Positions 1 to 64,000 of a stretch of 64,000 nucleotides of DNA are shown here, one piece after another. The first letter of the stretch is position 1, and each line of letters opens with the position of its first letter. The position numbers and the translations under genes were made by a program. The notes beneath the pieces are model-generated. The model did no database searches, was not told where the DNA came from, and saw only the letters and a program-made list of their open reading frames with translations. The stretch is from Hyphomonas neptunium ATCC 15444 (lineage in GTDB: Bacteria; Pseudomonadota; Alphaproteobacteria; Caulobacterales; Hyphomonadaceae): positions 1 through 64,000 of the forward strand of contig NC_008358.1 of the NCBI RefSeq assembly GCF_000013025.1, in the 5' to 3' direction.

Positions 1-224
1 TAACGCTTTATCCCGTCAAATCCACAGGCGACTCACAGATTGGCCCGCGGCGCTTTGACGTTTCAAACTCGAAATGAGTCAGTGGTTAACAGGGTGTAAA
101 CGTCCGTGTTGGAATCACAGAGGAGAACGCACGGTGACTCTCCAGAGGTGAGAATCCTGCAATTGTGAGTCGCCTGTGAATCCCTGTGTGTGATTTGGAA
201 TTCCACACAGGAGTCACACCCCTT
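1..224. other. Probable edge of the replication origin (oriC) with GANTC cluster
   Basis: Eight GANTC sites start at 30, 76, 112, 136, 152, 167, 178 and 211; chance would give about one in this length. Five lie inside GANTCACA: plus strand at 30, 112 and 211, minus strand at 164-171 and 175-182. A weak DnaA-box-like AAATCCACA is at 18-26, and an inverted repeat CCTGTGTG/CACACAGG spans 183-190 and 204-211. The gene order to the right is the one found beside the Caulobacter origin. Origin function is inferred from this context and the site density; the other half of any origin lies left of the window. Confidence 0.6.
86..101 (+). promoter_or_regulatory. Candidate CtrA box in the origin flank
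   Basis: TTAA at 86-89, seven bases, then TAAAC at 97-101. This differs by one base from the CtrA consensus TTAA-N7-TTAAC. In Caulobacter CtrA binds oriC to repress initiation. A single imperfect site is weak evidence on its own, but its place among the GANTC sites supports it. Confidence 0.4.
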
Positions 225-1100
225 GTGAAATCGGTTTCAGGGCGGCAAGAGAGCTGGGTGACCCAGCCTCAACGCCCCAGCATCTATTTCAATGTGCATC
301 TCGTGTCCGACAGTACGGGCGAGACCCTGAACGCCATTCAACGCGCCGCCTGCGCGCAGTTTGAGAATGTACAGCCGCTCGAGCACAATTATTACCTTGT
401 CCGCTCCGAACGCCAGCTCGAGCGCGTCATGAAGGAGATCGAGGCAGCGCCCGGCGTGGTCTGGTATACCATCTCCGATGGCGCGCTGCGCGGGCGTCTG
501 GAAGCATTTTGCCGTGAGCGGAGCATACCGACGCTGCCGGTTCTCGATCCCTCGATTGCCATGCTCAGCCGCCATCTGGGCGTCGCGCCCAATAACCGGG
601 TGGCCGGACAACACGCCCTCGATGAGGATTATTTCGAGCGGATGGAGGCGATTAACTTCACGCTCGCTCATGATGACGGCCAGAATGTGGAAAGCCTGAT
701 TGGCGCCGATGTCATTCTTCTGGGGGTCAGCCGCACATCGAAAACACCAACCTGCGTCTATCTGGCCAATCGCAAGGTGAGGGCAGGGAACATCCCGCTC
801 GTCCCTGGTGTTCCCCTGCCTGACTTCATGGAGAAGATGGGTGACAAGGGGCCTTTGGTGGTCGGCCTCAAGATTTCAGCCGAACGCCTCGTTCAGATCC
901 GCCGGCAGCGCCTCATCTCGCTCAATCAGGATGAGATCACCGAATACGCCGATGAAGAAGCGGTGCGCGATGAGATCACCCAGGCCAACCGCCTGTTCCA
1001 GCGCAATGGCTGGAAGACGATTGATGTGTCCCGCCGCTCCGTAGAAGAAACGGCCGCGGGCATTCTCAACATGCTGCATGAACGCTGGGGGCATTCTTGA
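225..1100 (+). CDS. ppsR: Pyruvate phosphate dikinase / PEP synthase regulatory protein (DUF299)
   Basis: Bifunctional serine/threonine kinase and Pi-dependent phosphorylase that switches pyruvate phosphate dikinase or PEP synthase off and on. About 291 residues from GTG 225. The family signature VSDSTGET lies at about residues 27-34, and the P-loop-like GVSRTSKT at about 167-174. The open frame reaches back to GTG 186. GTG 225, 11 bases after AGGAG at 209-213, is preferred; GTG 258 is also possible and would give 280 residues, nearer the family norm. First gene of a run whose members overlap by four bases. The family call is firm, the start is not. Confidence 0.9.
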   Translation: MKSVSGRQESWVTQPQRPSIYFNVHLVSDSTGETLNAIQRAACAQFENVQPLEHNYYLVRSERQLERVMKEIEAAPGVVWYTISDGALRGRLEAFCRERSIPTLPVLDPSIAMLSRHLGVAPNNRVAGQHALDEDYFERMEAINFTLAHDDGQNVESLIGADVILLGVSRTSKTPTCVYLANRKVRAGNIPLVPGVPLPDFMEKMGDKGPLVVGLKISAERLVQIRRQRLISLNQDEITEYADEEAVRDEITQANRLFQRNGWKTIDVSRRSVEETAAGILNMLHERWGHS

Positions 1101-1693
1101 GCCTCGCCGTTACGCTCGCCTCTACCAGCAAGAGCCGCCGGGCCCTGCTTGCCGCCGCCGGAGTCGAGGCAGACGGCGTCGCGCCGAATGTTGACGAGGA
1201 ATCCTTCCGCAACACGATGCGCGCCAACAAGCTGCCCGTCCGCGAACAGGCCATGCAGCTGGCTGAGCTCAAAGCCATGCGCGTTTCGGCAAAGCGTCCG
1301 GGTCTCGTTATCGGCGGCGACCAGATGCTCGCGCTCGGCGACGAAGCTTTCGACAAGCCTGCTGACCTTGAAGCGGCAAAAAACCATCTTCGCCAGCTGT
1401 CGGGAAAATCCCACACGCTGGAGACGGCCATTGTAATCTGCGAGGACGGCGCGCCCATCTGGCGCCATCTCGCCCGGCCAAAACTGACCATGCGCCCGCT
1501 GACAGAAGACTTCATCGAGACCTATGTCTCGTCCTGTGGCGACGCGCTTCTCTCGACTGTGGGGGCTTACCAGCTCGAGGGTCCAGGCGCGCAGCTGTTT
1601 ACGCGGATCGAGGGAGATTATTTCTCCATTCTCGGCCTGCCGCTGCTGCCGCTTCTGGATTACCTCCGTATCCGGAAAGTGCTTCCTACATGA
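1097..1693 (+). CDS. maf: Maf-family nucleotide pyrophosphatase
   Basis: Maf/YceF-like house-cleaning enzyme that hydrolyses non-canonical or modified nucleoside triphosphates to monophosphates. 198 residues. The N-terminal LASTSKSRRALL matches the Maf phosphate-binding signature, and GGDQ (Asp75) fits the catalytic acid region. The start is a TTG that overlaps the ppsR stop (TTGA), implying translational coupling. Substrate preference (dTTP/UTP or m7GTP) cannot be read from the sequence. Confidence 0.92.
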   Translation: MSLAVTLASTSKSRRALLAAAGVEADGVAPNVDEESFRNTMRANKLPVREQAMQLAELKAMRVSAKRPGLVIGGDQMLALGDEAFDKPADLEAAKNHLRQLSGKSHTLETAIVICEDGAPIWRHLARPKLTMRPLTEDFIETYVSSCGDALLSTVGAYQLEGPGAQLFTRIEGDYFSILGLPLLPLLDYLRIRKVLPT

Positions 1694-2502
1694 CCCATCT
1701 TCTTGGCGTTGTGGGCGATCCTGTCGCCCATTCGCTTTCGCCTTTCATCCATAATGGATGGCTTCGCGCGCATCAGATTGACGCGGTTTATTCCGCCTTT
1801 GAAGTAAAAGCCGGAGAGCTTGTGTCTGGCCTTCAGTCCCTGTCCAGCCAGGGGGTCATCGGGCTGAACGTTACCCTTCCGCACAAGGAAGAGGCGATGC
1901 GGCTCGCAACCTCTGTCAGCGGCACAGCCCACCGGCTGGGTGCCGTGAATTTTCTGGTTCGCCGGGAAGATGGATGGATCGGCGACAATACAGACGCTCC
2001 CGGCTTCGGGCTGACGCTCGACTTTGGTGACATTGAAGTCTCTGGGAGGAATGTCTTTCTGCTCGGGGCAGGGGGCTCTGCCCGCGCGGTGGCTTCGGTT
2101 CTCGCAGATCGCGGCGCACGCCTCACAATCTGTAACCGGACGGTCGGCCGCGCAGAAGACCTCGCGCGCGACCTTGCGCCCGGCGCGCGGGTTCGCTCCC
2201 TGGACGAAGGCCTGCGTAAGCTCTCTTCTGCTGCGCTCGTCGTAAACACGCTCAGCCTTGGCCATTCTGGCGGACGTCTGGAATTACCGCCATCCGCCGG
2301 GGGCATCTTCTATGACATCAGCTATGGCAAAGGCGCAGAGGCTGCCTTGAAGGAAGCCCGCGAAAAAGGCTGGCGCGCGCTCGACGGTCTCGGCATGCTG
2401 GTTGCTCAGGCAGCTATCAGCTTCGAACACTGGTTTGGTATCAAGCCGGACATGGCCGAGGCGCATGCCCGGTGCCGTAAGCTTGTGGAGGCCACATCAT
2501 GA
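1690..2502 (+). CDS. aroE: Shikimate dehydrogenase (NADP+)
   Basis: Reduces 3-dehydroshikimate to shikimate with NADPH in aromatic amino acid synthesis. 270 residues, normal for AroE. Substrate site: [11 protein letters not shown] near the N terminus, catalytic Lys66 in NVTLPHKE and Asp100 in [12 protein letters not shown] fold: GAGGSARA at about 124-131, followed by NRT of the NADP-specificity loop. The ATG overlaps the maf stop by four bases and the stop overlaps coaE by four. Confidence 0.96.
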
Positions 2503-3107
2503 TCATCCTTGGGCTGACTGGCTCTATAGGCATGGGAAAATCTGCCACCGCGAACCTTTTCAAGGACGCGGGCATACCGGTTTATGATGCCGACGCGGCC
2601 GTTCATGCGCTCTATGCGGAAGGCGGCGCAGCCGTGGCCCCGCTTGAGGACGCCTTTCCGGGCGTCGCCCATAAAGGCGCCATTGACCGGCAGAAACTGC
2701 GCACCCGCGTGCTCGACGATCCCGAGGCCATGAAGCGGCTGGAAGGAATCGTCCATCCGCTCGCCGGCGAAGCGCAGCTGGATTTCCGGCGCCGCGCAAA
2801 GGATGACGGCGCGCAGTTTGCGGTTCTCGATATTCCTCTGCTGTTTGAAACGGGCGGCAACCGGCACTGTACCTACACGCTGGTTGTTTCTGCCCCCGCT
2901 GATATTCAGCGGGCTCGCGTGCTCGCCCGGCCGGGAATGACCGAAGAGGTGTTTGAGTCGATTCTTGCCCGTCAGATGCCGGACGCCGACAAGCGAGCGC
3001 GGGCAGATTTCATCGTATCGACGGCCCATGGTTTTGACTTTGCACGCGACCATGTCCGCGCCATTATCGCCCTGATGAAGCGAATCGCTGACGGAGAGAC
3101 CCCATGA
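2499..3107 (+). CDS. coaE: Dephospho-CoA kinase
   Basis: Last step of coenzyme A synthesis: ATP-dependent phosphorylation of the 3'-hydroxyl of dephospho-CoA. 202 residues, typical. Walker A GSIGMGKS at residues 8-15; YDAD follows in the substrate region and [10 protein letters not shown] matches the conserved CoaE core. ATGA overlaps link it to aroE upstream and dnaQ downstream. Confidence 0.96.
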
Positions 3108-3802
3108 CAGAACGCGTCCGGGAAATCGCCTTCGACACCGAGACCACAGGCCTCAACCCGAATGAGGGCGACAGGATCATCGAGATCGGCGCGGTTGAGA
3201 TGATCAATCACATCCCGACCGGCAAGACCTTCCGGCGCCTGATCAATCCGGGCATGGCCGTCTCCGAAGCCACAATTCGCATCACCGGCATTACGGACGA
3301 CCATCTTCGCGACAAACCGCCTTTCGAGCATCCCGACATTATTGATGCGTTTCTGGAATTTACCGGCGACGCCATCATCGTGGCCCACAATGCCAGCTTT
3401 GACCGCGGCTTCCTGAATATGGAACTGCAACGCTGCGGGCGCGACATCATTCCGGAAGACCGCTGGGTCGATACCGTTCAGATGGCGCGGAAACGCTATC
3501 CCGGCGCCCCGGCCAGCCTGGACGCGCTCTGCAAACGGTTCGACATTTCTCTGGAAAGCCGCACCTTCCACGGGGCGCTGCTCGATAGTCAGCTCTTGGC
3601 GAGTGTCTATCTGGAGCTGCTGGGTGGTCGCGCCCGCGCGTTCAGTTTCGAACCCACGCTGGGAGGGGAGGGCTACCAACGCCCCGCAGCCCGGCAGCGC
3701 CCGGCGCCGCTTGCTTCTCTGGTGACAGATGCAGAGCGCGCCGCCCATGCCGAGCTTGTTGAAAAGCTTGGGGCAGACGCGCTCTGGAAAACCTTGCCCT
3801 GA
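3104..3802 (+). CDS. dnaQ: DNA polymerase III epsilon subunit (3'-5' proofreading exonuclease)
   Basis: Proofreading subunit of the replicative polymerase. 232 residues. DEDDh exonuclease motifs are visible: Exo[11 protein letters not shown] (Asp11, Glu13), Exo[13 protein letters not shown], Exo[11 protein letters not shown]. The C terminus is the usual polymerase-alpha-binding tail. Last gene of the overlapping ppsR-dnaQ run; secB converges on it with only seven bases between the stops. Confidence 0.96.
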
Positions 3803-3809
3803 GGGCGGG

Positions 3810-4310
3810 TCAGCTCGCGCCGCCATTGCCGTTCTGCGCGCGCTCTGCCGCGCGGCGGTATTGCGACTGATAGAGAGCCACAAAATCAACGGGGTCGATG
3901 AGCAGGGGCGGGAAGCCGCCCTCACGGGTGATCTCGGCGATGATCCGGCGCGCAAACGGGAATAGCAGACGCGGACACTCGATCAGCAGCATCGCTTCGA
4001 CCTGACCTTCCGGCACGTTTTGCAGCTGGAACAGGCCAGCATAGTCCAGTTCGGAAATGAACAGGACTGTGTCACCGGCAGAGGCTTTGGCCGAAAGCTT
4101 GAGAGAAACCTCAAACAGGCCGTTTCCATCAGCGTGAGGGGAGGCGCCGACATCAATCCCAAGATCGATATTGGGCTGCGTCTGAACCGGCGGATGGCCC
4201 GGATTCTCGAAGGAGAGATCCTTTACATACTGGCCGAGCACCCGAAGGCTCGGGGGATTGGCGGGCTGCTGACCTGGGGTGGGGTTCCCGGCGGCGCTCG
4301 TATCTGTCAT
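3810..4310 (-). CDS. secB: Protein-export chaperone SecB
   Basis: Tetrameric cytosolic chaperone that keeps preproteins unfolded and hands them to SecA. 166 residues. The core VKDLSFENPGHP, an acidic ELDYAGLFQL segment and LLIECPRLLFPFARRIIAEITREGGFPPLLIDPVDF are characteristic (written here only as landmarks: ECPRLLFPFAR and GGFPPLLIDPVDF). The N terminus has an alphaproteobacterial Pro/Gln/Asn-rich extension. It converges on dnaQ and diverges from the Tim44-like gene. Confidence 0.96.
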   Translation of the reverse strand: MTDTSAAGNPTPGQQPANPPSLRVLGQYVKDLSFENPGHPPVQTQPNIDLGIDVGASPHADGNGLFEVSLKLSAKASAGDTVLFISELDYAGLFQLQNVPEGQVEAMLLIECPRLLFPFARRIIAEITREGGFPPLLIDPVDFVALYQSQYRRAAERAQNGNGGAS

Positions 4311-4444
4311 TATCCACCTCTGTAGTTAGGGTCCCGCGCCTAGCATGCAGGCCGGTCAGGTGCAACGCATGGGCTGGCAAGCTGGCACCACTGGCCTTAT
4401 GTGTTCCCTATATTTGCAATGTACTGAAGGATTTCGCCGCCAAC

Positions 4445-5059
4445 ATGTCCAACCCGCTGATTGAAGTCCTTATTCTGGCGGCTGTCGCCCTGTTCGTTCT
4501 GTGGCGTCTTTACTCCGCCCTTGGCCGGGGCGGCGATGAAGGGCCGGTCCAGCGACCGGCGCCGACGCCCGAGAAACGCCCCACGCCGGGTGAGATGCCC
4601 GCGCCCCAACCCCGGCGCATCGAAAATGAACGCCCCATCTTCACCGGGCCGGCCGCAGGCGCTCTGGAAGACATCTACAATGCCGACCGGTCTTTCAGCA
4701 CGGAAGAATTCATGCGCGGCGCCAAGGCAGCCTATCAGCTGATCGTTGGCGCCTATGCGCGGGGTGACCGCAATGCGCTGCGCCCGCTGCTGGATGACGA
4801 TGTGTATGAAGCCTGGGACGCGGCCATTGCCGAGCGCGACGCGACAGGCGCGCGCGCCTTTGAACTTTTGCGCATCAAGAAAGCCGAAATCGACCGCGCC
4901 GAGCTTGATGGCAGCATGGCCCGCGTGATGGTGCGCTATGAGGCCGAACTCGGCGATGGAGAGACGACACGGATCGTCCGCGAAATCTGGACCTTCATGC
5001 GCGACGTTTCCTCCAGCGATCCCAATTGGCTGCTCGACGATGTTGAGGTTGCCGCCTGA
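4445..5059 (+). CDS. Tim44-like domain protein (TimA type)
   Basis: Membrane-anchored protein of the Tim44/TimA family, common beside secB and mltA in alphaproteobacteria. 204 residues: one N-terminal membrane segment (about residues 6-22, LIEVLILAAVALFVLW), a Pro/Arg-rich linker to about residue 60, then the Tim44-like domain starting near FSTEEFMRGAKAAYQLIVGA. TimA proteins are thought to act at the inner membrane; the exact role is unsettled. The start ATG is the first in frame. Confidence 0.88.
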   Translation: MSNPLIEVLILAAVALFVLWRLYSALGRGGDEGPVQRPAPTPEKRPTPGEMPAPQPRRIENERPIFTGPAAGALEDIYNADRSFSTEEFMRGAKAAYQLIVGAYARGDRNALRPLLDDDVYEAWDAAIAERDATGARAFELLRIKKAEIDRAELDGSMARVMVRYEAELGDGETTRIVREIWTFMRDVSSSDPNWLLDDVEVAA

Positions 5060-5110
5060 CACATCTCTCAGGTGACATGCTGAGGAGTTTCGCGGCATAA
5101 CGGACCGGCC

Positions 5111-6349
5111 ATGATCCGTTTTGCTGCTCTCCTGTTTTCCGCCCTTGTCCTGGCCGCGTGCCAATCCACCCCGCGTCCTGCGGCGCCGGTAGTGGTCCAG
5201 CCTGGCCCGACACCAGGCCAGACACCGGGCACTGTCCGCCCGCCGCCAGCATCCCTGCCGACGAGCTATCGGGATCTGCCCGGCTGGCAGGGCGCGACGC
5301 TTGCCCCGTCGCTGGAAGCGTTTCGCCGCACATGCGACCGCTTTACCCGCCGCGCCTGGGACGCGCCGCTCTCGCGCAGTGTCGCGTGGGCCGGCACGGC
5401 AGCAGACTGGGCGCCTGCCTGCGAAGCCCTCGCCGCACCGCTCGATGAAGGCGCCACGCGCCGGGCCTTCGAAACACTTTTCATCCCGGTAGAGATCATC
5501 GACCCGGAAGGAAAACCGCGCTTCACGGGCTATTTCGAACCGACCTATGAAGCCCGCCGCGCGCCGGAGCCTGGCTTTACAGAGCCTGTCTTCGCAGTGC
5601 CGTCTGACTTCGTTGCCAATGGCGACAGTCCGTTGCAACGGCTTCCCAACGGCACCACGCGGCCCTATCCGCCCCGCGCCGAGATCACCGCCAAAGGCGG
5701 CCAGGCGATCGCCTGGGCACACCCGACAGATGTGTTCTTCCTCCAGATCCAGGGTTCGGGCCGGCTCACCTTTCCTGACGGCACAACGCTGCGTGCCGCG
5801 TATGCCGCGCATAATGGCCAGCCGTTCAGATCCACCGCCAACTGGCTGATTGAAACCGGCCGCATCACGCGCGGCGAAGGCTCGATGCAGGGCATCCGGG
5901 CCTGGATGGACCGTGCGTCCCCGGAAGAAGTGCGCCAGTCAATGAACATCAACCCGCGCTTCGTCTTCTTTCAGTCTTTGCCCGAGGGCGATCCGGAGCT
6001 TGGCCCCACCGGCGCGCACAATGTTCCGCTCACGCCGTTCGGATCAATGGCGATTGACCCCTCCTTCCATGCTCTCGGTGTGCCGATGTTCGTACAGACC
6101 TCCGCGCCCGGTCTTGGCGGAGACTGGTCAGGCCTCCTGATCGCCCAGGATACCGGCGGCGCGATCAAAGGCCCGGTGCGCGGTGACATTTATTTCGGCA
6201 CGGGCTTTGACGCAGGCCAGCGCGCCGGCACAATGAACGCGCAAGGCCGTCTCTGGGTGCTTTTGCCGCTCACCGTAGCCGAACGCCTCCGTCAGTCGCT
6301 CGAATCCGGCCCGGTCGCCGCGCGCACGCCTGCGCCAGGCGCGGGCTGA
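5111..6349 (+). CDS. mltA: Membrane-bound lytic murein transglycosylase A
   Basis: Cleaves peptidoglycan between MurNAc and GlcNAc with 1,6-anhydro product formation. 412 residues. Lipoprotein signal peptide with lipobox LAAC (Cys17) and a Pro-rich linker to about residue 50, then the MltA double-psi barrel domain. The 3D-domain motif AQDTGGAIKG carries the catalytic aspartate (Asp347). Follows the Tim44-like gene by 51 bases and precedes the Smr gene by 5, so probably co-transcribed. Confidence 0.94.
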   Translation: MIRFAALLFSALVLAACQSTPRPAAPVVVQPGPTPGQTPGTVRPPPASLPTSYRDLPGWQGATLAPSLEAFRRTCDRFTRRAWDAPLSRSVAWAGTAADWAPACEALAAPLDEGATRRAFETLFIPVEIIDPEGKPRFTGYFEPTYEARRAPEPGFTEPVFAVPSDFVANGDSPLQRLPNGTTRPYPPRAEITAKGGQAIAWAHPTDVFFLQIQGSGRLTFPDGTTLRAAYAAHNGQPFRSTANWLIETGRITRGEGSMQGIRAWMDRASPEEVRQSMNINPRFVFFQSLPEGDPELGPTGAHNVPLTPFGSMAIDPSFHALGVPMFVQTSAPGLGGDWSGLLIAQDTGGAIKGPVRGDIYFGTGFDAGQRAGTMNAQGRLWVLLPLTVAERLRQSLESGPVAARTPAPGAG

Positions 6350-6354
6350 CCGGC

Positions 6355-6885
6355 ATGAAATCGCGCCGGCTCAGCGAGGAAGAGACGCGGGCCTGGGCAA
6401 AGGTCGCCGCCACGGTGAAGCGTATCGGCCCGCAGGAAGCCTCCCTGCCGGATTTCCAGGCGGCGTTGGAAGCGGGCGAGCCGGAACTGCGGGAAACAAA
6501 GCCGCTGAAGAAGCCCGCCCCAGTGATCAAGGCCTCTGATCCCCCCGCGCCCAGGCTCCCCATTCCTCCGGCAAACCGGGGCGGCGAAAAGCGCGTGCGC
6601 CGTGGCAAGCTCGACATTGCCGCTACCTTCGATCTTCACGGCCACACCCAGATCAGCGCCGCGCGCGCGCTCCCGGCATTCCTGATGGACCAGCAGGCGG
6701 ATGGTGCCCGCTGCGTCCTCGTCATCACGGGGAAGGGCAGGGAAGGGCAGGGCGTGTTGCGCCGGAACTTCCTGCTATGGCTGGAATCGCCCGAAGCACG
6801 CGCCCTCGTGTCGGGCTATGCCGAATCCCATCCCAAGCATGGCGGCAGCGGCGCGTTCTATGTCTTCCTGAGACGGAAGGCATAA
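6355..6885 (+). CDS. Smr/MutS2-type domain protein
   Basis: 176 residues with a C-terminal Smr domain: DLHGHT at about 93-98 and ITGKGREGQGVLRRNF from about 124. Smr domains are nucleases acting on DNA or RNA; stand-alone proteins of this kind (SmrA/YdaL-like) have unclear targets. The N-terminal half is charged and Pro/Lys-rich, probably disordered. It lies five bases after mltA and ends just before a strong hairpin terminator. Confidence 0.92.
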   Translation: MKSRRLSEEETRAWAKVAATVKRIGPQEASLPDFQAALEAGEPELRETKPLKKPAPVIKASDPPAPRLPIPPANRGGEKRVRRGKLDIAATFDLHGHTQISAARALPAFLMDQQADGARCVLVITGKGREGQGVLRRNFLLWLESPEARALVSGYAESHPKHGGSGAFYVFLRRKA

Positions 6886-6918
6886 AAAAAGCCGGGCCCC
6901 AAAAGGTCCGGCTTTTTT
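6884..6918. terminator. Bidirectional intrinsic terminator
   Basis: A-run, GCCGGGCC stem with an AAAA-containing loop, GGTCCGGC, then T-run (6884-6918). It serves the mltA-smr transcript on the plus strand and trcR on the minus strand, which converge here. Confidence 0.85.
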
Positions 6919-6940
6919 GATCTGACTGTAACGCCGAAGG

Positions 6941-7612
6941 CTAGTCGAAGTCGCGGAACACGTCTGCGGCCGAGACGTCCTTCTTGCGGACATCCTCTTC
7001 CTCAACCTTGTACTCGTCTGCCGTGTCCTTGGTTTCGGTGAGGCCTGGGCCTTCGCCGCGGGCGGCGCGCTCGGCGTCCATCTTGCGGCGGCGGTCGGAG
7101 GCTTTCGAGATCACTTCATCCAGCTCGATCTGGCTGCAGAGGCCCAGCGTCACCGGGTCGACCGGGCGGATATTCTGGGAATTCCAGTGAGACTTGTCGC
7201 GCACATTGTTGATCGTCGATTTGGTCGTGCCGATCAGCTTGATGATCTGCGCGTCGGTCACTTCCGGGTGGTTACGGATGAACCATGCCACGGCGTCCGG
7301 CTTGTCCTGGCGGCGGATGACCGGCGTGTAGCGGCTACCCTTGCGCTTGGGCTGGGGAATATGGGCGATCTTCGATTTGGCGAGCTGCAGCTCGTAATCG
7401 GGATTTTCTTCGCCCAGAGCGATCTCTTCGCGGGAGAGCATACCGCCGGCAATCGGGTCAACGCCGCGCATGTTCTCGGCAACATCGCCATCGGCAATAC
7501 CTTTGACCTCGAGATGGTGCAGGCCGCAGAACTTCGCGATCTGGCCAAAGGTCAGGGTCGTGTTGTCGAGGAGCCATACGGCGGTGGCGCGGGGCATCAG
7601 GACATCGGCCAT
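6941..7612 (-). CDS. trcR: Cell cycle transcriptional regulator TrcR (DUF1013)
   Basis: Small conserved alphaproteobacterial regulator (DUF1013). 223 residues from the ATG at 7612, which has AGGAG six bases upstream; the frame extends 18 codons further without support. Seen: MPRATAVWLLDNTTLTFGQIA at the start (HTH-like), GLHHLEVKGIADG, and a second HTH-like stretch DAQIIKLIGTTKSTINNVRDKSHWN. The C terminus is highly charged. The cell-cycle role is known from the family name and fits its neighbour rcdA and the origin position. Confidence 0.88.
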   Translation of the reverse strand: MADVLMPRATAVWLLDNTTLTFGQIAKFCGLHHLEVKGIADGDVAENMRGVDPIAGGMLSREEIALGEENPDYELQLAKSKIAHIPQPKRKGSRYTPVIRRQDKPDAVAWFIRNHPEVTDAQIIKLIGTTKSTINNVRDKSHWNSQNIRPVDPVTLGLCSQIELDEVISKASDRRRKMDAERAARGEGPGLTETKDTADEYKVEEEDVRKKDVSAADVFRDFD

Positions 7613-7642
7613 GGAAGTCTCCTGTATCTTTCCAAACTGGGC

Positions 7643-7695
7643 GCCTGAAATGCAGCCGCCCGGCACGCGAGTGCCGGGCGGATGAGGTTTCAGGC
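7643..7695. terminator. Long two-part inverted repeat between trcR and the quinone oxidoreductase gene
   Basis: Perfect 11-bp stem CCGCCCGGCAC / GTGCCGGGCGG (7656-7666, 7671-7681) with loop GCGA, enclosed by a second perfect 8-bp arm GCCTGAAA / TTTCAGGC (7643-7650, 7688-7695). It lies after the minus-strand oxidoreductase gene and 31 bases before the trcR start. There is no T-run, so it may be a factor-assisted terminator or a regulatory leader of trcR. Confidence 0.55.
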
Positions 7696-7750
7696 AAACT
7701 GTGAACCTTGACCTTTCATATAAGCCAAATGCGCCGCCAAGGGAAGCATC

Positions 7751-8725
7751 CTATAATGTAAGCAGGATTTTCCCCGAATGGCCGCCCTTTTCCATATGGG
7801 CGAGGGCCGCTTCGGCCTCGGCGAGCGGATAGGTTTTTTCCAGGACCGCGCGGATTTTGCCGCTCGCCACATGCGGCCAGAAATCCTTCTCAACCGCCGC
7901 CCGGATGCGAGACTTCTCCGGCACCGGACGTGCCCGCAGCGTGGTTGCCATGAGCGACAGCCGCTTCATCAGCACCAGCCCGAAATTCACTTCGGCCACC
8001 ATGCCGTTCTGATAGGCAATGTTGATGATGCGCCCGTCGGCCTTGGCTGCACCGATATTCTTCTGGATGTAGTCGCCGCCCACCATGTCGAGGGTCACAT
8101 CGGCGCCGCCAGCTTCCTTCACGATCTGCTCGAAATCCTGCTCGCGGTAATTGATGGCAATGTCGGCGCCCAGGTCGCGCGCCAGGGCGCATTTTTCTTC
8201 AGATCCTGCCGTGCCGAAAATCTTCGGCGCGCCATAGGCCTTGGCCATCTGGATCGCCATCACGCCGATGCCGCTGGTGGCGCCGTGGCAGAGGAAGGTC
8301 TCGCCGGGCTTGAGGCCTGCGCGGTCAAACACATTGGCCCAGGCCGTCATCAGCGCCTCGGGGAAACAGGCGGCTGTCACAAGGTCCATGTCCCCCGGAA
8401 CCGGCAGCACAGAGCCTTCATCGACCACCACATGGCTGGCATAGCCTCCGCCCGCAAGCAGGGCACACACCCGGTCGCCCTGCTTGAAACGTGACGTGCC
8501 AGGGCCAAGGCCCACAACCGTACCGGAAACCTCCAGGCCCAGAATGTCGGAGGCGCCCGGTGGGGGTGGATAACGGCCCGCGCGCTGAGCCAGGTCTGCC
8601 CGGTTGAGGCCGGCTGCGGCTACTTCGATCAGGATTTCGCCTTGTCCGGGGACGGGGCGGGGGCGCTCCACCCGTTTCAGGGGTTGGCCGGTTTCGGCAT
8701 GGGCGGCCGTCATTGTTGCGGTCAT
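7751..8725 (-). CDS. NAD(P)H quinone oxidoreductase, PIG3/zeta-crystallin family (MDR)
   Basis: Zinc-free medium-chain dehydrogenase/reductase that reduces quinones or enones with NADPH. 324 residues from ATG 8725, preceded by AAGGAG at seven bases; an in-frame upstream extension overlaps the divergent small gene and is rejected. Landmarks: AAGLNRADLAQRAGRYPPPPGASDILG-type N-terminal core (key part NRADLAQRAGRYPPP), HGATSGIGVMAIQMAKAYGA Rossmann motif and DMVGGDYIQKN. The physiological substrate is unknown. Confidence 0.92.
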   Translation of the reverse strand: MTATMTAAHAETGQPLKRVERPRPVPGQGEILIEVAAAGLNRADLAQRAGRYPPPPGASDILGLEVSGTVVGLGPGTSRFKQGDRVCALLAGGGYASHVVVDEGSVLPVPGDMDLVTAACFPEALMTAWANVFDRAGLKPGETFLCHGATSGIGVMAIQMAKAYGAPKIFGTAGSEEKCALARDLGADIAINYREQDFEQIVKEAGGADVTLDMVGGDYIQKNIGAAKADGRIINIAYQNGMVAEVNFGLVLMKRLSLMATTLRARPVPEKSRIRAAVEKDFWPHVASGKIRAVLEKTYPLAEAEAALAHMEKGGHSGKILLTL

Positions 8726-8830
8726 GGGGATAACTCCTTGCGCGGGTATTAAGGGTCTCGGAGTCGCTTCTAGCCCGGCTTTCTGCTTTGATGAAACCAA
8801 TGAGACGGAGACACGCCCCGGAGACGCGCC

Positions 8831-9016
8831 ATGGCCCTCAATGATGAAGAGCCCGTCCTTGTCCGCAAGGCTCAAGGACTGGACCAGATGTCGGTGGACG
8901 AGCTGGAAGTGCGCATCGCGCAGCTGAAGGCAGAGATTGCCGCCTGCGAAACCGAGATCGAAAAAAAGAAAGCGCAGAAACGCGCCGCAGACGCCCTGTT
9001 TGGTGGTAACGGTTAA
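8831..9016 (+). CDS. DUF1192 small protein
   Basis: 61 residues, acidic N terminus then a coiled-coil helix (DELEVRIAQLKAEIAACETEIEKKK, key heptads ELEVRIAQLKAEI). Matches the DUF1192 family, usually encoded directly before rcdA in alphaproteobacteria. The function is not known. ATG 8831 is the first in frame. It is followed 66 bases later by rcdA. Confidence 0.85.
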   Translation: MALNDEEPVLVRKAQGLDQMSVDELEVRIAQLKAEIAACETEIEKKKAQKRAADALFGGNG

Positions 9017-9031
9017 GTCGCGCGAAACGGC

Positions 9032-9050
9032 TTTCAGGGTAAACCTGAAA
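9032..9050. promoter_or_regulatory. Inverted repeat upstream of rcdA
   Basis: TTTCAGG at 9032-9038 and CCTGAAA at 9044-9050 around GTAAA, a 7-bp inverted repeat ending 32 bases before the rcdA ATG. It could be an operator or a short leader hairpin; no known factor is recognised. Confidence 0.35.
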
Positions 9051-9082
9051 AGATATGCCGCGAAAATACGTGGAGAGATGTG

Positions 9083-9625
9083 ATGGCAGAACGCGATTTG
9101 GTTTCCCCGCAGTCGCTGGAGCCCTTTACCGGCGGCAAACTGTTCGACACCGTGTTCACACGCGGCATGGCGCTGGTTGAAGAAACAGCGGCCTATCTCG
9201 ATGGTCCCGGCCGCGAGCAGTCGAAGACCCTCGCGCGTGAGGCCAGCCTTACTTACGCTGCCTGGAGCATGGAGCTGACGACGCGCCTGATGCAGGCCGC
9301 GTCCTGGCTCGTGATGCAGAAAGCCGTCCGTGATGGTGACATGCGCCGCGAAGACGCCGGCTCCCGTAAATACCGCATCCGCCGGGATGAGCCCGCACTT
9401 GACCCCTCGAAGCAGGAGGGCAGGGGCCTGCCGCCGCGCTTCCTGGAGCTGGTTGGCCGCGCCGAAGCCCTGTTCGAGCAGGTGTGCCGACTGGATGAGG
9501 CCCTCTACCAGCCCGCCAGCGCGGTGAGCGCGCCAAACCCTGTGTCAGAGCAGATGGCGGCGCTTCAGAAAGCAGCTGACACGGGCGCGTTCGATCCGCT
9601 GATGATCTGGCGCCGCGCCAAATAG
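9083..9625 (+). CDS. rcdA: Regulator of CtrA degradation RcdA (DUF1465)
   Basis: In Caulobacter RcdA is an adaptor that, with CpdR and PopA, delivers CtrA to ClpXP. 180 residues from ATG 9083, with GGAGA six bases upstream; a GTG one codon earlier is less likely. The helical core FTRGMALVEETAAYLDGPGR, the stretch SLTYAAWSMELTTRLMQAASWL (key SMELTTRLMQ), and GLPPRFLELVGRAEALFEQV are typical. The Pro/Ala-rich C-terminal tail is also a family feature. The call rests on clear DUF1465 resemblance. Confidence 0.88.
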   Translation: MAERDLVSPQSLEPFTGGKLFDTVFTRGMALVEETAAYLDGPGREQSKTLAREASLTYAAWSMELTTRLMQAASWLVMQKAVRDGDMRREDAGSRKYRIRRDEPALDPSKQEGRGLPPRFLELVGRAEALFEQVCRLDEALYQPASAVSAPNPVSEQMAALQKAADTGAFDPLMIWRRAK

Positions 9626-9665
9626 CGCCGCCGCCCGTCACCTCCGGCAATTCACTTTTCGAAAA

Positions 9666-10274
9666 TCAGAACGCGGCGTAGGTCCGCAGGAACGCGGTCG
9701 CCTGCTCGGCGCAGAAGCCTTCCTTGACTGGCGCACGCGAGATCGTCAGCCTGTGGAAGATCGGTCCCAGCAGCTGTTCGAGCACGTCATCGAGTTCGAA
9801 ATCGCGGCGGATCACACGTCGCGCTGCGAGTTCGGCCAGCAGCATGCGCAGGGGCTGGCGAATGTCGCGGCCGACCCAGGCGCGCCATACTTCACCGGCT
9901 TCCTTGTCATCGGCCGCCGCCAGCAGCGCCACGCGCAGCACGGCATGGCCATGCCCGGTACGGGCAGCCGCTTCGAGCGGAATGATCAGCGCTGTAATCC
10001 GCTCCTGCGGGTCGCGTCCGCCATCGGGAGCGTCCGGGATCAAGGCGAGCGCTGCGTCGACACACATCGCGCCGATTGACGGCCACCAGCGATAGATCGT
10101 CTGCTTGGAGGCGCTGGCGCGCTTGGCGACAGAATCCACACTGAAACCGCGCCAGCCATTCTCGGCCATCTCATCGCGGGCCGCTTCCAGGATTGCGGCC
10201 TTGGACACCTCGCTGCGCGTTGGCCCCTTACGGGAGCGCGAGGGCGGGCTCGGGGTTTCGGTCGGCGTTGTCAT
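9666..10274 (-). CDS. TetR/AcrR-family transcriptional regulator
   Basis: 202 residues from ATG 10274 (GGAG nine bases upstream); longer starts at 10289 and 10454 are open but reach into the carbonic anhydrase promoter region. The N-terminal HTH includes ILEAARDEMAENGWRGFSVDSVAKRASASKQTIYRWW (key SVAKRASASKQTIYRWW). The C-terminal TetR_C-like domain has no recognisable ligand signature. It is divergent from the carbonic anhydrase gene, whose 154-base shared upstream region could hold its operator. Confidence 0.88.
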   Translation of the reverse strand: MTTPTETPSPPSRSRKGPTRSEVSKAAILEAARDEMAENGWRGFSVDSVAKRASASKQTIYRWWPSIGAMCVDAALALIPDAPDGGRDPQERITALIIPLEAAARTGHGHAVLRVALLAAADDKEAGEVWRAWVGRDIRQPLRMLLAELAARRVIRRDFELDDVLEQLLGPIFHRLTISRAPVKEGFCAEQATAFLRTYAAF

Positions 10275-10428
10275 GTGGGGCGTCTCCATCGCACAGCACG
10301 TCTTGATAGACCGGATTCGGCCCTTAGGCGAGACTGACCGTTCCGTGTTAACGAGGATTCGTTTCAAATTTGCTTGCACCGCAGCAATTTTTGCGCGATC
10401 CGCCCCTCCGCAAGCTTGGAGAACTGGG

Positions 10429-11052
10429 ATGAAAACTGTCGATGACATGATCACCGGCTACCGTCGCTTCCGGTCCGGCGTGTATGCCGAACAGGTAGAG
10501 CTTTACCGTCAGCTCGGAGAGGGGCAGGACCCCGACATCATGCTGATCGGGTGTGCTGACAGCCGGGCGGAGCCTTCGGATATTTTCAACGCCGCGCCGG
10601 GACAGATGTTCGTGGTGCGTAACGTCGCCAATCTGGTGCCGCCCTACCAGCCCAATGGCGGGCTGCACGGCGTCTCCGCCGCCCTCGAATTTGCGGTGAA
10701 CATTCTCAAGGTAAAGATCATCGTGGTCATGGGCCATGGTGGCTGTGGCGGGATCTCCGCCTCACTCACCAAGAATGACAGCCCGCTGATCGGCGAATTC
10801 GTCGCCCCTTGGGTGAAGTTGCTGGACGAGGCGCGCGAGCGGGTTCTGGCGACCCAGCCGGTAAACCCGCAATTTGCGCTGGAGCTGGAAGGCATCGAAA
10901 CCTCGATCCAGAACCTCATGACCTTCCCCTTCGTCCGCGAGAAGGTCGAGGCGGGCACGCTGGAAATCCACGGCGCCTGGTTTGCCATCAAGCATGGCGA
11001 GCTCCACTGGCGCAATCCGCGCTCCCAGCGGTTCGAAATCGTGGCGCCCTAG
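10429..11052 (+). CDS. Beta-class carbonic anhydrase
   Basis: Zinc enzyme interconverting CO2 and bicarbonate. 207 residues from ATG 10429, GGAG seven bases upstream. Zinc ligands and catalytic dyad are visible: Cys42-Ala-Asp44-Ser-Arg, His103 and Cys106 in GHGGCGG. An upstream in-frame extension lies antisense to the TetR gene and is rejected. Ends at a strong hairpin shared with ppa. Confidence 0.95.
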   Translation: MKTVDDMITGYRRFRSGVYAEQVELYRQLGEGQDPDIMLIGCADSRAEPSDIFNAAPGQMFVVRNVANLVPPYQPNGGLHGVSAALEFAVNILKVKIIVVMGHGGCGGISASLTKNDSPLIGEFVAPWVKLLDEARERVLATQPVNPQFALELEGIETSIQNLMTFPFVREKVEAGTLEIHGAWFAIKHGELHWRNPRSQRFEIVAP

Positions 11053-11060
11053 AAACAGAA

Positions 11061-11091
11061 CTGGCCTGGAAGGGTGCACCCTCCAGGCCAG
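11061..11091. terminator. Bidirectional terminator hairpin (carbonic anhydrase / ppa)
   Basis: Perfect 10-bp stem CTGGCCTGGA / TCCAGGCCAG (11061-11070, 11082-11091) with an inner GGG/CCC around TGCA. It lies between two convergent genes. No long T-run follows. Confidence 0.7.
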
Positions 11092-11122
11092 CTTCGGTCA
11101 TCTTTGGACAAATCCCGACAGA

Positions 11123-11662
11123 TCAGCCCTTCAGGTTTGCCTGCTCGCGGGCAACGGCGTCGCGGATCAGCTCGCGCGCCTTCTCGATGCCATGCCAGCC
11201 ATCGATGCGGGTCCATTTGCCTTTTTCCAGATCCTTATAGTGCTCGAAGAAGTGCTGGATCTTGTCGCAAAGCGTCTGCGGCAGGTCGTGATAGGTCGAG
11301 ATCTTGTCGTAATAGCCCGTCAGTTTCGGGTGGGGCACGGCGAGGATCTTCTCGTCCTGGCCCTTGTCGTCAGTCATCATCAGCACGCCGACCGGGCGCA
11401 CGCGCAGCACACAGCCCGGCACCAGCGGGCGGTTGCCCACCACCATCACATCGATCGGATCGCCATCGAGGCTCAGCGTGTGCGGCACAAACCCGTAATT
11501 ACAGGGATAGCGCATCTCGGTGTAGAGGAAGCGGTCCACGAACATCGCGCCGGAGGCCTTGTCGATCTCGTATTTGATCGCATCCCCGCCCAGCGGCACT
11601 TCGATCAGAACGTTGATGTCGTCAGGCGGATTGTTGCCGGCGGAAATTTTCGAAAGGTCCAT
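11123..11662 (-). CDS. ppa: Inorganic pyrophosphatase (family I)
   Basis: Hydrolyses pyrophosphate to drive biosynthesis. 179 residues. Landmarks: [27 protein letters not shown], the metal-binding DGDPIDVMV and [17 protein letters not shown]-type end is present as [14 protein letters not shown] 11662 is supported by the family N terminus MDLSKI. It stands alone between converging carbonic anhydrase and the LysR gene. Confidence 0.96.
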
Positions 11663-11771
11663 GGGAGGCTCACATGCTTCGCTGTGGGAGGTCAGGAAAG
11701 TTCGGCGCCCGGATGAACTGCCGCAGGCTTCAGGTCAAGGGTAATGAGTAGGCAGACCCCGAACGAATACT

Positions 11772-12671
11772 TTAACGAGGCGGCGCTTTTCGCAAATGGT
11801 CGATCAGCGCTCGAAGTTTTGGCGCAAGATTGCGGCGGCTCGGATAATAGAGATAGAAGCCGGAAAAATGAGGACAGAAGTCTTCCAGAACTGCCACAAG
11901 TTCTCCTCTCTTCATCGCCGGCCAGAAACTTTCTTCCATGCCGAAGGTGATACCGGCGCCAGCCACCGCCAATTTTATCATCAACGCCATATCGTTTGTG
12001 GTGATTTCCGGTGACACAGAAACGCTGAATTCGCGGCCATCACGCTCTGCAAATTCCCAGCGATAGGGTGCCTGTTTTGGCGCTGACCGCCAGCCCACAC
12101 AGCGATGATGCACCAGATCGCGTGGATGGGCCGGTGCCCCTGCCTCTGCCAGATAGGAAGGCGCGCCAACGGCCAGTTGGCGCTGCTCGGCGGAAACCGG
12201 CACCGCGATCATATCCTGCTCAATCACCTCGCCCAGCCGCACCGCCGCATCATAGCCTTCCGCGACGATGTCAAATTCCTCATCTGTCACCAACACATCC
12301 ATCTGGATGCCGGGATGGGCCTTGGCGAAAGTGGAGAGAAGCGCTCCGCCCAGAAAATGTTCAGCGATAGAGGAAACAGCCAATCTCAGTTGCCCTTGCG
12401 GACGGCCAGACAGGCTGCCTGTCAGTTCCACCGCCCTGCGCAAGTCTCCAAGCGCGGGGGCCGCCTCGACATAGAGACGCTCGCCCGCCTCGGTCAGGCT
12501 GACACTGCGCGTTGTACGCTGAACCAACGCGATCCCCAGCGTTTCCTCCAACTTCCGGATGGTCTGGCTGACAGCAGACCGTGTAACGCCCAGCCGATCA
12601 GCAGCAGCGCGAAAATTGCGCTCCTCGGCAACCAGAGCAAAGACCGAAAGAGCATTGAGATCTGGAATCAT
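11772..12671 (-). CDS. LysR-family transcriptional regulator
   Basis: 299 residues. The N-terminal winged HTH includes FRAAADRLGVTRSAVSQTIRKLEE (key AADRLGVTRSAVSQTI) at about 20-43, followed by the PBP2-type effector domain (GQLRLAVSSIAEHFL). This is the subgroup often found divergent from SDR genes. It is divergent from the SDR/CMD/Atu4866 genes, with 118 bases between the start codons, and probably controls them. Confidence 0.92.
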   Translation of the reverse strand: MIPDLNALSVFALVAEERNFRAAADRLGVTRSAVSQTIRKLEETLGIALVQRTTRSVSLTEAGERLYVEAAPALGDLRRAVELTGSLSGRPQGQLRLAVSSIAEHFLGGALLSTFAKAHPGIQMDVLVTDEEFDIVAEGYDAAVRLGEVIEQDMIAVPVSAEQRQLAVGAPSYLAEAGAPAHPRDLVHHRCVGWRSAPKQAPYRWEFAERDGREFSVSVSPEITTNDMALMIKLAVAGAGITFGMEESFWPAMKRGELVAVLEDFCPHFSGFYLYYPSRRNLAPKLRALIDHLRKAPPR

Positions 12672-12789
12672 TGATTAGATAAAGTCACCAAAGTGGAAAA
12701 GAATGGGTAACTTATCGCAACAATCCAGCGTGTCTATCTGAATGGCAGTCGCCCTAGGCAGGGCAGGGATCCCATTCAGGAGAAAGACC
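12672..12789. promoter_or_regulatory. Divergent LysR/SDR intergenic control region
   Basis: 118 bases, AT-richer than the flanks. It should contain the LysR operator and both promoters. AGGAGA at 12778-12783 is the ribosome binding site of the SDR gene. I could not single out a convincing T-N11-A palindrome. Confidence 0.5.
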
Positions 12790-13515
12790 ATGATCCGGAA
12801 CAAGGTTGTGCTGATCACCGGCGCCTCAAGCGGCATCGGCGCGGGTATTGCGCGGGAGCTTGGCGCGGCAGGCGCAAAACTCATGCTCGGCGCGCGGCGG
12901 TTGGACCGGCTTGAGGTGCTCGCCGGTGAAATTCGCGAAGCGGGCGGAGAAGCTCTTGCCCACCGTCTCGATGTAACCAGCCGTGCCGAGGCCGCCGCCT
13001 TTGCAGAAGCCGCGCGGGACGCTTTTGGCCATGTCGATGTCATCGTGAACAATGCCGGTATCATGCCGCTGTCGCTTATGGCCTCCCTGAAGGTGGAGGA
13101 ATGGGACCAGATGATCGATGTAAATATCAAGGGCGTGCTGAATGGCGTGGCAGCCGTTTTGCCGGAAATGACAGCGCGCGGCTCGGGCCACATTATCAAC
13201 ATCGCCTCCATCGGCGCCCTGTCTGTTGTGCCGACGGCGGCCGTCTACTGCGCCACCAAATATGCTGTGCGCGCCATCTCCGATGGTCTGCGTCAGGAGA
13301 ATGACCGCATACGCGTTACCTGCATACACCCCGGCGTGGTAGAGAGCGAACTTGCCCACACAATCACCGATCCTGTGGCAGCAGAGGCGATGAAAACCTA
13401 CCGCGCCATCGCGCTACAGCCCTCTGCCATCGGCCGGGCGGTGCGGTTTGCCATCGAGCAGCCTGAAGACGTGGACATCAACGAGATTGTTGTCCGTCCC
13501 ACGGCAAGCGTCTGA
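12790..13515 (+). CDS. Short-chain dehydrogenase/reductase
   Basis: Classical SDR oxidoreductase, NADP-preferring by the basic residues ARRLDRL after beta 2. 241 residues from ATG 12790 with AGGAGA upstream. Motifs: TGASSGIG nucleotide loop, NNAG, catalytic Ser in NIASIGAL and YCATK (Tyr-X3-Lys). Resembles the YdfG/clavaldehyde dehydrogenase-type subgroup. First gene of a three-gene group with a CMD protein and an Atu4866-like protein, divergent from LysR. Confidence 0.92.
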   Translation: MIRNKVVLITGASSGIGAGIARELGAAGAKLMLGARRLDRLEVLAGEIREAGGEALAHRLDVTSRAEAAAFAEAARDAFGHVDVIVNNAGIMPLSLMASLKVEEWDQMIDVNIKGVLNGVAAVLPEMTARGSGHIINIASIGALSVVPTAAVYCATKYAVRAISDGLRQENDRIRVTCIHPGVVESELAHTITDPVAAEAMKTYRAIALQPSAIGRAVRFAIEQPEDVDINEIVVRPTASV

Positions 13516-13527
13516 AGGAGGGGCACC

Positions 13528-14001
13528 ATGACACAGCTTTTTACACGCCCTCGTATCGCTGCCTCAATGGCTATGGCTGCCATGATCGCCGCGCCCGCTT
13601 TTGCCCAGACCTCAGACGAGCGTCTGGAGCGCGGAAGCGCTGTTATCCGTGAGCTGAACAATGGGGCACCCCAGCCGGTGCTGGAGGATATGCGGGAGGA
13701 GTTTCCTTTCCTGGCAGATGCCACGCAAGGCTATGCGCTCGGTGAGGTCTGGTCCCGCCCCGGCCTTGATAACCGCACGCGCCAGATCGCCGCCGTCGCA
13801 GCCTTTGCCGCGATCGGAGAAACAGGCTTCATGAGAACGCATGCCGGATATGCCCTGAATATCGGTGTGACGGAGGAGGAGTTGAAGGAAGTGATCTACA
13901 TGGTCACGGTTCCGGCAGGCTTCCCGCGCGCCATTTCCGCGTCACAGGTGCTCTCCGAACTTTTCGAGGAGCGCCGCGCCGCAGCGGAGGGCGCGCCATG
14001 A
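13528..14001 (+). CDS. Exported carboxymuconolactone decarboxylase-family protein
   Basis: 157 residues: a Sec signal peptide ending near AFAQ (about residues 1-26), then one CMD/AhpD-like domain (GEVWSRPGLDNRTRQIAAVAAFAAIG and HAGYALNIGVTEEELKEVI; key LDNRTRQIAAVA, LNIGVTEEELKEV). No CXXC pair is present, so AhpD-type peroxidase chemistry is unlikely. A periplasmic location is unusual for this fold. GGAGGGG precedes the ATG. It overlaps the next gene by four bases. Confidence 0.88.
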   Translation: MTQLFTRPRIAASMAMAAMIAAPAFAQTSDERLERGSAVIRELNNGAPQPVLEDMREEFPFLADATQGYALGEVWSRPGLDNRTRQIAAVAAFAAIGETGFMRTHAGYALNIGVTEEELKEVIYMVTVPAGFPRAISASQVLSELFEERRAAAEGAP

Positions 14002-14339
14002 AAGCTCTCACTGCCGCCGTTATCATCATCGCAGGATTGATCCCTGCTCAGACAGGATATTCCCAGATGGCCTCAGACCCTGAAGCAAGCTCCGTATCAG
14101 AACAGACCCACCCCTATGCCGGTATGTGGGTCACTGGCGATGGCTATATCCGCCATGAACTTCTGCCTGACGGTCGCTATGATGAAGCGCGCGGCACGCG
14201 GCAGAGCGCCTATCAGGGGCGCTATGAAGTCCGTGGTAACCACATCGACTATTGGGATAACACCGGGTTCACAGCCGATGGAGAATTCATCGACGGTGTG
14301 CTCCATCACGGCGGCATGATTTTTTACCGCGAGGAGTAA
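13998..14339 (+). CDS. Exported Atu4866-domain protein
   Basis: 113 residues: signal peptide (about 1-22) and a small beta domain, HPYAGMWVTGDGYIRHELLPDGRYDEARG (key GMWVTGDGYIRHELLPDGRY), matching the Agrobacterium Atu4866 family of unknown function. The motif includes YQGRYEVRGNHIDYWDNTGF (key GRYEVRGNHIDY). Translationally coupled to the CMD gene by ATGA. Likely partner of the SDR and CMD proteins. Confidence 0.82.
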   Translation: MKALTAAVIIIAGLIPAQTGYSQMASDPEASSVSEQTHPYAGMWVTGDGYIRHELLPDGRYDEARGTRQSAYQGRYEVRGNHIDYWDNTGFTADGEFIDGVLHHGGMIFYREE

Positions 14340-14351
14340 GCGGGAAGAGGG

Positions 14352-14963
14352 CTAGCCCTTCCGCTTCAGCGCGTAGTTGAAGCTCACCGAAATGCGCGCC
14401 TCCTCGCTCTGCCCCGGCATCACCTCATGGCGCAGCCAGCTTTCCCAGAGCAGGCAATGGCCTTCCTTGGGCGCTACATACACAAAGCGGCGGGCCGCCT
14501 CGGGCGCGTCCTCGGCCAGCTGCGGCGCGGCCATCATCATCGCCAGGCGCGGGTCTTCAAATTTGATGCGGCCCGCCCCTTCGGGAATGGCGACATAATA
14601 GGTGCCCGAAATGACGCTGCCGGGATGGATATGCCCCGAATGATGCCCGCCTTCGCCCAGGATGTTCACCCAGATCGCATCCAGAACGAGGGAAAGCCCC
14701 TCCATGTCCCAGTAATGATCCCTGGCAAACTTCGCTGCCGCCTTGTCCAGATGGCGCTTCAGCTCGCCAAACTCGGGAAAGCGCTCGGGCAGATCATCGA
14801 GCGAGGCGTAAGACGTATACCCGTCATACCCCTCCGCCTCGCACCAGGCGTTGCCCGCCGCGTCGTCCTCCGCCAGCGACCAGGCGCACCGGGCCAGCCC
14901 CTCACGCAGGGCCGCGTCCCCCAGAGGGGTCTCATCAATCTGCGTCGCAAACAGGATACGCAT
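14352..14963 (-). CDS. Putative 2OG-Fe(II) oxygenase (TIGR02466 type)
   Basis: 203 residues. Resembles the TIGR02466/2OG-FeII_Oxy_5 family: WVNILGEGGHHSGHIHPGS supplies the HXD-like iron ligand region (HSGHIHPGS), followed by GTYYVAIPEGAG, LLWESWLRHEV with the distal histidine, and the arginine of RISVSFNYAL. The substrate is unknown. Ends 12 bases after the Atu4866 gene, converging. Confidence 0.82.
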   Translation of the reverse strand: MRILFATQIDETPLGDAALREGLARCAWSLAEDDAAGNAWCEAEGYDGYTSYASLDDLPERFPEFGELKRHLDKAAAKFARDHYWDMEGLSLVLDAIWVNILGEGGHHSGHIHPGSVISGTYYVAIPEGAGRIKFEDPRLAMMMAAPQLAEDAPEAARRFVYVAPKEGHCLLWESWLRHEVMPGQSEEARISVSFNYALKRKG

Positions 14964-14992
14964 GGGGCAGGACTCCTAAAGTCCCGGCGCCC

Positions 14993-15475
14993 TTACAGAG
15001 ACTTCGCCAGCGCTTCAAGCTGATCGGCCGCCATGCCCCAGCCGTCATGGAAGCCCATCGCCTCATGTTCCTTCAGCGTTTCCTCGGTCCAGTGCAGCGC
15101 GCGGGCGGTGTATTTCGTCTTGCCTCCGCCGGCGTTCGCAAACAGCGTCTCGGCCACCATGAAGGCGCGCTCAGACGGTATCCAGCCCGGCAAAAAGGCA
15201 TCCGTCGTCACGATCTTCTGCATCGGCACGACTTCCAGATACACGCCGATATTCTCAAACCGCTCGCCGTCCGGCCCGTTCATCACGCTGAAGCTCTCCC
15301 CGCCGGGGCGCAGGTCCATCCGCGCATCGGTCACATACCAGGGCTTGGGGCAAAACCACTGTTCCAGAAGTTTCGGCTCTGTCCAGCACCGCCACACCTT
15401 CTCCACCGGCGCGTTCATCACGCGCTCCAGGCTCAATGCAAACTTCGGTTCAGAGTGGGGTTTGGTATCAGTCAT
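14993..15475 (-). CDS. SRPBCC/AHSA1-domain protein
   Basis: 160 residues from ATG 15475, GGAGG upstream. AHSA1-like START-fold: ALSLERVMNAPVEKVWRCWTEPKLLEQWF (key VMNAPVEKVWRCWTEP) and WTEETLKEHEAMGFHDGW (end of fold). Such small proteins bind hydrophobic ligands or act as ATPase activators; function here unknown. Distal gene of a minus-strand group TetR, AHSA1, NTF2-like, AHSA1. Confidence 0.88.
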   Translation of the reverse strand: MTDTKPHSEPKFALSLERVMNAPVEKVWRCWTEPKLLEQWFCPKPWYVTDARMDLRPGGESFSVMNGPDGERFENIGVYLEVVPMQKIVTTDAFLPGWIPSERAFMVAETLFANAGGGKTKYTARALHWTEETLKEHEAMGFHDGWGMAADQLEALAKSL

Positions 15476-15512
15476 TGGGATTTCCTCCGTTGAAAGATTG
15501 TAACGAGCGGTG

Positions 15513-15899
15513 TCATTTCGTGGGCCGGCTGGTCTCTTCACTCATTCCGGCGAAACTGCTGATCGCCTTCACACGTCGTCCGGCGGCAGTGGAAAATTCA
15601 ACAACATGACAGAACCGCCGTACACGGCCGTCTTCAAGCGTCGTCTCGCCGCTCGCCGCGCCCACCTTGCCGTGCGACAGGGCGTGATGAATGGTAAGCG
15701 CCGCAGGCCGCGCCTGATCGCTCAGCGCTTCAGCAATCGCGGCCTTGCCCGCCAGAAGCGCGCCGCCGCGCGTCTGCCAGGCGCACGCGTCAGACAGCGC
15801 ATCGGGCGTCTCCCCACATTCCAGCGCAACGGCAATTTCCTGCGCCAGAAGGTTCTTCGGAGAGTTCCCGCAGTCAGGGCTGCGCACAATGCGGGTCAT
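15513..15899 (-). CDS. Small NTF2/SnoaL-like protein
   Basis: 128 residues from ATG 15899. The shape (ACAWQTRGGALLAGKAAIAEALS, then HHALSHGKVGAASGETTLEDGRVRRFCHVVEF; key GKAAIAEALS and HVVEF) fits an NTF2-like fold. No catalytic residues are assigned. The in-frame extension to 15941 would overlap the upstream SRPBCC gene and is less likely. Part of the TetR/SRPBCC minus-strand group. Confidence 0.72.
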   Translation of the reverse strand: MTRIVRSPDCGNSPKNLLAQEIAVALECGETPDALSDACAWQTRGGALLAGKAAIAEALSDQARPAALTIHHALSHGKVGAASGETTLEDGRVRRFCHVVEFSTAAGRRVKAISSFAGMSEETSRPTK

Positions 15900-15918
15900 C
15901 GCTGCCCCCGTCCGCCGT

Positions 15919-16362
15919 CTACTGATTGATGTCCGGCTCAACCAGCCGGGCGAGTTTGGTCAGGCATTCCTGCCAGCCCACATAGCATTGGTCCGGCGGG
16001 ATCATGTCGGGAATGCCCGCCTGCTCGATAGTTATCTCTGTTCCGGCAGAAACGGCTTTCAGCGTCACAGTCACGATCATCTCGCCCGGCATGCCGGGGT
16101 CGTCAAACCGGTCCGTATACACCAGTCTCTCGCCGGGGATCAGCTCGCGATACTCCCCGCCAAAGGAGTGCCCGCCCCCGGTCGTGAAATTGCGGAACGA
16201 CATGCGATGCTTCCCGCCCACCCGCGCATCAAGTTCGTGCACTGTGCAGAGAAACCCATAAGGCGGCAGCCAGCTGGCAATCGCATCAGGCTCGATAAAC
16301 GCGCGGTAGACTTTCTGGGGATTGGTCGTCAGCACGCGGTGCAGATGGATGGTGGATGGCAT
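15919..16362 (-). CDS. SRPBCC/AHSA1-domain protein
   Basis: 147 residues. AHSA1-type fold: HRVLTTNPQKVYRAFIEPDAIASWLPP (key TTNPQKVYRAFIEPDAIASW), GEYRELIPGERLVYTDRFDD (key ELIPGERLVYTDRF) and GWQECLTKLARLVEP. Follows the TetR regulator by 14 bases on the same strand, so very likely co-regulated with it. Ligand unknown. Confidence 0.9.
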   Translation of the reverse strand: MPSTIHLHRVLTTNPQKVYRAFIEPDAIASWLPPYGFLCTVHELDARVGGKHRMSFRNFTTGGGHSFGGEYRELIPGERLVYTDRFDDPGMPGEMIVTVTLKAVSAGTEITIEQAGIPDMIPPDQCYVGWQECLTKLARLVEPDINQ

Positions 16363-16376
16363 GATGTTTCCTCTCT

Positions 16377-17000
16377 TTATGATTTCGCAGCAGGGGCGGG
16401 GGCCTCAAACAGGGCCTCGATGTAGCGGCGCAGATGATCGAGGCTGTCTTGCGCAATCGAAGCATCGCCGCTCGCCTTGGCCAGAATGAACGCGCCCTGC
16501 GTCACCGTCCCAATGTGCAGCGCCAGGCTGCGCGCGCTCCAGTCGCCGGCAATGCCGCGCGCGGCCTTCGCCGCATCAATATCCACCGCCAGCTTTTCGG
16601 CATGCTCTGCCATGCTGTCCCAGGCCGCCGCCGCCACAGGCGGGCTCGTCGCCCAGGCCTCCTGCGCCATCGTGCCCACAAAGCAGGTAAAATCGGCGAT
16701 CTCCCCGTCCATCATCTCGCGGCGCAGGGCGATATAGCCAAGCAGGCGCTCCAGCGGGTCCTCGGGCTGGTGATACGGCGCGTTATCAAAAAAACCGCCC
16801 GTCACCGCAGACCAGTGATGGGCCGCCGCCACCGCCAATTCTTCCTTGCTCTTGAAGTGATGAAAGAACGCACCCTTGGAAACCCCCGCCGCCGCGCAGA
16901 TTTCATCCACCGTCGTCGCGGTGAGGCCCTTCTCGCGCACCAGCTTGAAAGCCGCCTCCATGAGGTTGTCACGCGTATGGGGATTTGCCGTGCGGGCCAT
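16377..17000 (-). CDS. TetR-family transcriptional regulator
   Basis: 207 residues. N-terminal HTH: LMEAAFKLVREKGLTATTVDEICAAAGVSKGAFFHHFKSKEEL (key EICAAAGVSKGAFFHHF), then a TetR_C domain with CFVGTMAQEAWATSPPV, the AcuR/NemR-like pattern. First gene of a minus-strand group with two SRPBCC proteins and one NTF2-like protein. A palindrome just upstream is its likely autoregulatory operator. Confidence 0.9.
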   Translation of the reverse strand: MARTANPHTRDNLMEAAFKLVREKGLTATTVDEICAAAGVSKGAFFHHFKSKEELAVAAAHHWSAVTGGFFDNAPYHQPEDPLERLLGYIALRREMMDGEIADFTCFVGTMAQEAWATSPPVAAAAWDSMAEHAEKLAVDIDAAKAARGIAGDWSARSLALHIGTVTQGAFILAKASGDASIAQDSLDHLRRYIEALFEAPAPAAKS

Positions 17001-17025
17001 GGGTATGTGCTCCTTGAGGTGTTTA

Positions 17026-17043
17026 ATACCAACCAGTCGGTAT
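17026..17043. promoter_or_regulatory. Likely TetR operator
   Basis: ATACCAACCAGTCGGTAT, an imperfect palindrome with seven of nine matched positions per half, ends 26 bases upstream of the TetR start codon. TACCGACYGGTCGGTA-like operators are typical for this regulator class. Confidence 0.65.
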
Positions 17044-17086
17044 AAATGTAAAGCCTGTTTTTGGCAGATCTGCTTTTTGGAGCCCG

Positions 17087-17133
17087 GTTGGAGTTTTTGC
17101 CCCGCTCGTTGGAGTTTCCGTTGGAGTTTTTTT
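17087..17133 (+). repeat. Three copies of GTTGGAGTTT
   Basis: GTTGGAGTTT starts at 17087, 17108 and 17120; the first and third are followed by more T. The inverse, AAAAACTCCAAC, is at 18245-18256, and a perfect inverted pair is at 52345-52373. Meaning unknown. Confidence 0.7.
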
Positions 17134-17154
17134 GACCCGCTTGTCCCCCAAAGA

Positions 17155-17188
17155 AAAAGCCCGCCGCGGGGGTTCCGGGCGGGCTTTT
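17155..17188 (-). terminator. Terminator of the lipoprotein methyltransferase gene
   Basis: Arms AAAAGCCCGCC (17155-17165) and GGCGGGCTTTT (17178-17188) form a perfect 11-bp stem ending in a T-run on the minus strand, 22 bases after the methyltransferase stop. Confidence 0.8.
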
Positions 17189-17210
17189 GATTGGGTGAAG
17201 GAAGGGGCCC

Positions 17211-18107
17211 CTATTCCGGCTTGCGGAATTTCAGGGTCATCCGGTCGCTCTCGCCGATGGCGGTGTACTTGGCCGCGTCAAAGCCTTCGATGGTCGTGCC
17301 GTCGGCTTTCGAGGTCGCGCTGTTGGGCGGCAGGGTCCACACGCCGAAGGGGTGGTCGGCGGTATCGGCCGGGTTGGCGTTGATTTCGCTCGCTTCCACG
17401 AATTCAAAACCGGCGGCTGTGGCCAGGCCCTTCACGAAGTCCTCGTGAACATAGCCGCTAGCCGCCGTCGGGTCCTGCATCGCGGTCGAAGGCAGGCGGT
17501 GTTCCACCACGCCCAGAACGCCGCCGGGCTTCAGCGCGGCATAGGCGTCGGTGAAGAATTTCTCGGTATAGCCGCCCGACATCCAGTTATGAATGTTGCG
17601 GAAGGTCAGCACCGCATCAGCCGTGCCCGCCTCGGTCAGCGGGCCAGATGTGGCAGAAAACGCTGAATATTCAAGGGTTCCAAAACGCGGATCGGCATAG
17701 GTGTTCTGGAATTCGGTCAGGCGTTCCTCGATCCGGGTGCGCCGCTCGGCGTCGTCCACGGAGGCCGGGTCAAAGCCTGCGGCTACCAGCGTGCCGCCGC
17801 CAGAGGCGAGCCAGGGGGCCAGAATATTGGTGTACCAGCCGCCGCCGGGCCAGATTTCGACCACCTTGTCATCGGCTTCCACGCCGAAGAATTCCAGCGT
17901 CTCGGCCGGGTGGCGCCAGGCGTCGCGGGCCTTTTCCTCGTCGGAGCGCAGGTCGGAATTGACAATGTCGGCCAGTGTGACGGCCGGGGCCGCTTCAGGG
18001 GTGGCCACTTCCGGGGTGGTTTCGGCAGGCGTGTCGGCGGCCGGTGTGGCGGGCGCGCAGGCTGCCAGTATTACCGCAGACGCGGCCATCAGCATCAATC
18101 GTTTCAT
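17211..18107 (-). CDS. Lipoprotein with a class I methyltransferase-like fold
   Basis: 298 residues from ATG 18107 with GGAGAG upstream. Signal peptide with lipobox LAAC (Cys17), then an Ala/Thr/Pro-rich linker to about residue 40. The rest looks like a Rossmann methyltransferase: VVEIWPGGGWYTNILAP in the place of motif I, DAVLTFRNIHNWM, and ALKPGGVLGVVEHR. SAM is not known in the periplasm, so enzymatic function is doubtful or the fold binds something else. Such predicted exported methyltransferases are common in Caulobacterales and Sphingomonadales. An upstream extension to 18605 is antisense to hsp20 and rejected. Confidence 0.88.
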   Translation of the reverse strand: MKRLMLMAASAVILAACAPATPAADTPAETTPEVATPEAAPAVTLADIVNSDLRSDEEKARDAWRHPAETLEFFGVEADDKVVEIWPGGGWYTNILAPWLASGGGTLVAAGFDPASVDDAERRTRIEERLTEFQNTYADPRFGTLEYSAFSATSGPLTEAGTADAVLTFRNIHNWMSGGYTEKFFTDAYAALKPGGVLGVVEHRLPSTAMQDPTAASGYVHEDFVKGLATAAGFEFVEASEINANPADTADHPFGVWTLPPNSATSKADGTTIEGFDAAKYTAIGESDRMTLKFRKPE

Positions 18108-18244
18108 GAAGTCTCTCCATCCCAAGGTACTTGATACCCCTCCTACGCTACCCAAATAGGTCTTGTCACGGTGCCGCAGAGCGGGCCGGGGCCGGAAGAA
18201 GTGCCAGCGCCACATAAACGGGCTGGGGTCTCGCTTCCCTTCCG

Positions 18245-18284
18245 AAAAACTCCAACCGCAGTTGCTTTCTAGAGGACTGTCCAA
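18245..18284 (+). promoter_or_regulatory. Possible ROSE-like RNA thermometer before hsp20
   Basis: The bases 18261-18279 can fold AGUUGCUU against AGAGGACU, placing the AGAGGA ribosome binding site in a short hairpin with a UUGCU strand and an apparent G-G mismatch, as in ROSE elements of rhizobial small heat-shock genes. An AAAAACTCCAAC copy begins the segment. Pairing was judged by eye. Confidence 0.4.
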
Positions 18285-18770
18285 ATGAGCAATATTGATC
18301 TTACCCCCCTGTATCGCACCATGGTCGGCTTTGACCGGCTCGCCGGCATGATCGACCAGGCCTCCCGCCTCGACGGGACGCAAGGCTATCCCCCTTACAA
18401 TATCGAGAGAGTCGACGAAAACGCCTTCGCCATCGAGATCGCCGTCGCCGGGTTTACCGAGGCCGACATCGAGATCGAAACGAAGGAAGGGCTTCTCACG
18501 GTCGCCGGCAAAAAGGGCGACGGTGAAAATGGCGACGGCCGGAATTTCCTCCATCGCGGCATCGCCCAGCGCAGCTTCATCCGCCGCTTCCAGCTGGCCG
18601 ATCACGTTCTCGTGACCGCCGCCAGCCTAGAGCATGGCGTGCTGCGCATCGACCTCATCCGGGAAATCCCGGAAGAGAAGAAAGCCCGCAAGATCGAAAT
18701 CGGCACAGGCACCCAGACAAAGGGTCCGAAACTGATCGGCAACAAGTCCGCCACAGACAACGCAGCTTAA
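18285..18770 (+). CDS. ibpA: Small heat-shock protein, Hsp20/IbpA type
   Basis: ATP-independent holdase that binds unfolding proteins. 161 residues. Alpha-crystallin domain from about residue 35: PPYNIERVDENAFAIEIAVAGFTEADIEIE (key YNIERVDENAFAIEIAVAGF), FLHRGIAQRSFIRRFQLADHV (key RGIAQRSFIRRFQLAD) and HGVLRIDLIREIPE as the beta 9 region. The opening LTPLYRTMVGFDRL is the usual IbpA N terminus. Single gene with its own terminator. Confidence 0.93.
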   Translation: MSNIDLTPLYRTMVGFDRLAGMIDQASRLDGTQGYPPYNIERVDENAFAIEIAVAGFTEADIEIETKEGLLTVAGKKGDGENGDGRNFLHRGIAQRSFIRRFQLADHVLVTAASLEHGVLRIDLIREIPEEKKARKIEIGTGTQTKGPKLIGNKSATDNAA

Positions 18771-18810
18771 ACCAGCTTTTAGTGCGATTGCCGGGAGGCG
18801 ACGGAACGAA

Positions 18811-18842
18811 GGCCCCTGCAGCTCAGGCTGCGGGGGTCTTTT
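18811..18842 (+). terminator. hsp20 terminator
   Basis: GGCCCCTGCAGC (18811-18822), loop TCAG, GCTGCGGGGGTC (18827-18838), then TTTT. It overlaps the last bases of the converging GST-like gene. Confidence 0.7.
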
Positions 18843-19851
18843 GCTTGGTCCTGCTGGGCTCCGCAAAGAACTCTGCCGCGCCGGCATCCTTCAGGAAGGC
18901 GCTCAGCGCGTCGGCCTCTTTCACGCTGCGGACTTTATCCCGCAGCTTCTGGAACGCGCGCGCCGCATAATTCTGCGTGGCCTGCTCGAAAGTACCGGTC
19001 TCCAGCGTCACCGAAAACCGCTTCTTCTGGCAGGACGCGCTCGCCCCATTGGCATTGGCCCAGGGCAGATAGGTGCGGGCAACTTCCGCCTCGAACAGCG
19101 GCAGCAGCGTCGGCGCCAGTGCTTCCAGCGACGCGTAAGGTCCGCCCGCCTTGGGGTCCGCCATGTTCTCGCACCAGGCCACCACAAATGGCGCCCGGTC
19201 ATTCAGCCAGGCCGCCGGCGTGGGATCAGTCAGCATCTGCTGGAATTGGGCCGCCAGCGCAAAGTCTGCCGCCGACGGATGACCGCCAAAAATGAAAAGA
19301 TGCTCTTTGAGATGCGCGTTGAGAAGCTGGGCAAACTGCCGGTAGGAGGCTTCCAGCGCGGGAGCATTCTCGCCCTCGGCGCCCACCAGCGGCAGGCGCG
19401 CCAGCATCCGCTGGGCAATCTGTTTTGCCGGTGTCTTGTAGGCGCGCGGCCGCTTGCCACCATTGATCTGCACCAGCACGCGGATGGAGGCAGCGTCGCG
19501 GTCGGGCATCTGGCCCCAGCGCTGCTGGAACATCGCCTTGTTCAGCCATTCATCCGCGTAATCCTCGAGGATCAGCGACAGCGCAGCCAATGCGGCATCA
19601 TCCGGCTGAATAGCAGGCTCGGGATGCGCCCGGTCGAGGATCACAAGGATCTGCGTCGAATCCTGGTTCACCTTGCCTTCGGGCGAGACGAGCAGCGGCA
19701 CGGTTGGCGTCTTCGCCAGTTCGCGGAATTCGGCCTCATTGGCAGCGCAGCGCGCCACCCATTCAAAGTCGAGCCCCTTGAAGCGCAACGCCGAACGCAC
19801 CTTGAATGAATAGGGCGACGTGTCAGCGCCGAAGAGTCTGTAACCGGCCAT
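18823..19851 (-). CDS. Glutathione S-transferase-like protein
   Basis: 342 residues from ATG 19851. The N-terminal thioredoxin fold (YRLFGADTSPYSFKVRSALRFKGLDFEWV; key GADTSPYSFKVRSALR) has Ser-Pro-Tyr-Ser in the active-site position, with TVPLLVSPEGKVNQDSTQI as the glutathione motif; then a long helical domain. Length exceeds usual GSTs (about 210) because of a C-terminal extension of about 100 residues. The frame continues upstream to 20097, but that part lacks similarity and overlaps the next promoter. Confidence 0.82.
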   Translation of the reverse strand: MAGYRLFGADTSPYSFKVRSALRFKGLDFEWVARCAANEAEFRELAKTPTVPLLVSPEGKVNQDSTQILVILDRAHPEPAIQPDDAALAALSLILEDYADEWLNKAMFQQRWGQMPDRDAASIRVLVQINGGKRPRAYKTPAKQIAQRMLARLPLVGAEGENAPALEASYRQFAQLLNAHLKEHLFIFGGHPSAADFALAAQFQQMLTDPTPAAWLNDRAPFVVAWCENMADPKAGGPYASLEALAPTLLPLFEAEVARTYLPWANANGASASCQKKRFSVTLETGTFEQATQNYAARAFQKLRDKVRSVKEADALSAFLKDAGAAEFFAEPSRTKQKTPAA

Positions 19852-19980
19852 CAGAAAAATCTCTCGGGAAACATGGGGTCTCTCTAGGCAGTTCATTTCC
19901 CGCTGCCAAGCATAGTTTGCCGCAATCGCTGTTCCCCGGTATGCGCTGTTGCAACAGGAATACGGTTCCAGGAGAGCGAA

Positions 19981-21030
19981 ATGCGGGTGATGCATGTCAT
20001 GGCGGGCGCGGCGGAAGGCGGCGCGGAAAACATCATGCTGGAGTCGGTTCTCGCCCTCGCCGAGGCCGGGCACACACAGCATGTGGTGACACGGCAAGAA
20101 AACTTATTCCGTATCGAAAAGTTCAAGCAGGCGGGCATAAGTGTTGACCTAGCCACCTTCAACCGGCTTTGGCCCCTTCCAACGCAGGGCACCATTCGGC
20201 GCAGTATCAAAGCGTTCAAACCCGACATCATCGAATACTGGATGGGCCGCGCCGGACAGTTCGCGCCCAAAGCCTACCGTAATCGCTCGATCGGCTGGTA
20301 TGGCGGCTATTACAAGCTCGCCCGCTTCACCAAGTGCGAATGGCATGTCGGCCTCACGATTGATCTCCTGCGCCATATCCGCGAACAGGGCGTGCCGGAG
20401 GATCGTTCCGCCATCATCCATACGTATGCGGATTTTACCGGCTCGGCGCCCGCTGATCGCGCCGCCCTCGATACCCCGGCCGATGCCCCGGTGGCCTTGG
20501 CTCTGGCGCGTCTGCATGAAAAGAAGGGGCTCGATACGCTCCTTGATGCAACGGCCAAGGTGCCTGGCCTTTATGTCTGGATCGCGGGGGAGGGGCCGCT
20601 GGAGGCAGACCTGAAAGCGCATTGCGCCCGTCTGGGGCTGGGCGACCGCGTGCGCTTCCTCGGCTGGCGGAATGATCGCGGCGCGCTGCTCGAGGCTTGC
20701 GATGTGGTGGCATTCCCTTCGCGGTATGAGCCCTTCGGCACGGTGACGGTCGATGCCTGGGCTGCGTCGCGTCCGCTCGTCGCGGCTGATGCCGCTGGTC
20801 CTGCCGCCTATGTGAAGGACGGGGTCAACGGCCTTCTCATCCCGAAGAATGATGTCGATGCCCTCGCCAATGCCTTGACCCGCGTGATCACCGACAAGGC
20901 TCTCGCCGCCAGGATCGTGGAAGGGGGCCGCGCCAGCTATGAAGCGCAGTTCAACAAGGCGGCCTTCCAGCGCGACTCGGCGGCGCTTTATGAGCGCATC
21001 CGCGACCATGCCGGGCCTTTTGAGGGCTGA
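19981..21030 (+). CDS. Glycosyltransferase family 4 protein
   Basis: 349 residues, GT-B fold. N-terminal acceptor domain begins MRVMHVMAGAAEGGAEN; the C-terminal donor domain has LARLHEKKGLDTLLDA, VWIAGEGPLEADL, RVRFLGWRND and the signature PSRYEPFGTVTVDAWA with the donor-binding Glu. Probably uses a UDP- or GDP-sugar for lipopolysaccharide or capsule synthesis. No other glycan genes are adjacent. Confidence 0.9.
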   Translation: MRVMHVMAGAAEGGAENIMLESVLALAEAGHTQHVVTRQENLFRIEKFKQAGISVDLATFNRLWPLPTQGTIRRSIKAFKPDIIEYWMGRAGQFAPKAYRNRSIGWYGGYYKLARFTKCEWHVGLTIDLLRHIREQGVPEDRSAIIHTYADFTGSAPADRAALDTPADAPVALALARLHEKKGLDTLLDATAKVPGLYVWIAGEGPLEADLKAHCARLGLGDRVRFLGWRNDRGALLEACDVVAFPSRYEPFGTVTVDAWAASRPLVAADAAGPAAYVKDGVNGLLIPKNDVDALANALTRVITDKALAARIVEGGRASYEAQFNKAAFQRDSAALYERIRDHAGPFEG

Positions 21031-21489
21031 TCAGGACCCTTTCGTTGCGGCGAAGAACGCGCGGTAAAGCCGGGCCGCGGTGTATTTTCCGAGCCCTGTC
21101 TCCACCCGCACACCGGCCTCGCGCAATATGGCCAGGCCATCCCGCGCCGTGGGGTGGGGATCTTCAATCGCCACAACAACGCGCGCGATGCCGGCCTCCA
21201 CCAGCTTGCGGGCACACGAGGGCGCGCCGGACGAGCGTTCGCGACAGGGCTCCAGTGTCACATAGGCTGTGCCGCCGGCCGCTTTTCCCGCCGCCTCGTC
21301 CAGCGCGACTTCCTCCGCATGCGGCGCGCCGCCTGTGCCGGTCACGCCGGCGCCGGCAATATGTCCGCGCGCATCCAGAATGAGGCATCCCACCGATGGG
21401 TTCTTGCCGGTCAGGCCATGATTGAGACGCGCCAGTTGAAAGGCCCGGCCCATCATCCTGCGGTCCCGGCGCCGCCCCGGCCGTTTCAT
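21031..21489 (-). CDS. RibD-like deaminase domain protein
   Basis: 152 residues: only the zinc deaminase half of RibD, without the reductase domain. Zinc motifs: PHAEEVAL (His-Ala-Glu) and [14 protein letters not shown] (Pro-Cys-X8-Cys). The RibD-typical HYGRTPPC loop is replaced, so the substrate may differ. Starts inside the gpmA stop (ATGA overlap), implying coupling. A dedicated riboflavin locus is not in view. Confidence 0.85.
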
Positions 21490-22199
21490 GGCAGGTCAGG
21501 CAGGCTATGGGCGCGCTCTGCGTCGAGATAGCGAACCGATACCGGCTTGAGATTGGGATCAAGCTCGATCAGCAAGGGATTTCCGGTAGGAATTTCCAGC
21601 CCGGTGATTGTTTCGTCCGGCACATTGAACAGGTGTTTGACCAGCGCGCGCAGGGAGTTTCCGTGCGCGGCGATCATCGTGTCGGTCCCGGCGATCAGCC
21701 CCGGCGCAATTTTCTGCTGCCAGTAAGGCAATACGCGGTCGAGGGTCGTTTTCAGGCTTTCCGTGTTCGGAATGTCGATGCCGCGATACCGGGGATCGGT
21801 TGAGAGATCGAACGTGCTGCCGACTTCCAGCGGCGGGGGCGGAATATCATAGCTGCGGCGCCAGACATGCACCTGATCTTCGCCATGCTTGGCAGCGGTC
21901 TCTGCCTTGTTGAGCCCTGTCAGGCCGCCATAGTGACGTTCGTTGAGGTGCCAGTCTTTCTCGATCGGCAGCCACACGCGCTTCATCTCGGTCAGTGCCA
22001 GCCACATTGTGCGGATGGCGCGGGTTTGCACGCTGGTGAAGCCGGCGCGGAAATCGGCATCGACTTCCGCCAGCAGCTTGCCCGAATGGCGCGCTTCGGC
22101 TTCGCCCTGGGCTGTCAGGTCAGCGTCCCACCAGCCGGTGAAACGGTTTTCCAGATTCCAGGCCGACTGGCCGTGCCGGATCAGGGCGAGCTTGGTCAT
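21486..22199 (-). CDS. gpmA: 2,3-bisphosphoglycerate-dependent phosphoglycerate mutase
   Basis: Interconverts 3- and 2-phosphoglycerate in glycolysis. 237 residues from ATG 22199 (AGGA six bases upstream). The histidine-phosphatase motif [30 protein letters not shown] and the second histidine in [14 protein letters not shown] are all present. Length fits bacterial dPGM. Followed, with a four-base overlap, by the RibD-like gene. Confidence 0.95.
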
Positions 22200-22275
22200 G
22201 GCATTCCTCATCTCAGGGCCAGCCCTTGCAGGCAGGCAGGTTTCGCGGCTGTATTCCCTGCAAATCTCGGGAATA

Positions 22276-23418
22276 TCAAGCGTTCATCACGCGGATAAGC
22301 TCGGCAAAGGCCAGCACCACATGATAGCCGGTCGAGGCCGGTATCGCGTTTGACACGACCGCGCCATCGGCGCCGATATGGTCGATCCAGCCACCATCTT
22401 CGGTCAGATGCTCATCCATGAGTATATCGAAGCTGCGGCAGGCGGCGGCGGCGTAGCGATCATCCCGGCGGGCTTCAAGCATGGCCAGATGCGCCTTGAG
22501 AGCTTCAGTCTGCGGCCATGCCCGGCGGGAGGCGTCAATCGGCGCGCCGCCGCGGGCGGCAGACAGGATCGCGCGCCCCTCCACATCAAGGGTGGTGAGG
22601 GCAAATGTATAAAGACGTTCGGCAGCGGGCGAGACAGGCTCTCCGGCCTGGCGCGCATAGGCATGAAGCAGCCAGACCCACTCGAACTGATGGCCCGGCT
22701 CCACGATCCGTCCCGGATCTCCGGGAAGCGGGGACCAGTCAGGTGCAAAGTGCTCACCGAGCAGTCCGTTCGGGCCGGCGGTCAGCTTGGTTTCGAACAG
22801 GTCGATCAGTTCCTGCGCGCGCGCCATGTGCCCGCCATCGGGCTGAACGGCGTGCAGGGCGAGGCAGGCCTCAAGCAGGTGCATGTGAGGGTTCTGCTGG
22901 CGGTGCGCAGGTGGGGGCAGGGTCTCGGCATACCCGCCTTGCGCAGCATCGCGGGCACTTTTCTCAAGGTTCATGAGGATGCCTTGGGCAGCGGCCATTG
23001 CTGGCTCTGCCGGCCCAGGTCCGCGCGCAGCTTCGGCCAGGCTGAACAGCACAAAGGCGGTGTCATAAAGGTCCGATGTCACATCGACGAGATGGCCGCT
23101 GGAGGTCGAAAGCGTGCGCCCGGCCAGACCCTGCGCATTGAGCGCGCGCCCGGCAAGGGTGGCGACACCGGCATTTACCAGCTTTGCGGCCGTGTCCCGT
23201 TTCCAGCCGAGCCGCCAGGCTTCGGAAAACACATAAGTCTGGCGTGCCTGCACGCGCACGCGGGTGTATTCGGCCGGTGCTTCATCCAGAGATGTGGTCA
23301 ACGATTCGGGGAAAAGCCCGGCTTCGTTCACGCCATGATCGGCCCAGAGCGGAAAACAGCTGTCGAGCAGCCAACATCTGGCCTCTCTGGCCCGCCTTTG
23401 AAGCGCTGATACCGACAT
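22276..23418 (-). CDS. N-acylglucosamine 2-epimerase (AGE) family protein
   Basis: 380 residues from ATG 23418 (AAGGA close upstream). Alpha6/alpha6-barrel epimerase/isomerase: [40 protein letters not shown] and [12 protein letters not shown]. The two histidines HMHLLEA and GHQFEW fit the catalytic pair. Members act on N-acetylglucosamine, mannose or glucose; the substrate is open. Sits between gpmA and a divergent exported protein. Confidence 0.9.
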
Positions 23419-23545
23419 AAGTCCTTGCCTTCCCCCCGGATTATCCGCTGCAAATCGCTCGCCAATAAGAGGCCGCACCTGCTAACAGGAGCCAGACAGA
23501 TTGGCCAGCGCCCGACAGGCAAAGACAGGCAAAGCAGGAGCGCCG

Positions 23546-24124
23546 ATGCGCGACAAGTTATTCTTCCCGCTCGCAGCGCTGCTGACTGTGCTTATGGTCT
23601 TCCTGGCCATTCAGCCTGGCATTGGCCGCCTGCCAACCGGCGCCGTTGCGGGAGATGGCCTCAATTACAACCGGATCGTGATCGAAGGGCCTTATCTCAA
23701 CAAGGTGATCTCCGGGGGCGATGCGCGCGCCCAGCTTATTCGCGAGGATGGCACCTACTATCTCTACATCGAGGCCGCCTTTGAAGCGCTCGTCCCGGCG
23801 CCGGAGCTTGGACCGCATTTTCGTCTGGCCCCTGATATTGAAGTGCAATTTGCCGCACAGACCGTGCGCGTCACCGCCAGCGTGCGGCCCGCCGATTCGC
23901 GCGGCGCAGAGCAGGTGGAAATGAATTATTCCACAGGCCGCGCGGGGGATTCGGGCTGGCAGGTTCGCGATCTGCAGCCAGGATTTTCCGAAGTCAGTTT
24001 CGAGTATGATGTCCCCGCGCTCGAAAGCGATCAGGGCGTCGACTATCTCGGCATCCGGCCAGTGGTGCCGGATAAATCGCGGGCGCTGATTGTCGAGCGT
24101 ATTGTACTGGAGCGCCTGCCTTAA
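23546..24124 (+). CDS. Hypothetical exported or membrane-anchored protein
   Basis: 192 residues from ATG 23546 (AGGAG six bases upstream). One N-terminal hydrophobic segment, FFPLAALLTVLMVFLAI, acts as uncleaved anchor or signal. The rest is beta-rich with LNYNRIVIEGPYLNKVISG, EVQFAAQTVRVTASVRP and GVDYLGIRPVVPD (looks like a carbohydrate-binding-type beta sandwich). No family is recognised. Divergent from the AGE gene. Confidence 0.75.
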   Translation: MRDKLFFPLAALLTVLMVFLAIQPGIGRLPTGAVAGDGLNYNRIVIEGPYLNKVISGGDARAQLIREDGTYYLYIEAAFEALVPAPELGPHFRLAPDIEVQFAAQTVRVTASVRPADSRGAEQVEMNYSTGRAGDSGWQVRDLQPGFSEVSFEYDVPALESDQGVDYLGIRPVVPDKSRALIVERIVLERLP

Positions 24125-24239
24125 CCGCCGCAACGTTGCAGGATCACGGGCCTGCGGATAACAAACGCCCGACCGTCCACAGACCCAGGGTGTTCTCACC
24201 ACTGCGTTGCAGACCCATATGATCAGAGAGGAGACACCC

Positions 24240-26420
24240 ATGCGCACACTCATTGTGTCGCTGAGCGCCTTGCTTCTGGCGGCTTGTGCGTCAGACCCCC
24301 AACCGGAGACAAACTTGACCGCTGACAATCCGACATCCGCCGAGACCGCGTCCGTACCCTTCGACGCGGCTTCCCATCTGTGGCTTGAAGAAGTGGAAGG
24401 GGAGGCGGCCCTCGCCTGGGTCACCGCGCAGAATGAGCGCACCCTCGCTGAGCTTGAAGCTGACCCGCGCTACGCCCCTTTCGAAGCCGCGGCCCTTGAG
24501 GTCTTGAATGCCTCTGAACGCATTCCCTACGGCACCGTGCGCGATGGATACGTCTATAACTTCTGGCAGGACGAGACGAATGTCCGCGGCCTGTGGCGCC
24601 GCACGCCGCTGGGCAGCTATGGAAGCGATACGCCTGCCTGGGAAACCATCGTCGATTTCGACAAGCTCGCCGCCGAAGAAGGCGCCAATTGGGTCTATAA
24701 AGGCGCTGACTGCCTGCGGCCGGCGCCGGGCGGGGAATGGCGCTGCCTCGTCTCCCTGTCAGACGGCGGCAAGGACGCCGTCGTCACCCGTGAGTTCAAC
24801 CTGTCCACCAAAACCTTCGTTGAGGACGGCTTCATCACGCCCGAAGCCAAACAGGGCCTCGCCTGGGCCGGTCCCGACACGCTGCTGATCGCCACCGACT
24901 GGGGCGCAGGCTCGCTCACCGAGTCCGGCTATCCCTTCATCGTCAAGCGCTGGCAGCGCGGCACCCCGCTGGAAAGCGCGCAGGAGCTGATCCGCGGCAA
25001 GGAAACCGATGTTGGCGTCTGGCCGATGACGATGAAACTGGAAGACGGCCGCATCCTGCAAGGCGCCGTACAGGCCGAAACCTTCTTCACCTCGAAATAC
25101 TTCTGGTTCCCGGAGGGCGAAAACGCCGCCGTGCAATGGCCGCTGCCGCCCAAGGCGAGCCCCAATGGCATCTACAAAGGCCAGTTCCTGTTCTCCATCG
25201 AACAGGACTGGGCGCCTGAAGGTCAGGGCCCGTTCCAGGCCGGTGACCTTCTCGCCTTTGATCTTGAGACCTTCCTCGAAACCCGCGCGCTGCCCCCCGT
25301 TACGCTCGCCTTCCGCCCGTCTGAAACTCAGGCGGTCAATGGCGTCGCTGTCGCCAAGGGCGCCGCGCTTCTCTCGATCAATGACAATGTCGTCGGAAAG
25401 CTTCTGCGCATTGAACCCTCCGCCAGCGGATGGACGACAACGCCTATAGAGCTGCCCGGCACAGGCCAGGTCGGCATCACCTTTGCCGATGAAAACGAAA
25501 CCACCGTCTTCCTCAATTACGAAGACTTCCTGACCCCAAGCTCGCTCCTCAACTATGAGGTCGCCACCGGCGCCGTCACGCCGCTCAAATCCCTGCCCGC
25601 CAAATTCGACACCGCCGGCCTCACAGTCGAGCAGTTCTTCGCCACCTCGAAAGATGGCACGCGCGTGCCCTATTTCATCGTCCACCGGGAAGACATTCCG
25701 CTGGATGGGACAACGCCTGCGCTGCTCTATGGTTATGGCGGCTTCCAGGTCTCGATGAACCCCGGCTATAGCCCCGTTTCCGGGCGCCTGTGGCTGGAGC
25801 AGGGCGGGGCCTATATCCTGGCCAACATCCGCGGCGGCGGCGAATTCGGGCCAAACTGGCACCAGGCCGGCCTGAAACTCAACCGCCAGCGCATCTATGA
25901 CGACTTCATTGCTGTCGGCGAAGACGTGATCGCTCGCAACATCACCAGCCCGGAGCATCTGGGCATCATGGGCGGCTCCAATGGCGGCCTTCTGATGGGC
26001 GTGATGCTCAATCAGCGCCCGGATCTCTGGAACGCCGTCGTCGTGCAGGTCCCCCTGCTCGACATGCTGCGCTACCATCTGCTTCTGGCGGGCGCGTCCT
26101 GGGTCGATGAATATGGCTCCCCCGATGTGCCCGAGGAACGCGCCTTCCTCGAAACCATCTCGCCCTACCAGAACTTTGACGCGTCGAAGGATTATCCCGT
26201 CCCCTTCTTCGTCACCTCGACGAAGGATGACCGCGTCCATCCCGGCCATGCCCGCAAGATGGCAAAGCGCTTCGAGGAGGCAGGTCTGCCCTTCTACTAT
26301 TTCGAAAACATGGATGGGGGCCACGCCGCCGCCGCTGACCAGACGGCCCGCGCCAAACGCTCCGCCCTCGAATTCACCTATCTTGCCCGGCAACTGTTCC
26401 CGGCGCCGCCTGAAGAGTAA
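24240..26420 (+). CDS. Prolyl oligopeptidase family serine peptidase (S9A), lipoprotein
   Basis: Cleaves peptides after proline or related residues; exported here. 726 residues from ATG 24240, GGAGA upstream. Lipobox LAAC, then the N-terminal seven-blade propeller (WLEEVEGEAALAWV at the start) and the C-terminal hydrolase: GGSNGGLLMG with Ser580, STKDDRVHPGHARKM with the catalytic Asp, and GGHAAAADQ with the His. Ends in a strong terminator. An open frame on the other strand is a shadow. Confidence 0.95.
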   Translation: MRTLIVSLSALLLAACASDPQPETNLTADNPTSAETASVPFDAASHLWLEEVEGEAALAWVTAQNERTLAELEADPRYAPFEAAALEVLNASERIPYGTVRDGYVYNFWQDETNVRGLWRRTPLGSYGSDTPAWETIVDFDKLAAEEGANWVYKGADCLRPAPGGEWRCLVSLSDGGKDAVVTREFNLSTKTFVEDGFITPEAKQGLAWAGPDTLLIATDWGAGSLTESGYPFIVKRWQRGTPLESAQELIRGKETDVGVWPMTMKLEDGRILQGAVQAETFFTSKYFWFPEGENAAVQWPLPPKASPNGIYKGQFLFSIEQDWAPEGQGPFQAGDLLAFDLETFLETRALPPVTLAFRPSETQAVNGVAVAKGAALLSINDNVVGKLLRIEPSASGWTTTPIELPGTGQVGITFADENETTVFLNYEDFLTPSSLLNYEVATGAVTPLKSLPAKFDTAGLTVEQFFATSKDGTRVPYFIVHREDIPLDGTTPALLYGYGGFQVSMNPGYSPVSGRLWLEQGGAYILANIRGGGEFGPNWHQAGLKLNRQRIYDDFIAVGEDVIARNITSPEHLGIMGGSNGGLLMGVMLNQRPDLWNAVVVQVPLLDMLRYHLLLAGASWVDEYGSPDVPEERAFLETISPYQNFDASKDYPVPFFVTSTKDDRVHPGHARKMAKRFEEAGLPFYYFENMDGGHAAAADQTARAKRSALEFTYLARQLFPAPPEE

Positions 26421-26449
26421 GGGCGGACAAACCCGCTCACGCAAAGATG

Positions 26450-26485
26450 AGGACCGGCCAGCACCCCTGGCCGGTCCTTTCTTTT
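26450..26485 (+). terminator. Terminator of the S9 peptidase gene
   Basis: AGGACCGGCCAG (26450-26461) pairs perfectly with CTGGCCGGTCCT (26467-26478), followed by TTCTTTT. Confidence 0.9.
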
Positions 26486-26518
26486 GCGGCCGCCTTCAAC
26501 CTGTGGCATATTCAGTCC

Positions 26519-27115
26519 ATGAAGCTCGATGCGCCCGGACTAGTGGTGGCAAACGTGCGCCTGGATCGTGTCAACGAGGCGCACCGGGACATTCTTGCGA
26601 CATCCGGCGCCATCGAGGCGATGTGGAGCTGGATGCCCCTGATGGATACAGGCACCAGCTTCAACGCTTATTTCGACCAGACTTTGCAGGAGGCCCGCGA
26701 AGGCCGGATGGTGCCGTTCGCCATAACGCGGCTTTCCGATGGCGCCTTTGGCGGTGTCGTCACCTACATGAACATCGTCCGCCTCCACCGGCGCCTGCGC
26801 ATCGGCTATCGCTGGCATCCGGAGGCCATGCGCGGCGGGCTCGTCTCGGCGGCCACCTCGCTCGCCCTCATGCAACGGGCAAAGGAGTGCCGCTTCCAGC
26901 GGATCGAGTTCCTTGTGAATGTTGCCAATAAGGAGGCCACAGCCGCCGTTGAACGCTTCGGCGCTGCCCGTGAAGGCGTCCTGCGCCACTATATGCGCAC
27001 CGCCAACGGCCTCTGGGCCGATGTCGCCGCTTTCTCGCTGATTGGCCCGGAAATAGACCGCACCATCGAGAGCTTGCGCCAGCACGTAGACGCCCTGGCG
27101 GCGGCTGAGGCTTGA
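26519..27115 (+). CDS. GNAT-family N-acetyltransferase
   Basis: 198 residues from ATG 26519; an earlier frame start lies within the preceding terminator. RimJ/RimL-like: LVVANVRLDRVNEAHRD at the start, GVVTYMNIVRLHRRLRIGY, then RFQRIEFLVNVANKEATAAVERFGAAREG (key EFLVNVANKEATAAVERFG), the acetyl-CoA and Asn-X-Ala-Ser-type region. Acceptor unknown. Confidence 0.88.
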   Translation: MKLDAPGLVVANVRLDRVNEAHRDILATSGAIEAMWSWMPLMDTGTSFNAYFDQTLQEAREGRMVPFAITRLSDGAFGGVVTYMNIVRLHRRLRIGYRWHPEAMRGGLVSAATSLALMQRAKECRFQRIEFLVNVANKEATAAVERFGAAREGVLRHYMRTANGLWADVAAFSLIGPEIDRTIESLRQHVDALAAAEA

Positions 27116-27292
27116 CCTGTGGATAGCCGCGTGCTTTAGGCCCCCCACATTTCGCGCAATCTCGAGAAGCGCGCTCTGACTGGCACAACTCCCTATATGA
27201 CAGGGACGGGAGGCCGGCGGGGCCCCCCGCCCGGCGATACCTCGCTCAGCGGGGCTTTCATCGTTTTGTGCGGAAAAGAGGAGTGTAGCGGT
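27116..27292. promoter_or_regulatory. GC-rich leader before ffh
   Basis: 177 bases without a gene. They contain a run of G/C palindromes at about 27205-27235 and GCTCAGCGGGGC afterwards, so the ffh mRNA probably has a structured leader. GGAG at about 27280-27283 is the ribosome binding site. No SRP RNA motif was found. Confidence 0.35.
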
Positions 27293-28768
27293 ATGTTCGA
27301 CGCCCTAAGCGAACGTCTTGGCAGTATCTTCGACGGCCTCACCGGCCGCGGCGCGCTGTCTGATAAGGACGTCAGCGAAGCTTTGCGCGAAATCCGCGTG
27401 GCCCTGCTCGAGGCCGATGTGGCCCTCCCGGTGGTCAAGGATTTCGTCGAAAAGGTGCGCGAACGCGCTGTCGGCGAAGAAGTCATCCGCTCGGTCAAAC
27501 CCGGCCAGCAGGTCATCAAGATCGTCTATGACGCGCTGGTGGATATGCTCGGCTCCGATGAGGAGGAAAACCACCTTCGCGTCGATACGCCCCCGGCCGT
27601 GGTGATGATGGCGGGCCTTCAGGGCTCGGGTAAAACCACCACCACCGGCAAGATCGCCAAACGCCTGGCCGATCGCGGCAAGAAGAAAGTCCTCCTCGCC
27701 TCGCTCGACGTACGCCGCCCGGCGGCCATGGAACAGCTTGCGATCCTCGCCAAACAAGCCGGCGAAACCGTCAGCTCCTTGCCGATCATTCCTGGCCAGC
27801 TTCCCGCTGACATCGCCCGCCGCGCGCTTCAGGCTGCCAAGATCGGCGGCTATGATGTCCTCTTCCTCGATACGGCAGGGCGCACCTCGATTGACGAACA
27901 GATGATGAGCGAGGCGGCCGAGATTGCCGCCATCGCCAATCCGTCTGAAGTGCTTCTCGTGGCCGACGCCCTCACCGGCCAGGACGCGGTTGAAACCGCT
28001 CGCCGCTTCCATGAGCGCCTGCCGCTCACCGGTCTCGTCCTGACACGGATGGACGGCGATGGCCGGGGAGGCGCGGCGCTCTCCATGCGCGCGGTCACCG
28101 GGCTGCCGATCAAATTCCTCGGCGTCGGCGAAAAGCTTGATGGGCTGGACGCGTTTGATGCCAAGCGCGTCGCCGGCCGCATCCTCGGCCAGGGCGACAT
28201 TATCAGCCTCGTCGAGAAAGCGGCTGAGCACTACGACGCCGAAAAAGCTGAGCGCATGGCCGCCAAGCTCAAGAAAGGCGAGTTCGATCTGGAAGACCTC
28301 GCCGAGCAGCTTCGCCAGATGCAGCGCATGGGCGGCCTTGGCGGCATCATGGGCATGATGCCCGGCGTGCGCAAAGCCAAGGAAGCCATGGCCAGCTCCA
28401 ATATAGATGACCGTGTGCTGAAACGTCAGGAGGCGATCATTTCGTCGATGACGCGGCAAGAGCGCCGCAAGCCTGCGCTTCTCAACGCATCGCGCCGCAA
28501 GCGCATTGCGGCCGGCGCCGGCGTGGATGTGGCGGACGTCAACAAGGTGCTGAAGATGCACCAGCAGATGGCCACCATGATGAAGAAGATGCGCACCAAG
28601 GGCGGCATGAAAAACCTGATGGGCATGGCCCAGCAGGCCGGCATCTCGCAATCAGACCTCGCCAAGATGGGCGGCGGCGGCATGCCACCCGGCGGTCTGC
28701 CGGGTCTCGGTGGCGGTGGCCTTCCCGGCGGCTTGCCCGGACTTCCAGGGGGAACGAAGAAGAAATGA
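27293..28768 (+). CDS. ffh: Signal recognition particle protein Ffh (SRP54)
   Basis: GTPase of the signal recognition particle; delivers membrane proteins to FtsY. 491 residues from ATG 27293. N domain, then G domain: GLQGSGKTTTTGKIAK (G1), DVRRPAAMEQL (G2), DTAGRTSID (G3) and TRMDGDGRGG (G4). The M domain is Met-rich with SRRKRIAAGAGVDVADVNKVL (key ASRRKRIAAGAG). The tail is Gly/Pro-rich (GGGLPGGLPGLPGG). First gene of the ffh-rplS backbone; chorismate mutase overlaps by four bases. Confidence 0.97.
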   Translation: MFDALSERLGSIFDGLTGRGALSDKDVSEALREIRVALLEADVALPVVKDFVEKVRERAVGEEVIRSVKPGQQVIKIVYDALVDMLGSDEEENHLRVDTPPAVVMMAGLQGSGKTTTTGKIAKRLADRGKKKVLLASLDVRRPAAMEQLAILAKQAGETVSSLPIIPGQLPADIARRALQAAKIGGYDVLFLDTAGRTSIDEQMMSEAAEIAAIANPSEVLLVADALTGQDAVETARRFHERLPLTGLVLTRMDGDGRGGAALSMRAVTGLPIKFLGVGEKLDGLDAFDAKRVAGRILGQGDIISLVEKAAEHYDAEKAERMAAKLKKGEFDLEDLAEQLRQMQRMGGLGGIMGMMPGVRKAKEAMASSNIDDRVLKRQEAIISSMTRQERRKPALLNASRRKRIAAGAGVDVADVNKVLKMHQQMATMMKKMRTKGGMKNLMGMAQQAGISQSDLAKMGGGGMPPGGLPGLGGGGLPGGLPGLPGGTKKK

Positions 28769-29076
28769 CCAATCCCGATCAGACCCTTGCCCAGTTCCAG
28801 CTCGGCCAGCTGCGCGCGTCCATCGACAATATGGACTCGATCCTCATCCATACGCTGGCGGAGCGTTTCAAGCTGACCCAGCAGGTCGGCAAGCTCAAGG
28901 CGCTGCACAATATGCCGCCTGCGGACAAATCCCGCGAGGCTGCTCAGATCGAGCGCCTCCGGCATCTCGCCAAGGAGTCCGGGCTGGACCCGGCCTTTGC
29001 CGAGAAATTCCTCAATTTCATCGTGGCGGAAGTCATCCGCCATCACGAACAGATTCGCGGCCAGGAGGCCGAGTAA
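28765..29076 (+). CDS. Chorismate mutase (AroQ type)
   Basis: Converts chorismate to prephenate for phenylalanine and tyrosine synthesis. 103 residues, all-helical AroQ. Landmarks: [34 protein letters not shown] (key [16 protein letters not shown]) and [34 protein letters not shown] (key [14 protein letters not shown]). Sits between ffh and rpsP as in many alphaproteobacteria. Confidence 0.93.
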
Positions 29077-29116
29077 ACCAAAACCTCGAGAGACAAGACT
29101 TACAGGAGAACCCCCC

Positions 29117-29560
29117 ATGTCACTCAAAATCCGGCTCGCCCGCGGCGGCTCGAAAAAACGCCCTTTCTATTCGATCGTCGTGGCTGACGCGCGCGCCCCG
29201 CGTGATGGCCGCTTCATCGAGAAGATCGGCACCTATGATCCACGTCTGGCCAAAGACTCCGGCGACCGCGTGAAGGTCAACGCTGAGAAAGCCGCCGAGT
29301 GGATCAAGAAAGGCGCTCAGCCGACGGACCGTGTTGCCCGCTTCCTCTCCAAGGTCGAAGTCGACGGCAAAGCTGTCGTGGCCTGGACCCACGGCAACAA
29401 CCCGAAGAAAGCCGAGCCCGGCAAGAAAGCCCAGGAGCGCGCCAAAGAGCGGGCTGACAAAGCTGAAGCCAAAGCCGCTGCTGCCGCAGAAGCTGCCGCT
29501 GCACCAGCTGAAGAAGCCCCGGCAGAAGCAGCGCCAGCCGAGGAAACCAGCGAAAGCTGA
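29117..29560 (+). CDS. rpsP: 30S ribosomal protein S16
   Basis: Small-subunit protein needed for 30S assembly. 147 residues from ATG 29117 with AGGAGA upstream. Residues 1-95 are the S16 core ([22 protein letters not shown], key [17 protein letters not shown]). The last 50 residues are a Lys/Ala/Glu-rich tail, absent from typical S16 (about 80-90 residues). It is separated from rimM by an acyltransferase and a crystallin gene. Confidence 0.96.
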
Positions 29561-29591
29561 TTTCCGGCGCTTCGCGCATCTCCTGAAATGG

Positions 29592-29617
29592 CCGGCGTCC
29601 CATGGGCGCCGGTCTTT
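29592..29617 (+). terminator. rpsP terminator
   Basis: CCGGCG/CGCCGG stem with inner CCC/GGG around AT (about 29592-29612), then TCTTTT. Confidence 0.7.
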
Positions 29618-29675
29618 TCGTTTCCGGCCTTGTCCACTGGGGCCGCCGCTTACAGCATCATGTCAGCCGAGCGGG

Positions 29676-31655
29676 TTAGTCACGAATATTTCCAACATCC
29701 GCTTTGTCCACGATTTCGCGTACCTCGGAGTCGGCTAGAATTTGCCCTACGCGATAAATAGCGCCTTCGGTCGTGAGGTGCCCGGAATCCCAGTAGAGAA
29801 GGTCACCTTGCGGCGAAATGAACTCGATGCCGTCTGGATGCTGCTGTATGCCAAGTGCCGACACATAAGAGACACCATACTTTGCAGCCAGGCGTGACAA
29901 CTCCCGATCTATTTGAGGAAGCTGGTCTGCCTCACTCTCGGCAATTTGAATTACTTCATTGAGTTTGAGGTTGAGTTCTTCTGGCTGCCAATCGGCGGCA
30001 CTCATACTTCTCAGCGAATAGACGGCCTGATTGGCGACGCCATGCGAAAAGTAGGCTTGTCTGCCAATGATCACAGACTTGTCGGCGATCCCATTATCTT
30101 TCAGCGAGACAAGAAACTTCTCAAACGCACCGTTTGCTATCAATGATGGGGACCATCTTGATGAGAATATGTACAGATCAATTTCATCAGAGGGCAGAAT
30201 TTTTTCAAAAAACAGGCGATTGGATTCTCGGCAGCCGTCCATGTCGCGCGTCAGAACTCCGGGTATCGTAATCATGCAATTGCTGCCGGACAATTGCAGT
30301 ATCTTCGCGTCAGGAAATCTATGGCGGAAGCCGGCCGAATAGTGCGCGGCGTTGCTGTCGCCGATCAGGGCGATATTGGGCTGGTTGGCGGCGATAGTGT
30401 AGCAGTCGGCGGCGAAGGTTTGGGGCGTGCTGGGCTCGAGAAAGCACTCTCCCCCGCGATAAGATCTCGCCAGTTCGCCGCTCTCTCGGAAACCTGCGGC
30501 GTTAAGGGCCATGATCTTCTCATAAGCATTCTGGGGGTTAAGCGGAACGGTTCGACCAAGAGCCAAAGTGTAGGCGTATGGCGTCAGTATAAAGGCCACG
30601 GAAGCAAGGCCGAGATAGCTGAGCACCGCCTTGTTGCTCCTGAGATTGCTGCGCCCGTAACGGAAGGGCTTCTCGACGATATGATAGCTGGTGATCGAGA
30701 CTAGGATCGTTACCAGAAAAACAAGGGGAAGGGCCTCATCTCGAAAGAGTCCCATCTTGTTGGCCGCAACGAATATGACCCAATGCCAGATGTAGAGCGA
30801 ATAGCTGATCTTCCCGATGTAAACGATCAGAGGCAGGCTCAGTGATCGGGAAATCATATCCTTCCCGCCATCCCAAGCGATGATCAGGCAGACTGTCGCA
30901 AGCACGCTCGGTATGGCGGACGGAAATGGAAATGCATATTCCGGTTGGATCAAGAAGGGCGCCGCCACAATTACGGTCAGGGCCATCAGCCTGATAGGGG
31001 TGATCCATCTGGTTATTTGCAGGCGAAAGAGCGCCACACATCCGCCGATGCCGAGTTCCCAGAAACGGCTGAAGGAGTGGTAGTACTCCCCATCCTGTTT
31101 GGCAGACAGGGACAAATAGGCGGAGAATACAAAACTCGCGATTGTTGCTGTGATGAGTAGGGCCTGGGCACAGGACTTGGAAACCTTGTATGCAAGCCAG
31201 ATCGCCACTGGGAAAATCAGATAGAACTGCTCCTCAATCGAGAGACTCCAAGTGTGAAGTAAAATAAAATCGAGAGACTCGCCTGTAAAATAGTCAATAT
31301 TAAATAGGTAGTAGACGTTGGACACATAAAAAATACTGGCGAATATTTGCTCGGCAGCCGAATAAAAATTTTGCTGTGTGTCATAAATCCATGAAAAGCC
31401 CAGTACAGCCGCGTAGACACAGATCAGCGCGGGCAGAAGCCTTCGGATGCGGCGCATGTAAAAGTGACGGAAAGAGAAAACGCTGTCTTCAATTTCCCGG
31501 CCAATCAATGAAGTGATCAGATAGCCGGACAGCACAAAGAATGTATCCACGCCTACAAAGCCGCCGGGCATAAATGCGTAACCGGCATGAAACAGCATCA
31601 CGGGCGCAATGCTCAAAGCACGCAGACCATCAATATCGGAACGGTAGTTGGTCAT
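29676..31655 (-). CDS. OafA/YrhL-type acyltransferase with SGNH domain
   Basis: 659 residues. N-terminal acyltransferase-3 integral membrane domain starting SDIDGLRALSIAPVMLFHAG, FVGVDTFFVLSGYLI and RRIRRLLPAL, about ten membrane segments to residue 350. The C-terminal domain is SGNH-like (NIALIGDSNAAHYSAGF, key GDSNAAH; the HLT end motif DSGHLTTEGA). It O-acetylates surface polysaccharides or peptidoglycan. The gene is clearly AT-richer than its neighbours, with AT-rich patches near 31261-31340, suggesting recent acquisition. It lies opposite to the rpsP-rimM backbone. Confidence 0.92.
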   Translation of the reverse strand: MTNYRSDIDGLRALSIAPVMLFHAGYAFMPGGFVGVDTFFVLSGYLITSLIGREIEDSVFSFRHFYMRRIRRLLPALICVYAAVLGFSWIYDTQQNFYSAAEQIFASIFYVSNVYYLFNIDYFTGESLDFILLHTWSLSIEEQFYLIFPVAIWLAYKVSKSCAQALLITATIASFVFSAYLSLSAKQDGEYYHSFSRFWELGIGGCVALFRLQITRWITPIRLMALTVIVAAPFLIQPEYAFPFPSAIPSVLATVCLIIAWDGGKDMISRSLSLPLIVYIGKISYSLYIWHWVIFVAANKMGLFRDEALPLVFLVTILVSITSYHIVEKPFRYGRSNLRSNKAVLSYLGLASVAFILTPYAYTLALGRTVPLNPQNAYEKIMALNAAGFRESGELARSYRGGECFLEPSTPQTFAADCYTIAANQPNIALIGDSNAAHYSAGFRHRFPDAKILQLSGSNCMITIPGVLTRDMDGCRESNRLFFEKILPSDEIDLYIFSSRWSPSLIANGAFEKFLVSLKDNGIADKSVIIGRQAYFSHGVANQAVYSLRSMSAADWQPEELNLKLNEVIQIAESEADQLPQIDRELSRLAAKYGVSYVSALGIQQHPDGIEFISPQGDLLYWDSGHLTTEGAIYRVGQILADSEVREIVDKADVGNIRD

Positions 31656-31947
31656 CTTTCAGTGCTGGGTCCTTGGGAAGCCTTTTGAATCTCGCGCGCT
31701 TCGGGCGCGCAACTTGTTAAACACGACAGTTCCGGAAGGCGACCAGAAACACATTCTGAGCTAGATTTCGCTCTACGTGTATTCTGGAGGATTGCCACGC
31801 GGCAAACGGCCATGCGTGCTGCGGGTAACCATCAACACAGCATGTTCTGCAGAGAGCGCCACCTGAACAGCGGCCAACAGACCGCGCGCAAATTGTTCAG
31901 ATGCTCCATGCCAGAGCTGTCTGCGACGAACTGGAGGAGCCCTGCTC
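31656..31947. promoter_or_regulatory. Divergent intergenic region, acyltransferase / crystallin gene
   Basis: 292 bases with no supported gene. A GCGCGC-TTCGG-GCGCGC hairpin is at 31694-31710, in the acyltransferase leader. TGAACAG (about 31863) and its inverse near 31895 frame a GC-rich stretch before the crystallin gene. GGAGGAG at about 31935 is the ribosome binding site of the latter. Confidence 0.4.
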
Positions 31948-32811
31948 ATGTTGACCCGCACCCTCACCCGCCTGCTGCTGGCCGCTGGCCTTGCTGCCGC
32001 CGCCATCAGCCCGGCCGCCCTTGCCCAGCGCGGCGGCGCGCGCCCATCCCTGCCATCGGGCCCGCCCGGCATCACGCTCTATTCGGATACCAACCTGCGC
32101 GGAAACGCCGTGGAGCTCACAGCCGACCAGCCAAATTTCAATACGGTCCGCTTCAACGATCAGGCCCGCAGCATCGAGGTGCGCGGCGGGGTGTGGATGG
32201 TCTGCGCGGACGGGAACTATAAAGGCCAGTGCGAGTATATCGACCGCAGCGTCCGCAATCTCGGTGAGATCGGACTTTCCGGCGCCATCTCTTCGGCCAA
32301 GCGCGTGCCGTATGACAAGAGCCCGCGCAGCTACGACATCGCCTTCTTCGCCGATGGCAACTATTCGGGCCCCTTCCTTGGCTTCGATGAAGGCGAGGCC
32401 AACCTTTCCCAGTTCCGCTTCAATGACACGGCCAGCTCCGTCATGATCAATCGCGGCACCTGGCTCGTCTGCGAAGACGCTGACTATCGCGGCCAGTGCG
32501 AACTGCTCGACGCGTCCACGGGAAACCTCGGCGGCATCGGTCTCAACGACAGGATCACCTCCTTCCGCCGCTATGACGTGCGCCGCGAAGGCCCCTGGCG
32601 CCGCCCCGTTCCACCTGTGGTCCCGCCCGTCCGCGATACCCGCGACGGCTTCCAGGGTGAACAGACGGTGTTCTTCCCCGCGCCCACCTATAATGGCCGC
32701 CGCATAAATGACGGTTCGGGCGCCGCCACCCGCTACTGCCAGAGCCTCGGCTTTTATGAAGCAGTCTATAAATCACCCGGCCCCGTTCTCTCCGACGTCG
32801 TTTGCCGCTAA
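31948..32811 (+). CDS. Exported beta/gamma-crystallin-domain protein
   Basis: 287 residues: signal peptide (to about residue 26, ALAQ), then two beta/gamma-crystallin Greek-key repeats, ITLYSDTNLRGNAVEL with WMVCADGNYKGQC and FFADGNYSGPFLGF with WLVCEDADYRGQC. The C terminus, after a Pro-rich linker, has FFPAPTYNGRRINDGSGAATRYCQ, a separate small domain. Crystallin repeats often bind calcium. No family role is known here. It precedes rimM by ten bases, as if joining that transcript. Confidence 0.85.
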   Translation: MLTRTLTRLLLAAGLAAAAISPAALAQRGGARPSLPSGPPGITLYSDTNLRGNAVELTADQPNFNTVRFNDQARSIEVRGGVWMVCADGNYKGQCEYIDRSVRNLGEIGLSGAISSAKRVPYDKSPRSYDIAFFADGNYSGPFLGFDEGEANLSQFRFNDTASSVMINRGTWLVCEDADYRGQCELLDASTGNLGGIGLNDRITSFRRYDVRREGPWRRPVPPVVPPVRDTRDGFQGEQTVFFPAPTYNGRRINDGSGAATRYCQSLGFYEAVYKSPGPVLSDVVCR

Positions 32812-32821
32812 CAAGCGCGCC

Positions 32822-33367
32822 ATGAGCGCAGACACAAAGACACAAAGACTGATACCCATGGGCGTCCTGAAGGGCGCCCATGGTGTTCGCGGCGAGGTTC
32901 GGGTGAAGAGTTTCACCGCCGATCCCGATGCCCTCTTCACCTATGGCCCGCTGATGGATGAAGCCGGCAAGGTCCTGCTGACGCCGATCACTGCGCGCCC
33001 CGGCAAGGACCATTTCATCGTCCGCCCGAAGGAAAACCTGCAGAAGGAAGACTGGGACGCCCTGCGCGGCTGCCTGCTCCACGCTTCCCGCGACCAGCTT
33101 CCCGAGGCCGATGAAGACGAGTTCTACTTCGAAGACCTGATCGGCATGCCGGTCTATACCGTCGGCGAGGAACCCGAAGCCCGCGTCCGCGCCGTCCAGA
33201 ATTTCGGCTCTGGCGACTTGCTGGAGATCGAGATCCCCGGCGCCCCGGCCACCATATATGTGCCGCTGACCCGCGCCGATGTGCCCGTCATCGACATGGC
33301 CGCCCACCGCATCGTGATCCCCGAACTCTCCCTCTGGGCGAACCAGGACGAAGACGACGCCTCCTGA
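32822..33367 (+). CDS. rimM: Ribosome maturation factor RimM
   Basis: 16S rRNA processing factor that helps 30S head assembly with S19. 181 residues from ATG 32822; no clear ribosome binding site, so translation may depend on the crystallin gene ending ten bases before. Landmarks: GVLKGAHGVRGEVRVKSFTA, EFYFEDLIGMPVYT and PVIDMAAHRIVI. The acidic C-terminal tail is QDEDDA. Normally follows rpsP directly. Confidence 0.95.
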   Translation: MSADTKTQRLIPMGVLKGAHGVRGEVRVKSFTADPDALFTYGPLMDEAGKVLLTPITARPGKDHFIVRPKENLQKEDWDALRGCLLHASRDQLPEADEDEFYFEDLIGMPVYTVGEEPEARVRAVQNFGSGDLLEIEIPGAPATIYVPLTRADVPVIDMAAHRIVIPELSLWANQDEDDAS

Positions 33368-33457
33368 AAATCCTTGCGCAGTGTTCACGCAGTTTGTTGC
33401 GGCCCATTCAGGTAGCCGGTGTCATTCTGACCGCGTAATGGACGAAAGGAGCCCTCG

Positions 33458-34978
33458 ATGCGGGTCTCGATCCGGCGCTTTGCGCTCGCCCTCTCGCTAC
33501 CGGCCGCGGCCGGCGCTCCGGCCCTCGCGCAGGACGCTTATTATGACGATGGCCAGCCCCCGGCCGCCATCGCGCTGTTCACGTCGGAAAATTTCTATGG
33601 CGACGTCCGCGAGGCGTTCGACCCCTTCGTCTCGATGCACGATCTCGCCTTTAACGACCGCGCCCGGTCCGCAGCGGTTCTGGCGGGCCAGTGGGAGCTG
33701 TGCGAGCACGCAAACTTCACCGGCCGCTGCGTCTTCGTCCGCGAGGATGTCGCCGACCTTGCCTGGTTCGGGCTCAACGGCCGCATCTCCTCCATCCGCC
33801 CGGTCTTTGAATATACAGAGGCCCAGCATGGCCTGATGTTCACGCGCGATGACAATGGCTACATCCGCTACGCGCATAACGAAGCCTATGGCTACGACAC
33901 CTGGAATTACGGCTATTCCAGCTCTGTCCGCCTCAGCGTCCAGCATTACGGCTACTCGCCGGACTATTGGCGCTTTGGCTATTATGATCCGCGCTGGGGC
34001 TTTGACCCCTACGGCTTTGCCTGGCGCCCGAGCGGCGGCCCGCGCTATGTGTCCTACACTTACCGTGTTCATCCGCGTCCGGTCGTTATCAACACCTACT
34101 GGAAAAAGCATTGGGGCAAGAGCCACAAGCACTGGGACCGCCGGGGTCACAGGGATGACTGGCGCCACAAGCCCAGCTGGAACGGACGCGGCGATGATCG
34201 CGGGCCGGGCCGCGGAAATGGCGGTTGGGACCGTGACCGGGACAGAGACCGGGACCGTGACTGGAATCGGGACCGCGATGGCGGCCGCCCGGACGGACGG
34301 CCCGGCTGGGGGAATGATGGGCGCGGTTCGGGCATTACGCCCCGTGAACGCATCGATGACCGGGACCGTGGCTGGAGCGCGGGCGACCGTGCCCAACGCG
34401 GCGGTGATGGTCCGCGCACAGAGCGCACAAGTCCGCCCCGCACAGGCGGGCGCGCCATCCCGGTTGATCCTCGCCGCGGCGAGGGCCGTGGCCGGGGTGA
34501 CTGGTCTGGCCGGCCTGATGGCGGCGCGGCAATTGTAACACCGCCTGCGGGCGCTGATCGGGATCGCGGCGGCCGCGAGGGTGGCTGGCGCGGCGGAGAC
34601 AGGGATCGCGGCGAGAGCCGGCCATCGGGCGCCCGGCCCAATCGCGACGGCCCGAACCGGGACGGTATGCGCGGCAATGGGGGCGGACGCGGTGGGGATC
34701 GCCTGCTCGGCGCACCCAGTGGCGGTGGCCGGCCCGTGGTCGATACGCCGCGCCGTGGCGGGGGTGATTTCGGGCGGGGTGGGGGCGACTCCGGACGCAG
34801 GGGCGGCGCAGGTGCGGCCCCTTCAGCGCCCGCGCCCGCGCCCGTTGCGCGTCCTTCCCCGCCGCCAACGGCTGTGTCGCGTCCGGCGCCGCCACCGCGG
34901 GTCGAGCGTCCGCGCGGCCGGAGCGGCGATGGGGGAGGTGGCCGGGGTGGCCGCCGGCCTGGCAGCGCGCAGGATTAA
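33458..34978 (+). CDS. Exported crystallin-repeat protein with long Arg/Gly/Asp-rich tail
   Basis: 506 residues. Signal peptide (to about 24, ALAQ), one crystallin-like module (FTSENFYGDVREAF; WELCEHANFTGRCVF; GLNGRISSIRPV) to about 115, then a Tyr/Trp/Gly-rich segment (YDTWNYGYSSSVRLS and YWRFGYYDPRWGFDPYGFAW as landmarks) to about 205. From about 225 to the end it is low-complexity, dominated by Arg, Gly, Asp and Pro with RDRDRDRD runs. The tail is probably disordered and highly positive/negative mixed. Related to the crystallin protein before rimM. GGAG precedes ATG 33458. Confidence 0.82.
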   Translation: MRVSIRRFALALSLPAAAGAPALAQDAYYDDGQPPAAIALFTSENFYGDVREAFDPFVSMHDLAFNDRARSAAVLAGQWELCEHANFTGRCVFVREDVADLAWFGLNGRISSIRPVFEYTEAQHGLMFTRDDNGYIRYAHNEAYGYDTWNYGYSSSVRLSVQHYGYSPDYWRFGYYDPRWGFDPYGFAWRPSGGPRYVSYTYRVHPRPVVINTYWKKHWGKSHKHWDRRGHRDDWRHKPSWNGRGDDRGPGRGNGGWDRDRDRDRDRDWNRDRDGGRPDGRPGWGNDGRGSGITPRERIDDRDRGWSAGDRAQRGGDGPRTERTSPPRTGGRAIPVDPRRGEGRGRGDWSGRPDGGAAIVTPPAGADRDRGGREGGWRGGDRDRGESRPSGARPNRDGPNRDGMRGNGGGRGGDRLLGAPSGGGRPVVDTPRRGGGDFGRGGGDSGRRGGAGAAPSAPAPAPVARPSPPPTAVSRPAPPPRVERPRGRSGDGGGGRGGRRPGSAQD

Positions 34979-34987
34979 CCGCGCGCG

Positions 34988-35737
34988 TCACTCCGCGCGC
35001 GGATCATTCCATTCTGCGGCAACGCCATAGCCGCCACGCCGGATCAGCCAGAACATGCCGATCAGGTCAAACACCCCCGCGCCAAGGCGGCCGAGGAATC
35101 CATATTTGGATTGCCCGGCCAGGCGCGGGCGGTCATTCACCATCTCTTCGCGCACATCCCATCCGGCCCGTTTGATCAGCGCCGGGAGGAACCTGTGCAT
35201 CGAGGCAAAGAAGGGAAGATCCCGGAACGCAGAGGTCCGGATCAGTTTCCATCCGCATCCGGTATCCTTGGCGTCATCCTGAAGCACAAACCGCCGCACG
35301 CCATTGGCCACGCGCGACTGAACCCATTTGAAGCCGGAATCGTTCCGGCTGTTACGCTTGCCCGCGATGATGCCCAGACGCGCAGGCGCGCCGGGCGCAA
35401 TGATATCCTTCCATAGGCGCGCGGTGTCGGCCGGGTCGTTCTGCCCGTCGCCGTCCAGCAGCTGCACCCACGCTCCGCGAACGGATTTGAGGCCCGTGAA
35501 CAGCGCAGCAGATTTTCCGCGTCGCTGAATATGGGTCAGCACGGTTACGGTGGCAGGATATTTCGCCTTTGCCTCGGCCAGTTCGGCCCCGGTCGTATCT
35601 CCCGAACAATCATTGACGCACACGATCTCGAAATCGATCCCGGCAAGGGCGGCATGCACCTCCTCGATCACAGGATGGATGTTTCCGGCTTCATTGAAGA
35701 AGGGGATCAGGACGGAGAGCTGAGGCGCTTGGCTCAT
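34988..35737 (-). CDS. Glycosyltransferase family 2, dolichol-phosphate-mannosyltransferase-like
   Basis: 249 residues, GT-A fold: LSVLIPFFNEAGNI at the start, IVCVNDCSGDTT, VQLLDGDGQNDPAD with the DXD, and GCGWKLIRTSAFRDLPFF. Family members transfer sugars to undecaprenyl phosphate (ArnC/DPM1-like). No C-terminal membrane anchor of note. Convergent with the crystallin gene, divergent from the Kef antiporter. Confidence 0.9.
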   Translation of the reverse strand: MSQAPQLSVLIPFFNEAGNIHPVIEEVHAALAGIDFEIVCVNDCSGDTTGAELAEAKAKYPATVTVLTHIQRRGKSAALFTGLKSVRGAWVQLLDGDGQNDPADTARLWKDIIAPGAPARLGIIAGKRNSRNDSGFKWVQSRVANGVRRFVLQDDAKDTGCGWKLIRTSAFRDLPFFASMHRFLPALIKRAGWDVREEMVNDRPRLAGQSKYGFLGRLGAGVFDLIGMFWLIRRGGYGVAAEWNDPRAE

Positions 35738-35890
35738 GGGGCAGCCTTGTTTGTACTTTTGCCTCTTAACCGCAAATCGGGGGGCGTGTCAGCCTTCCTC
35801 AGCCACGGGCGGGTTCGGCAGACGCCCGGCGTTGCGATTGCTGCCAAACTTTCTAAAAGTGCAGGTTAGCTAGATCGCAGGGGAATCCAG

Positions 35891-37696
35891 ATGGCCGCAG
35901 AATCACACGCATCACATGCGGTAGACCTGGCCCCCGTGGTCATCCTTCTGGGATCAGCCGTTCTGGCCGTGCCGCTGTTCAAGAAGATCGGTTTCGGCTC
36001 GGTGCTGGGCTATCTCGCCGCCGGCCTTGTCATCGGCCCGTTTGGCTTCCGGGTCTTCACCGAGCCCACGGCCATTCTGCATGTCGCCGAACTGGGCGTC
36101 GTTATGTTTCTTTTCATTATCGGACTGGAAATGCAGCCCTCCCGGCTCTGGTCCATGCGCAAGGACATATTCGGCCTCGGCTTGGCCCAGGTCGGTATCT
36201 GCATACTGCTCCTCTCCTGGGTGGGCGTTGCGCTGGGTTATTCCCCGCAAACCTCGCTGGTCGCGGGCACGGGCTTTGTCCTCACCTCCACCGCCATCGT
36301 CATGCAGATGCTTCAGGAGCGGGGCGACCTCGCCAAGCCGCGCGGCCAGAAGATGGTGTCGATCCTTCTGTTTGAGGATCTCGCCATCGTGCCGTTGCTG
36401 GCGCTGGTCGCCTTCCTGGCGCCGGGGGGCGGGGAGGTTACCCTCATGGAACGCCTGCAGGGCGTTGCCATCGGGCTTGGCTGCATTCTCGGCCTCGTCC
36501 TGGCGGGCCGCTACCTGCTCAATCCCGTCTTCCGTATTCTCGCCGCCGCCCGCGCGCGCGAAGTGATGACCGCCGCGTCCCTGCTGCTGGTGCTCGGTGC
36601 CGCCTGGTGGATGCAGCTTGGCGGGCTCTCCACGGCCATGGGCGCGTTCCTTGCGGGCGTGCTTCTGTCAGAATCGTCTTACCGGCATGAGCTGGAAGCA
36701 GATATCGAGCCTTTCCGGGGCATCCTGCTCGGCCTCTTCTTCCTTGCGGTCGGCATGTCGCTCGATCTCAATGTCGTGCTGGGCAACTGGGAAATCATAG
36801 CGCTCAGCGTCATCGCCTTCACCCTCCTGAAGGCCGCCGGCGTCTACGGCGTCGCGCGCGCCTTCAGGGCAAATCACCGCGAAGCGGTCGAGCGCACCGT
36901 GTTGATGACGCAAGGCGGCGAGTTTGCCTTTGTGCTCTACGCAGCGGCCCTCGCAGTCGGCATCATCGACCCGGAAGGCAGCGCCATGCTGACTGCCATC
37001 ATCATCGTGTCGATGCTGATGACCCCGCTCTTTGTCCTGATCCATGACCGGCTGATGCCGGAGGTTGAGGTCGATGCCAGCGGCGTTGAAACACCCGCTG
37101 ATGTGCGGGGCACCGCGCTCCTCATCGGCTTTGGCCGGTTTGGTCAGGTTGTCAGCCAGCCGCTGCTCGCGCGGGGCTACACGATCACAACCATCGACAA
37201 TGATCCCGAGATGATCCGTGTCGCCGGGCAGTTCGGCTTCAAGGTCTGGTATGGCGATGGCGCCCGGCTCGACATTCTCCATGCGGCAGGGGCCCATCAT
37301 GCCTCGCTGGTGCTGGTCTGCGTCGATGACCAGGCCGCCGCCACCAAGATCGTGGAGCTTGTCCGCCACGAATTTCCAAACGCCCTCCTGCTCGCCCGCG
37401 CCTATGACCGGGATCACGGCCTTGAGCTGGTGAAGGCCGGCGTCGATTATCCCGTCCGCGAAACCTTCGAATCCGCTCTCAAATTCGCCCATGCGGCCCT
37501 CGACAGGCTGGGCGAGCCCGAAGACGCGATCACCGACGCCCTCGATGAGGTCCGCCGCCGCGACGAGGAACGCTTCGCCCTCCAGCTGACGGGGGGCAGC
37601 TTTGCCGGCCGCGAACTGATGTTCGGCAATGGCGGCGGGGCTGTTCCACTGAACGCGCGCAAGGCCGAACCCGATGCCGAGCCTGGCGGTGGGTGA
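35891..37696 (+). CDS. Kef-type K+/H+ antiporter
   Basis: 601 residues. The monovalent cation:proton antiporter-2 domain has about 12 membrane segments (residues 10-385), with FGSVLGYLAAGLVIGPFG, FLFIIGLEMQPS and LLFEDLAIVPLL. The RCK N-terminal domain follows: LLIGFGRFGQVVSQPLLARGY with the Rossmann GXGXXG variant GFGRFG at about 415, GDGARLDILHAAGAHHA and LARAYDRDH. Like KefB/KefC, which are glutathione-gated in E. coli; gating here is unknown. Sits between GT2 and trmD. Confidence 0.92.
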   Translation: MAAESHASHAVDLAPVVILLGSAVLAVPLFKKIGFGSVLGYLAAGLVIGPFGFRVFTEPTAILHVAELGVVMFLFIIGLEMQPSRLWSMRKDIFGLGLAQVGICILLLSWVGVALGYSPQTSLVAGTGFVLTSTAIVMQMLQERGDLAKPRGQKMVSILLFEDLAIVPLLALVAFLAPGGGEVTLMERLQGVAIGLGCILGLVLAGRYLLNPVFRILAAARAREVMTAASLLLVLGAAWWMQLGGLSTAMGAFLAGVLLSESSYRHELEADIEPFRGILLGLFFLAVGMSLDLNVVLGNWEIIALSVIAFTLLKAAGVYGVARAFRANHREAVERTVLMTQGGEFAFVLYAAALAVGIIDPEGSAMLTAIIIVSMLMTPLFVLIHDRLMPEVEVDASGVETPADVRGTALLIGFGRFGQVVSQPLLARGYTITTIDNDPEMIRVAGQFGFKVWYGDGARLDILHAAGAHHASLVLVCVDDQAAATKIVELVRHEFPNALLLARAYDRDHGLELVKAGVDYPVRETFESALKFAHAALDRLGEPEDAITDALDEVRRRDEERFALQLTGGSFAGRELMFGNGGGAVPLNARKAEPDAEPGGG

Positions 37697-37727
37697 CGGA
37701 CGGCCCGGCCCGCGCTAAACCCCGCCC

Positions 37728-38483
37728 ATGTTCAAGGCCACAGCCATCACCCTCATACCGGAAGCCTGGCCGGGTCCCCTCGGCGCCTCCATTCTGGGCC
37801 GGGCGCGGGCCGAAGGCATCTGGGATCTCGAAACGGTCGATCTGCGCACCTTCGGTCTCGGCAAGCATCGCAAGGTGGACGATACGCCCGCTGGCGGCGG
37901 GGCCGGCCTCGTCCTGCGGCCCGACGTGGCTGCGGCGGCGGTCGATTCTGTCCAGAAGTGTCCTGATTTGTCCCGATCTGTCCCGGCAATGACGCGCCCT
38001 GTCGTGTATTTGTCCCCGCGGGGGCGCCGGTTTGACCAGGAAATGGCAAGGCAGTGGGCGGCCGGTCCGGGCGTCATTCTTTTTTGCGGAAGGTTCGAGG
38101 GGCTCGATGAACGCGCCATAGAAGCGCGGGACATGCAGGAAGTTTCCCTCGGAGATTTTGTCCTGGCGGGCGGTGATGTCGCAGCCATGGCCATGCTGGA
38201 GGCCGCGATCCGTCTCCTCCCCGGTGTGGCGGGCAATTCTGCTTCCATTACAGGGGAATCCTTCGAGAACGGCCTCCTCGAATACCCCCATTATACGCTC
38301 CCCAGAGAGTGGGAAGGGCGTCAGACCCCCCCTGTTTTGCTGTCTGGCGACCACAGGCGGATAGAAGAGTGGCGAATCAGCCGCTCAAAGGCGTTGACTT
38401 TTGACCGCCGCCCCGATTTATACGCCGCTTACTCCGAAACCCCGACCCCTACTGCGCCGGAGACTGGCGATGAACCTGATTAA
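37728..38483 (+). CDS. trmD: tRNA (guanine-N1-)-methyltransferase
   Basis: Makes m1G37 in tRNA to prevent frameshifting. 251 residues. Landmarks: [47 protein letters not shown] (the SAM knot) and GDFVLAGGD. The segment about residues 75-87 ([13 protein letters not shown]) comes from a four-unit 10-bp repeat not typical of TrmD. Overlaps rplS by 14 bases. Confidence 0.96.
37949..37988 (+). repeat. Four-unit 10-bp repeat inside trmD
   Basis: Units TGTCCAGAAG, TGTCCTGATT, TGTCCCGATC and TGTCCCGGCA at 37949, 37959, 37969 and 37979. In frame, so it only lengthens a loop. A two-unit relative occurs at about 11101-11122 on the other strand. Confidence 0.7.
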
Positions 38484-39024
38484 AGAGCTTGAGACCGCTG
38501 AAATCGCGCGCGTACTCGGCGACAAAACCATTCCGCAATTCTCGCCCGGCGATACCGTCGCCGTGAACGTGAAGATCAAGGAAGGCGACCGTGAGCGCGT
38601 CCAGCGCTATGAGGGCGTCTGCATTGCCCGCTCCGGCGGTGGCATCAATGAGAGCTTCACGGTCCGCAAGATTTCCTTCGGTGAAGGCGTTGAGCGGGTG
38701 TTCCCTCTCGTTTCGCCGCTGATCGAGTCGATCGAAGTGCTCCGCAAGGGCCGTGTCCGCCGCGCGAAACTTTATTATCTGCGCGACCTGCGCGGCAAAG
38801 GCGCCCGTATCGCCGAGCGCACCACGGGCCACGGCATTGAACAGCAAGAAGTTGCTGTCTCTAAAACCGAGCGCCGCCGCCAGAAAGATGCCGAAAAAGC
38901 AAACCGCAAGGAAGTTGCTGCTCAGGCACGCGCCGACAAGGCAAAAGCTGATGCAGCTGCTGCCGAGGCCGCTGCGGCTGAAGCCGCTGCTGCAGAAGCA
39001 CCCGCCGAGGGCGGTGACGCTTAA
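38470..39024 (+). CDS. rplS: 50S ribosomal protein L19
   Basis: Protein at the 30S-50S interface. 184 residues from ATG 38470, overlapping trmD by 14 bases, with GGAG upstream. Core residues 1-125: [67 protein letters not shown]. The tail of about 55 residues is Lys/Ala/Glu-rich, like that of rpsP, and exceeds typical L19 (about 115-130). Confidence 0.96.
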
Positions 39025-39053
39025 CATCCTGGCTGCATCATAGCTGCTATGTG

Positions 39054-39082
39054 AAACGCCCTCCCTTCCGGAGGGCGTTTTC
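39054..39082 (+). terminator. rplS terminator
   Basis: AAACGCCCTCC (39054-39064) and GGAGGGCGTTT (39070-39080) form an 11-bp stem with loop CTTCC, then T. Confidence 0.9.
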
Positions 39083-39147
39083 GCATGGGCAAGGCTTCCC
39101 TATGTGAGCTTCAGCGCTATTGTGCGCCGCGAAAGTGAGAGGCCGAA

Positions 39148-40545
39148 ATGTCCGCAAAGACACTCTACGACAAGATCTGGGATTCCCATGTCGTTCACAC
39201 CGATGCGCAGTCAGGTGAGAGCCTTCTTTATATCGATCTCCACCTCATTCATGAGGTGACGACGCCTCAGGCTTTTGCGGGCCTGAAAGCCGCAGGCCGC
39301 AAGGTGCGCCGGCCTGAACTGACGCTCGCGGTCGCCGATCACAACACGCCGACAGAAAACCAGGCGCTCGGGCTGGCGGGCGTGAAGGATGCCGAGGCGC
39401 GCAACCAGCTCGAGACGCTGACCCGCAATGTCGCCGAGTACGGCATCGAGTTCTTCCAGATGGGCGACATCAATAACGGTATCGTCCATGTCGTCGGCCC
39501 GGAGCAGGGGCGCACCCAGCCGGGCATGACGATCGTATGCGGCGACAGCCATACCTCAACCCACGGCGCGTTCGGCGCGCTGGCGCATGGCATCGGCACC
39601 TCTGAAGTCGAGCATGTGCTCGCCACGCAGACACTGCGCGCGCGCAAAATGAAGAATATGGCGGTGGAAGTGTCCGGCCGTTTGCGCGACGGGGTCACCG
39701 CCAAGGATCTCGCGCTGCATGTCATCGCCATCACCGGGACCGCCGGTGGTACGGGCCATGTGATCGAGTATCGCGGCGAAGCGGTCCGCGCGCTCTCCAT
39801 GGAAGGGCGCATGACGCTCTGCAATCTCTCGATCGAAGGCGGGGCCCGCGCAGGTCTTGTTGCGCCAGACGATGTTACGTTCGAGTACATGAAGGGCCGC
39901 CCGTCCACGCCCAAGGGCGGCGCCTGGGAGCTGGCCGAGAAACACTGGCGCACGCTGTATTCAGACGATGATGCTGTCTTCGATGAGGTGCTGCGCATCA
40001 AGGGCGAAGACGTTGAGCCGACCGTCACCTGGGGCACCAGCCCGGAACAGGGCATCGCGATTTCCGGCATCATTCCGAAACCCGAGGATTTCTCCGACCC
40101 GGTCAAGCGCGCCGCGTGCGAGCGCGCTTTGGACTATATGGGCCTTGAGGGCGGCAAGCCGATCGCGGGCACGCCCGTTCAGCGCGTTTTCATCGGCTCG
40201 TGCACCAACAGCCGGATCGAGGATCTGCGCGCCGCCGCTGAAGTGGCCAAAGGCAACAAGGTGGCAGACGGCGTGCGGGCCATGGTTGTGCCGGGTTCCG
40301 GCCTCGTTCGGGCGCAAGCCGAAGCCGAAGGCCTCGATCTTGTTCTCATGGAAGCTGGCTTTGAATGGCGCGAGCCAGGCTGCTCCATGTGCCTTGGCAT
40401 GAACCCGGATATTCTTTCGCCAGGCGAACGGTGCGCCTCCACATCAAATCGCAATTTCGAGGGTCGGCAGGGCAGGGGTGGGCGTACCCATCTGATGAGC
40501 CCTGCTCTGGCCGCCCGTGCCGCCATCAATGGCGTGCTCGGATAA
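39148..40545 (+). CDS. leuC: 3-isopropylmalate dehydratase, large subunit
   Basis: Iron-sulfur isomerase of leucine synthesis with LeuD. 465 residues. Cluster ligands Cys352 (GSCTNSR) and Cys412/Cys415 (CSMCLGMN). [21 protein letters not shown] is a further signature. First leu gene after rplS, but leuD is 3.6 kb downstream. Confidence 0.97.
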
Positions 40546-40570
40546 TCTGTTAACTGATCAGGATCATTTC

Positions 40571-41533
40571 ATGACGTCTTCTGACCTCACCCCCCGCCAG
40601 AACTGGACCCGCGAAGAGATTGCGGCAATCTATGATCTGCCCCTCGATCAGCTTTTCGCCCGCGCGCTCGCCGTGAAGGCAGCCCATTGGGCAGACGGCG
40701 CCGTGCAAAAGTCGCAGCTCCTGTCGATCAAGACCGGCGGCTGCGCCGAGAATTGCGGTTATTGCAGCCAGTCAGCGAGCTTCAAGACAGGCCTTAAGGC
40801 TGAGAAGCTGCTCCCGGTTGAAGAAGTTGTTGATGCTGCTCGCCGCGCAAAGGCCAACGGCGCGGACCGTTTCTGCATGGGCGCCGCCTGGCGCTCGCTG
40901 AAAGATCGCGACCTGCCAAAAGTGGCAGAGATGATCTCGGCTGTGAAGGCAGAAGGCCTTGAGACCTGCGTCACGCTCGGCATGCTTGAAGAAGGCCAGG
41001 CTGAAGCGCTGAAAGAAGCGGGCCTCGACTATTACAATCACAACCTCGACACCTCGCGCGAGTATTACAGCACGGTCGTCACGACACGGACGTTTGACGA
41101 CCGGATCGAAACGCTCGGCCGTGCGCGACAGGCCGGCATCAAGCTCTGCTGTGGCGGCATCCTCGGCATGGGCGAGTCGCGCTCTGACCGGGTAGGCCTC
41201 ATCCATGAGCTTTCCCTGCTTAGCCCCCATCCAGAAAGCGTACCGGTCAACAAGCTCGTGCCCATCGAGGGCACACCTCTGGCCAATAGCGAAGAGCTCG
41301 ATACGCTCGAGCTCGCCCGCGCCATTGCGGTCTGCCGCATCGTATTCCCGAAAAGCTGGGTGCGCCTCTCTGCCGGGCGCGAAACGATGAGCGCCGAAGG
41401 CCAGGCCCTCTGCATCCTCGCCGGCGCCAACTCAATTTTTGTGGGCGACCGCCTGCTGACAACTGCCAATCCCGCCATGGACAAGGACGCGCGCCTGCTC
41501 GAATCCGTGGGGGGTGGTTGCTCGAAGTGCTAG
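40571..41533 (+). CDS. bioB: Biotin synthase
   Basis: Radical SAM enzyme inserting sulfur into dethiobiotin. 320 residues from ATG 40571, with TCAGGA about eight bases upstream. [4Fe-4S] motif Cys58-X3-Cys62-X2-Cys65 ([13 protein letters not shown]), [13 protein letters not shown] and [13 protein letters not shown]-type [13 protein letters not shown]. Starts 25 bases after leuC; the rest of the biotin genes are not in view. The earlier frame start at 40517 lies inside leuC. Confidence 0.96.
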
Positions 41534-41592
41534 GCTGAGTTTAGCAGAGCTTACCCGAGTTTGGTTGCCATTCTCCCGCTGCGGGCCGATAT

Positions 41593-41621
41593 TCTCCCTT
41601 CAAGATAATCCTGAAGGGAGA
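41593..41621 (+). promoter_or_regulatory. Inverted repeat covering the cysK ribosome binding site
   Basis: TCTCCCTTCA (41593-41602) and TGAAGGGAGA (41612-41621) pair perfectly over 10 bp; the 3' arm includes AAGGGAG, the cysK ribosome binding site. A second ATTCTCCC lies 21 bases earlier (41570). It can hide the site in the mRNA or serve as an operator. Confidence 0.6.
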
Positions 41622-41628
41622 GTTCGGC

Positions 41629-42612
41629 ATGGCCGGAACAGTGAAACTCGAGGGCGGCGTAACGCTCGATGGACCGCGCGGCCGGATTTACGGCTCGATC
41701 CTTGAAACGGTTGGCGCGACCCCGCTCGTTCGCGCCGAAAAGTTCGCCAAGGCCGAGGGCGTTGACGCCGACATCCTCTTCAAGCTGGAATTCTTCAATC
41801 CCCTCGCCAGCGTCAAGGACCGGATCGGCCTCGCGATGATCCTGGGACTGGAGGCCGAAGGCAAGCTGAAGCCCGGCGGTGTCCTGATTGAGCCTACCTC
41901 GGGCAATACCGGCATTGGCCTCGCCTTCGTGGCGGCCGCCAAAGGCTACCGCCTGATCCTCACCATGCCGGAGTCCATGTCTGTGGAGCGGCGCAAGATG
42001 CTGGCCTATCTCGGCGCCGAGCTGGTGCTGACGCCGAAAGAAAAAGGCATGGGCGGGGCCATCGCGCGGGCCAATGAACTGCTCGCCGAAATCCCTGGCG
42101 CCGTCAGCCCCAGCCAGTTCGACAATCCGGCAAACCCGGCGATCCATGAGAAGACAACGGCAGAGGAAATCTGGTCCGATACCGCCGGCGCTGTCGACGC
42201 CATTGTTTCGGGCATCGGCACGGGTGGCACGTTCACGGGCGTTGGGCGCGTGCTGAAGCCCCGCAAGCCGAGCCTGAAGATGTTTGCGATTGAGCCTGAA
42301 GCCTCCCCGGTCTTGTCCGGCGGCGCACCTGGCCCCCATATGATCCAGGGCATCGGCGCCGGCTTTGTGCCGGGTAACGCGGATACGAGCCTGATTGACG
42401 AGATCGTGAAAGTCTCCAATGAGGAATCCTTTGCGATGGCCCGTAAGCTCGCCAAGACCGAAGGCATTCCCGGTGGTATTTCTTCCGGCGCGGCAGCCGC
42501 GGCAGCCGTTCGCATCGGCAAGCGGCCGGAGATGGCGGGCAAGACAATCGTGGTCATCCTGGCAAGCTTTGCCGAGCGCTATCTCTCAACGGCTCTGTTT
42601 GACGGCGTCTGA
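41629..42612 (+). CDS. cysK: Cysteine synthase A (O-acetylserine sulfhydrylase)
   Basis: PLP enzyme making cysteine from O-acetylserine and sulfide. 327 residues. PLP lysine Lys63 in ASVKDRIG, TSGNTGIGLAF phosphate loop, PSQFDNPANPAIH and the C-terminal GGISSGAAAAAAV (key SGAAAA). ATG 41629 follows the hairpin-covered ribosome binding site. Stands alone inside the leuC-leuD interval. Confidence 0.95.
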   Translation: MAGTVKLEGGVTLDGPRGRIYGSILETVGATPLVRAEKFAKAEGVDADILFKLEFFNPLASVKDRIGLAMILGLEAEGKLKPGGVLIEPTSGNTGIGLAFVAAAKGYRLILTMPESMSVERRKMLAYLGAELVLTPKEKGMGGAIARANELLAEIPGAVSPSQFDNPANPAIHEKTTAEEIWSDTAGAVDAIVSGIGTGGTFTGVGRVLKPRKPSLKMFAIEPEASPVLSGGAPGPHMIQGIGAGFVPGNADTSLIDEIVKVSNEESFAMARKLAKTEGIPGGISSGAAAAAAVRIGKRPEMAGKTIVVILASFAERYLSTALFDGV

Positions 42613-42704
42613 CAGGGTAGGGGGCTTCGCAGCGGCAGGGCTCGCCAATCTTCGGCAGCTGGTGGATAGATGCCACCAGAAAATTCATCCGGAGGAAGCC
42701 GATT

Positions 42705-43343
42705 ATGGCGCGATACACACTACATGGAATGTGGCCATCGGGCCCGACCTATAAGGTCGGCCTGATGCTGCGTCTCACCAATACCCCGCATGATTACGAA
42801 CATGTCGATCTGCGGGCCGGTGCCCACAAGGCAGACGCTTTCCTGGCCAAGAACCGTTACGGCCAGGTGCCGGTGCTGGAAGACCATGAGAAGGACGTCT
42901 GCCTGTCCCAATCCTCGGTGATCCTTGATTACCTCGCCGATGAAACGGGTCAGTTTGCCGGGAAGGACCGCTCCGAACGCCTCAGCGCGCGCGAGTGGCA
43001 GTTCTGGGGCGCAGGCCCGCTCGCCGTTGGCGTCTATCGTACGCGCGCCCTGAAGCTCGGCTTCTTCAAGTTTCCTGAAGAGGTGGCCGCTGCAAACCTT
43101 CAATCCGCGCTCGGCGCGCTGAAGGAGCTTGATGGTCTGCTCGCTGGCCGCAATTGGCTGGTAGGGGGCGGCGCAACCATTGCTGACATCGATATCTACG
43201 GCATCGCCAGCTATTGCAGCCAGGCGCAGATTGATCTTCAGCCCTTCGGCAATGTGCGCAAATGGATGGCGCGCGTGGAAGATCTCGCAGGCTTTAAAGG
43301 CCCGCAGGAGTGTCTTCCGCAAGCGAGTGTCAAAGCGGCGTGA
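42705..43343 (+). CDS. Glutathione S-transferase
   Basis: 212 residues. Thioredoxin domain MARYTLHGMWPSGPTYKVGLMLRLTN (key WPSGPTYKVGL), glutathione motif YGQVPVLEDHEKDVCLSQSSVILDYLA (key GQVPVLED and LSQSSVIL), C-terminal helical domain with ATIADIDIYGIASY, the N-capping box. Class and substrate uncertain. Its last four bases overlap the VOC gene start. Confidence 0.92.
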   Translation: MARYTLHGMWPSGPTYKVGLMLRLTNTPHDYEHVDLRAGAHKADAFLAKNRYGQVPVLEDHEKDVCLSQSSVILDYLADETGQFAGKDRSERLSAREWQFWGAGPLAVGVYRTRALKLGFFKFPEEVAAANLQSALGALKELDGLLAGRNWLVGGGATIADIDIYGIASYCSQAQIDLQPFGNVRKWMARVEDLAGFKGPQECLPQASVKAA

Positions 43344-44188
43344 TTACGGGGCTCGATCATCTGGTGCTTGTCTGCCCGGAGATTACCTCGGGCGTAGCTG
43401 TCTATGAGAAGCTTCTCGGCCGGAAGGCTGACTGGCGGGCGGATGTGGAAGGGGGCGGCGCGTCTGCGCTGTTCCGGCTGGGCAATACGGCGCTGGAGCT
43501 GCTGGCGCCTGCGGGCGAAGGGCCGTTGGCGGCGCGCTTGGCAGAGATCATCGAGGCAGACGGCCCCGGCCTGACGACGCTTGCCTTTGGCAGTGATGGC
43601 ACCGCTGGAGACCACGACACCTTCACCCGAAGAGGTCTTGAGCCAGAACCGGTCGCCGACGGGCAGTCTGTACATTCGCAGACCGGCGCGGCGCGAGCAT
43701 GGCAGCGTTTCCGGATTCCGGACACGAAGACCGGCGGCATCAAGGTGTTCATCATCGAGCCGGGGGAAGGGGCGCTTCAACCTCACCCGGCCCCGGCAGA
43801 CGCGGTGCATGGGCTCGACCATGCGGTGATCAACACGGCCGCGCCCGACCGCACACTGGCCTTCTATGGCGCTAAGCTCGGATTACGCCTGGCGATGGAC
43901 CGGACAAATCCGGATTGGGGCGTGCGCCTGATCTTTTTCCGCACCGGAAGTCTGACCATCGAAATTGCCCAGCGCCTGGCTGATCCTGAAGATTATACCA
44001 AGGCAGACAGTTTCTGGGGGCTTACATGGGCCGTCGCCGATATTGCCGCCGCTCATGCGCGCCTGACGTCCAGTGGCTTTGAGGTTTCGGAAATCCGCAA
44101 GGGCCGCAAGCCCGGCAGCCGGGTTTTCACGGTCCGGAACGGCACAATGAATGTGCCCACCTTGTTCATTGCCCATGAGGGGGTTTAA
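43340..44188 (+). CDS. VOC-superfamily (glyoxalase-like) protein
   Basis: 282 residues from GTG 43340, which overlaps the GST stop (GTGA); a longer frame start lies within GST. Two glyoxalase/VOC modules: [29 protein letters not shown] (key [11 protein letters not shown]) and [29 protein letters not shown] (key [22 protein letters not shown]). The first resembles Glyoxalase_3-like domains. Likely works with the GST in detoxification (inference). Confidence 0.85.
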
Positions 44189-44199
44189 AAGCTCAGCCC

Positions 44200-44829
44200 A
44201 TGACACCTTTCACACGCCTCGACGGAACCGCCGCGCCGCTGATGGACAAGGGGAAACCCATGTCCAATGTCGATACCGACATGATCATCCCCAAACAGTT
44301 CCTGAAGACGACCGAGCGGACGGGGCTCGCCAAGGGCCTCTTCTATGAGTTGAAAACGCGGGCAGACGGTTCAGAAGACCCCGATTTCGTGCTCAACCGG
44401 CCGCAATACGCCAAGGCGAGCATTCTCATCGCAGGCGACAATTTCGGTTGTGGCTCCTCGCGTGAACATGCGCCGTGGGCCCTGGCCGATCAGGGCATCA
44501 CCTGCATCATCGCGCCCTCCTTTGCCGACATCTTCCACAACAATTGCTACAAGAACGGCATTCTTCCCGTGCGCCTGCCAGCCGATGTCTGTGACAAGCT
44601 GGCGGCGGAAGCTGGCGGCCCGAACCATGTCTTCTCGGTGGACCTGCAGGCCCAGACTGTGACGACGCCCTCGGGAGAGGTGCACGCCTTTGAAGTTGAT
44701 CCCGGCCGGAAGTCGAATCTGATCGCCGGCCTTGATGAAATTGGCGCGTCCCTCACAGCCGCGTCCGCCATCGACAATTTCGAGGATCAACGCCGCCTGA
44801 CAACGCCCTGGCTCGAAGGCGCGCGCTGA
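44200..44829 (+). CDS. leuD: 3-isopropylmalate dehydratase, small subunit
   Basis: Swivel-domain partner of LeuC. 209 residues. [32 protein letters not shown] and [17 protein letters not shown] are characteristic. Follows VOC by 12 bases. Three small lipoprotein genes separate it from leuB. Confidence 0.96.
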
Positions 44830-44951
44830 ACGTTCGGGCTATCCGTATTCAGGGTCGGCAATTTTATCGACAATCAATTGCAAGGCCCGAACGGCGCTGC
44901 CATACATTTCTGCGGAAACATCTAAATTTCTCAGCGGAAGGGTACGGCCTG
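44830..44951. other. Intergenic region leuD to first small lipoprotein
   Basis: 122 bases, AT-richer than average. No convincing terminator was seen. Probably carries the promoter of the three lipoprotein genes. Confidence 0.35.
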
Positions 44952-45272
44952 ATGGCATTCACAGTGAAGTCCTGCATTGTTTCGCTTGTTGCTGCAGCAA
45001 CGCTTGGCGGCTGCGCCGCTAATACGTCGGGCATGACCGCGCTTGCTTCTGCGGACACGATTACCGCCGGTATGGAAGGCGAGACTGCGCCCGACGGCAC
45101 GGTTATAAAATGCCGCTCAATTCAGGTCACGGGCAGCCGGTTTCCGGTGAAAGAATGCAAGTCCGAAGCGGCTTGGGAGAATTTCGACCAGCAGATGGCG
45201 AGCAACGCTAAAAACGAGACCGACAAGTTTCAGCGCCTGAATACGGGGTGCTCGACGACGGGCTCCTGCTGA
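44952..45272 (+). CDS. Small Cys-rich lipoprotein, copy 1 of 3
   Basis: 106 residues. Lipobox LGGC with Cys21, then ADTITAGMEGETAPDGTVIKC (key GMEGETAPDGTVIKC), the block CRSIQVTGSRFPVKECKSEAAW and a C-terminal pair in GCSTTGSC. CRXXXVTGSRXPXXXCXSXXXW is a short motif seen in exported alphaproteobacterial proteins of unknown function. Most diverged of the three copies. Outer- or inner-membrane anchoring cannot be told. Confidence 0.75.
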   Translation: MAFTVKSCIVSLVAAATLGGCAANTSGMTALASADTITAGMEGETAPDGTVIKCRSIQVTGSRFPVKECKSEAAWENFDQQMASNAKNETDKFQRLNTGCSTTGSC

Positions 45273-45356
45273 GCCCAGGCATACTCAACATAGCCTGGTG
45301 AACCTTCTGCGCGGGCGCAGGCGAAGCAGGCTCGACCAAATCGCACGGGACCGAAC

Positions 45357-45668
45357 ATGATCAACCTTCTGAAGACCTCCATCGCCGCCTTTGCCGTCAG
45401 CATTCTCGCGGCGTGCGCAACGCCCGCGACAAACGAAACTGTCGACACAAGCGAGAAGATCGCCGCCTCGATGGAAGGCAAGATGACGGACGACGGCACG
45501 GTCGTTGTGTGCCGGTCCATGCAGGTTACCGGCAGCCGGTTTCCGGCAAAGGAATGCAAGTCCGAGAAGGTCTGGAAAGAGTTCGACGCGATCATGGCCG
45601 AGAACGCCAAATCATCCACGGACAGGATTCAGCGCGTGAATAGTGGGTGCGCCAACGGGCCCTGCTGA
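45357..45668 (+). CDS. Small Cys-rich lipoprotein, copy 2 of 3
   Basis: 103 residues. Lipobox LAAC (Cys20), SMEGKMTDDGTVVVCRSMQVT block, GSRFPAKECKSEKVWKEFD, SSTDRIQRVNSGCANGPC ending. Close match to copy 3 (about four in five residues the same by eye), including the stretch CATPATNETV after the lipid cysteine. Separate start and stop from copies 1 and 3. Confidence 0.8.
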   Translation: MINLLKTSIAAFAVSILAACATPATNETVDTSEKIAASMEGKMTDDGTVVVCRSMQVTGSRFPAKECKSEKVWKEFDAIMAENAKSSTDRIQRVNSGCANGPC

Positions 45669-45728
45669 TCCTGGCTCTCGATAACACCATCCGAATTTAA
45701 ATCATTAAAAGCCTCAACAGGACTGAGC

Positions 45729-46049
45729 ATGATCAACTTTCTGAAGCCTGCCACCGCTGTCTTTGCAGCCGGTATTCTCGCGGCGTGCGCGACGCCCGCT
45801 ACAAATGAAACCGTGAGCAAAGGCGACAAGATTACTGCCGCCATGGAGGGCAAGATGACGGACGATGGCACGGTCGTCGCCTGCCGTTCCATGCAGGTCA
45901 CCGGCAGCCGTTTTCCGGCAAAGGAATGCAAATCTGAAAAGGCCTGGAAAGAGTTCGACATCGTGATGGCCGAGAACGCGAAATCCTCCACTGACAGGAT
46001 TCAGAGGCTGACGACCGGTTGCTCGACTCAGGGCGAGGGCACCTGCTGA
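45729..46049 (+). CDS. Small Cys-rich lipoprotein, copy 3 of 3
   Basis: 106 residues. Lipobox LAAC (Cys20), CATPATNETVSKGDKIT, AMEGKMTDDGTVVACRSMQV, GSRFPAKECKSEKAWKEFD and the C-terminal GCSTQGEGTC. Same layout as copy 2, from a tandem duplication. Followed after 92 bases by leuB. Confidence 0.8.
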   Translation: MINFLKPATAVFAAGILAACATPATNETVSKGDKITAAMEGKMTDDGTVVACRSMQVTGSRFPAKECKSEKAWKEFDIVMAENAKSSTDRIQRLTTGCSTQGEGTC

Positions 46050-46141
46050 TCGAAGGGATATCGCAACAAAGCGAACCTGAAGAGGCAATGGCACTTTAAG
46101 CCGCCTCGACGGCCCGTAATTTTCCTGCCAAACAGCCGCGC

Positions 46142-47194
<1,053 letters not shown>

Positions 47195-47241
47195 GCGCCG
47201 TAACGCGTCCGGATTTGGACAAGCCGGCCACCTTGTGACAT

Positions 47242-47268
47242 CCTCCGCTCAAAAGAAGAGCGGAGGAA
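47242..47268 (+). promoter_or_regulatory. Hairpin covering the amidohydrolase ribosome binding site
   Basis: TCCTCCGCTC (47242-47251), loop AAAAGAA, GAGCGGAGGA (47259-47268): perfect 10-bp stem. The 3' arm carries GGAGGA seven bases before the ATG at 47276. Confidence 0.6.
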
Positions 47269-47275
47269 ACAAGCA

Positions 47276-48466
47276 ATGTCGTATGCTGCCGGGCGGCTCA
47301 TTCATGATGCCGACAGCCATCTGATGGAAATGACCGATTGCCTCGATCCCTATTTCGAGGCGCGCCTGCTGGAACGCTATCACGCGCTTCCCGTCTACCA
47401 GGCAAAGCATTCTCACGCTCACTGGATGAACAAGGAACGCGCCCGGCATGAGGACGCCGCCTATCGCGCCGCTGCCGGAGACGCGATCCTTCTCAAGAAA
47501 AACTATGAGGCGCTCGGATCATTCCGGCGGGAAGATCGCCCGGCCGTGATGGACCGGCTGGGCTTTGCCAGCCAGCTTGTGTTCACCACCTTCTGTCTCG
47601 GAAATTTCGGGCTCGACCAGTCGGGCGACATGGAACTTTGTTACGCGGCCGCCGATGCCCATAACCGTATGATGACCGACTTCTGCTCGGTTGACCGGCG
47701 TCTGCTGCCCGTTGCTTATGTGCCGCTGGAAGATTTTCAGAGGGCGAAGCAAACCGCCAGGCTGGCTATCCAGCTGGGCGCCAAGGCCATCATGGTGCCC
47801 TCACTTTGCCCGCAAAAACATGCGCCCAGCCATATCGGTCTCGATCCGGTCTGGCGCGCGGCGGAAGAGGCGGGCTTGCCGATCCTCCTGCATGTCGGGG
47901 GGGAGGAAAAACTCAACCCGGTCTACAAGGAAAACGGCCTGCCGCCGGTGCCCGATTTCCATGGCGGTGACGATAATTTCACCTCCGTTTCCTATATGCC
48001 GATCCCAAACGCAGCGATGCAGACGCTCTCCACACTGATTTTCGATGGCGTGTTTGACCGTTTCCCGAATTTGAAATGGGGGGCTATCGAGCTTGGCGCG
48101 TCCTGGGTTCCCGGGTGGATGCGGTCCATGGATTCGGCTGCCCATGCGTTCGGGCGCAATGAAGAACGATTGCAGAAATTATCGGCCAAGCCTTCCGAAA
48201 TTGTCCGCCGCCAGTTCCGCGCGGCGCCCTATCCGCATGAAGATGCCGGCTGGATTATTCGCAATTCGGGGGATGAGGTCTGCCTCTTCTCGTCAGACTA
48301 TCCCCATGTCGAGGGCGGCAGGAACCCGCTCAAGCGGTTCGATGAAACGCTCGCAGGCTGCACGCCAACGCAGGTGGAACGCTTCTATTCGGAGAATTTC
48401 ATCGACCTTATGGGAGAAGGCCTGGCGAGAGACTTGCGGCGGCCGGGCCTGAAAGCCACGGGCTGA
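47276..48466 (+). CDS. Amidohydrolase-family protein (Amidohydro_2)
   Basis: 396 residues. Metal-dependent TIM barrel: HDADSHLMEM with HXD-like start, LPILLHVGGEE, WGAIELGASWVPGWM and FSSDYPHVEGGRNPL. Family members include decarboxylases (ACMSD, gamma-resorcylate) and hydrolases; the substrate is not evident. Stands between leuB and the ArsR gene. Confidence 0.9.
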   Translation: MSYAAGRLIHDADSHLMEMTDCLDPYFEARLLERYHALPVYQAKHSHAHWMNKERARHEDAAYRAAAGDAILLKKNYEALGSFRREDRPAVMDRLGFASQLVFTTFCLGNFGLDQSGDMELCYAAADAHNRMMTDFCSVDRRLLPVAYVPLEDFQRAKQTARLAIQLGAKAIMVPSLCPQKHAPSHIGLDPVWRAAEEAGLPILLHVGGEEKLNPVYKENGLPPVPDFHGGDDNFTSVSYMPIPNAAMQTLSTLIFDGVFDRFPNLKWGAIELGASWVPGWMRSMDSAAHAFGRNEERLQKLSAKPSEIVRRQFRAAPYPHEDAGWIIRNSGDEVCLFSSDYPHVEGGRNPLKRFDETLAGCTPTQVERFYSENFIDLMGEGLARDLRRPGLKATG

Positions 48467-48472
48467 TTTATA

Positions 48473-48529
48473 TTCAACCAACTAGTTGACAATTGAGTTC
48501 CTGTCTCCATATTCAACCACATGGTTGAA
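48473..48529. promoter_or_regulatory. Two ArsR operators, one over the start codon
   Basis: TTCAACCACATGGTTGAA (48512-48529) is a perfect palindrome whose right arm starts inside the ATG (48521) of the ArsR gene. An imperfect copy, TTCAACCA-AC-TAGTTGAC, is at 48473-48490, 39 bases upstream. Paired sites fit autoregulation. Confidence 0.7.
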
Positions 48530-48889
48530 CAAGAATCTCCCCGTCTCGACGCTATCTTCCATGCCTTGGGAGATAGCACCCGCCGTCATATGCTCCGGGA
48601 GCTGAGCGAGGGCGAGCGCACCATAAGTCAGCTCGCCCAGCCGTTCGAGATGTCGCTGGCTGCGGCCTCCAAACATATCAAGGCGTTGGAAAGCGCCGGC
48701 CTCATCCGGCGGGAAGTGCGTGGGCGGACGCATGTCTGCCATCTCGATCCTGGCCCTATGGCCGGCGCGCATGAGTGGCTGACCTTCTACCAGCAGTTCT
48801 GGACGGGTCGCCTCGATACTCTCGAACGGCTCTTGCGCGAGGCTGATAACGCAAAGCAATCCCCCAGCCCGGAAGGAAAAAGGAAATGA
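48521..48889 (+). CDS. ArsR-family transcriptional regulator
   Basis: 122 residues. Winged HTH: PRLDAIFHALGDSTRRHMLRELSEGERTISQLAQPFEMSLAAASKHIKALESAGLI (key LGDSTRRHML, AAASKHIKALESAGLI). No metal-binding cysteine pair, as is usual in ArsR proteins coupled to AHSA1 partners. The next gene is such a partner, overlapping by four bases. The start lies within the operator. Confidence 0.93.
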   Translation: MVEQESPRLDAIFHALGDSTRRHMLRELSEGERTISQLAQPFEMSLAAASKHIKALESAGLIRREVRGRTHVCHLDPGPMAGAHEWLTFYQQFWTGRLDTLERLLREADNAKQSPSPEGKRK

Positions 48890-49419
48890 CCCAGACCACC
48901 AAAAACACTGTCTACGGCCAGCTGATTGAGCCGACCGTGCTGAAGATGCAACGCATGCTGCCTGGTTCTGTGGAGCGCGTCTGGTCGTATCTCACGGAGG
49001 GCGAGCTGCGCAGTCAATGGCTGGCTTCGGGCGACATGGAGCTTCGTCCTGGTACAGAGTTTGAATTCGTTTGGCGGAATGACGAGCTGACTAACCCACC
49101 CGGCAAGCGGCCTGAAGGGATGAGCGCGGAAAACCGTATGGTCTGCAAGGTCTTGGAGGTTGACGCCCCCCGGCGTCTTTTCATCACCTGGGGTGTCCAA
49201 AGCGATGTTCTGTTTGAACTGGCGCCGCAGGGCGATGATACGCTTCTGACGATCACACATCGCCGCCCGCCGACCCGCGATGTACTTCTCAGCGTCTCTG
49301 CTGGATGGCATGCGCATGTGGATGTTCTGGAAGCCAAACTCGAAGGCGCAACACCAAGGCCTCATTGGGACAACTGGGTGCAACTGCGCTCAGACTACGA
49401 CCAGCGGTTCCCGGCCTAG
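48886..49419 (+). CDS. AHSA1/SRPBCC-domain protein (ArsR partner)
   Basis: 177 residues. LKMQRMLPGSVERVWSYLTEGELRSQWLAS (key LPGSVERVWSYLTEGELRSQW), EFVWRNDELTNPPGKRP and HVDVLEAKLEG. Usual second gene of ArsR-AHSA1 pairs; ATGA overlap with arsR. Overlaps the next minus-strand gene by four bases at its end. Confidence 0.92.
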   Translation: MTQTTKNTVYGQLIEPTVLKMQRMLPGSVERVWSYLTEGELRSQWLASGDMELRPGTEFEFVWRNDELTNPPGKRPEGMSAENRMVCKVLEVDAPRRLFITWGVQSDVLFELAPQGDDTLLTITHRRPPTRDVLLSVSAGWHAHVDVLEAKLEGATPRPHWDNWVQLRSDYDQRFPA

Positions 49420-49787
49420 CTGTAATCGGCAATCCGGCAGAGCAGGGGGCCGCGAAACTCGAAGAAGCTCGCCCCGCGCACCTTCACCGATTGGCCCGCT
49501 TTCACGCCGGTCGGCAGGTCAACCGCCGCGCGGCCTTCAAACTCGATTTCAGCAGCAGCTTTGCCGGCGCCTGAGACAAGATTGATCAGCCGCTGGCGGC
49601 GATAGGAGAACGCGTTACCCGACACTTCGGCCACCTGGCGCATCATGTCCTTGCCCTCAAGGCGCATGGATTGGCCGGTATTGGAGATGTTCTCGAACAC
49701 CACATCATCGGTCACATAGGTCAGCATGGCGTCGATATCGCGCTCATTATAGGCCGCGATGTATTTGCGGATGATCTCGTCGAGCAT
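49416..49787 (-). CDS. NTF2-like (SnoaL-type) protein
   Basis: 123 residues. Fold typical of nuclear transport factor 2-like proteins: IIRKYIAAYNERDIDAMLTYVTDDVVFEN (key YNERDIDAMLTYVTDDVVFEN) and LEGKDMMRQVAEV. No active-site assignment. Converges on the AHSA1 gene with a four-base overlap. Confidence 0.85.
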   Translation of the reverse strand: MLDEIIRKYIAAYNERDIDAMLTYVTDDVVFENISNTGQSMRLEGKDMMRQVAEVSGNAFSYRRQRLINLVSGAGKAAAEIEFEGRAAVDLPTGVKAGQSVKVRGASFFEFRGPLLCRIADYS

Positions 49788-49912
49788 TGTGTCTGCTCCG
49801 CCCTGTTAAGCCCGGCGCAGTCCTGCCTGACGCGGCTGAATTGCACAAGCCGCTTTAAGATGGGCGCGAGATGGGCCATATAGCCCGCCAACATGAACCA
49901 GAGGAGATAAAA

Positions 49913-50947
49913 ATGGGCACACGCATCGCGGTTGTCGGCGCCACAGGTAATGTTGGGCGGGAACTCCTCAACATTCTGGACGAGCGACTCTTCCCCGCCG
50001 ACGAAGTTTTCGCAGTCGCTTCGCGCCGGTCGATTGGCAAGGAGGTCTCCTATGGAGACCGGACCCTGAAATGCCATGACCTGGAGCAGTTTGACTTCAG
50101 CCGCGTCGATGTCGTGCTGATGTCGGCAGGCGGCAAGGTCTCGAAAGAGTGGTCGCCGAAGATTGCCAAGGCGGGCGCCATCGTTATCGACAACTCGTCG
50201 CAATGGCGGATGGACCCGGATGTGCCCTTGGTGGTCCCGGAAGTGAACGCAGACGCGGTTCTCGGCTATGAGAAGAAGCGGATCATCGCCAATCCGAACT
50301 GCTCCACGGCGCAGCTCGTTGTGGCGCTGAAGCCCATCCATGACGCTGTCGGCATCAAACGGGTCGTCGTGGCGACGTATCAGTCTGTCTCCGGCGCCGG
50401 CAAGGAAGCCATGGACGAGCTGTGGAACCAGACGCGCGGCATTTTCGTCAATGACGAACCCGCCCCGCAGGTCTTCCAGAAGGAGATCGCCTTCAACGTC
50501 ATCCCGCAGATCGACGTGTTCATGGACGATGGCTACACCAAGGAAGAGTGGAAGATGCGCGTCGAGACGAAGAAAATTCTCGATGAAAAGATTGAGCTGG
50601 TGGCCACCTGTGTGCGCGTGCCGGTGTTTGTCGGCCACTCCGAAGCGGTACACATCGAAACCATCGGGCATATGAGCGCGGATGAATGCCGCGCCCTGCT
50701 GCGTGAAAGCCCCGGCCTCATGGTGGTGGATGATCCCAAGGAAGATCTCTTCATCACGCCCAAAGAGTGCGTGGGGGAGTGGGCAACCTATATCAGCCGC
50801 ATCCGTCACGATCCCACCACAGAAAACGGCCTCGCCTTCTGGTGCGTGTCGGACAATCTCCGCAAGGGCGCGGCTCTGAACGCGGTCCAGATCGCTGAGG
50901 AATTGCTCAATCGCGGCATCATCAAACCGGAGAAAGTCCACGCTTAG
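49913..50947 (+). CDS. asd: Aspartate-semialdehyde dehydrogenase
   Basis: Reduces aspartyl phosphate to the semialdehyde for lysine, threonine, methionine and meso-diaminopimelate. 344 residues from ATG 49913, GGAGA six bases upstream. VVGATGNVGRE nucleotide motif, ANPNCSTAQ with active-site Cys130, and GAGKEAMDELW. Follows leuB in the backbone order as in other alphaproteobacteria. Confidence 0.97.
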   Translation: MGTRIAVVGATGNVGRELLNILDERLFPADEVFAVASRRSIGKEVSYGDRTLKCHDLEQFDFSRVDVVLMSAGGKVSKEWSPKIAKAGAIVIDNSSQWRMDPDVPLVVPEVNADAVLGYEKKRIIANPNCSTAQLVVALKPIHDAVGIKRVVVATYQSVSGAGKEAMDELWNQTRGIFVNDEPAPQVFQKEIAFNVIPQIDVFMDDGYTKEEWKMRVETKKILDEKIELVATCVRVPVFVGHSEAVHIETIGHMSADECRALLRESPGLMVVDDPKEDLFITPKECVGEWATYISRIRHDPTTENGLAFWCVSDNLRKGAALNAVQIAEELLNRGIIKPEKVHA

Positions 50948-50973
50948 GCGCGGGCTGTCCTGAGGGACGAATT

Positions 50974-51010
50974 GAACATCCCGGCCACGCCCTGCGTTGC
51001 CGGGATGTTC
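50974..51010. terminator. asd terminator
   Basis: GAACATCCCGGC (50974-50985) and GCCGGGATGTTC (50999-51010) form a 12-bp stem between convergent asd and the deacylase gene. No T-run. Confidence 0.8.
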
Positions 51011-51014
51011 GTTT

Positions 51015-51512
51015 CTAGAGCTCTGAAAAGTCCACCACTTCAAAGCTGTGCCCGGTCGCTTCAACAAAACGGCGGAAGTCAGCCTGTGAGATGGCGGTGG
51101 TGCCGGTATTGGTCAGCGGGTGAAAATTCACCACATCCGCGCCCGCCAGGACCGCGTCGACCAGGAAGCGCACGCGGGGCGGCTGGTCGTTCATCAGGGA
51201 GAAGGCCGTGACCGATCCCGGTGTTACGCCAAGCACGTCTGTCATCAGCTCTGGCGCCCCAAAGGAGAGGCGCTTGGTGGCGATCTTTCGGTGAAGCTGG
51301 TTGAGTTTCAGCTGGTTATGGGCCTCTGCCGCAATCAGCACCAAGTCGCCGCCCGCGTCCTTCAGGAAGAGGTTCTTTGTATGCGCGCCGGGCATGTCCG
51401 CCTTCAGGGCGGAGGACTGCTCCACCGTGAACATCGCCTCATGCCAGGTGGTGGCGTGCGCGATGCCGAGATCATCAAGATAGGCGAACAGGTCTTCAGG
51501 GCTTGCGGGCAT
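51015..51512 (-). CDS. YbaK/ProX-type aminoacyl-tRNA deacylase (PrdX-like)
   Basis: 165 residues from ATG 51512, AAGGA upstream; a TTG start at 51548 is less likely. YbaK fold: SALKADMPGAHTKNLFLKDAGGDLVLIAAE (key GAHTKNLFLKDAGGDLVL), HRKIATKRLSFGAPE, LGVTPGSVTAFSLMN. Family members clear mischarged Ala- or Cys-tRNA(Pro). Trans-acting, since no ProRS is linked here. Confidence 0.9.
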   Translation of the reverse strand: MPASPEDLFAYLDDLGIAHATTWHEAMFTVEQSSALKADMPGAHTKNLFLKDAGGDLVLIAAEAHNQLKLNQLHRKIATKRLSFGAPELMTDVLGVTPGSVTAFSLMNDQPPRVRFLVDAVLAGADVVNFHPLTNTGTTAISQADFRRFVEATGHSFEVVDFSEL

Positions 51513-51574
51513 GGTATCCTTTGGGGCAGGACTTTGGCTGTCCGTCAAGCAGCCAGGAAGCGGAAAGCCAGCCC

Positions 51575-52309
51575 ATGCGCCTTGAATGTTATAAGATTTA
51601 CGATGTTGCCCCGGAAATCGTGCCCGCCCGGTCGGACCGCGAATGGATGGATGCCTTCACCGATCGCCACCCTTATCGGTGTCTTCCCCTCACGATGGCG
51701 AACTCGACTGGGTGGGAAATCCTCTGCCCGATGGACATCAAGATCAAATGGAATGGCGGGCCGCGGAATGAGGACATACAGCTTCTGACGCGGGGCGATC
51801 CGGCGGCGATTCCGAGCTTTGCCGACAGCCATTTCATGCGGGGGATCGTGACGTTTCACACCGGCCACCTGTTCCGCACTCCGCCCGGCTGGGGCGTCTG
51901 GGTGACCGGGCCGCCGAATTGGCCCAAGGACGGCATTGCCCCCCTCACGGGCCTGGTCGAAACCGACTGGCTGCCCTTTCCCTTCACCATGAACTGGCAG
52001 ATGACCCGGCCAGGCGAGGTGATCTTCCAGAAGGGCGAACCCTTTGCTTTCGTTACACTTATGGAACACAAGCGGCTGGAAGAGATCACTCCGGAACGCA
52101 AGGCCCTGAAGTCCAATCCTGAGCTGGTGAAGGAATATGAAGGCTGGCGCGAGAGCCGGGCGGACTTCAACTCCCGGCTCAAGGTCGGCGAGGAAAATGC
52201 CATGAAAGCCCGCTGGCAACGCCACTATATGCGGGGGGAAAAACCCGACGGAGAAAAGGTGGACAGCCACCAGACCAAGCGCCGCCTGAAGCCCCCGAAA
52301 GAAATGTGA
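51575..52309 (+). CDS. DUF6065-family protein
   Basis: 244 residues from ATG 51575. Fits the DUF6065 family in pattern: RPLTMANSTGWEILCP-type CLPLTMANSTGWEILCP, GVWVTGPPNWPKDGIAPLTGLVETDWLPFPFTMNWQMTRPGE (key WVTGPPNWPKDGIAPLTGLVETDW). Function unknown; no signal peptide, no cofactor site recognised. A basic tail ends the protein. Its start is divergent from the deacylase gene. Confidence 0.8.
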   Translation: MRLECYKIYDVAPEIVPARSDREWMDAFTDRHPYRCLPLTMANSTGWEILCPMDIKIKWNGGPRNEDIQLLTRGDPAAIPSFADSHFMRGIVTFHTGHLFRTPPGWGVWVTGPPNWPKDGIAPLTGLVETDWLPFPFTMNWQMTRPGEVIFQKGEPFAFVTLMEHKRLEEITPERKALKSNPELVKEYEGWRESRADFNSRLKVGEENAMKARWQRHYMRGEKPDGEKVDSHQTKRRLKPPKEM

Positions 52310-52344
52310 GGTTTGCGGCGCCCTGTCCCGTGGATAAGGGCGCC

Positions 52345-52373
52345 AAAAAACTCCAACGCCGTTGGAGTTTTTT
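52345..52373. terminator. Bidirectional terminator built from the TTGGAGTTTTT motif
   Basis: AAAAAACTCCAAC (52345-52357), GCC, GTTGGAGTTTTTT (52361-52373): perfect 13-bp inverted repeat with T-runs on both strands. Lies between the DUF6065 gene and hisE, which converge. Confidence 0.85.
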
Positions 52374-52735
52374 CACTCCGTGCCGGGGCGCGCGGCCTTT
52401 TCGGCAATGCCGGATGTGCCCTGGCGGGCTTCCAGCGCGCCGGCAACCGCGTCGAGGGCCACGCCCCGCGACCGAAGCGCGACGAAGACGTGATAGATCA
52501 CATCGGCCGCTTCGCTCGCCACCCGGTCATCGCTCTCCCGGCGGACGGCGTCTGCCAGCTCCCCGCCTTCCTCGGCCACCTTGGCGGCGGCGGCGTCTGG
52601 CCCCTTGGCCAGCAGCTTGGCCGTCCAGCTGGAGGAGGCGTCTCCGTCCAGGGCGCGCGCGTCGATGGTTTCGGCCAGATGCGCAAGGGCGGCGGCGAGA
52701 CGGTCAGGCGAGGCGAGGGGGGCTTTGGCGGTCAT
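52373..52735 (-). CDS. hisE: Phosphoribosyl-ATP pyrophosphatase
   Basis: Second step of histidine synthesis: PR-ATP to PR-AMP. 120 residues. SWTAKLLAKGPDAAAAKVAEEGGELADAV (key KVAEEGGELADAV), RVASEAADVIYHVFVAL are the catalytic Glu/Asp helices (EEGGEL, EAADVIYH). Distal member of the his series; a crotonase gene separates it from hisF. Confidence 0.94.
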   Translation of the reverse strand: MTAKAPLASPDRLAAALAHLAETIDARALDGDASSSWTAKLLAKGPDAAAAKVAEEGGELADAVRRESDDRVASEAADVIYHVFVALRSRGVALDAVAGALEARQGTSGIAEKAARPGTE

Positions 52736-52867
52736 GGGGCTTCCTTACCGCGTTATCTGCGAAGGTAGAAGAGGCGAGGCGGAGACAACCTTTCGCGCTG
52801 GGGCAGTCCTTGACGTCCCCAGCGGAAGGGCGCCAGTTTCATCTCAAAGTTCCGGAGGACGACCCAG

Positions 52868-53689
52868 ATGAACGACCGCGTTTTGATCACGATGCTCGAA
52901 GACGGCATTGCCGATGTGCGCCTTAACCGCACCGACAAGATGAATGCCCTCGACCCCGCCATGTTTGCCGGCATTGCCGAGGCCATCGACAAGCTGAAAG
53001 CCATGAAGGGCCTGCGCGTCGTGGTGCTCTCCGGCGAGGGCCGCGCCTTCTGCGCCGGGCTGGACCTGTCGAATTTCACCGGCGGGGGCGGCGGCAGCGG
53101 CGAGAAGAAACCGGAAAAAGCGAGCCCCACCAGCAATCTGGATGGGCGCAGCCATGGCATCGCAAACCTTGCCCAATATGTGGCCTGGGGCTGGCGCGAG
53201 CTGAACGTGCCGGTGATCGCGGCCGCCCATGGCGTGGCATTCGGCGGCGGCTTTCAGATCCTTTCGGGCGCTGACATCCGCTTCATCCATCCTGAGACGC
53301 GCTGCGCCATTATGGAGATGAAATGGGGCCTCGTGCCGGATATGGCCGGTTACCCCCTCTGGCGCGGCAATGTGCGCGACGATGTGCTCCGTGAGCTGAC
53401 CTACACCAATCGCGAGTTCCGCGGCACGGAGGCCCAGGCACTGGGCTTTGCCACGCATGTGTCTGAGAACCCGCTGGAAGATGCGCTCGCGCTCGCCCGC
53501 GTGATGGCAGCGAAACACCCCGCCGCGATGCAGGGGGCAAAGCGCCTCTTCAACGCGATGCAGGATGCCACCGACGCCGAGCTTCTCCAGATGGAAAGCG
53601 ACGAGCAGAACAAGGTGATGCGCACGCCCAACCAGATGGAAGCGGTGATGTCGGAAATGCAGAAGCGCAAACCGGTGTTCGCGGAGTAA
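52868..53689 (+). CDS. Enoyl-CoA hydratase/isomerase (crotonase) family protein
   Basis: 273 residues. Oxyanion-hole segments: GEGRAFCAGLDL and AAHGVAFGGGFQIL; MKWGLVPDMAG carries an acidic residue in the position of the hydratase second Glu variant. Insert of Gly/Lys-rich residues at about 75-87 (TGGGGGSGEKKPE). Probably fatty-acid or amino-acid oxidation; substrate open. On the strand opposite to hisE and hisF. Confidence 0.9.
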   Translation: MNDRVLITMLEDGIADVRLNRTDKMNALDPAMFAGIAEAIDKLKAMKGLRVVVLSGEGRAFCAGLDLSNFTGGGGGSGEKKPEKASPTSNLDGRSHGIANLAQYVAWGWRELNVPVIAAAHGVAFGGGFQILSGADIRFIHPETRCAIMEMKWGLVPDMAGYPLWRGNVRDDVLRELTYTNREFRGTEAQALGFATHVSENPLEDALALARVMAAKHPAAMQGAKRLFNAMQDATDAELLQMESDEQNKVMRTPNQMEAVMSEMQKRKPVFAE

Positions 53690-53696
53690 TTCTTCA

Positions 53697-53726
53697 AGCC
53701 CCCTCGCTGGAAGCGGGGAGGGGGCT
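53697..53726. terminator. Hairpin between crotonase and hisF
   Basis: AGCCCCCTC (53697-53705) and GAGGGGGCT (53718-53726), perfect 9-bp stem between convergent genes, reaching the hisF stop. Confidence 0.65.
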
Positions 53727-54483
53727 AGACCGTCCGCACCGGCGCGCCGGCCTTGGCCAGCGCAGCCCGCGCCTCTGCCAAACTCGCCTCGCCGAAATGG
53801 AAGATCGAGGCGGCGAGCACCGCGCTCGCCCCGCCTTCCAGCACCGCAGGGGCAAAGTCTTCGACGCTCCCGGCCCCGCCACTGGCGATGACGGGGATGG
53901 TGACGGCAGACGAGACCGCCTTCAGCAGCGGAATGTCATAGCCAGATTTCGTCCCGTCCCGGTCCATTGAGGTAAGCAGGATTTCGCCCGCGCCCCTTTT
54001 GGCGGCCTCGCGGGCAAACTCGACTGCGTTGATGCCCGTGGCCTTGCGCCCGCCATGGGTGAAGATTTCCCAGCTGTCGCCGACGGCGCGCGCATCAATG
54101 GCCACCACCACGCATTGCCGCCCAGCCTTCGCCGCGCAGGCGGAGACCAGCGCCGGGTCTGCCACGGCGGCCGAATTGATGGCCACCTTGTCCGCCCCTG
54201 CGCGCAACAGCGCCACCATATCTTCCACCGAGCGCACGCCCCCGCCAACGGTCAGCGGCATGAAGCACGCCTCAGCCGTGCGGCTGACCGTTTCCAGCAG
54301 CGTGCCGCGGCCTTCATGGCTGGCGGTGATGTCGAGGAAGCAAAGCTCGTCGGCGCCCGCCGCGTCATAGGCGCGGGCAAGGGCGACGGGGTCTCCGGCG
54401 TCTTTCAGGTCCACGAAATTGACGCCCTTCACGGTGCGCCCGTCTTTCACGTCGAGGCAGGGGATGATGCGGGTTTTCAGCAT
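53725..54483 (-). CDS. hisF: Imidazole glycerol phosphate synthase, cyclase subunit
   Basis: Forms the HisFH complex that makes IGP and AICAR. 252 residues from ATG 54483, AAGGAG five bases upstream. Catalytic Asp11 in [11 protein letters not shown]; the second catalytic Asp lies in [19 protein letters not shown] and ASGGAGS phosphate loops. The GGDEF and small-protein genes separate it from hisA. Confidence 0.96.
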
Positions 54484-54634
54484 GGCCGCTCCTTTGCCGC
54501 CAAAGGCGCGCGAATGCAAACAATCCGTAAGGTTTACCGGGGTGGGAAGGGGCGCGTTTCGCGCCTATATTGACGCAACGGGAGGCTGATCTCGAACCAG
54601 AATACTGGACCGGTTAGCGAAGGAGTTGAGAAGA

Positions 54635-54826
54635 ATGGACATGAAACGACTGGAGCGGAACACATCCGCCCGCCTGCAGAATGATGAAGCCGAAGCGCTC
54701 TCGCGCTTGGCCGCCGGGCTGTCGCGCCTGCAGGCCGCGCCTGGCGCGCCGGAGGGTGAAACCGACTTGTCCCATGCCCTGCGCACGCGGCGTCGCCTGC
54801 GCCGGCCATTATCCTCGGCGCTGTAG
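54635..54826 (+). CDS. Hypothetical small basic protein
   Basis: 63 residues from ATG 54635, nine bases after AAGGAG. Arg-rich at both ends (MKRLERN near the start, RTRRRLRRPL near the end), with a helical middle (EAEALSRLAAGLSRLQ). No known family. It fills the 450-base interval between hisF and the GGDEF gene, which otherwise contains only short G/C palindromes. Could be spurious. Confidence 0.45.
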   Translation: MDMKRLERNTSARLQNDEAEALSRLAAGLSRLQAAPGAPEGETDLSHALRTRRRLRRPLSSAL

Positions 54827-54932
54827 TAAAAACGGCCATTTGCCTTCCGGAACCGGTAAAATTTCACCGGTCTTCCGGAGGCGGCTTTAAGCATGAGCTG
54901 ATACGGTCTCCCCATCGAAATGGGCGGGGCGA

Positions 54933-55694
54933 ATGCAGGTATCCAAGGCACTTCAGAAGGCTATCCGCACGGGCGTGATCACCACGGCCGCGTCGGTATT
55001 TTTCACCTTCGTGCCTGTCTATATCTGGACCCTGATTGATAAGGTCATCGACCGGCCGTCCATCTATGCCGCGTGCATCTTCATGCCGCTGATCATTGCG
55101 CCGGCGTGCAGCTGGTTTGTACTGCGCGCGCAGATGCGGGCAGAGCGCCTGGCGCAGGAAAACCACCGCCTTGCGAATGAAGACGAGCTGACCGGCCTGC
55201 CAAACCGGCGCGCCTTCTTTGCCACTGCCAGCGTGCTTCAGATGCAGGCCGATGCCGGGGCCGGGCAATTTTACTGCGCGATTGCGGATGTCGATAATTT
55301 CAAACGTGTGAACGATGCCCATGGCCATGAGGCGGGCGATGGCGTGCTGATCTCCGTAGCCGGAATATTACGCAGGCTGGCCCCGCCCGGCGCCATCGTG
55401 GCGCGCCTTGGCGGGGAAGAATTTGCGCTGGCGGGCGTCTTTGCCGATGCGCGGGCAGCGCGCGCCGCCTGCGCCGCCCTGGTGCGCGCGGTGGCCGCCG
55501 CCGATCACAGTGCGCAGAGCCTCACCCGCCAGGTCACCATCAGCCTCGGCCTCAGCCGCGAAACCGGCCGGGAAACCCTCTCCGCCCTCCTCAACCGCGC
55601 CGACGAAGCTCTCTACCGCGCCAAACAGGCCGGGAAAAACCGTGTGATGATGTACGAGGACGAACCCGTTCCGCCGCTGGCGCGGGTGGGGTAG
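54933..55694 (+). CDS. Membrane-bound diguanylate cyclase (GGDEF)
   Basis: Makes cyclic di-GMP from GTP. 253 residues. Two N-terminal membrane helices (about 13-35 and 43-65), then a GGDEF domain starting DELTGLPNRRAFF at about 84. The catalytic signature is GGEEF (160-164), active in known enzymes. No RXXD inhibitory site precedes it, so product inhibition may be absent. Sits between hisF and hisA on the opposite strand. Confidence 0.92.
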   Translation: MQVSKALQKAIRTGVITTAASVFFTFVPVYIWTLIDKVIDRPSIYAACIFMPLIIAPACSWFVLRAQMRAERLAQENHRLANEDELTGLPNRRAFFATASVLQMQADAGAGQFYCAIADVDNFKRVNDAHGHEAGDGVLISVAGILRRLAPPGAIVARLGGEEFALAGVFADARAARAACAALVRAVAAADHSAQSLTRQVTISLGLSRETGRETLSALLNRADEALYRAKQAGKNRVMMYEDEPVPPLARVG

Positions 55695-55746
55695 GGATGT
55701 CCCGAACCGCTCCATGTCTTTGAATAAAATGCAAAAACTACTGCCG

Positions 55747-55762
55747 TTAACCTCTCGTTAAC
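55747..55762 (+). promoter_or_regulatory. CtrA box
   Basis: TTAA (55747-55750), seven bases CCTCTCG, TTAAC (55758-55762): exact match to the CtrA consensus TTAA-N7-TTAAC. Lies 216 bases before the 69-residue protein gene. Confidence 0.7.
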
Positions 55763-55853
55763 CGCTTTTTTGTGCATTCGCCTATTGGAGGCTGGACTCA
55801 ACCCAAGCGAGTCCGGTAACTCTCTGTATCCCATATCTATGGGGTCCGAGGGA

Positions 55854-55900
55854 GCGCAGGCACAAGATTTGGCGTCGAAGCCTGCGCCCCCCGGTTTTTT
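55854..55900 (+). terminator. Possible terminator or attenuator
   Basis: Stem GCGCAGGC/GCCTGCGC with an 18-base loop, then CCCCCGG and six T. Could end a short RNA started at the CtrA box, about 90 bases downstream of it. Confidence 0.45.
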
Positions 55901-55977
55901 CAACCGCCGAGGCGGTGATTCGGTGTATGGCAACGGCTCCGCATCGGCAACCCCTCGGCTCTACATGGAGCCCAAAA

Positions 55978-56187
55978 ATGGCTGACCACTACTACGTGAA
56001 TATGAATGCTCAACCAAACGGTGACCACGAAGTACACAAGAACAGCTGTACACGCCTTCCGGACGTGATGAATCGACAATACCTCGGCTTGTTTGAAAGC
56101 TGCGCCCCCGCGGTGCGAAAGGCTAAAGAATCATATTGGCAGTCCAACGGGTGTTATTACTGCTCGCTGGCGTGTCACACGACATGA
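55978..56187 (+). CDS. Conserved small Cys-rich protein
   Basis: 69 residues from ATG 55978. DHYYVNMNAQPNGDHEVHKNSC, then RQYLGLFESCAPAVRKAKE and NGCYYCSLACHTT. Pattern (GDHEVH, YLG, NGCYYC, CHT) recurs as a hypothetical protein in many bacteria. Four cysteines with HEVHK suggest metal binding, which I infer only from residue types. GC is slightly lower than in neighbours. CtrA box and hairpins precede it. Confidence 0.75.
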   Translation: MADHYYVNMNAQPNGDHEVHKNSCTRLPDVMNRQYLGLFESCAPAVRKAKESYWQSNGCYYCSLACHTT

Positions 56188-56193
56188 GCCACC

Positions 56194-56223
56194 GGCGGGT
56201 TAGGTTCCTTAGCCTAACCCGCC
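56194..56223. terminator. Bidirectional hairpin, small protein / hisA
   Basis: GGCGGGTTAGG (56194-56204) and CCTAACCCGCC (56213-56223), perfect 11-bp stem with an 8-base loop between convergent genes; its right arm covers the hisA stop codon. Confidence 0.7.
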
Positions 56224-56939
56224 GCCTCAATCGCCTCGCTCGCCACAATATCCCCATCATACAGCGCCCGCCCCAGGATAGACCCCGCAATCGGTGCGCC
56301 CGAAGCCTTCAGGGCACGGATGTCGTTCACGTCGCGCACGCCGCCGGAGGCGATGACGGGGATGGAGACGGCGTGGGCGAGCTCTGCCGTGAACGGAACA
56401 TTGACGCCGGTTTTCAGTCCGTCGCGGCCAATGTCGGTGGCGACGATGGCGGCCACGCCGCAGCCTTCAAACGCCTTGGCAAGCTCGGTCGCCTTCATGT
56501 CGCTGGTCTCGGCCCAGCCTTCCACGGCCACCATGCCATCCTTCGCGTCGATCCCCACCACGATGCGGCCGGGCAGCGCGCGGGCAGCTGTTTTCACCAG
56601 TTCGGGGTCGCGCAGGGCAATGGTGCCGAGGATGACGCGGCTGATGCCCGCTTCCAGCCAGGCATCAATCTGCGCCCGCGTGCGGATGCCACCGCCCAGC
56701 TGTACCGGGGCAGGGGTGGCCTTCAGGATGCCTTCGACGGCCGCGCGGTTGACCGGCGCGCCGGCGAACGCCCCGTTGAGGTCCACCACATGCAGATGGG
56801 TGAAGCCCATCGCATGAAAGGCGCGGGCCTGGTCGGCGGGGTCCGTGTTGAACACGGTGGCCGCGTCCATCTCCCCGCGCAGGAGGCGCACGCAGGCGCC
56901 GTCTTTCAGGTCAATGGCGGGATAGAGGGTGAAGGTCAT
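56214..56939 (-). CDS. hisA: Phosphoribosylformimino-5-aminoimidazole carboxamide ribotide isomerase
   Basis: Histidine synthesis, ProFAR to PRFAR. 241 residues from ATG 56939, overlapping the hisH stop by four bases. [16 protein letters not shown] with catalytic Asp8, [20 protein letters not shown] with the second Asp, and [10 protein letters not shown]. (beta/alpha)8 barrel. Confidence 0.96.
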
Positions 56940-57568
56940 GGGTGCCATTTCAGGAAGTTGGCGAGCAGCGTCAGGCCGAGGCGCTGGCTCTTTTCGGGAT
57001 GGAATTGCGTGCCGATGAGGTTGTCGCGCGCGATGGCGGCGGCGAAGGGCGGGCCATACTCGGTCCAGGCGGCAACCTTTGCCTCGTCTTCGGGGCGGAA
57101 CACGTAGGAATGGGTGAAATAGGCGTGGGGCGTCTCGCCGAGGCCCTCCAGCACCGGGTGGGGCGCCGGGATCATCAGCTCGTTCCAGCCCACATGGGGC
57201 ACCGGCAGGCCCGGCGCCGGTTCCAGCGCCTCGACAATGCCATGCACCCAGCCAAGGCCGCGCGTCTCGCCGTCTTCCAGGCCCATATCCGCCATCAGCT
57301 GCATGCCAACGCAGATGCCCAGGAATGGCCGCCCCTTGCGTGTCACCGCCTCGTCCAGCGCCTCGACCATGCCCGGAATGGCCCGCAGCGCGCCTGCGCA
57401 GTCGGCAAAGTGGCCGACGCCGGGCAATACGATGCGTTCGGCATTGAGGATGTCTTCGGGGCGGGACGTGACGTGAACGGCGCCCGCGTCTCCGGCCGCG
57501 GCGGCCAGCGCCCGCGCGCAGGAGTGCAGGTTGCCTGATCCGTAATCAATGAGGGCGACACGCGTCAT
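56936..57568 (-). CDS. hisH: Imidazole glycerol phosphate synthase, glutaminase subunit
   Basis: Glutaminase half of HisFH. 210 residues from ATG 57568. Class I amidotransferase triad: Cys86 in GICVGMQLM, His and Glu in [23 protein letters not shown] at the start. Coupled to hisA. The CNNM gene lies between it and hisB on the other strand. Confidence 0.96.
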
Positions 57569-57667
57569 GGCCGCGCTCTTAGCGGGGGCAGGGGAGCATG
57601 GCAATTAAGCCGCCCCCAGAAATGTCGCTTGGCGGAAATCGCAGATTGCGGCATATGGCGCGCCATC

Positions 57668-58975
57668 ATGGACCTTTTGCTCCTTATAGCGCTCATAGCG
57701 CTTAACGGCGTTTTCGCGATGTCGGAACTTGCCGTTGTTTCCGCCCGCCGCGCCCGCCTTCAGATGATGGCAGACAAGGGCAATCTGGGCGCCCGCGCAG
57801 CGCTCAAATTGCAGGAAGACCCTTCGCGCTTTCTCTCGACCGTCCAGATCGGCATCACGCTGGTCGGCATCGTGGCCGGCGCCTATGGCGCAACGGCGCT
57901 GGCGGAAGATGTGGTACCGCTGATTGTCCGCTTCGCCCCGGCGCTTGAAGACAACGCGGCCTTCATCGCCTTTGCCGTGGTGATCGTGTTCACCACCTAT
58001 CTGTCGCTGATCATCGGGGAGCTTGTGCCCAAGCGCGTTGCGCTGGCCGCGCCTGAAGCCTTTGCCGCCGTCGTGGCGCCGCCGATGGCGATGCTGTCGA
58101 AGATTGCCTTTCCCATCGTGTTCATCCTGCGGGGCTCAACCAATCTGATCCTCTCCCTGATCGGCATGGGCAAGATGCGCATCGACAGCGTCACTGAGGA
58201 AGAAATCGAAAGCATGATCGAAGAAGGCGCCGCCAGCGGGGCGATCGACGCCGAAGAACGCACGATGATCCGCAGCGTGATGCGCCTGGCCGACCGGGAC
58301 GTGCGCTCGATCATGACGCCGCGCAACGAGGTTGTCTGGCTGGACCTGGATGATCCGTCTGAAGACCTTCTGAAGGAAATGTCGGTTAGCGGGCATTCGC
58401 GCTTTCCGGTCGCGCGCGGCGATCTGGAGCATGTGACCGCGATTGTTCAGACGAAGGATGTTCTCGCCCAGTCCGGCGGTGTGCGTCTGCCGAAGTTTGA
58501 AGATGTCGGCCATGAGCCGCTCTTCGTGCCAGAGACAATGAGCGTACTGCGCGTGCTGGAAAGCATGCAGGCAAGCCCGGTTCAGATGGCGCTGGTGGTG
58601 GATGAGCTGGGCCATGTCGAAGGCATTGTCACCGCCGCCGATGTGCTGGGCGCCATCGCAGGGGATGTGGCCTTCTCGCTGGCCGATGGGCTCGACCGGC
58701 CCCAGCTGCGCGAAGATGGCAGCTGGCTGATCGATGGCCGCATGGCGGTTGAAGATGTCGAGATCGTGCTCGGCGTGTCAAATATCGGCGCCGATGATGA
58801 TCCGTTCTCAACCGTTGCCGGCCTCGTGATGCACCATCTTCAGCGCGTGCCGGAGTTGGGCGACAAGGCCCGTGTCAACGGGTGGATGTTCGAGGTGATC
58901 GACATGGACGGCCGGCGCCTCGACAAGGTGCTGGTCTCGCGCGTCAACGCCAAGGATGAAGACCCCTCAGGCTGA
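57668..58975 (+). CDS. CNNM/CorC-type hemolysin-family membrane protein
   Basis: 435 residues from ATG 57668 (an earlier frame start lies outside the family N terminus; no clear ribosome binding site). DUF21/CNNM membrane domain in about residues 1-190 (MSELAVVSARRARL, STVQIGITLVGIVAGAYG), two CBS domains (RSIMTPRNEVVWL to about 340), and the C-terminal CorC/HlyC transporter-associated domain. Family members move magnesium or cobalt. Separates hisB from hisH. Confidence 0.93.
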   Translation: MDLLLLIALIALNGVFAMSELAVVSARRARLQMMADKGNLGARAALKLQEDPSRFLSTVQIGITLVGIVAGAYGATALAEDVVPLIVRFAPALEDNAAFIAFAVVIVFTTYLSLIIGELVPKRVALAAPEAFAAVVAPPMAMLSKIAFPIVFILRGSTNLILSLIGMGKMRIDSVTEEEIESMIEEGAASGAIDAEERTMIRSVMRLADRDVRSIMTPRNEVVWLDLDDPSEDLLKEMSVSGHSRFPVARGDLEHVTAIVQTKDVLAQSGGVRLPKFEDVGHEPLFVPETMSVLRVLESMQASPVQMALVVDELGHVEGIVTAADVLGAIAGDVAFSLADGLDRPQLREDGSWLIDGRMAVEDVEIVLGVSNIGADDDPFSTVAGLVMHHLQRVPELGDKARVNGWMFEVIDMDGRRLDKVLVSRVNAKDEDPSG

Positions 58976-58990
58976 GCCGGGCAGGGGCGC

Positions 58991-59587
58991 CTAGAGGCTG
59001 CCCTTGGTGCTGGCCGGTTTGCCGCCAAGGCGCGGGTCCACCGTGATGGCGGTGCGCAGGGCGCGGGCTGTCGCCTTGAAACAGCTTTCGGCGATGTGGT
59101 GGTTGTTCTCGCCATAGATGTTCTCGACGTGCAGGCACATGCCGCCATTGCCGGCCAGGGCATGGAAGAACTCCTTGAAGAGTTCAGTATCCATCTCGCC
59201 GATCTTGTCGCGCCGGAACTCCACCTTCCAGATCAGGTAGGGGCGTTTGCACAGGTCGACTGAGGCGCGGGTCAGCGTCTCGTCCATCGGGATATAGGCA
59301 TGGCCAAAGCGCGTGATGCCGCCAAAATCGCCCAGCGCCTTGGCAATCGCCTGGCCGATAACGATGCCGGTGTCCTCCACCGAGTGGTGGAAGTCGATAT
59401 GGGTGTCGCCCTTGCAGCGCACTTTCAGGTCGATCAGCGAATGGCGCGCCAGGCTGTCCAGCATGTGATCGAAAAAGCCGATTCCCGTCTCGATGTCGGC
59501 TTTACCGGTGCCATCAAGGTTAACGGATACCGAGATTTCGGTTTCCTTTGTGCTGCGGGAGACGTCTGCGGTGCGGGTCTGGGTCAT
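58991..59587 (-). CDS. hisB: Imidazoleglycerol-phosphate dehydratase
   Basis: Sixth step of histidine synthesis. 198 residues from ATG 59587. Metal-binding histidine repeats: [34 protein letters not shown]-type [11 protein letters not shown], and [17 protein letters not shown]. First his gene in the transcription direction. Next to the GGDEF/EAL gene start, with which it diverges. Confidence 0.96.
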
Positions 59588-59684
59588 GGAAAGCCATATA
59601 AACTGCCGGAGGCGCAACAGCTAGCGCATCTGTGTTCACGGATTCCTAAACATCTAAGGCGCAGTCTTTGCGGCAATTACTGAG

Positions 59685-61481
59685 TTGGGCTTCCGAGTGG
59701 GCAATGGACTGAAACAGGGAAGACTTGTCGGCTGGTTGACCAGCCGCCTCACCATTCCGGCATTTGCCGCGATGACAGGCGCCCTGTTGTCCATTTTCCT
59801 GTTTGTTGTGATCGTCGCTCTGGAAGTTGTGTTCCGCATCAGAGGCACAGACGCTCCGGTCGGTTTTACCGTTCCATTCCCGGTAATCGTGGGCATGTTG
59901 ATCGGAACAATCGCGATTTCCTCAACTGCCTGTTACCTGCTCGCGCGTCCGCTCCAGGGCGTGTTCGTGCGCTTCACCGGCTATATGATGTCGTCCCGCG
60001 GCGATGTGGACGCTGACCTCCATTCGCTGCAATTTCCGGAGCTGCGCCGTCTCCGCGTCGCCACCACCCGCACTGTGCGCAAGCTGCGGCGCGAGAACGA
60101 CCATCTGCGCAAGATTGCATATCGCGACAGCCGGACGGGCCTTCCCAATGCGCTTGCCGCTGAAAAGCGGATTATCGAAACGCTGCCAGGCGCCAGTTTT
60201 GAGCGGCCCGCGGCATTCATCCTTCTCGACATTGACCGCTTCGCCCACCTGGTAGAGCAGGTCGGGGCAGGGCATGGCGACATGATGATCCATGCGGCCG
60301 CCCAGCGCATTTCAAAAGCGCTCAGCGATGTGCCCGATCCGTCCGCGTCTGCATTGCGCGGCTCGATGCTCGCGGCGCTGACGGCAGACCAGTTCACGCT
60401 GTTCATGCCCAACGCCGGGAGCCGGGAACATGTGATCGCGATTGCCCGCGCCATCCGGAACGCCTTCAACGATCCGTTCACGATCCTTGGCCGCCCGGTC
60501 ACCATGTCGCTGTCGGGCGGTATCGTGATGGCGCCGGAAGACGCCGACTCGCCGCAGAAGCTGATGCAGAATGCCAAGCTGGCGCTGCGCCTTGTGCGGA
60601 ATGAATCGCAGTCGGGTTTCCGTTTCTTCACGCCGCGCCTGACGCGCATCGTGCAGGGCCGTTACCGGTTTGAGGCAGAGCTGCGCGACGCGGTGGAAAA
60701 CCGTGAGTTCAAGGCCGTCTTCCAGCCTAAGATCGATTTTGCCACCGGCCGCATCGTTGGCGCCGAGGCGCTGGCCCGTTGGCGGCGCTCGAATGGCAAG
60801 CTGATTTCGCCGGCGGCTTTTATTCCGGTGGCGGAGGAAGCGGGCCTGATCGAAGAGATCGGCAAGCAGATCCTGGAAGCGGCCTGTGAAGCAGCCCGCA
60901 CCTGGGAGCTGGAAGGCCATGATGTGACCGTGGCGGTCAACGTTTCGCCCAGCCAGTTCCAGCGTAACGACCTGACCGAAACCGTCATGGGCGCGCTGCG
61001 TCGCTCAGGGCTCCATCCCCGCCTGCTGGAGCTTGAGATCACCGAGAGCATGGCCGTGTCAGACCCCGCGCGGGTGGCGGAGTTCATCTCGCCGCTGCGG
61101 GCGATGGGTACCAAGCTCGCGATTGATGACTTCGGCACCGGCCACTCAAACCTCGCCACGCTGACCCAGCTGCCATTCGACGTGTTCAAGATTGACCGGC
61201 AATTCGTGTCTGCTCTGGAGACGGATCGTCAGGCCCCTGCGATTGTCGAGATGATCCTCGCCATGGCCGAAACGCTTGGCCTCAAGACGGTGGCCGAGGG
61301 CGTCGAGACCACCAAGCAGGCAGACTTCCTGCGCCGCCGGGGCTGCACCATGGCGCAGGGCTTCCTCTACAGTCCCGGCCTGCCCGATCAGGCATTCCTG
61401 GAACTGCTGCGCGCCTGGAAGCCGCTGGGCGCCAATGACGAGACGGGCAATCCCGACGCCTATCAGGTGCCGCGCCGGTAA
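59685..61481 (+). CDS. Cyclic di-GMP phosphodiesterase with degenerate GGDEF domain (GGDEF-EAL)
   Basis: 598 residues from TTG 59685; GTG 59697 is an alternative. Two N-terminal membrane segments (about 24-50 and 68-90), then a GGDEF-like domain whose signature is replaced by TADQF, so it probably does not make c-di-GMP. The EAL domain looks intact: EAL (361-363) in GAEALARW, NVSPSQF, ELEITES, DDFGTGHSNL and KIDRQFV. Likely a c-di-GMP hydrolase, possibly GTP-regulated. Confidence 0.9.
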   Translation: MGFRVGNGLKQGRLVGWLTSRLTIPAFAAMTGALLSIFLFVVIVALEVVFRIRGTDAPVGFTVPFPVIVGMLIGTIAISSTACYLLARPLQGVFVRFTGYMMSSRGDVDADLHSLQFPELRRLRVATTRTVRKLRRENDHLRKIAYRDSRTGLPNALAAEKRIIETLPGASFERPAAFILLDIDRFAHLVEQVGAGHGDMMIHAAAQRISKALSDVPDPSASALRGSMLAALTADQFTLFMPNAGSREHVIAIARAIRNAFNDPFTILGRPVTMSLSGGIVMAPEDADSPQKLMQNAKLALRLVRNESQSGFRFFTPRLTRIVQGRYRFEAELRDAVENREFKAVFQPKIDFATGRIVGAEALARWRRSNGKLISPAAFIPVAEEAGLIEEIGKQILEAACEAARTWELEGHDVTVAVNVSPSQFQRNDLTETVMGALRRSGLHPRLLELEITESMAVSDPARVAEFISPLRAMGTKLAIDDFGTGHSNLATLTQLPFDVFKIDRQFVSALETDRQAPAIVEMILAMAETLGLKTVAEGVETTKQADFLRRRGCTMAQGFLYSPGLPDQAFLELLRAWKPLGANDETGNPDAYQVPRR

Positions 61482-61981
61482 GTGTTTACGGGCGTGCCTG
61501 CCAGTAATGTCTGGCCGGTGTGACGGTAGCCGATCTTCCCTGCCACCTTGCAGGACGCCAGATTGCTTGGCTCGATCACACAGCAGCTTGAGGCGGACAC
61601 GTTCTCGTCCAGCCAGGCATGCATGGCACTGACCGCTTCGGTCGCGACGCCCTTGCCCCAGGTTTGCGGCCCGAAGGCCCAGCCTGCTTCAGGCCCGTAG
61701 ATCAGTTCCTTGGGCAGGCCGCGCTCGAAATCGGCAAAGCCGGCTTCTCCGAGAAATTCCCCCGTCGCCTTGTCGGTCACGACCCAATAGCCAAACCCTT
61801 TCATTTCCCACAGGCCGACGCCGCGCAGCAGCGCAAACCAGGCGTCCTGGCGCGAGCGCGGTTTGCCGCCGATATAGCGGGTCACCTCTTCCGATCCCCA
61901 CATGGCGGCGGCAAAATCGATGTCGCAGGGTTCCGCGCCGCGCAGGATCAGGCGGGCTGTTTCAAGTGTAGGGGCTTTCAT
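61463..61981 (-). CDS. GNAT-family N-acetyltransferase
   Basis: 172 residues. RimJ-like: LETARLILRGAEPCDIDFAAAMWGSEEV (key ETARLILR), GEFLGEAGFADFERG, GPEAGWAFGPQTWGKGVATEAV (acetyl-CoA loop WGKGVATEA) and CVIEPSNLASCKVAGKIGY. Its last 19 bases overlap the end of the EAL gene on the other strand. Acceptor unknown. Confidence 0.9.
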   Translation of the reverse strand: MKAPTLETARLILRGAEPCDIDFAAAMWGSEEVTRYIGGKPRSRQDAWFALLRGVGLWEMKGFGYWVVTDKATGEFLGEAGFADFERGLPKELIYGPEAGWAFGPQTWGKGVATEAVSAMHAWLDENVSASSCCVIEPSNLASCKVAGKIGYRHTGQTLLAGTPVNTYRRGT

Positions 61982-62412
61982 GCACCGGCCTTCATTTTCG
62001 CGAGCATGGCGCCCATGGCCGCGTGAACCATCTGGATGGCCTTCAGGGGGCGGACCATGACCTTGAAGTCAACGATCTGGCCGTCCGCGTTCCATTCGAT
62101 CATGTCGACACCGTTGACGAGGATGCCGTCCATTATCGTCTCGAATTCCAGCACCGCCTTGTCGCCGCAGTCGAACAGGCGCGTGTAGCGGAAATCGTCA
62201 TTGCCGAGCGTCTCGCCGGCCGCCAGCAGGTAGGCCATGGTGATCGCCTTGCCCTCCTGGGGCGTGTGAACCACGGGGCTTTTGAAGACGACATTTTCCG
62301 CAAGGATACCCGAGAGGCCATCGGCCGAGTGGTCCGTCAGCATCCAGTCAAGCCAGGCCTGCGTGTTGGGGGACAAGCCCGTGAGGGGGATCGTGTGTTT
62401 GCTGCCGGACAT
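61978..62412 (-). CDS. NTF2-like (SnoaL-type) protein
   Basis: 144 residues from ATG 62412; GTG 62424 is an alternative that overlaps the upstream stop. NTF2-like: DHSADGLSGILAENVVFKSPVVHTP, FRYTRLFDCGDKAVLEFET and DMIEWNADGQIVDFKVMVRPLKA (key EWNADGQIVDFKVMVRPLK). Its end overlaps the GNAT start by four bases. Confidence 0.85.
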   Translation of the reverse strand: MSGSKHTIPLTGLSPNTQAWLDWMLTDHSADGLSGILAENVVFKSPVVHTPQEGKAITMAYLLAAGETLGNDDFRYTRLFDCGDKAVLEFETIMDGILVNGVDMIEWNADGQIVDFKVMVRPLKAIQMVHAAMGAMLAKMKAGA

Positions 62413-62416
62413 GCTG

Positions 62417-62845
62417 TTATTCACCCACCACCGGTTCGGCGATCAGATAGTCGGTCGCCTGATCGAAGCAGCTGCCTTTCATGACGACGAAGCCGCCTGG
62501 AAAGTCCGGCTTGGTGAAGATCAGGTCCATGCGGCCCCAGGCGTAGGATTTGTTGCCATTCACCGGGTCGGTCATCGCGCCGGGGCAGGGGCCTTCGGTG
62601 GCCGCGTCCGGGTCCACCCAGTAGCCGGCAAAGAAGCCGCGATCTTCGCTCACCCCGGCGAGGCCGGGAAAGATACCGAGCAGGCGCTGGCCGGTTTCAC
62701 CCGGAAAGGAGAGGACCGCTTCGCCTGTTTCCAGATCTGCCTCATAGACAATCTCGCCCACCGGCGTCGTCCAGACCTCATCTGCCTGCGCGTGTCCTGA
62801 AATGACCAGGATTGTCCCGAATAGTCCCGCGATTGTCCTCAGCAT
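62417..62845 (-). CDS. Hypothetical exported protein
   Basis: 142 residues from ATG 62845 with AGGAG seven bases upstream; longer starts lie in unlike sequence. Signal peptide to about residue 21 (SGHAQA), then a beta-rich domain with VGEIVYEADLETGEAVLSFPG and two cysteines (GPCPGA, GSCFDQ) that could pair. No family recognised. Precedes the NTF2-like gene on the same strand. Confidence 0.78.
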   Translation of the reverse strand: MLRTIAGLFGTILVISGHAQADEVWTTPVGEIVYEADLETGEAVLSFPGETGQRLLGIFPGLAGVSEDRGFFAGYWVDPDAATEGPCPGAMTDPVNGNKSYAWGRMDLIFTKPDFPGGFVVMKGSCFDQATDYLIAEPVVGE

Positions 62846-62934
62846 GGCATGCTCCTGTGCGCCTTTGACCCTTGAGGGGCCGCGTTTGTCAGGGCTGAAG
62901 CTACGTGTCTCTGCGCTGTTTGGCGAGAGCCAAA

Positions 62935-63990
62935 TCACCCCGCATAAGCGGCCGCCAGATCGGGATCTTTCGAGGCCACAAGGTCTGCCAGATCAGAGAT
63001 CACCTTTGCCTGTTTCCAGGTGGCGTCGTCCTGCATCTTGCCGTCGATCATCGCCACGCCTGAGCCATCCGGCATGGCGGCGAGGATCTTGCGGGCAAAC
63101 TTCACTTCCTCCGGATCGGGGCTGAAGACGCGCTTGGCCACCGCTATCTGGCTGGGGTGGAGGCTCCAGGTGCCCGCGCAGCCCAGAAGGAAGGCGTTGC
63201 GGAACTGCTGCTCGCAGGCTTCCAGATCGCCGATGTCGCCGAACGGGCCGTAGAAGGCGTTGATCCCGGCCATGCGGCAGGCGTCCACCAGGCGGGCAAT
63301 CGTGTAATGCCAAGGGTCCTGCTGGGCGCTCAGGCGCGCGCTGCCATCTTCCTTGGGGTCTTCGATCACGCGGTAGAAGGGATGGCCCCCGCCGACGCGG
63401 GTGGTCTTCATCTTGCGGCTGGCGGCAAGGTCTGCCGGGCCAAGGCTGATGCCCTGCATGCGGGGGGAGGCAAGCGCGATCTCCTCGACGCGGGCAACGC
63501 CCTCGGCCGTCTCAAGGATGGCATGGAAGAGGATCGGGCGGGTCAGACCAGCTTTCGCCTCGAGCTGGGCGACATACTGGTCGGCAAAGTGAATATCCCA
63601 CGGCCCCTCGACCTTGGGCAGCATGATCACGTCCAGCTGGTGGCCGGCCTTAAGGACCAGCTCAGACACATCGTCTTGAAACCAGGGAGAGTTGAGACAG
63701 TTCACGCGGCTCCAGAAGCCCGTGCCCTTGCCCTGCCAGTCGTACATGTTGGCCATTTCGATGGCCCCGGCGCGGGCGGCGTCCTTGGCGTCGGCGGGAA
63801 TGGCGTCTTCGAGGTTTGCGAGGATGACATCCACGGTAGGCGCCATGTCCGGCACCTTGGCGCGTACCTTATCCAGATGGGGCGGCACGAAATGGATCAT
63901 GCGCTCAAGTTTGACCGGAAGTTCGCGATAGGGCTCCGGCGCGCCGATCGACAGAGGCTTGAAGAAACTGCGCGGCGTTTTCTGGCTCAT
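62935..63990 (-). CDS. HpcH/HpaI aldolase / citrate lyase-like (malyl-CoA lyase family) protein
   Basis: 351 residues. CitE-like TIM barrel: [41 protein letters not shown] (key LEDAIP with metal Glu/Asp), [30 protein letters not shown] and [14 protein letters not shown]. Likely cleaves malyl-CoA or a related beta-hydroxyacyl-CoA, as in the Mcl2/RipC group. Its start (63990) has GGAG at the window edge. No partner gene in view. Confidence 0.9.
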
Positions 63991-64000
63991 TGGAAGCTCC

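What the first reader, a model, noticed from the sequence alone, without database searches (positions are those of the whole stretch)
30..219. Origin flank with eight GANTC sites, five in GANTCACA
Eight GANTC sites fall in about 190 bases where chance predicts fewer than one, and five share GANTCACA in both orientations. GANTC is the CcrM methylation site. The shared CACA resembles the 3' half of a DnaA box, so methylation state and DnaA-like binding could be joined in one repeat. Caulobacter's own origin is not organised around this octamer as far as I recall.
Basis: partly seen in the sequence, partly recalled or inferred. Interest (0 to 1): 0.65.

Follow-up and report, generated by a model that had tools for sequence, protein, structure and literature searches.

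The report
Methylation-marked DnaA boxes at Hyphomonas origin
The replication origin of Hyphomonas bacteria carries paired sites that look like binding boxes for the starter protein DnaA, many of them fused to a DNA-methylation mark that has been kept across the genus, suggesting that methylation helps to set when the chromosome may be copied.

Summary
The window opens a 3.7-Mb chromosome (fits Hyphomonas neptunium); positions 1-257 belong to the hemE-PPR intergenic region, where published marker-frequency data put the origin. Eight GANTC lie in 186 bp (0.22 expected). Five of the genome's 38 GANTCACA are here; no other two lie within 690 bp. All 42 Hyphomonas genomes examined have 3-5 GANTCACA in this region. 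At four boxes the G, A, T, C and ACA columns hardly change on the tree (11 changes in 28 columns; random columns 102) while N changes freely (21 in 4): the signature of a CcrM site. Three of the boxes sit exactly 11 bp (9-mer plus 2-bp gap) from a DnaA-type YCACA box on the same strand, and at two places GANTCACA alternates with ordinary DnaA-like boxes between species. Best reading: weak DnaA boxes fused to CcrM sites, so methylation can gate DnaA loading. This resembles E. coli oriC (GATC in weak DnaA boxes) and Vibrio ori2 (GATC in RctB sites), but with CcrM and no detectable SeqA. The 14 Caulobacteraceae-like origins read lack the arrangement. DnaA binding and any effect of methylation are inferred, not shown. 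New variant of a known kind.

The parts
1..257 (.). origin region: the window's share of the 341-bp hemE-PPR intergenic region (the other 84 bp are the last bases of the circular contig)
   Evidence: marker-frequency maximum near hemE in PMC6650430; hemE beside PPR at 269-279 bp in 40 of 42 congeners
18..26 (+). DnaA-type box AAATCCACA, partner of the methyl box at 30-37 (2-bp gap)
   Evidence: AAATCCACA in 21, AATTCCACA in 18, GAATCCACA in 1 of 42 rows; 2 mismatches to TTATNCACA
30..37 (+). methyl box 1, GANTCACA
   Evidence: GANTCACA in 38 of 42 rows, one row unreadable; N column 5 changes; all 38 have an 11-bp YCACA partner
76..80 (.). GANTC outside a box (GAGTC)
86..100 (+). CtrA-type site, TTAA-N7-TAAA here, TTAA-N7-TTAA in 23 of 42 rows
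   Evidence: halves TTAA/TTAA 23, TTAA/TAAA 18, other 1; CtrA consensus from PMC4285127; CtrA ChIP next to the origin in PMC7200025 (passage)
112..119 (+). methyl box 2, GANTCACA, without an 11-bp partner
   Evidence: 41 of 42 rows; none of the 41 has a YCACA partner at 11 bp
136..140 (.). GANTC outside a box (GACTC here)
152..156 (.). GANTC outside a box (GAATC here)
164..171 (-). box of the pair 164-183: GACTCACA here; GANTCACA in 16 of 42 rows, a DnaA-like box in the others
   Evidence: 23 of the 26 others end in CCACA
175..182 (-). methyl box 3, GANTCACA, kept in every row; N uses all four bases
   Evidence: 42 of 42 rows, 0 changes in 7 specified columns, 6 in N; 41 of 42 have an 11-bp partner
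199..207 (+). DnaA-type box AATTCCACA; perfect TTATCCACA in 2 and CTATCCACA in 14 of 42 rows
211..218 (+). methyl box 4, GANTCACA; replaced by ACTACACA, TGTACACA or TGCACACA in 6 rows
   Evidence: 36 of 42 rows; 35 of the 36 have an 11-bp partner
224..232 (-). further DnaA-like box GATTTCACA; CTTGTG at 222-227 unchanged in 42 rows
258..1100 (+). PPR: pyruvate, phosphate dikinase/PEP synthase regulator gene (PF03618), the origin's right-hand neighbour
   Evidence: start at 258 from the alignment

Best explanation
Positions 1-257 are the main part of the chromosomal origin of a Hyphomonas, most likely H. neptunium. It is built from helically phased pairs of DnaA-type boxes, 9-mers with a 2-bp gap (11 bp start to start). 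Each of the three pairs contains a conserved low-affinity box GANTCACA whose positions 2-6 are a CcrM methylation site; a fourth such box at 112 stands alone beside a CtrA-type site. Proposed working: fully methylated boxes let DnaA fill the array and fire; replication leaves the boxes hemimethylated, which weakens or blocks the weak boxes until the late pulse of CcrM re-methylates them, so that each origin fires once per cycle; CtrA adds cell-type control. Shown here: anatomy, spacing, conservation, selection on GANTC within the box, alternation with DnaA-like boxes, presence of CcrM, no SeqA match. Inferred: that DnaA binds these boxes, that methylation changes its binding, the sign of the effect, and CcrM timing (taken from Caulobacter).
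For: Origin position: PMC6650430 with matching gene order. Selection on GANTC: at four boxes 21 changes in 4 N columns against 9 in 16 G/A/T/C columns (conditional binomial P 4e-9) and 2 in 12 ACA columns; 28 specified columns total 11 changes, random sets 102 on average, 37-94 when the mask is slid by 1-6 columns. Spacing: same-strand YCACA pairs at exactly 11 bp in 42 of 42 Hyphomonas and 39 of 59 other family regions, 0.2-0.3 expected; 130 of 173 GANTCACA have such a partner and 41 of the 43 without are box 112. The 2-bp gap is that of the low-affinity DnaA array of E. coli (PMC8488378 passage). Alternation with DnaA-like boxes at 164 and 211; perfect TTATCCACA partner in 2 rows. Internal control: position 4 of the partner 9-mers is T in every readable row (columns 21 and 202, 0 changes) while the same position is the free N in methyl boxes. 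CcrM orthologue (41 of 42 congeners). DnaA keeps the RDHTTV segment.
Against: No binding or methylation data. In H. neptunium itself the methyl boxes have 2-3 mismatches to TTATNCACA. C. crescentus without CcrM shows a DNA content similar to wild type in minimal medium (PMC3973325 passage, cut off in my view), and a review states that CcrM is not required for initiation there, though overexpression disturbs chromosome number (PMC6090056 passage). Most other family origins have the 11-bp pairs without GANTCACA (9 of 59 have any), so methyl boxes are not needed for origin function in general. Some GANTC lie outside boxes (76, 136, 152). The rows are one genus and partly draft metagenome genomes, so not independent; the tree-based count only partly allows for this.
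Confidence: 0.6

Rival explanations
1. The boxes are DnaA sites, but the methylation is read by another protein, a functional counterpart of SeqA not yet known, that covers hemimethylated GANTC and blocks DnaA by occupancy.
For: This is how E. coli works: SeqA on hemimethylated GATC blocks low-affinity DnaA sites (PMC8488378 passages). GANTC are crowded here also outside boxes, and 10 of 12 g10 origins have 9-14 GANTC per 400 bp or less, mostly without CACA, as a density reader would want.
Against: No SeqA match in the genome and no candidate reader found. Fusion with the DnaA box at a fixed register is more than a density reader needs.
Confidence: 0.2
2. The GANTC cluster serves methylation-dependent promoters (GcrA and sigma-70) of hemE or PPR, not initiation.
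For: GcrA acts at methylated GANTC promoters (title and abstract of PMC3667746 in listings); the region lies between two divergent genes.
Against: GANTC sites spread over about 190 bp in a fixed spacing to YCACA boxes; a promoter does not call for CACA. The main text of PMC7200025 names CtrA at the origin and GcrA only at the ctrA promoter (passages; the data tables were not seen).
Confidence: 0.12
3. Ordinary DnaA boxes whose preferred sequence in Hyphomonas happens to be GANTCACA; methylation plays no part.
For: All end in CACA as DnaA boxes do; G at position 2 occurs in Caulobacter G-boxes (TGATCCACA) and T at position 5 in H. pylori boxes (TCATTCACA) (PMC4285127 Table 1).
Against: The one free position is exactly the N of GANTC, while partner boxes keep T there. 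GANTC is about 3.5-fold depleted in the window, so five in boxes are unlikely to be neutral.
Confidence: 0.06

Closest known systems
Escherichia coli oriC with Dam and SeqA
   Same: GATC sites inside or over low-affinity DnaA boxes (R5M, tau2, I2, I3), boxes 2 bp apart, methylase sites crowded at the origin (PMC8488378, PMC5145175, passages)
   Different: CcrM/GANTC instead of Dam/GATC; no SeqA match; here the methylase site keeps one fixed register within the DnaA box at four places
Vibrio cholerae chromosome II origin (RctB 11-/12-mers)
   Same: a methylase site inside every initiator repeat; RctB binds fully methylated repeats best (PMC2865523 passages)
   Different: RctB and Dam on a secondary chromosome, not DnaA and CcrM on the main one
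Caulobacter crescentus Cori
   Same: place beside hemE, CtrA sites, weak DnaA boxes, several GANTC (PMC4468827, PMC3973325 passages; f2 origins)
   Different: G-boxes and W-boxes not fused to GANTC: 1 GANTCACA in 14 f2 origins, 0 of 14 with an 11-bp YCACA pair
repABC replicons of Alphaproteobacteria
   Same: GANTC-rich origins; Agrobacterium ori2 firing responds to CcrM level (PMC6090056, PMC11514494 passages)
   Different: initiator is RepC; its in vitro binding is reported as independent of methylation (PMC6090056)

Membership tests
DnaA-dependent chromosomal origin (oriC) | lies where replication starts | not testable with these tools
   marker-frequency data in print (PMC6650430 section 6); no measurement made here
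DnaA-dependent chromosomal origin (oriC) | cluster of DnaA boxes in an intergenic region | tested here: met
   42 of 42 congeners have same-strand YCACA pairs at 11 bp; perfect TTATCCACA in 2 and CTATCCACA in 14 rows; in this species itself no box within 1 mismatch of TTATNCACA
DnaA-dependent chromosomal origin (oriC) | DnaA binds and unwinds it | not testable with these tools
   needs footprinting
DnaA-dependent chromosomal origin (oriC) | AT-rich unwinding element | tested here: inconclusive
   highest AT in 40-bp windows 0.62 at 61-100; no distinct element
Methylation-controlled origin of the Dam/SeqA kind | crowded methylase sites over weak initiator boxes | tested here: met
Methylation-controlled origin of the Dam/SeqA kind | SeqA present | tested here: not met
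   no PF03925 match in the genome; E. coli control rings
Methylation-controlled origin of the Dam/SeqA kind | initiation depends on methylation state | not testable with these tools
   needs mutants and marker frequency
Caulobacter-type Cori | beside hemE | tested here: met
Caulobacter-type Cori | CtrA site in the origin | tested here: met
   TTAA-N7-TAAA at 86-100; TTAA-N7-TTAA in 23 of 42 rows
Caulobacter-type Cori | G-boxes TGATCCACA | tested here: not met
   no 9-mer ending in CACA in the own region is closer than 2 mismatches

The most novel reading that the evidence does not exclude
Hyphomonas DnaA itself reads CcrM methylation: N6-methyladenine inside the box (position 3 on one strand, opposite position 5 on the other) sets DnaA occupancy. 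That would be a main-chromosome origin with a methylation lock read by the initiator, without SeqA, as RctB does at Vibrio ori2. Because boxes face both ways, the two hemimethylated sister origins carry different marks, which could make the sisters unequal in a budding bacterium.
Probability: 0.3. Interest if true: 0.85.

Novelty: new variant of a known kind. Interest (0 to 1): 0.66.

Why it matters
How CcrM methylation bears on initiation in Alphaproteobacteria is unsettled: models assume that Cori must be fully methylated before it fires again (PMC2217572), yet Caulobacter without CcrM looks near normal in DNA content in minimal medium (PMC3973325). Hyphomonas offers an origin in which DnaA-type box and methylation site are one object under selection in 42 genomes, so the question becomes a binding assay and a four-site mutant. 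It also gives a cis-anatomy for the H. [quoted passage not shown]

Tried and rejected
Chance or local composition: rejected. Even genome-wide distribution of GANTCACA: rejected. Coding constraint: rejected; the ORF from 186 is a longer reading of the frame, and the alignment puts the conserved start at 258, so the boxes are intergenic. The pair YCACA-N3-GANTCACA as an order- or class-wide origin motif: rejected. Outside Hyphomonas 30 of 360 order genomes match (32 matches against 22 genomes with a reversed-control match, tallied by eye); I looked at the surroundings of all 32: three lie at a hemE-PPR origin (G078, G177, G277) and the other 29 have neither hemE nor PPR in the stretch fetched, mostly 1.5 kb on each side. 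In the class draw 22 of 208 non-Hyphomonas genomes match (24 matches), none with hemE or PPR nearby, though that gene order need not hold so far out. The five off-origin matches in Hyphomonas (G009, G011 twice, G013, G029) have no hemE or PPR nearby. G241 is a direct repeat 233 bp apart beside what looks like an integrase end and a tRNA end, probably an attachment site. Unwinding element by AT content: no clear one. SeqA: no match.

Dropped or partial rows: L013 ends at a contig edge and L025 has a divergent left half; both stay in the 42-row counts (L013 is left out of the '31 with four boxes, 10 with three' count). Family outgroups: 59 of the 61 non-genus genomes with a PPR match were fetched; G101 and G102 were left out (contig edge, fragment); G042 and G097 had no match. 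Order outgroups: 30 of the 304 non-family genomes were read at the origin. That 83 of the 88 Hyphomonas matches lie at the origin was judged by eye against the PPR places; four of the 42 genus members were not in that draw. Labels f1, g1 and so on are the tool's. g1 is Hyphomonas because contigs of named records match in length (some records carry other names). f2 as Caulobacteraceae is my inference (TGATCCACA in L118 and L119, and genome sizes). H. neptunium is inferred from gene order as in PMC6650430 and recall of the genome size.

Literature: the listings showed no paper that describes GANTC inside DnaA boxes of Hyphomonas; only held open-access papers are searched. Shaheen 2009 and Taylor 2011 on Caulobacter origins were not read. 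Papers were seen as passages, except section 6 of PMC6650430, read in full; PMC3667746 only in listings.

Correction made on checking: hemE lies at 269-279 bp in 40 of 42 (not 41) congeners.

Full report
What is there. The window is G000:C1:1-64000 of a one-contig genome of 3,705,021 bp. The 341 bp between the start of hemE (C1:3704937, - strand) and the start of the PPR gene (GTG at 258) are read here as intergenic; hemE and PPR are named by curated families. A ParB-family gene and a ParA-like gene lie about 7 kb beyond hemE, and the dnaA gene at about 561 kb. This agrees with the H. [quoted passage not shown] A second paper reports CtrA binding next to this origin (PMC7200025, passages). The finding is therefore inside the origin region.

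The observation. All eight GANTC and all five GANTCACA are as described. The rest of the window has 1.16 GANTC per kb, so 0.22 are expected in 190 bp; simulation from the region's own composition gives 1.4. GANTCACA occurs 38 times in the genome, against 74 for the pattern read backwards; apart from these five no two lie within 690 bp.

Conservation in the genus. All 42 genomes of the genus drawn carry PPR, and 40 of 42 have hemE beside it at 269-279 bp (L025 at 686 bp, L013 ends at the contig edge). Named records with the same contigs include H. polymorpha, H. oceanitis, H. jannaschiana, H. johnsonii, H. beringensis, H. pacifica and H. chukchiensis. Each of the 42 regions holds 3 to 5 GANTCACA and 5 to 11 GANTC in 400 bp (255 bp for L013). 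On a tree of hemE plus PPR, the four boxes at 30, 112, 175 and 211 show 9 changes in the 16 G, A, T, C columns, 2 in the 12 ACA columns and 21 in the 4 N columns; the mean of the intergenic columns is 3.65. Sliding the mask by 1 to 6 columns raises the total from 11 to 37-94. Retention is 38, 41, 42 and 36 of 42; of 41 rows (L013 left out) 31 keep all four and 10 keep three. The N of box 175-182 uses all four bases. This is what selection for a CcrM site looks like: fixed GA and TC, free centre.

Why DnaA. First, spacing: YCACA motifs on one strand stand exactly 11 bp apart in 42 of 42 Hyphomonas and 39 of 59 other family regions (0.2-0.3 expected), but in 0 of 14 f2 and 2 of 16 f3-f5 regions. 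Nine bases plus a 2-bp gap is the spacing of the low-affinity DnaA array of E. coli oriC (PMC8488378, figure legend). Of 173 GANTCACA in the 42 regions 130 have a YCACA partner at 11 bp; of the 43 without, 41 are the lone box at 112. Second, the partner at 199-207 is a DnaA box by sequence: TTATCCACA in 2 and CTATCCACA in 14 of 42. Third, alternation: at 164-171 the same place holds GANTCACA in 16 genomes and another YCACA- or ACACA-type box in 26, of which 23 end in CCACA; at 211-218 six genomes have ACTACACA, TGTACACA or TGCACACA. Fourth, the DnaA of this genome keeps the RDHTTV recognition segment. In this species no box comes within one mismatch of TTATNCACA and the window has no exact match, which may be why earlier predictions failed.

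Internal control. In the two + strand partner boxes position 4 of the 9-mer is T in every readable row (columns 21 and 202, no change), while in the methyl boxes the same position is the free N. So the methyl boxes are not merely DnaA boxes with a taste for G and T.

Distribution. The pair YCACA-N3-GANTCACA matches all 38 Hyphomonas genomes in an order-wide draw of 398, with 88 matches of which 83 lie at the origin, reversed control 1; elsewhere 30 of 360 genomes match, close to the reversed control (22 genomes) (tallied by eye). Of the 32 matches outside the genus three lie at a hemE-PPR origin: one in genus g6 and two in genus g15 of another family; the other 29 do not. Three further g15 genomes in the draw have no match. 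In the class draw 22 of 208 other genomes match, none beside hemE or PPR. In the family, GANTCACA occurs in 9 of 59 regions: one g6 genome (two boxes, both with partners), 2 of 3 g9 genomes (with partner), 4 of 12 g10, one g3 and one g5 (without partner). In g3 the partner place holds weaker forms, some with GANTC over a TCCCCA-like box. In 10 of 12 g10 regions 9-14 GANTC are crowded, mostly without CACA. So crowding of GANTC at the origin is wider than the fused box, and the fused box is fixed in Hyphomonas.

The methyltransferase. The protein at C1:1968465-1969565 matches CcrM in the Protein Data Bank (6pbd, E 5.9e-160) and has the RAMA domain. It is found in 41 of 42 congeners; the miss is an 85%-complete draft in 520 contigs. 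SeqA has no match in the genome.

Proposed working. Full methylation permits, hemimethylation after replication delays, CcrM late in the cycle resets, CtrA blocks in the swarmer phase. Only the parts list and the selection are shown. CcrM timing is taken from Caulobacter (PMC2217572, PMC6090056, passages). Known parallels are E. coli oriC with GATC inside weak DnaA boxes and SeqA and Vibrio ori2, where RctB binds fully methylated repeats best (PMC2865523). Against: C. crescentus without CcrM has a DNA content similar to wild type in minimal medium (PMC3973325), CcrM is said not to be required for initiation there (PMC6090056), RepC binding is independent of methylation (same passage), most other family origins do without GANTCACA, and nothing here shows that DnaA binds.

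Verdict. Real, strongly conserved, at the origin, and best read as DnaA boxes fused to CcrM sites. The principle is known from gammaproteobacteria; this form, with CcrM, a fixed register and no detectable SeqA, was not found in the listings and passages searched.

Noticed in passing
L137:1447-1791 (own genome, around C1:752044-752229): A 114-aa protein that is little more than a DnaA helix-turn-helix domain (PF08299) near a ROS/MUCR-family gene; it could compete for DnaA-type boxes, untested.
   Followed up: partly
window 125-128: GAAC after the lone box at 112: AAC unchanged in 42 rows and G in 39; GGAACA-like words recur at a similar place in other family genera. Role unknown.
   Followed up: no
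last 84 bases of contig C1 (L002 about 9945-9980): Conserved block in the hemE leader with an inverted repeat GCCCGTCAGGGC followed by CGCTTATNNTTAT in most congeners; possible leader or unwinding element.
   Followed up: no
L171 about 1974, L172 about 1944: Two genomes of a genus in another family have a DnaA-box plus GANTCACA pair at their own hemE-PPR origin: perhaps an independent origin of the same device.
   Followed up: partly
L094-L105 (genus g10 origins): Nine to fourteen GANTC per 400 bp in 10 of 12 origins, with tandem GAGTCGAGTC, mostly without CACA: a different way of crowding CcrM sites.
   Followed up: no
whole window: GANTC is depleted about 3.5-fold against dinucleotide shuffles (82 against 284).
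   Followed up: no
G020:C1:13609-14676: A second CcrM-like methyltransferase (52% identity) in one congener.
   Followed up: no
L169 about 2089 and 2322: Direct repeat containing two GAGTCACA 11 bp apart, beside what looks like an integrase end and a tRNA 3' end; probably an attachment site.
   Followed up: partly
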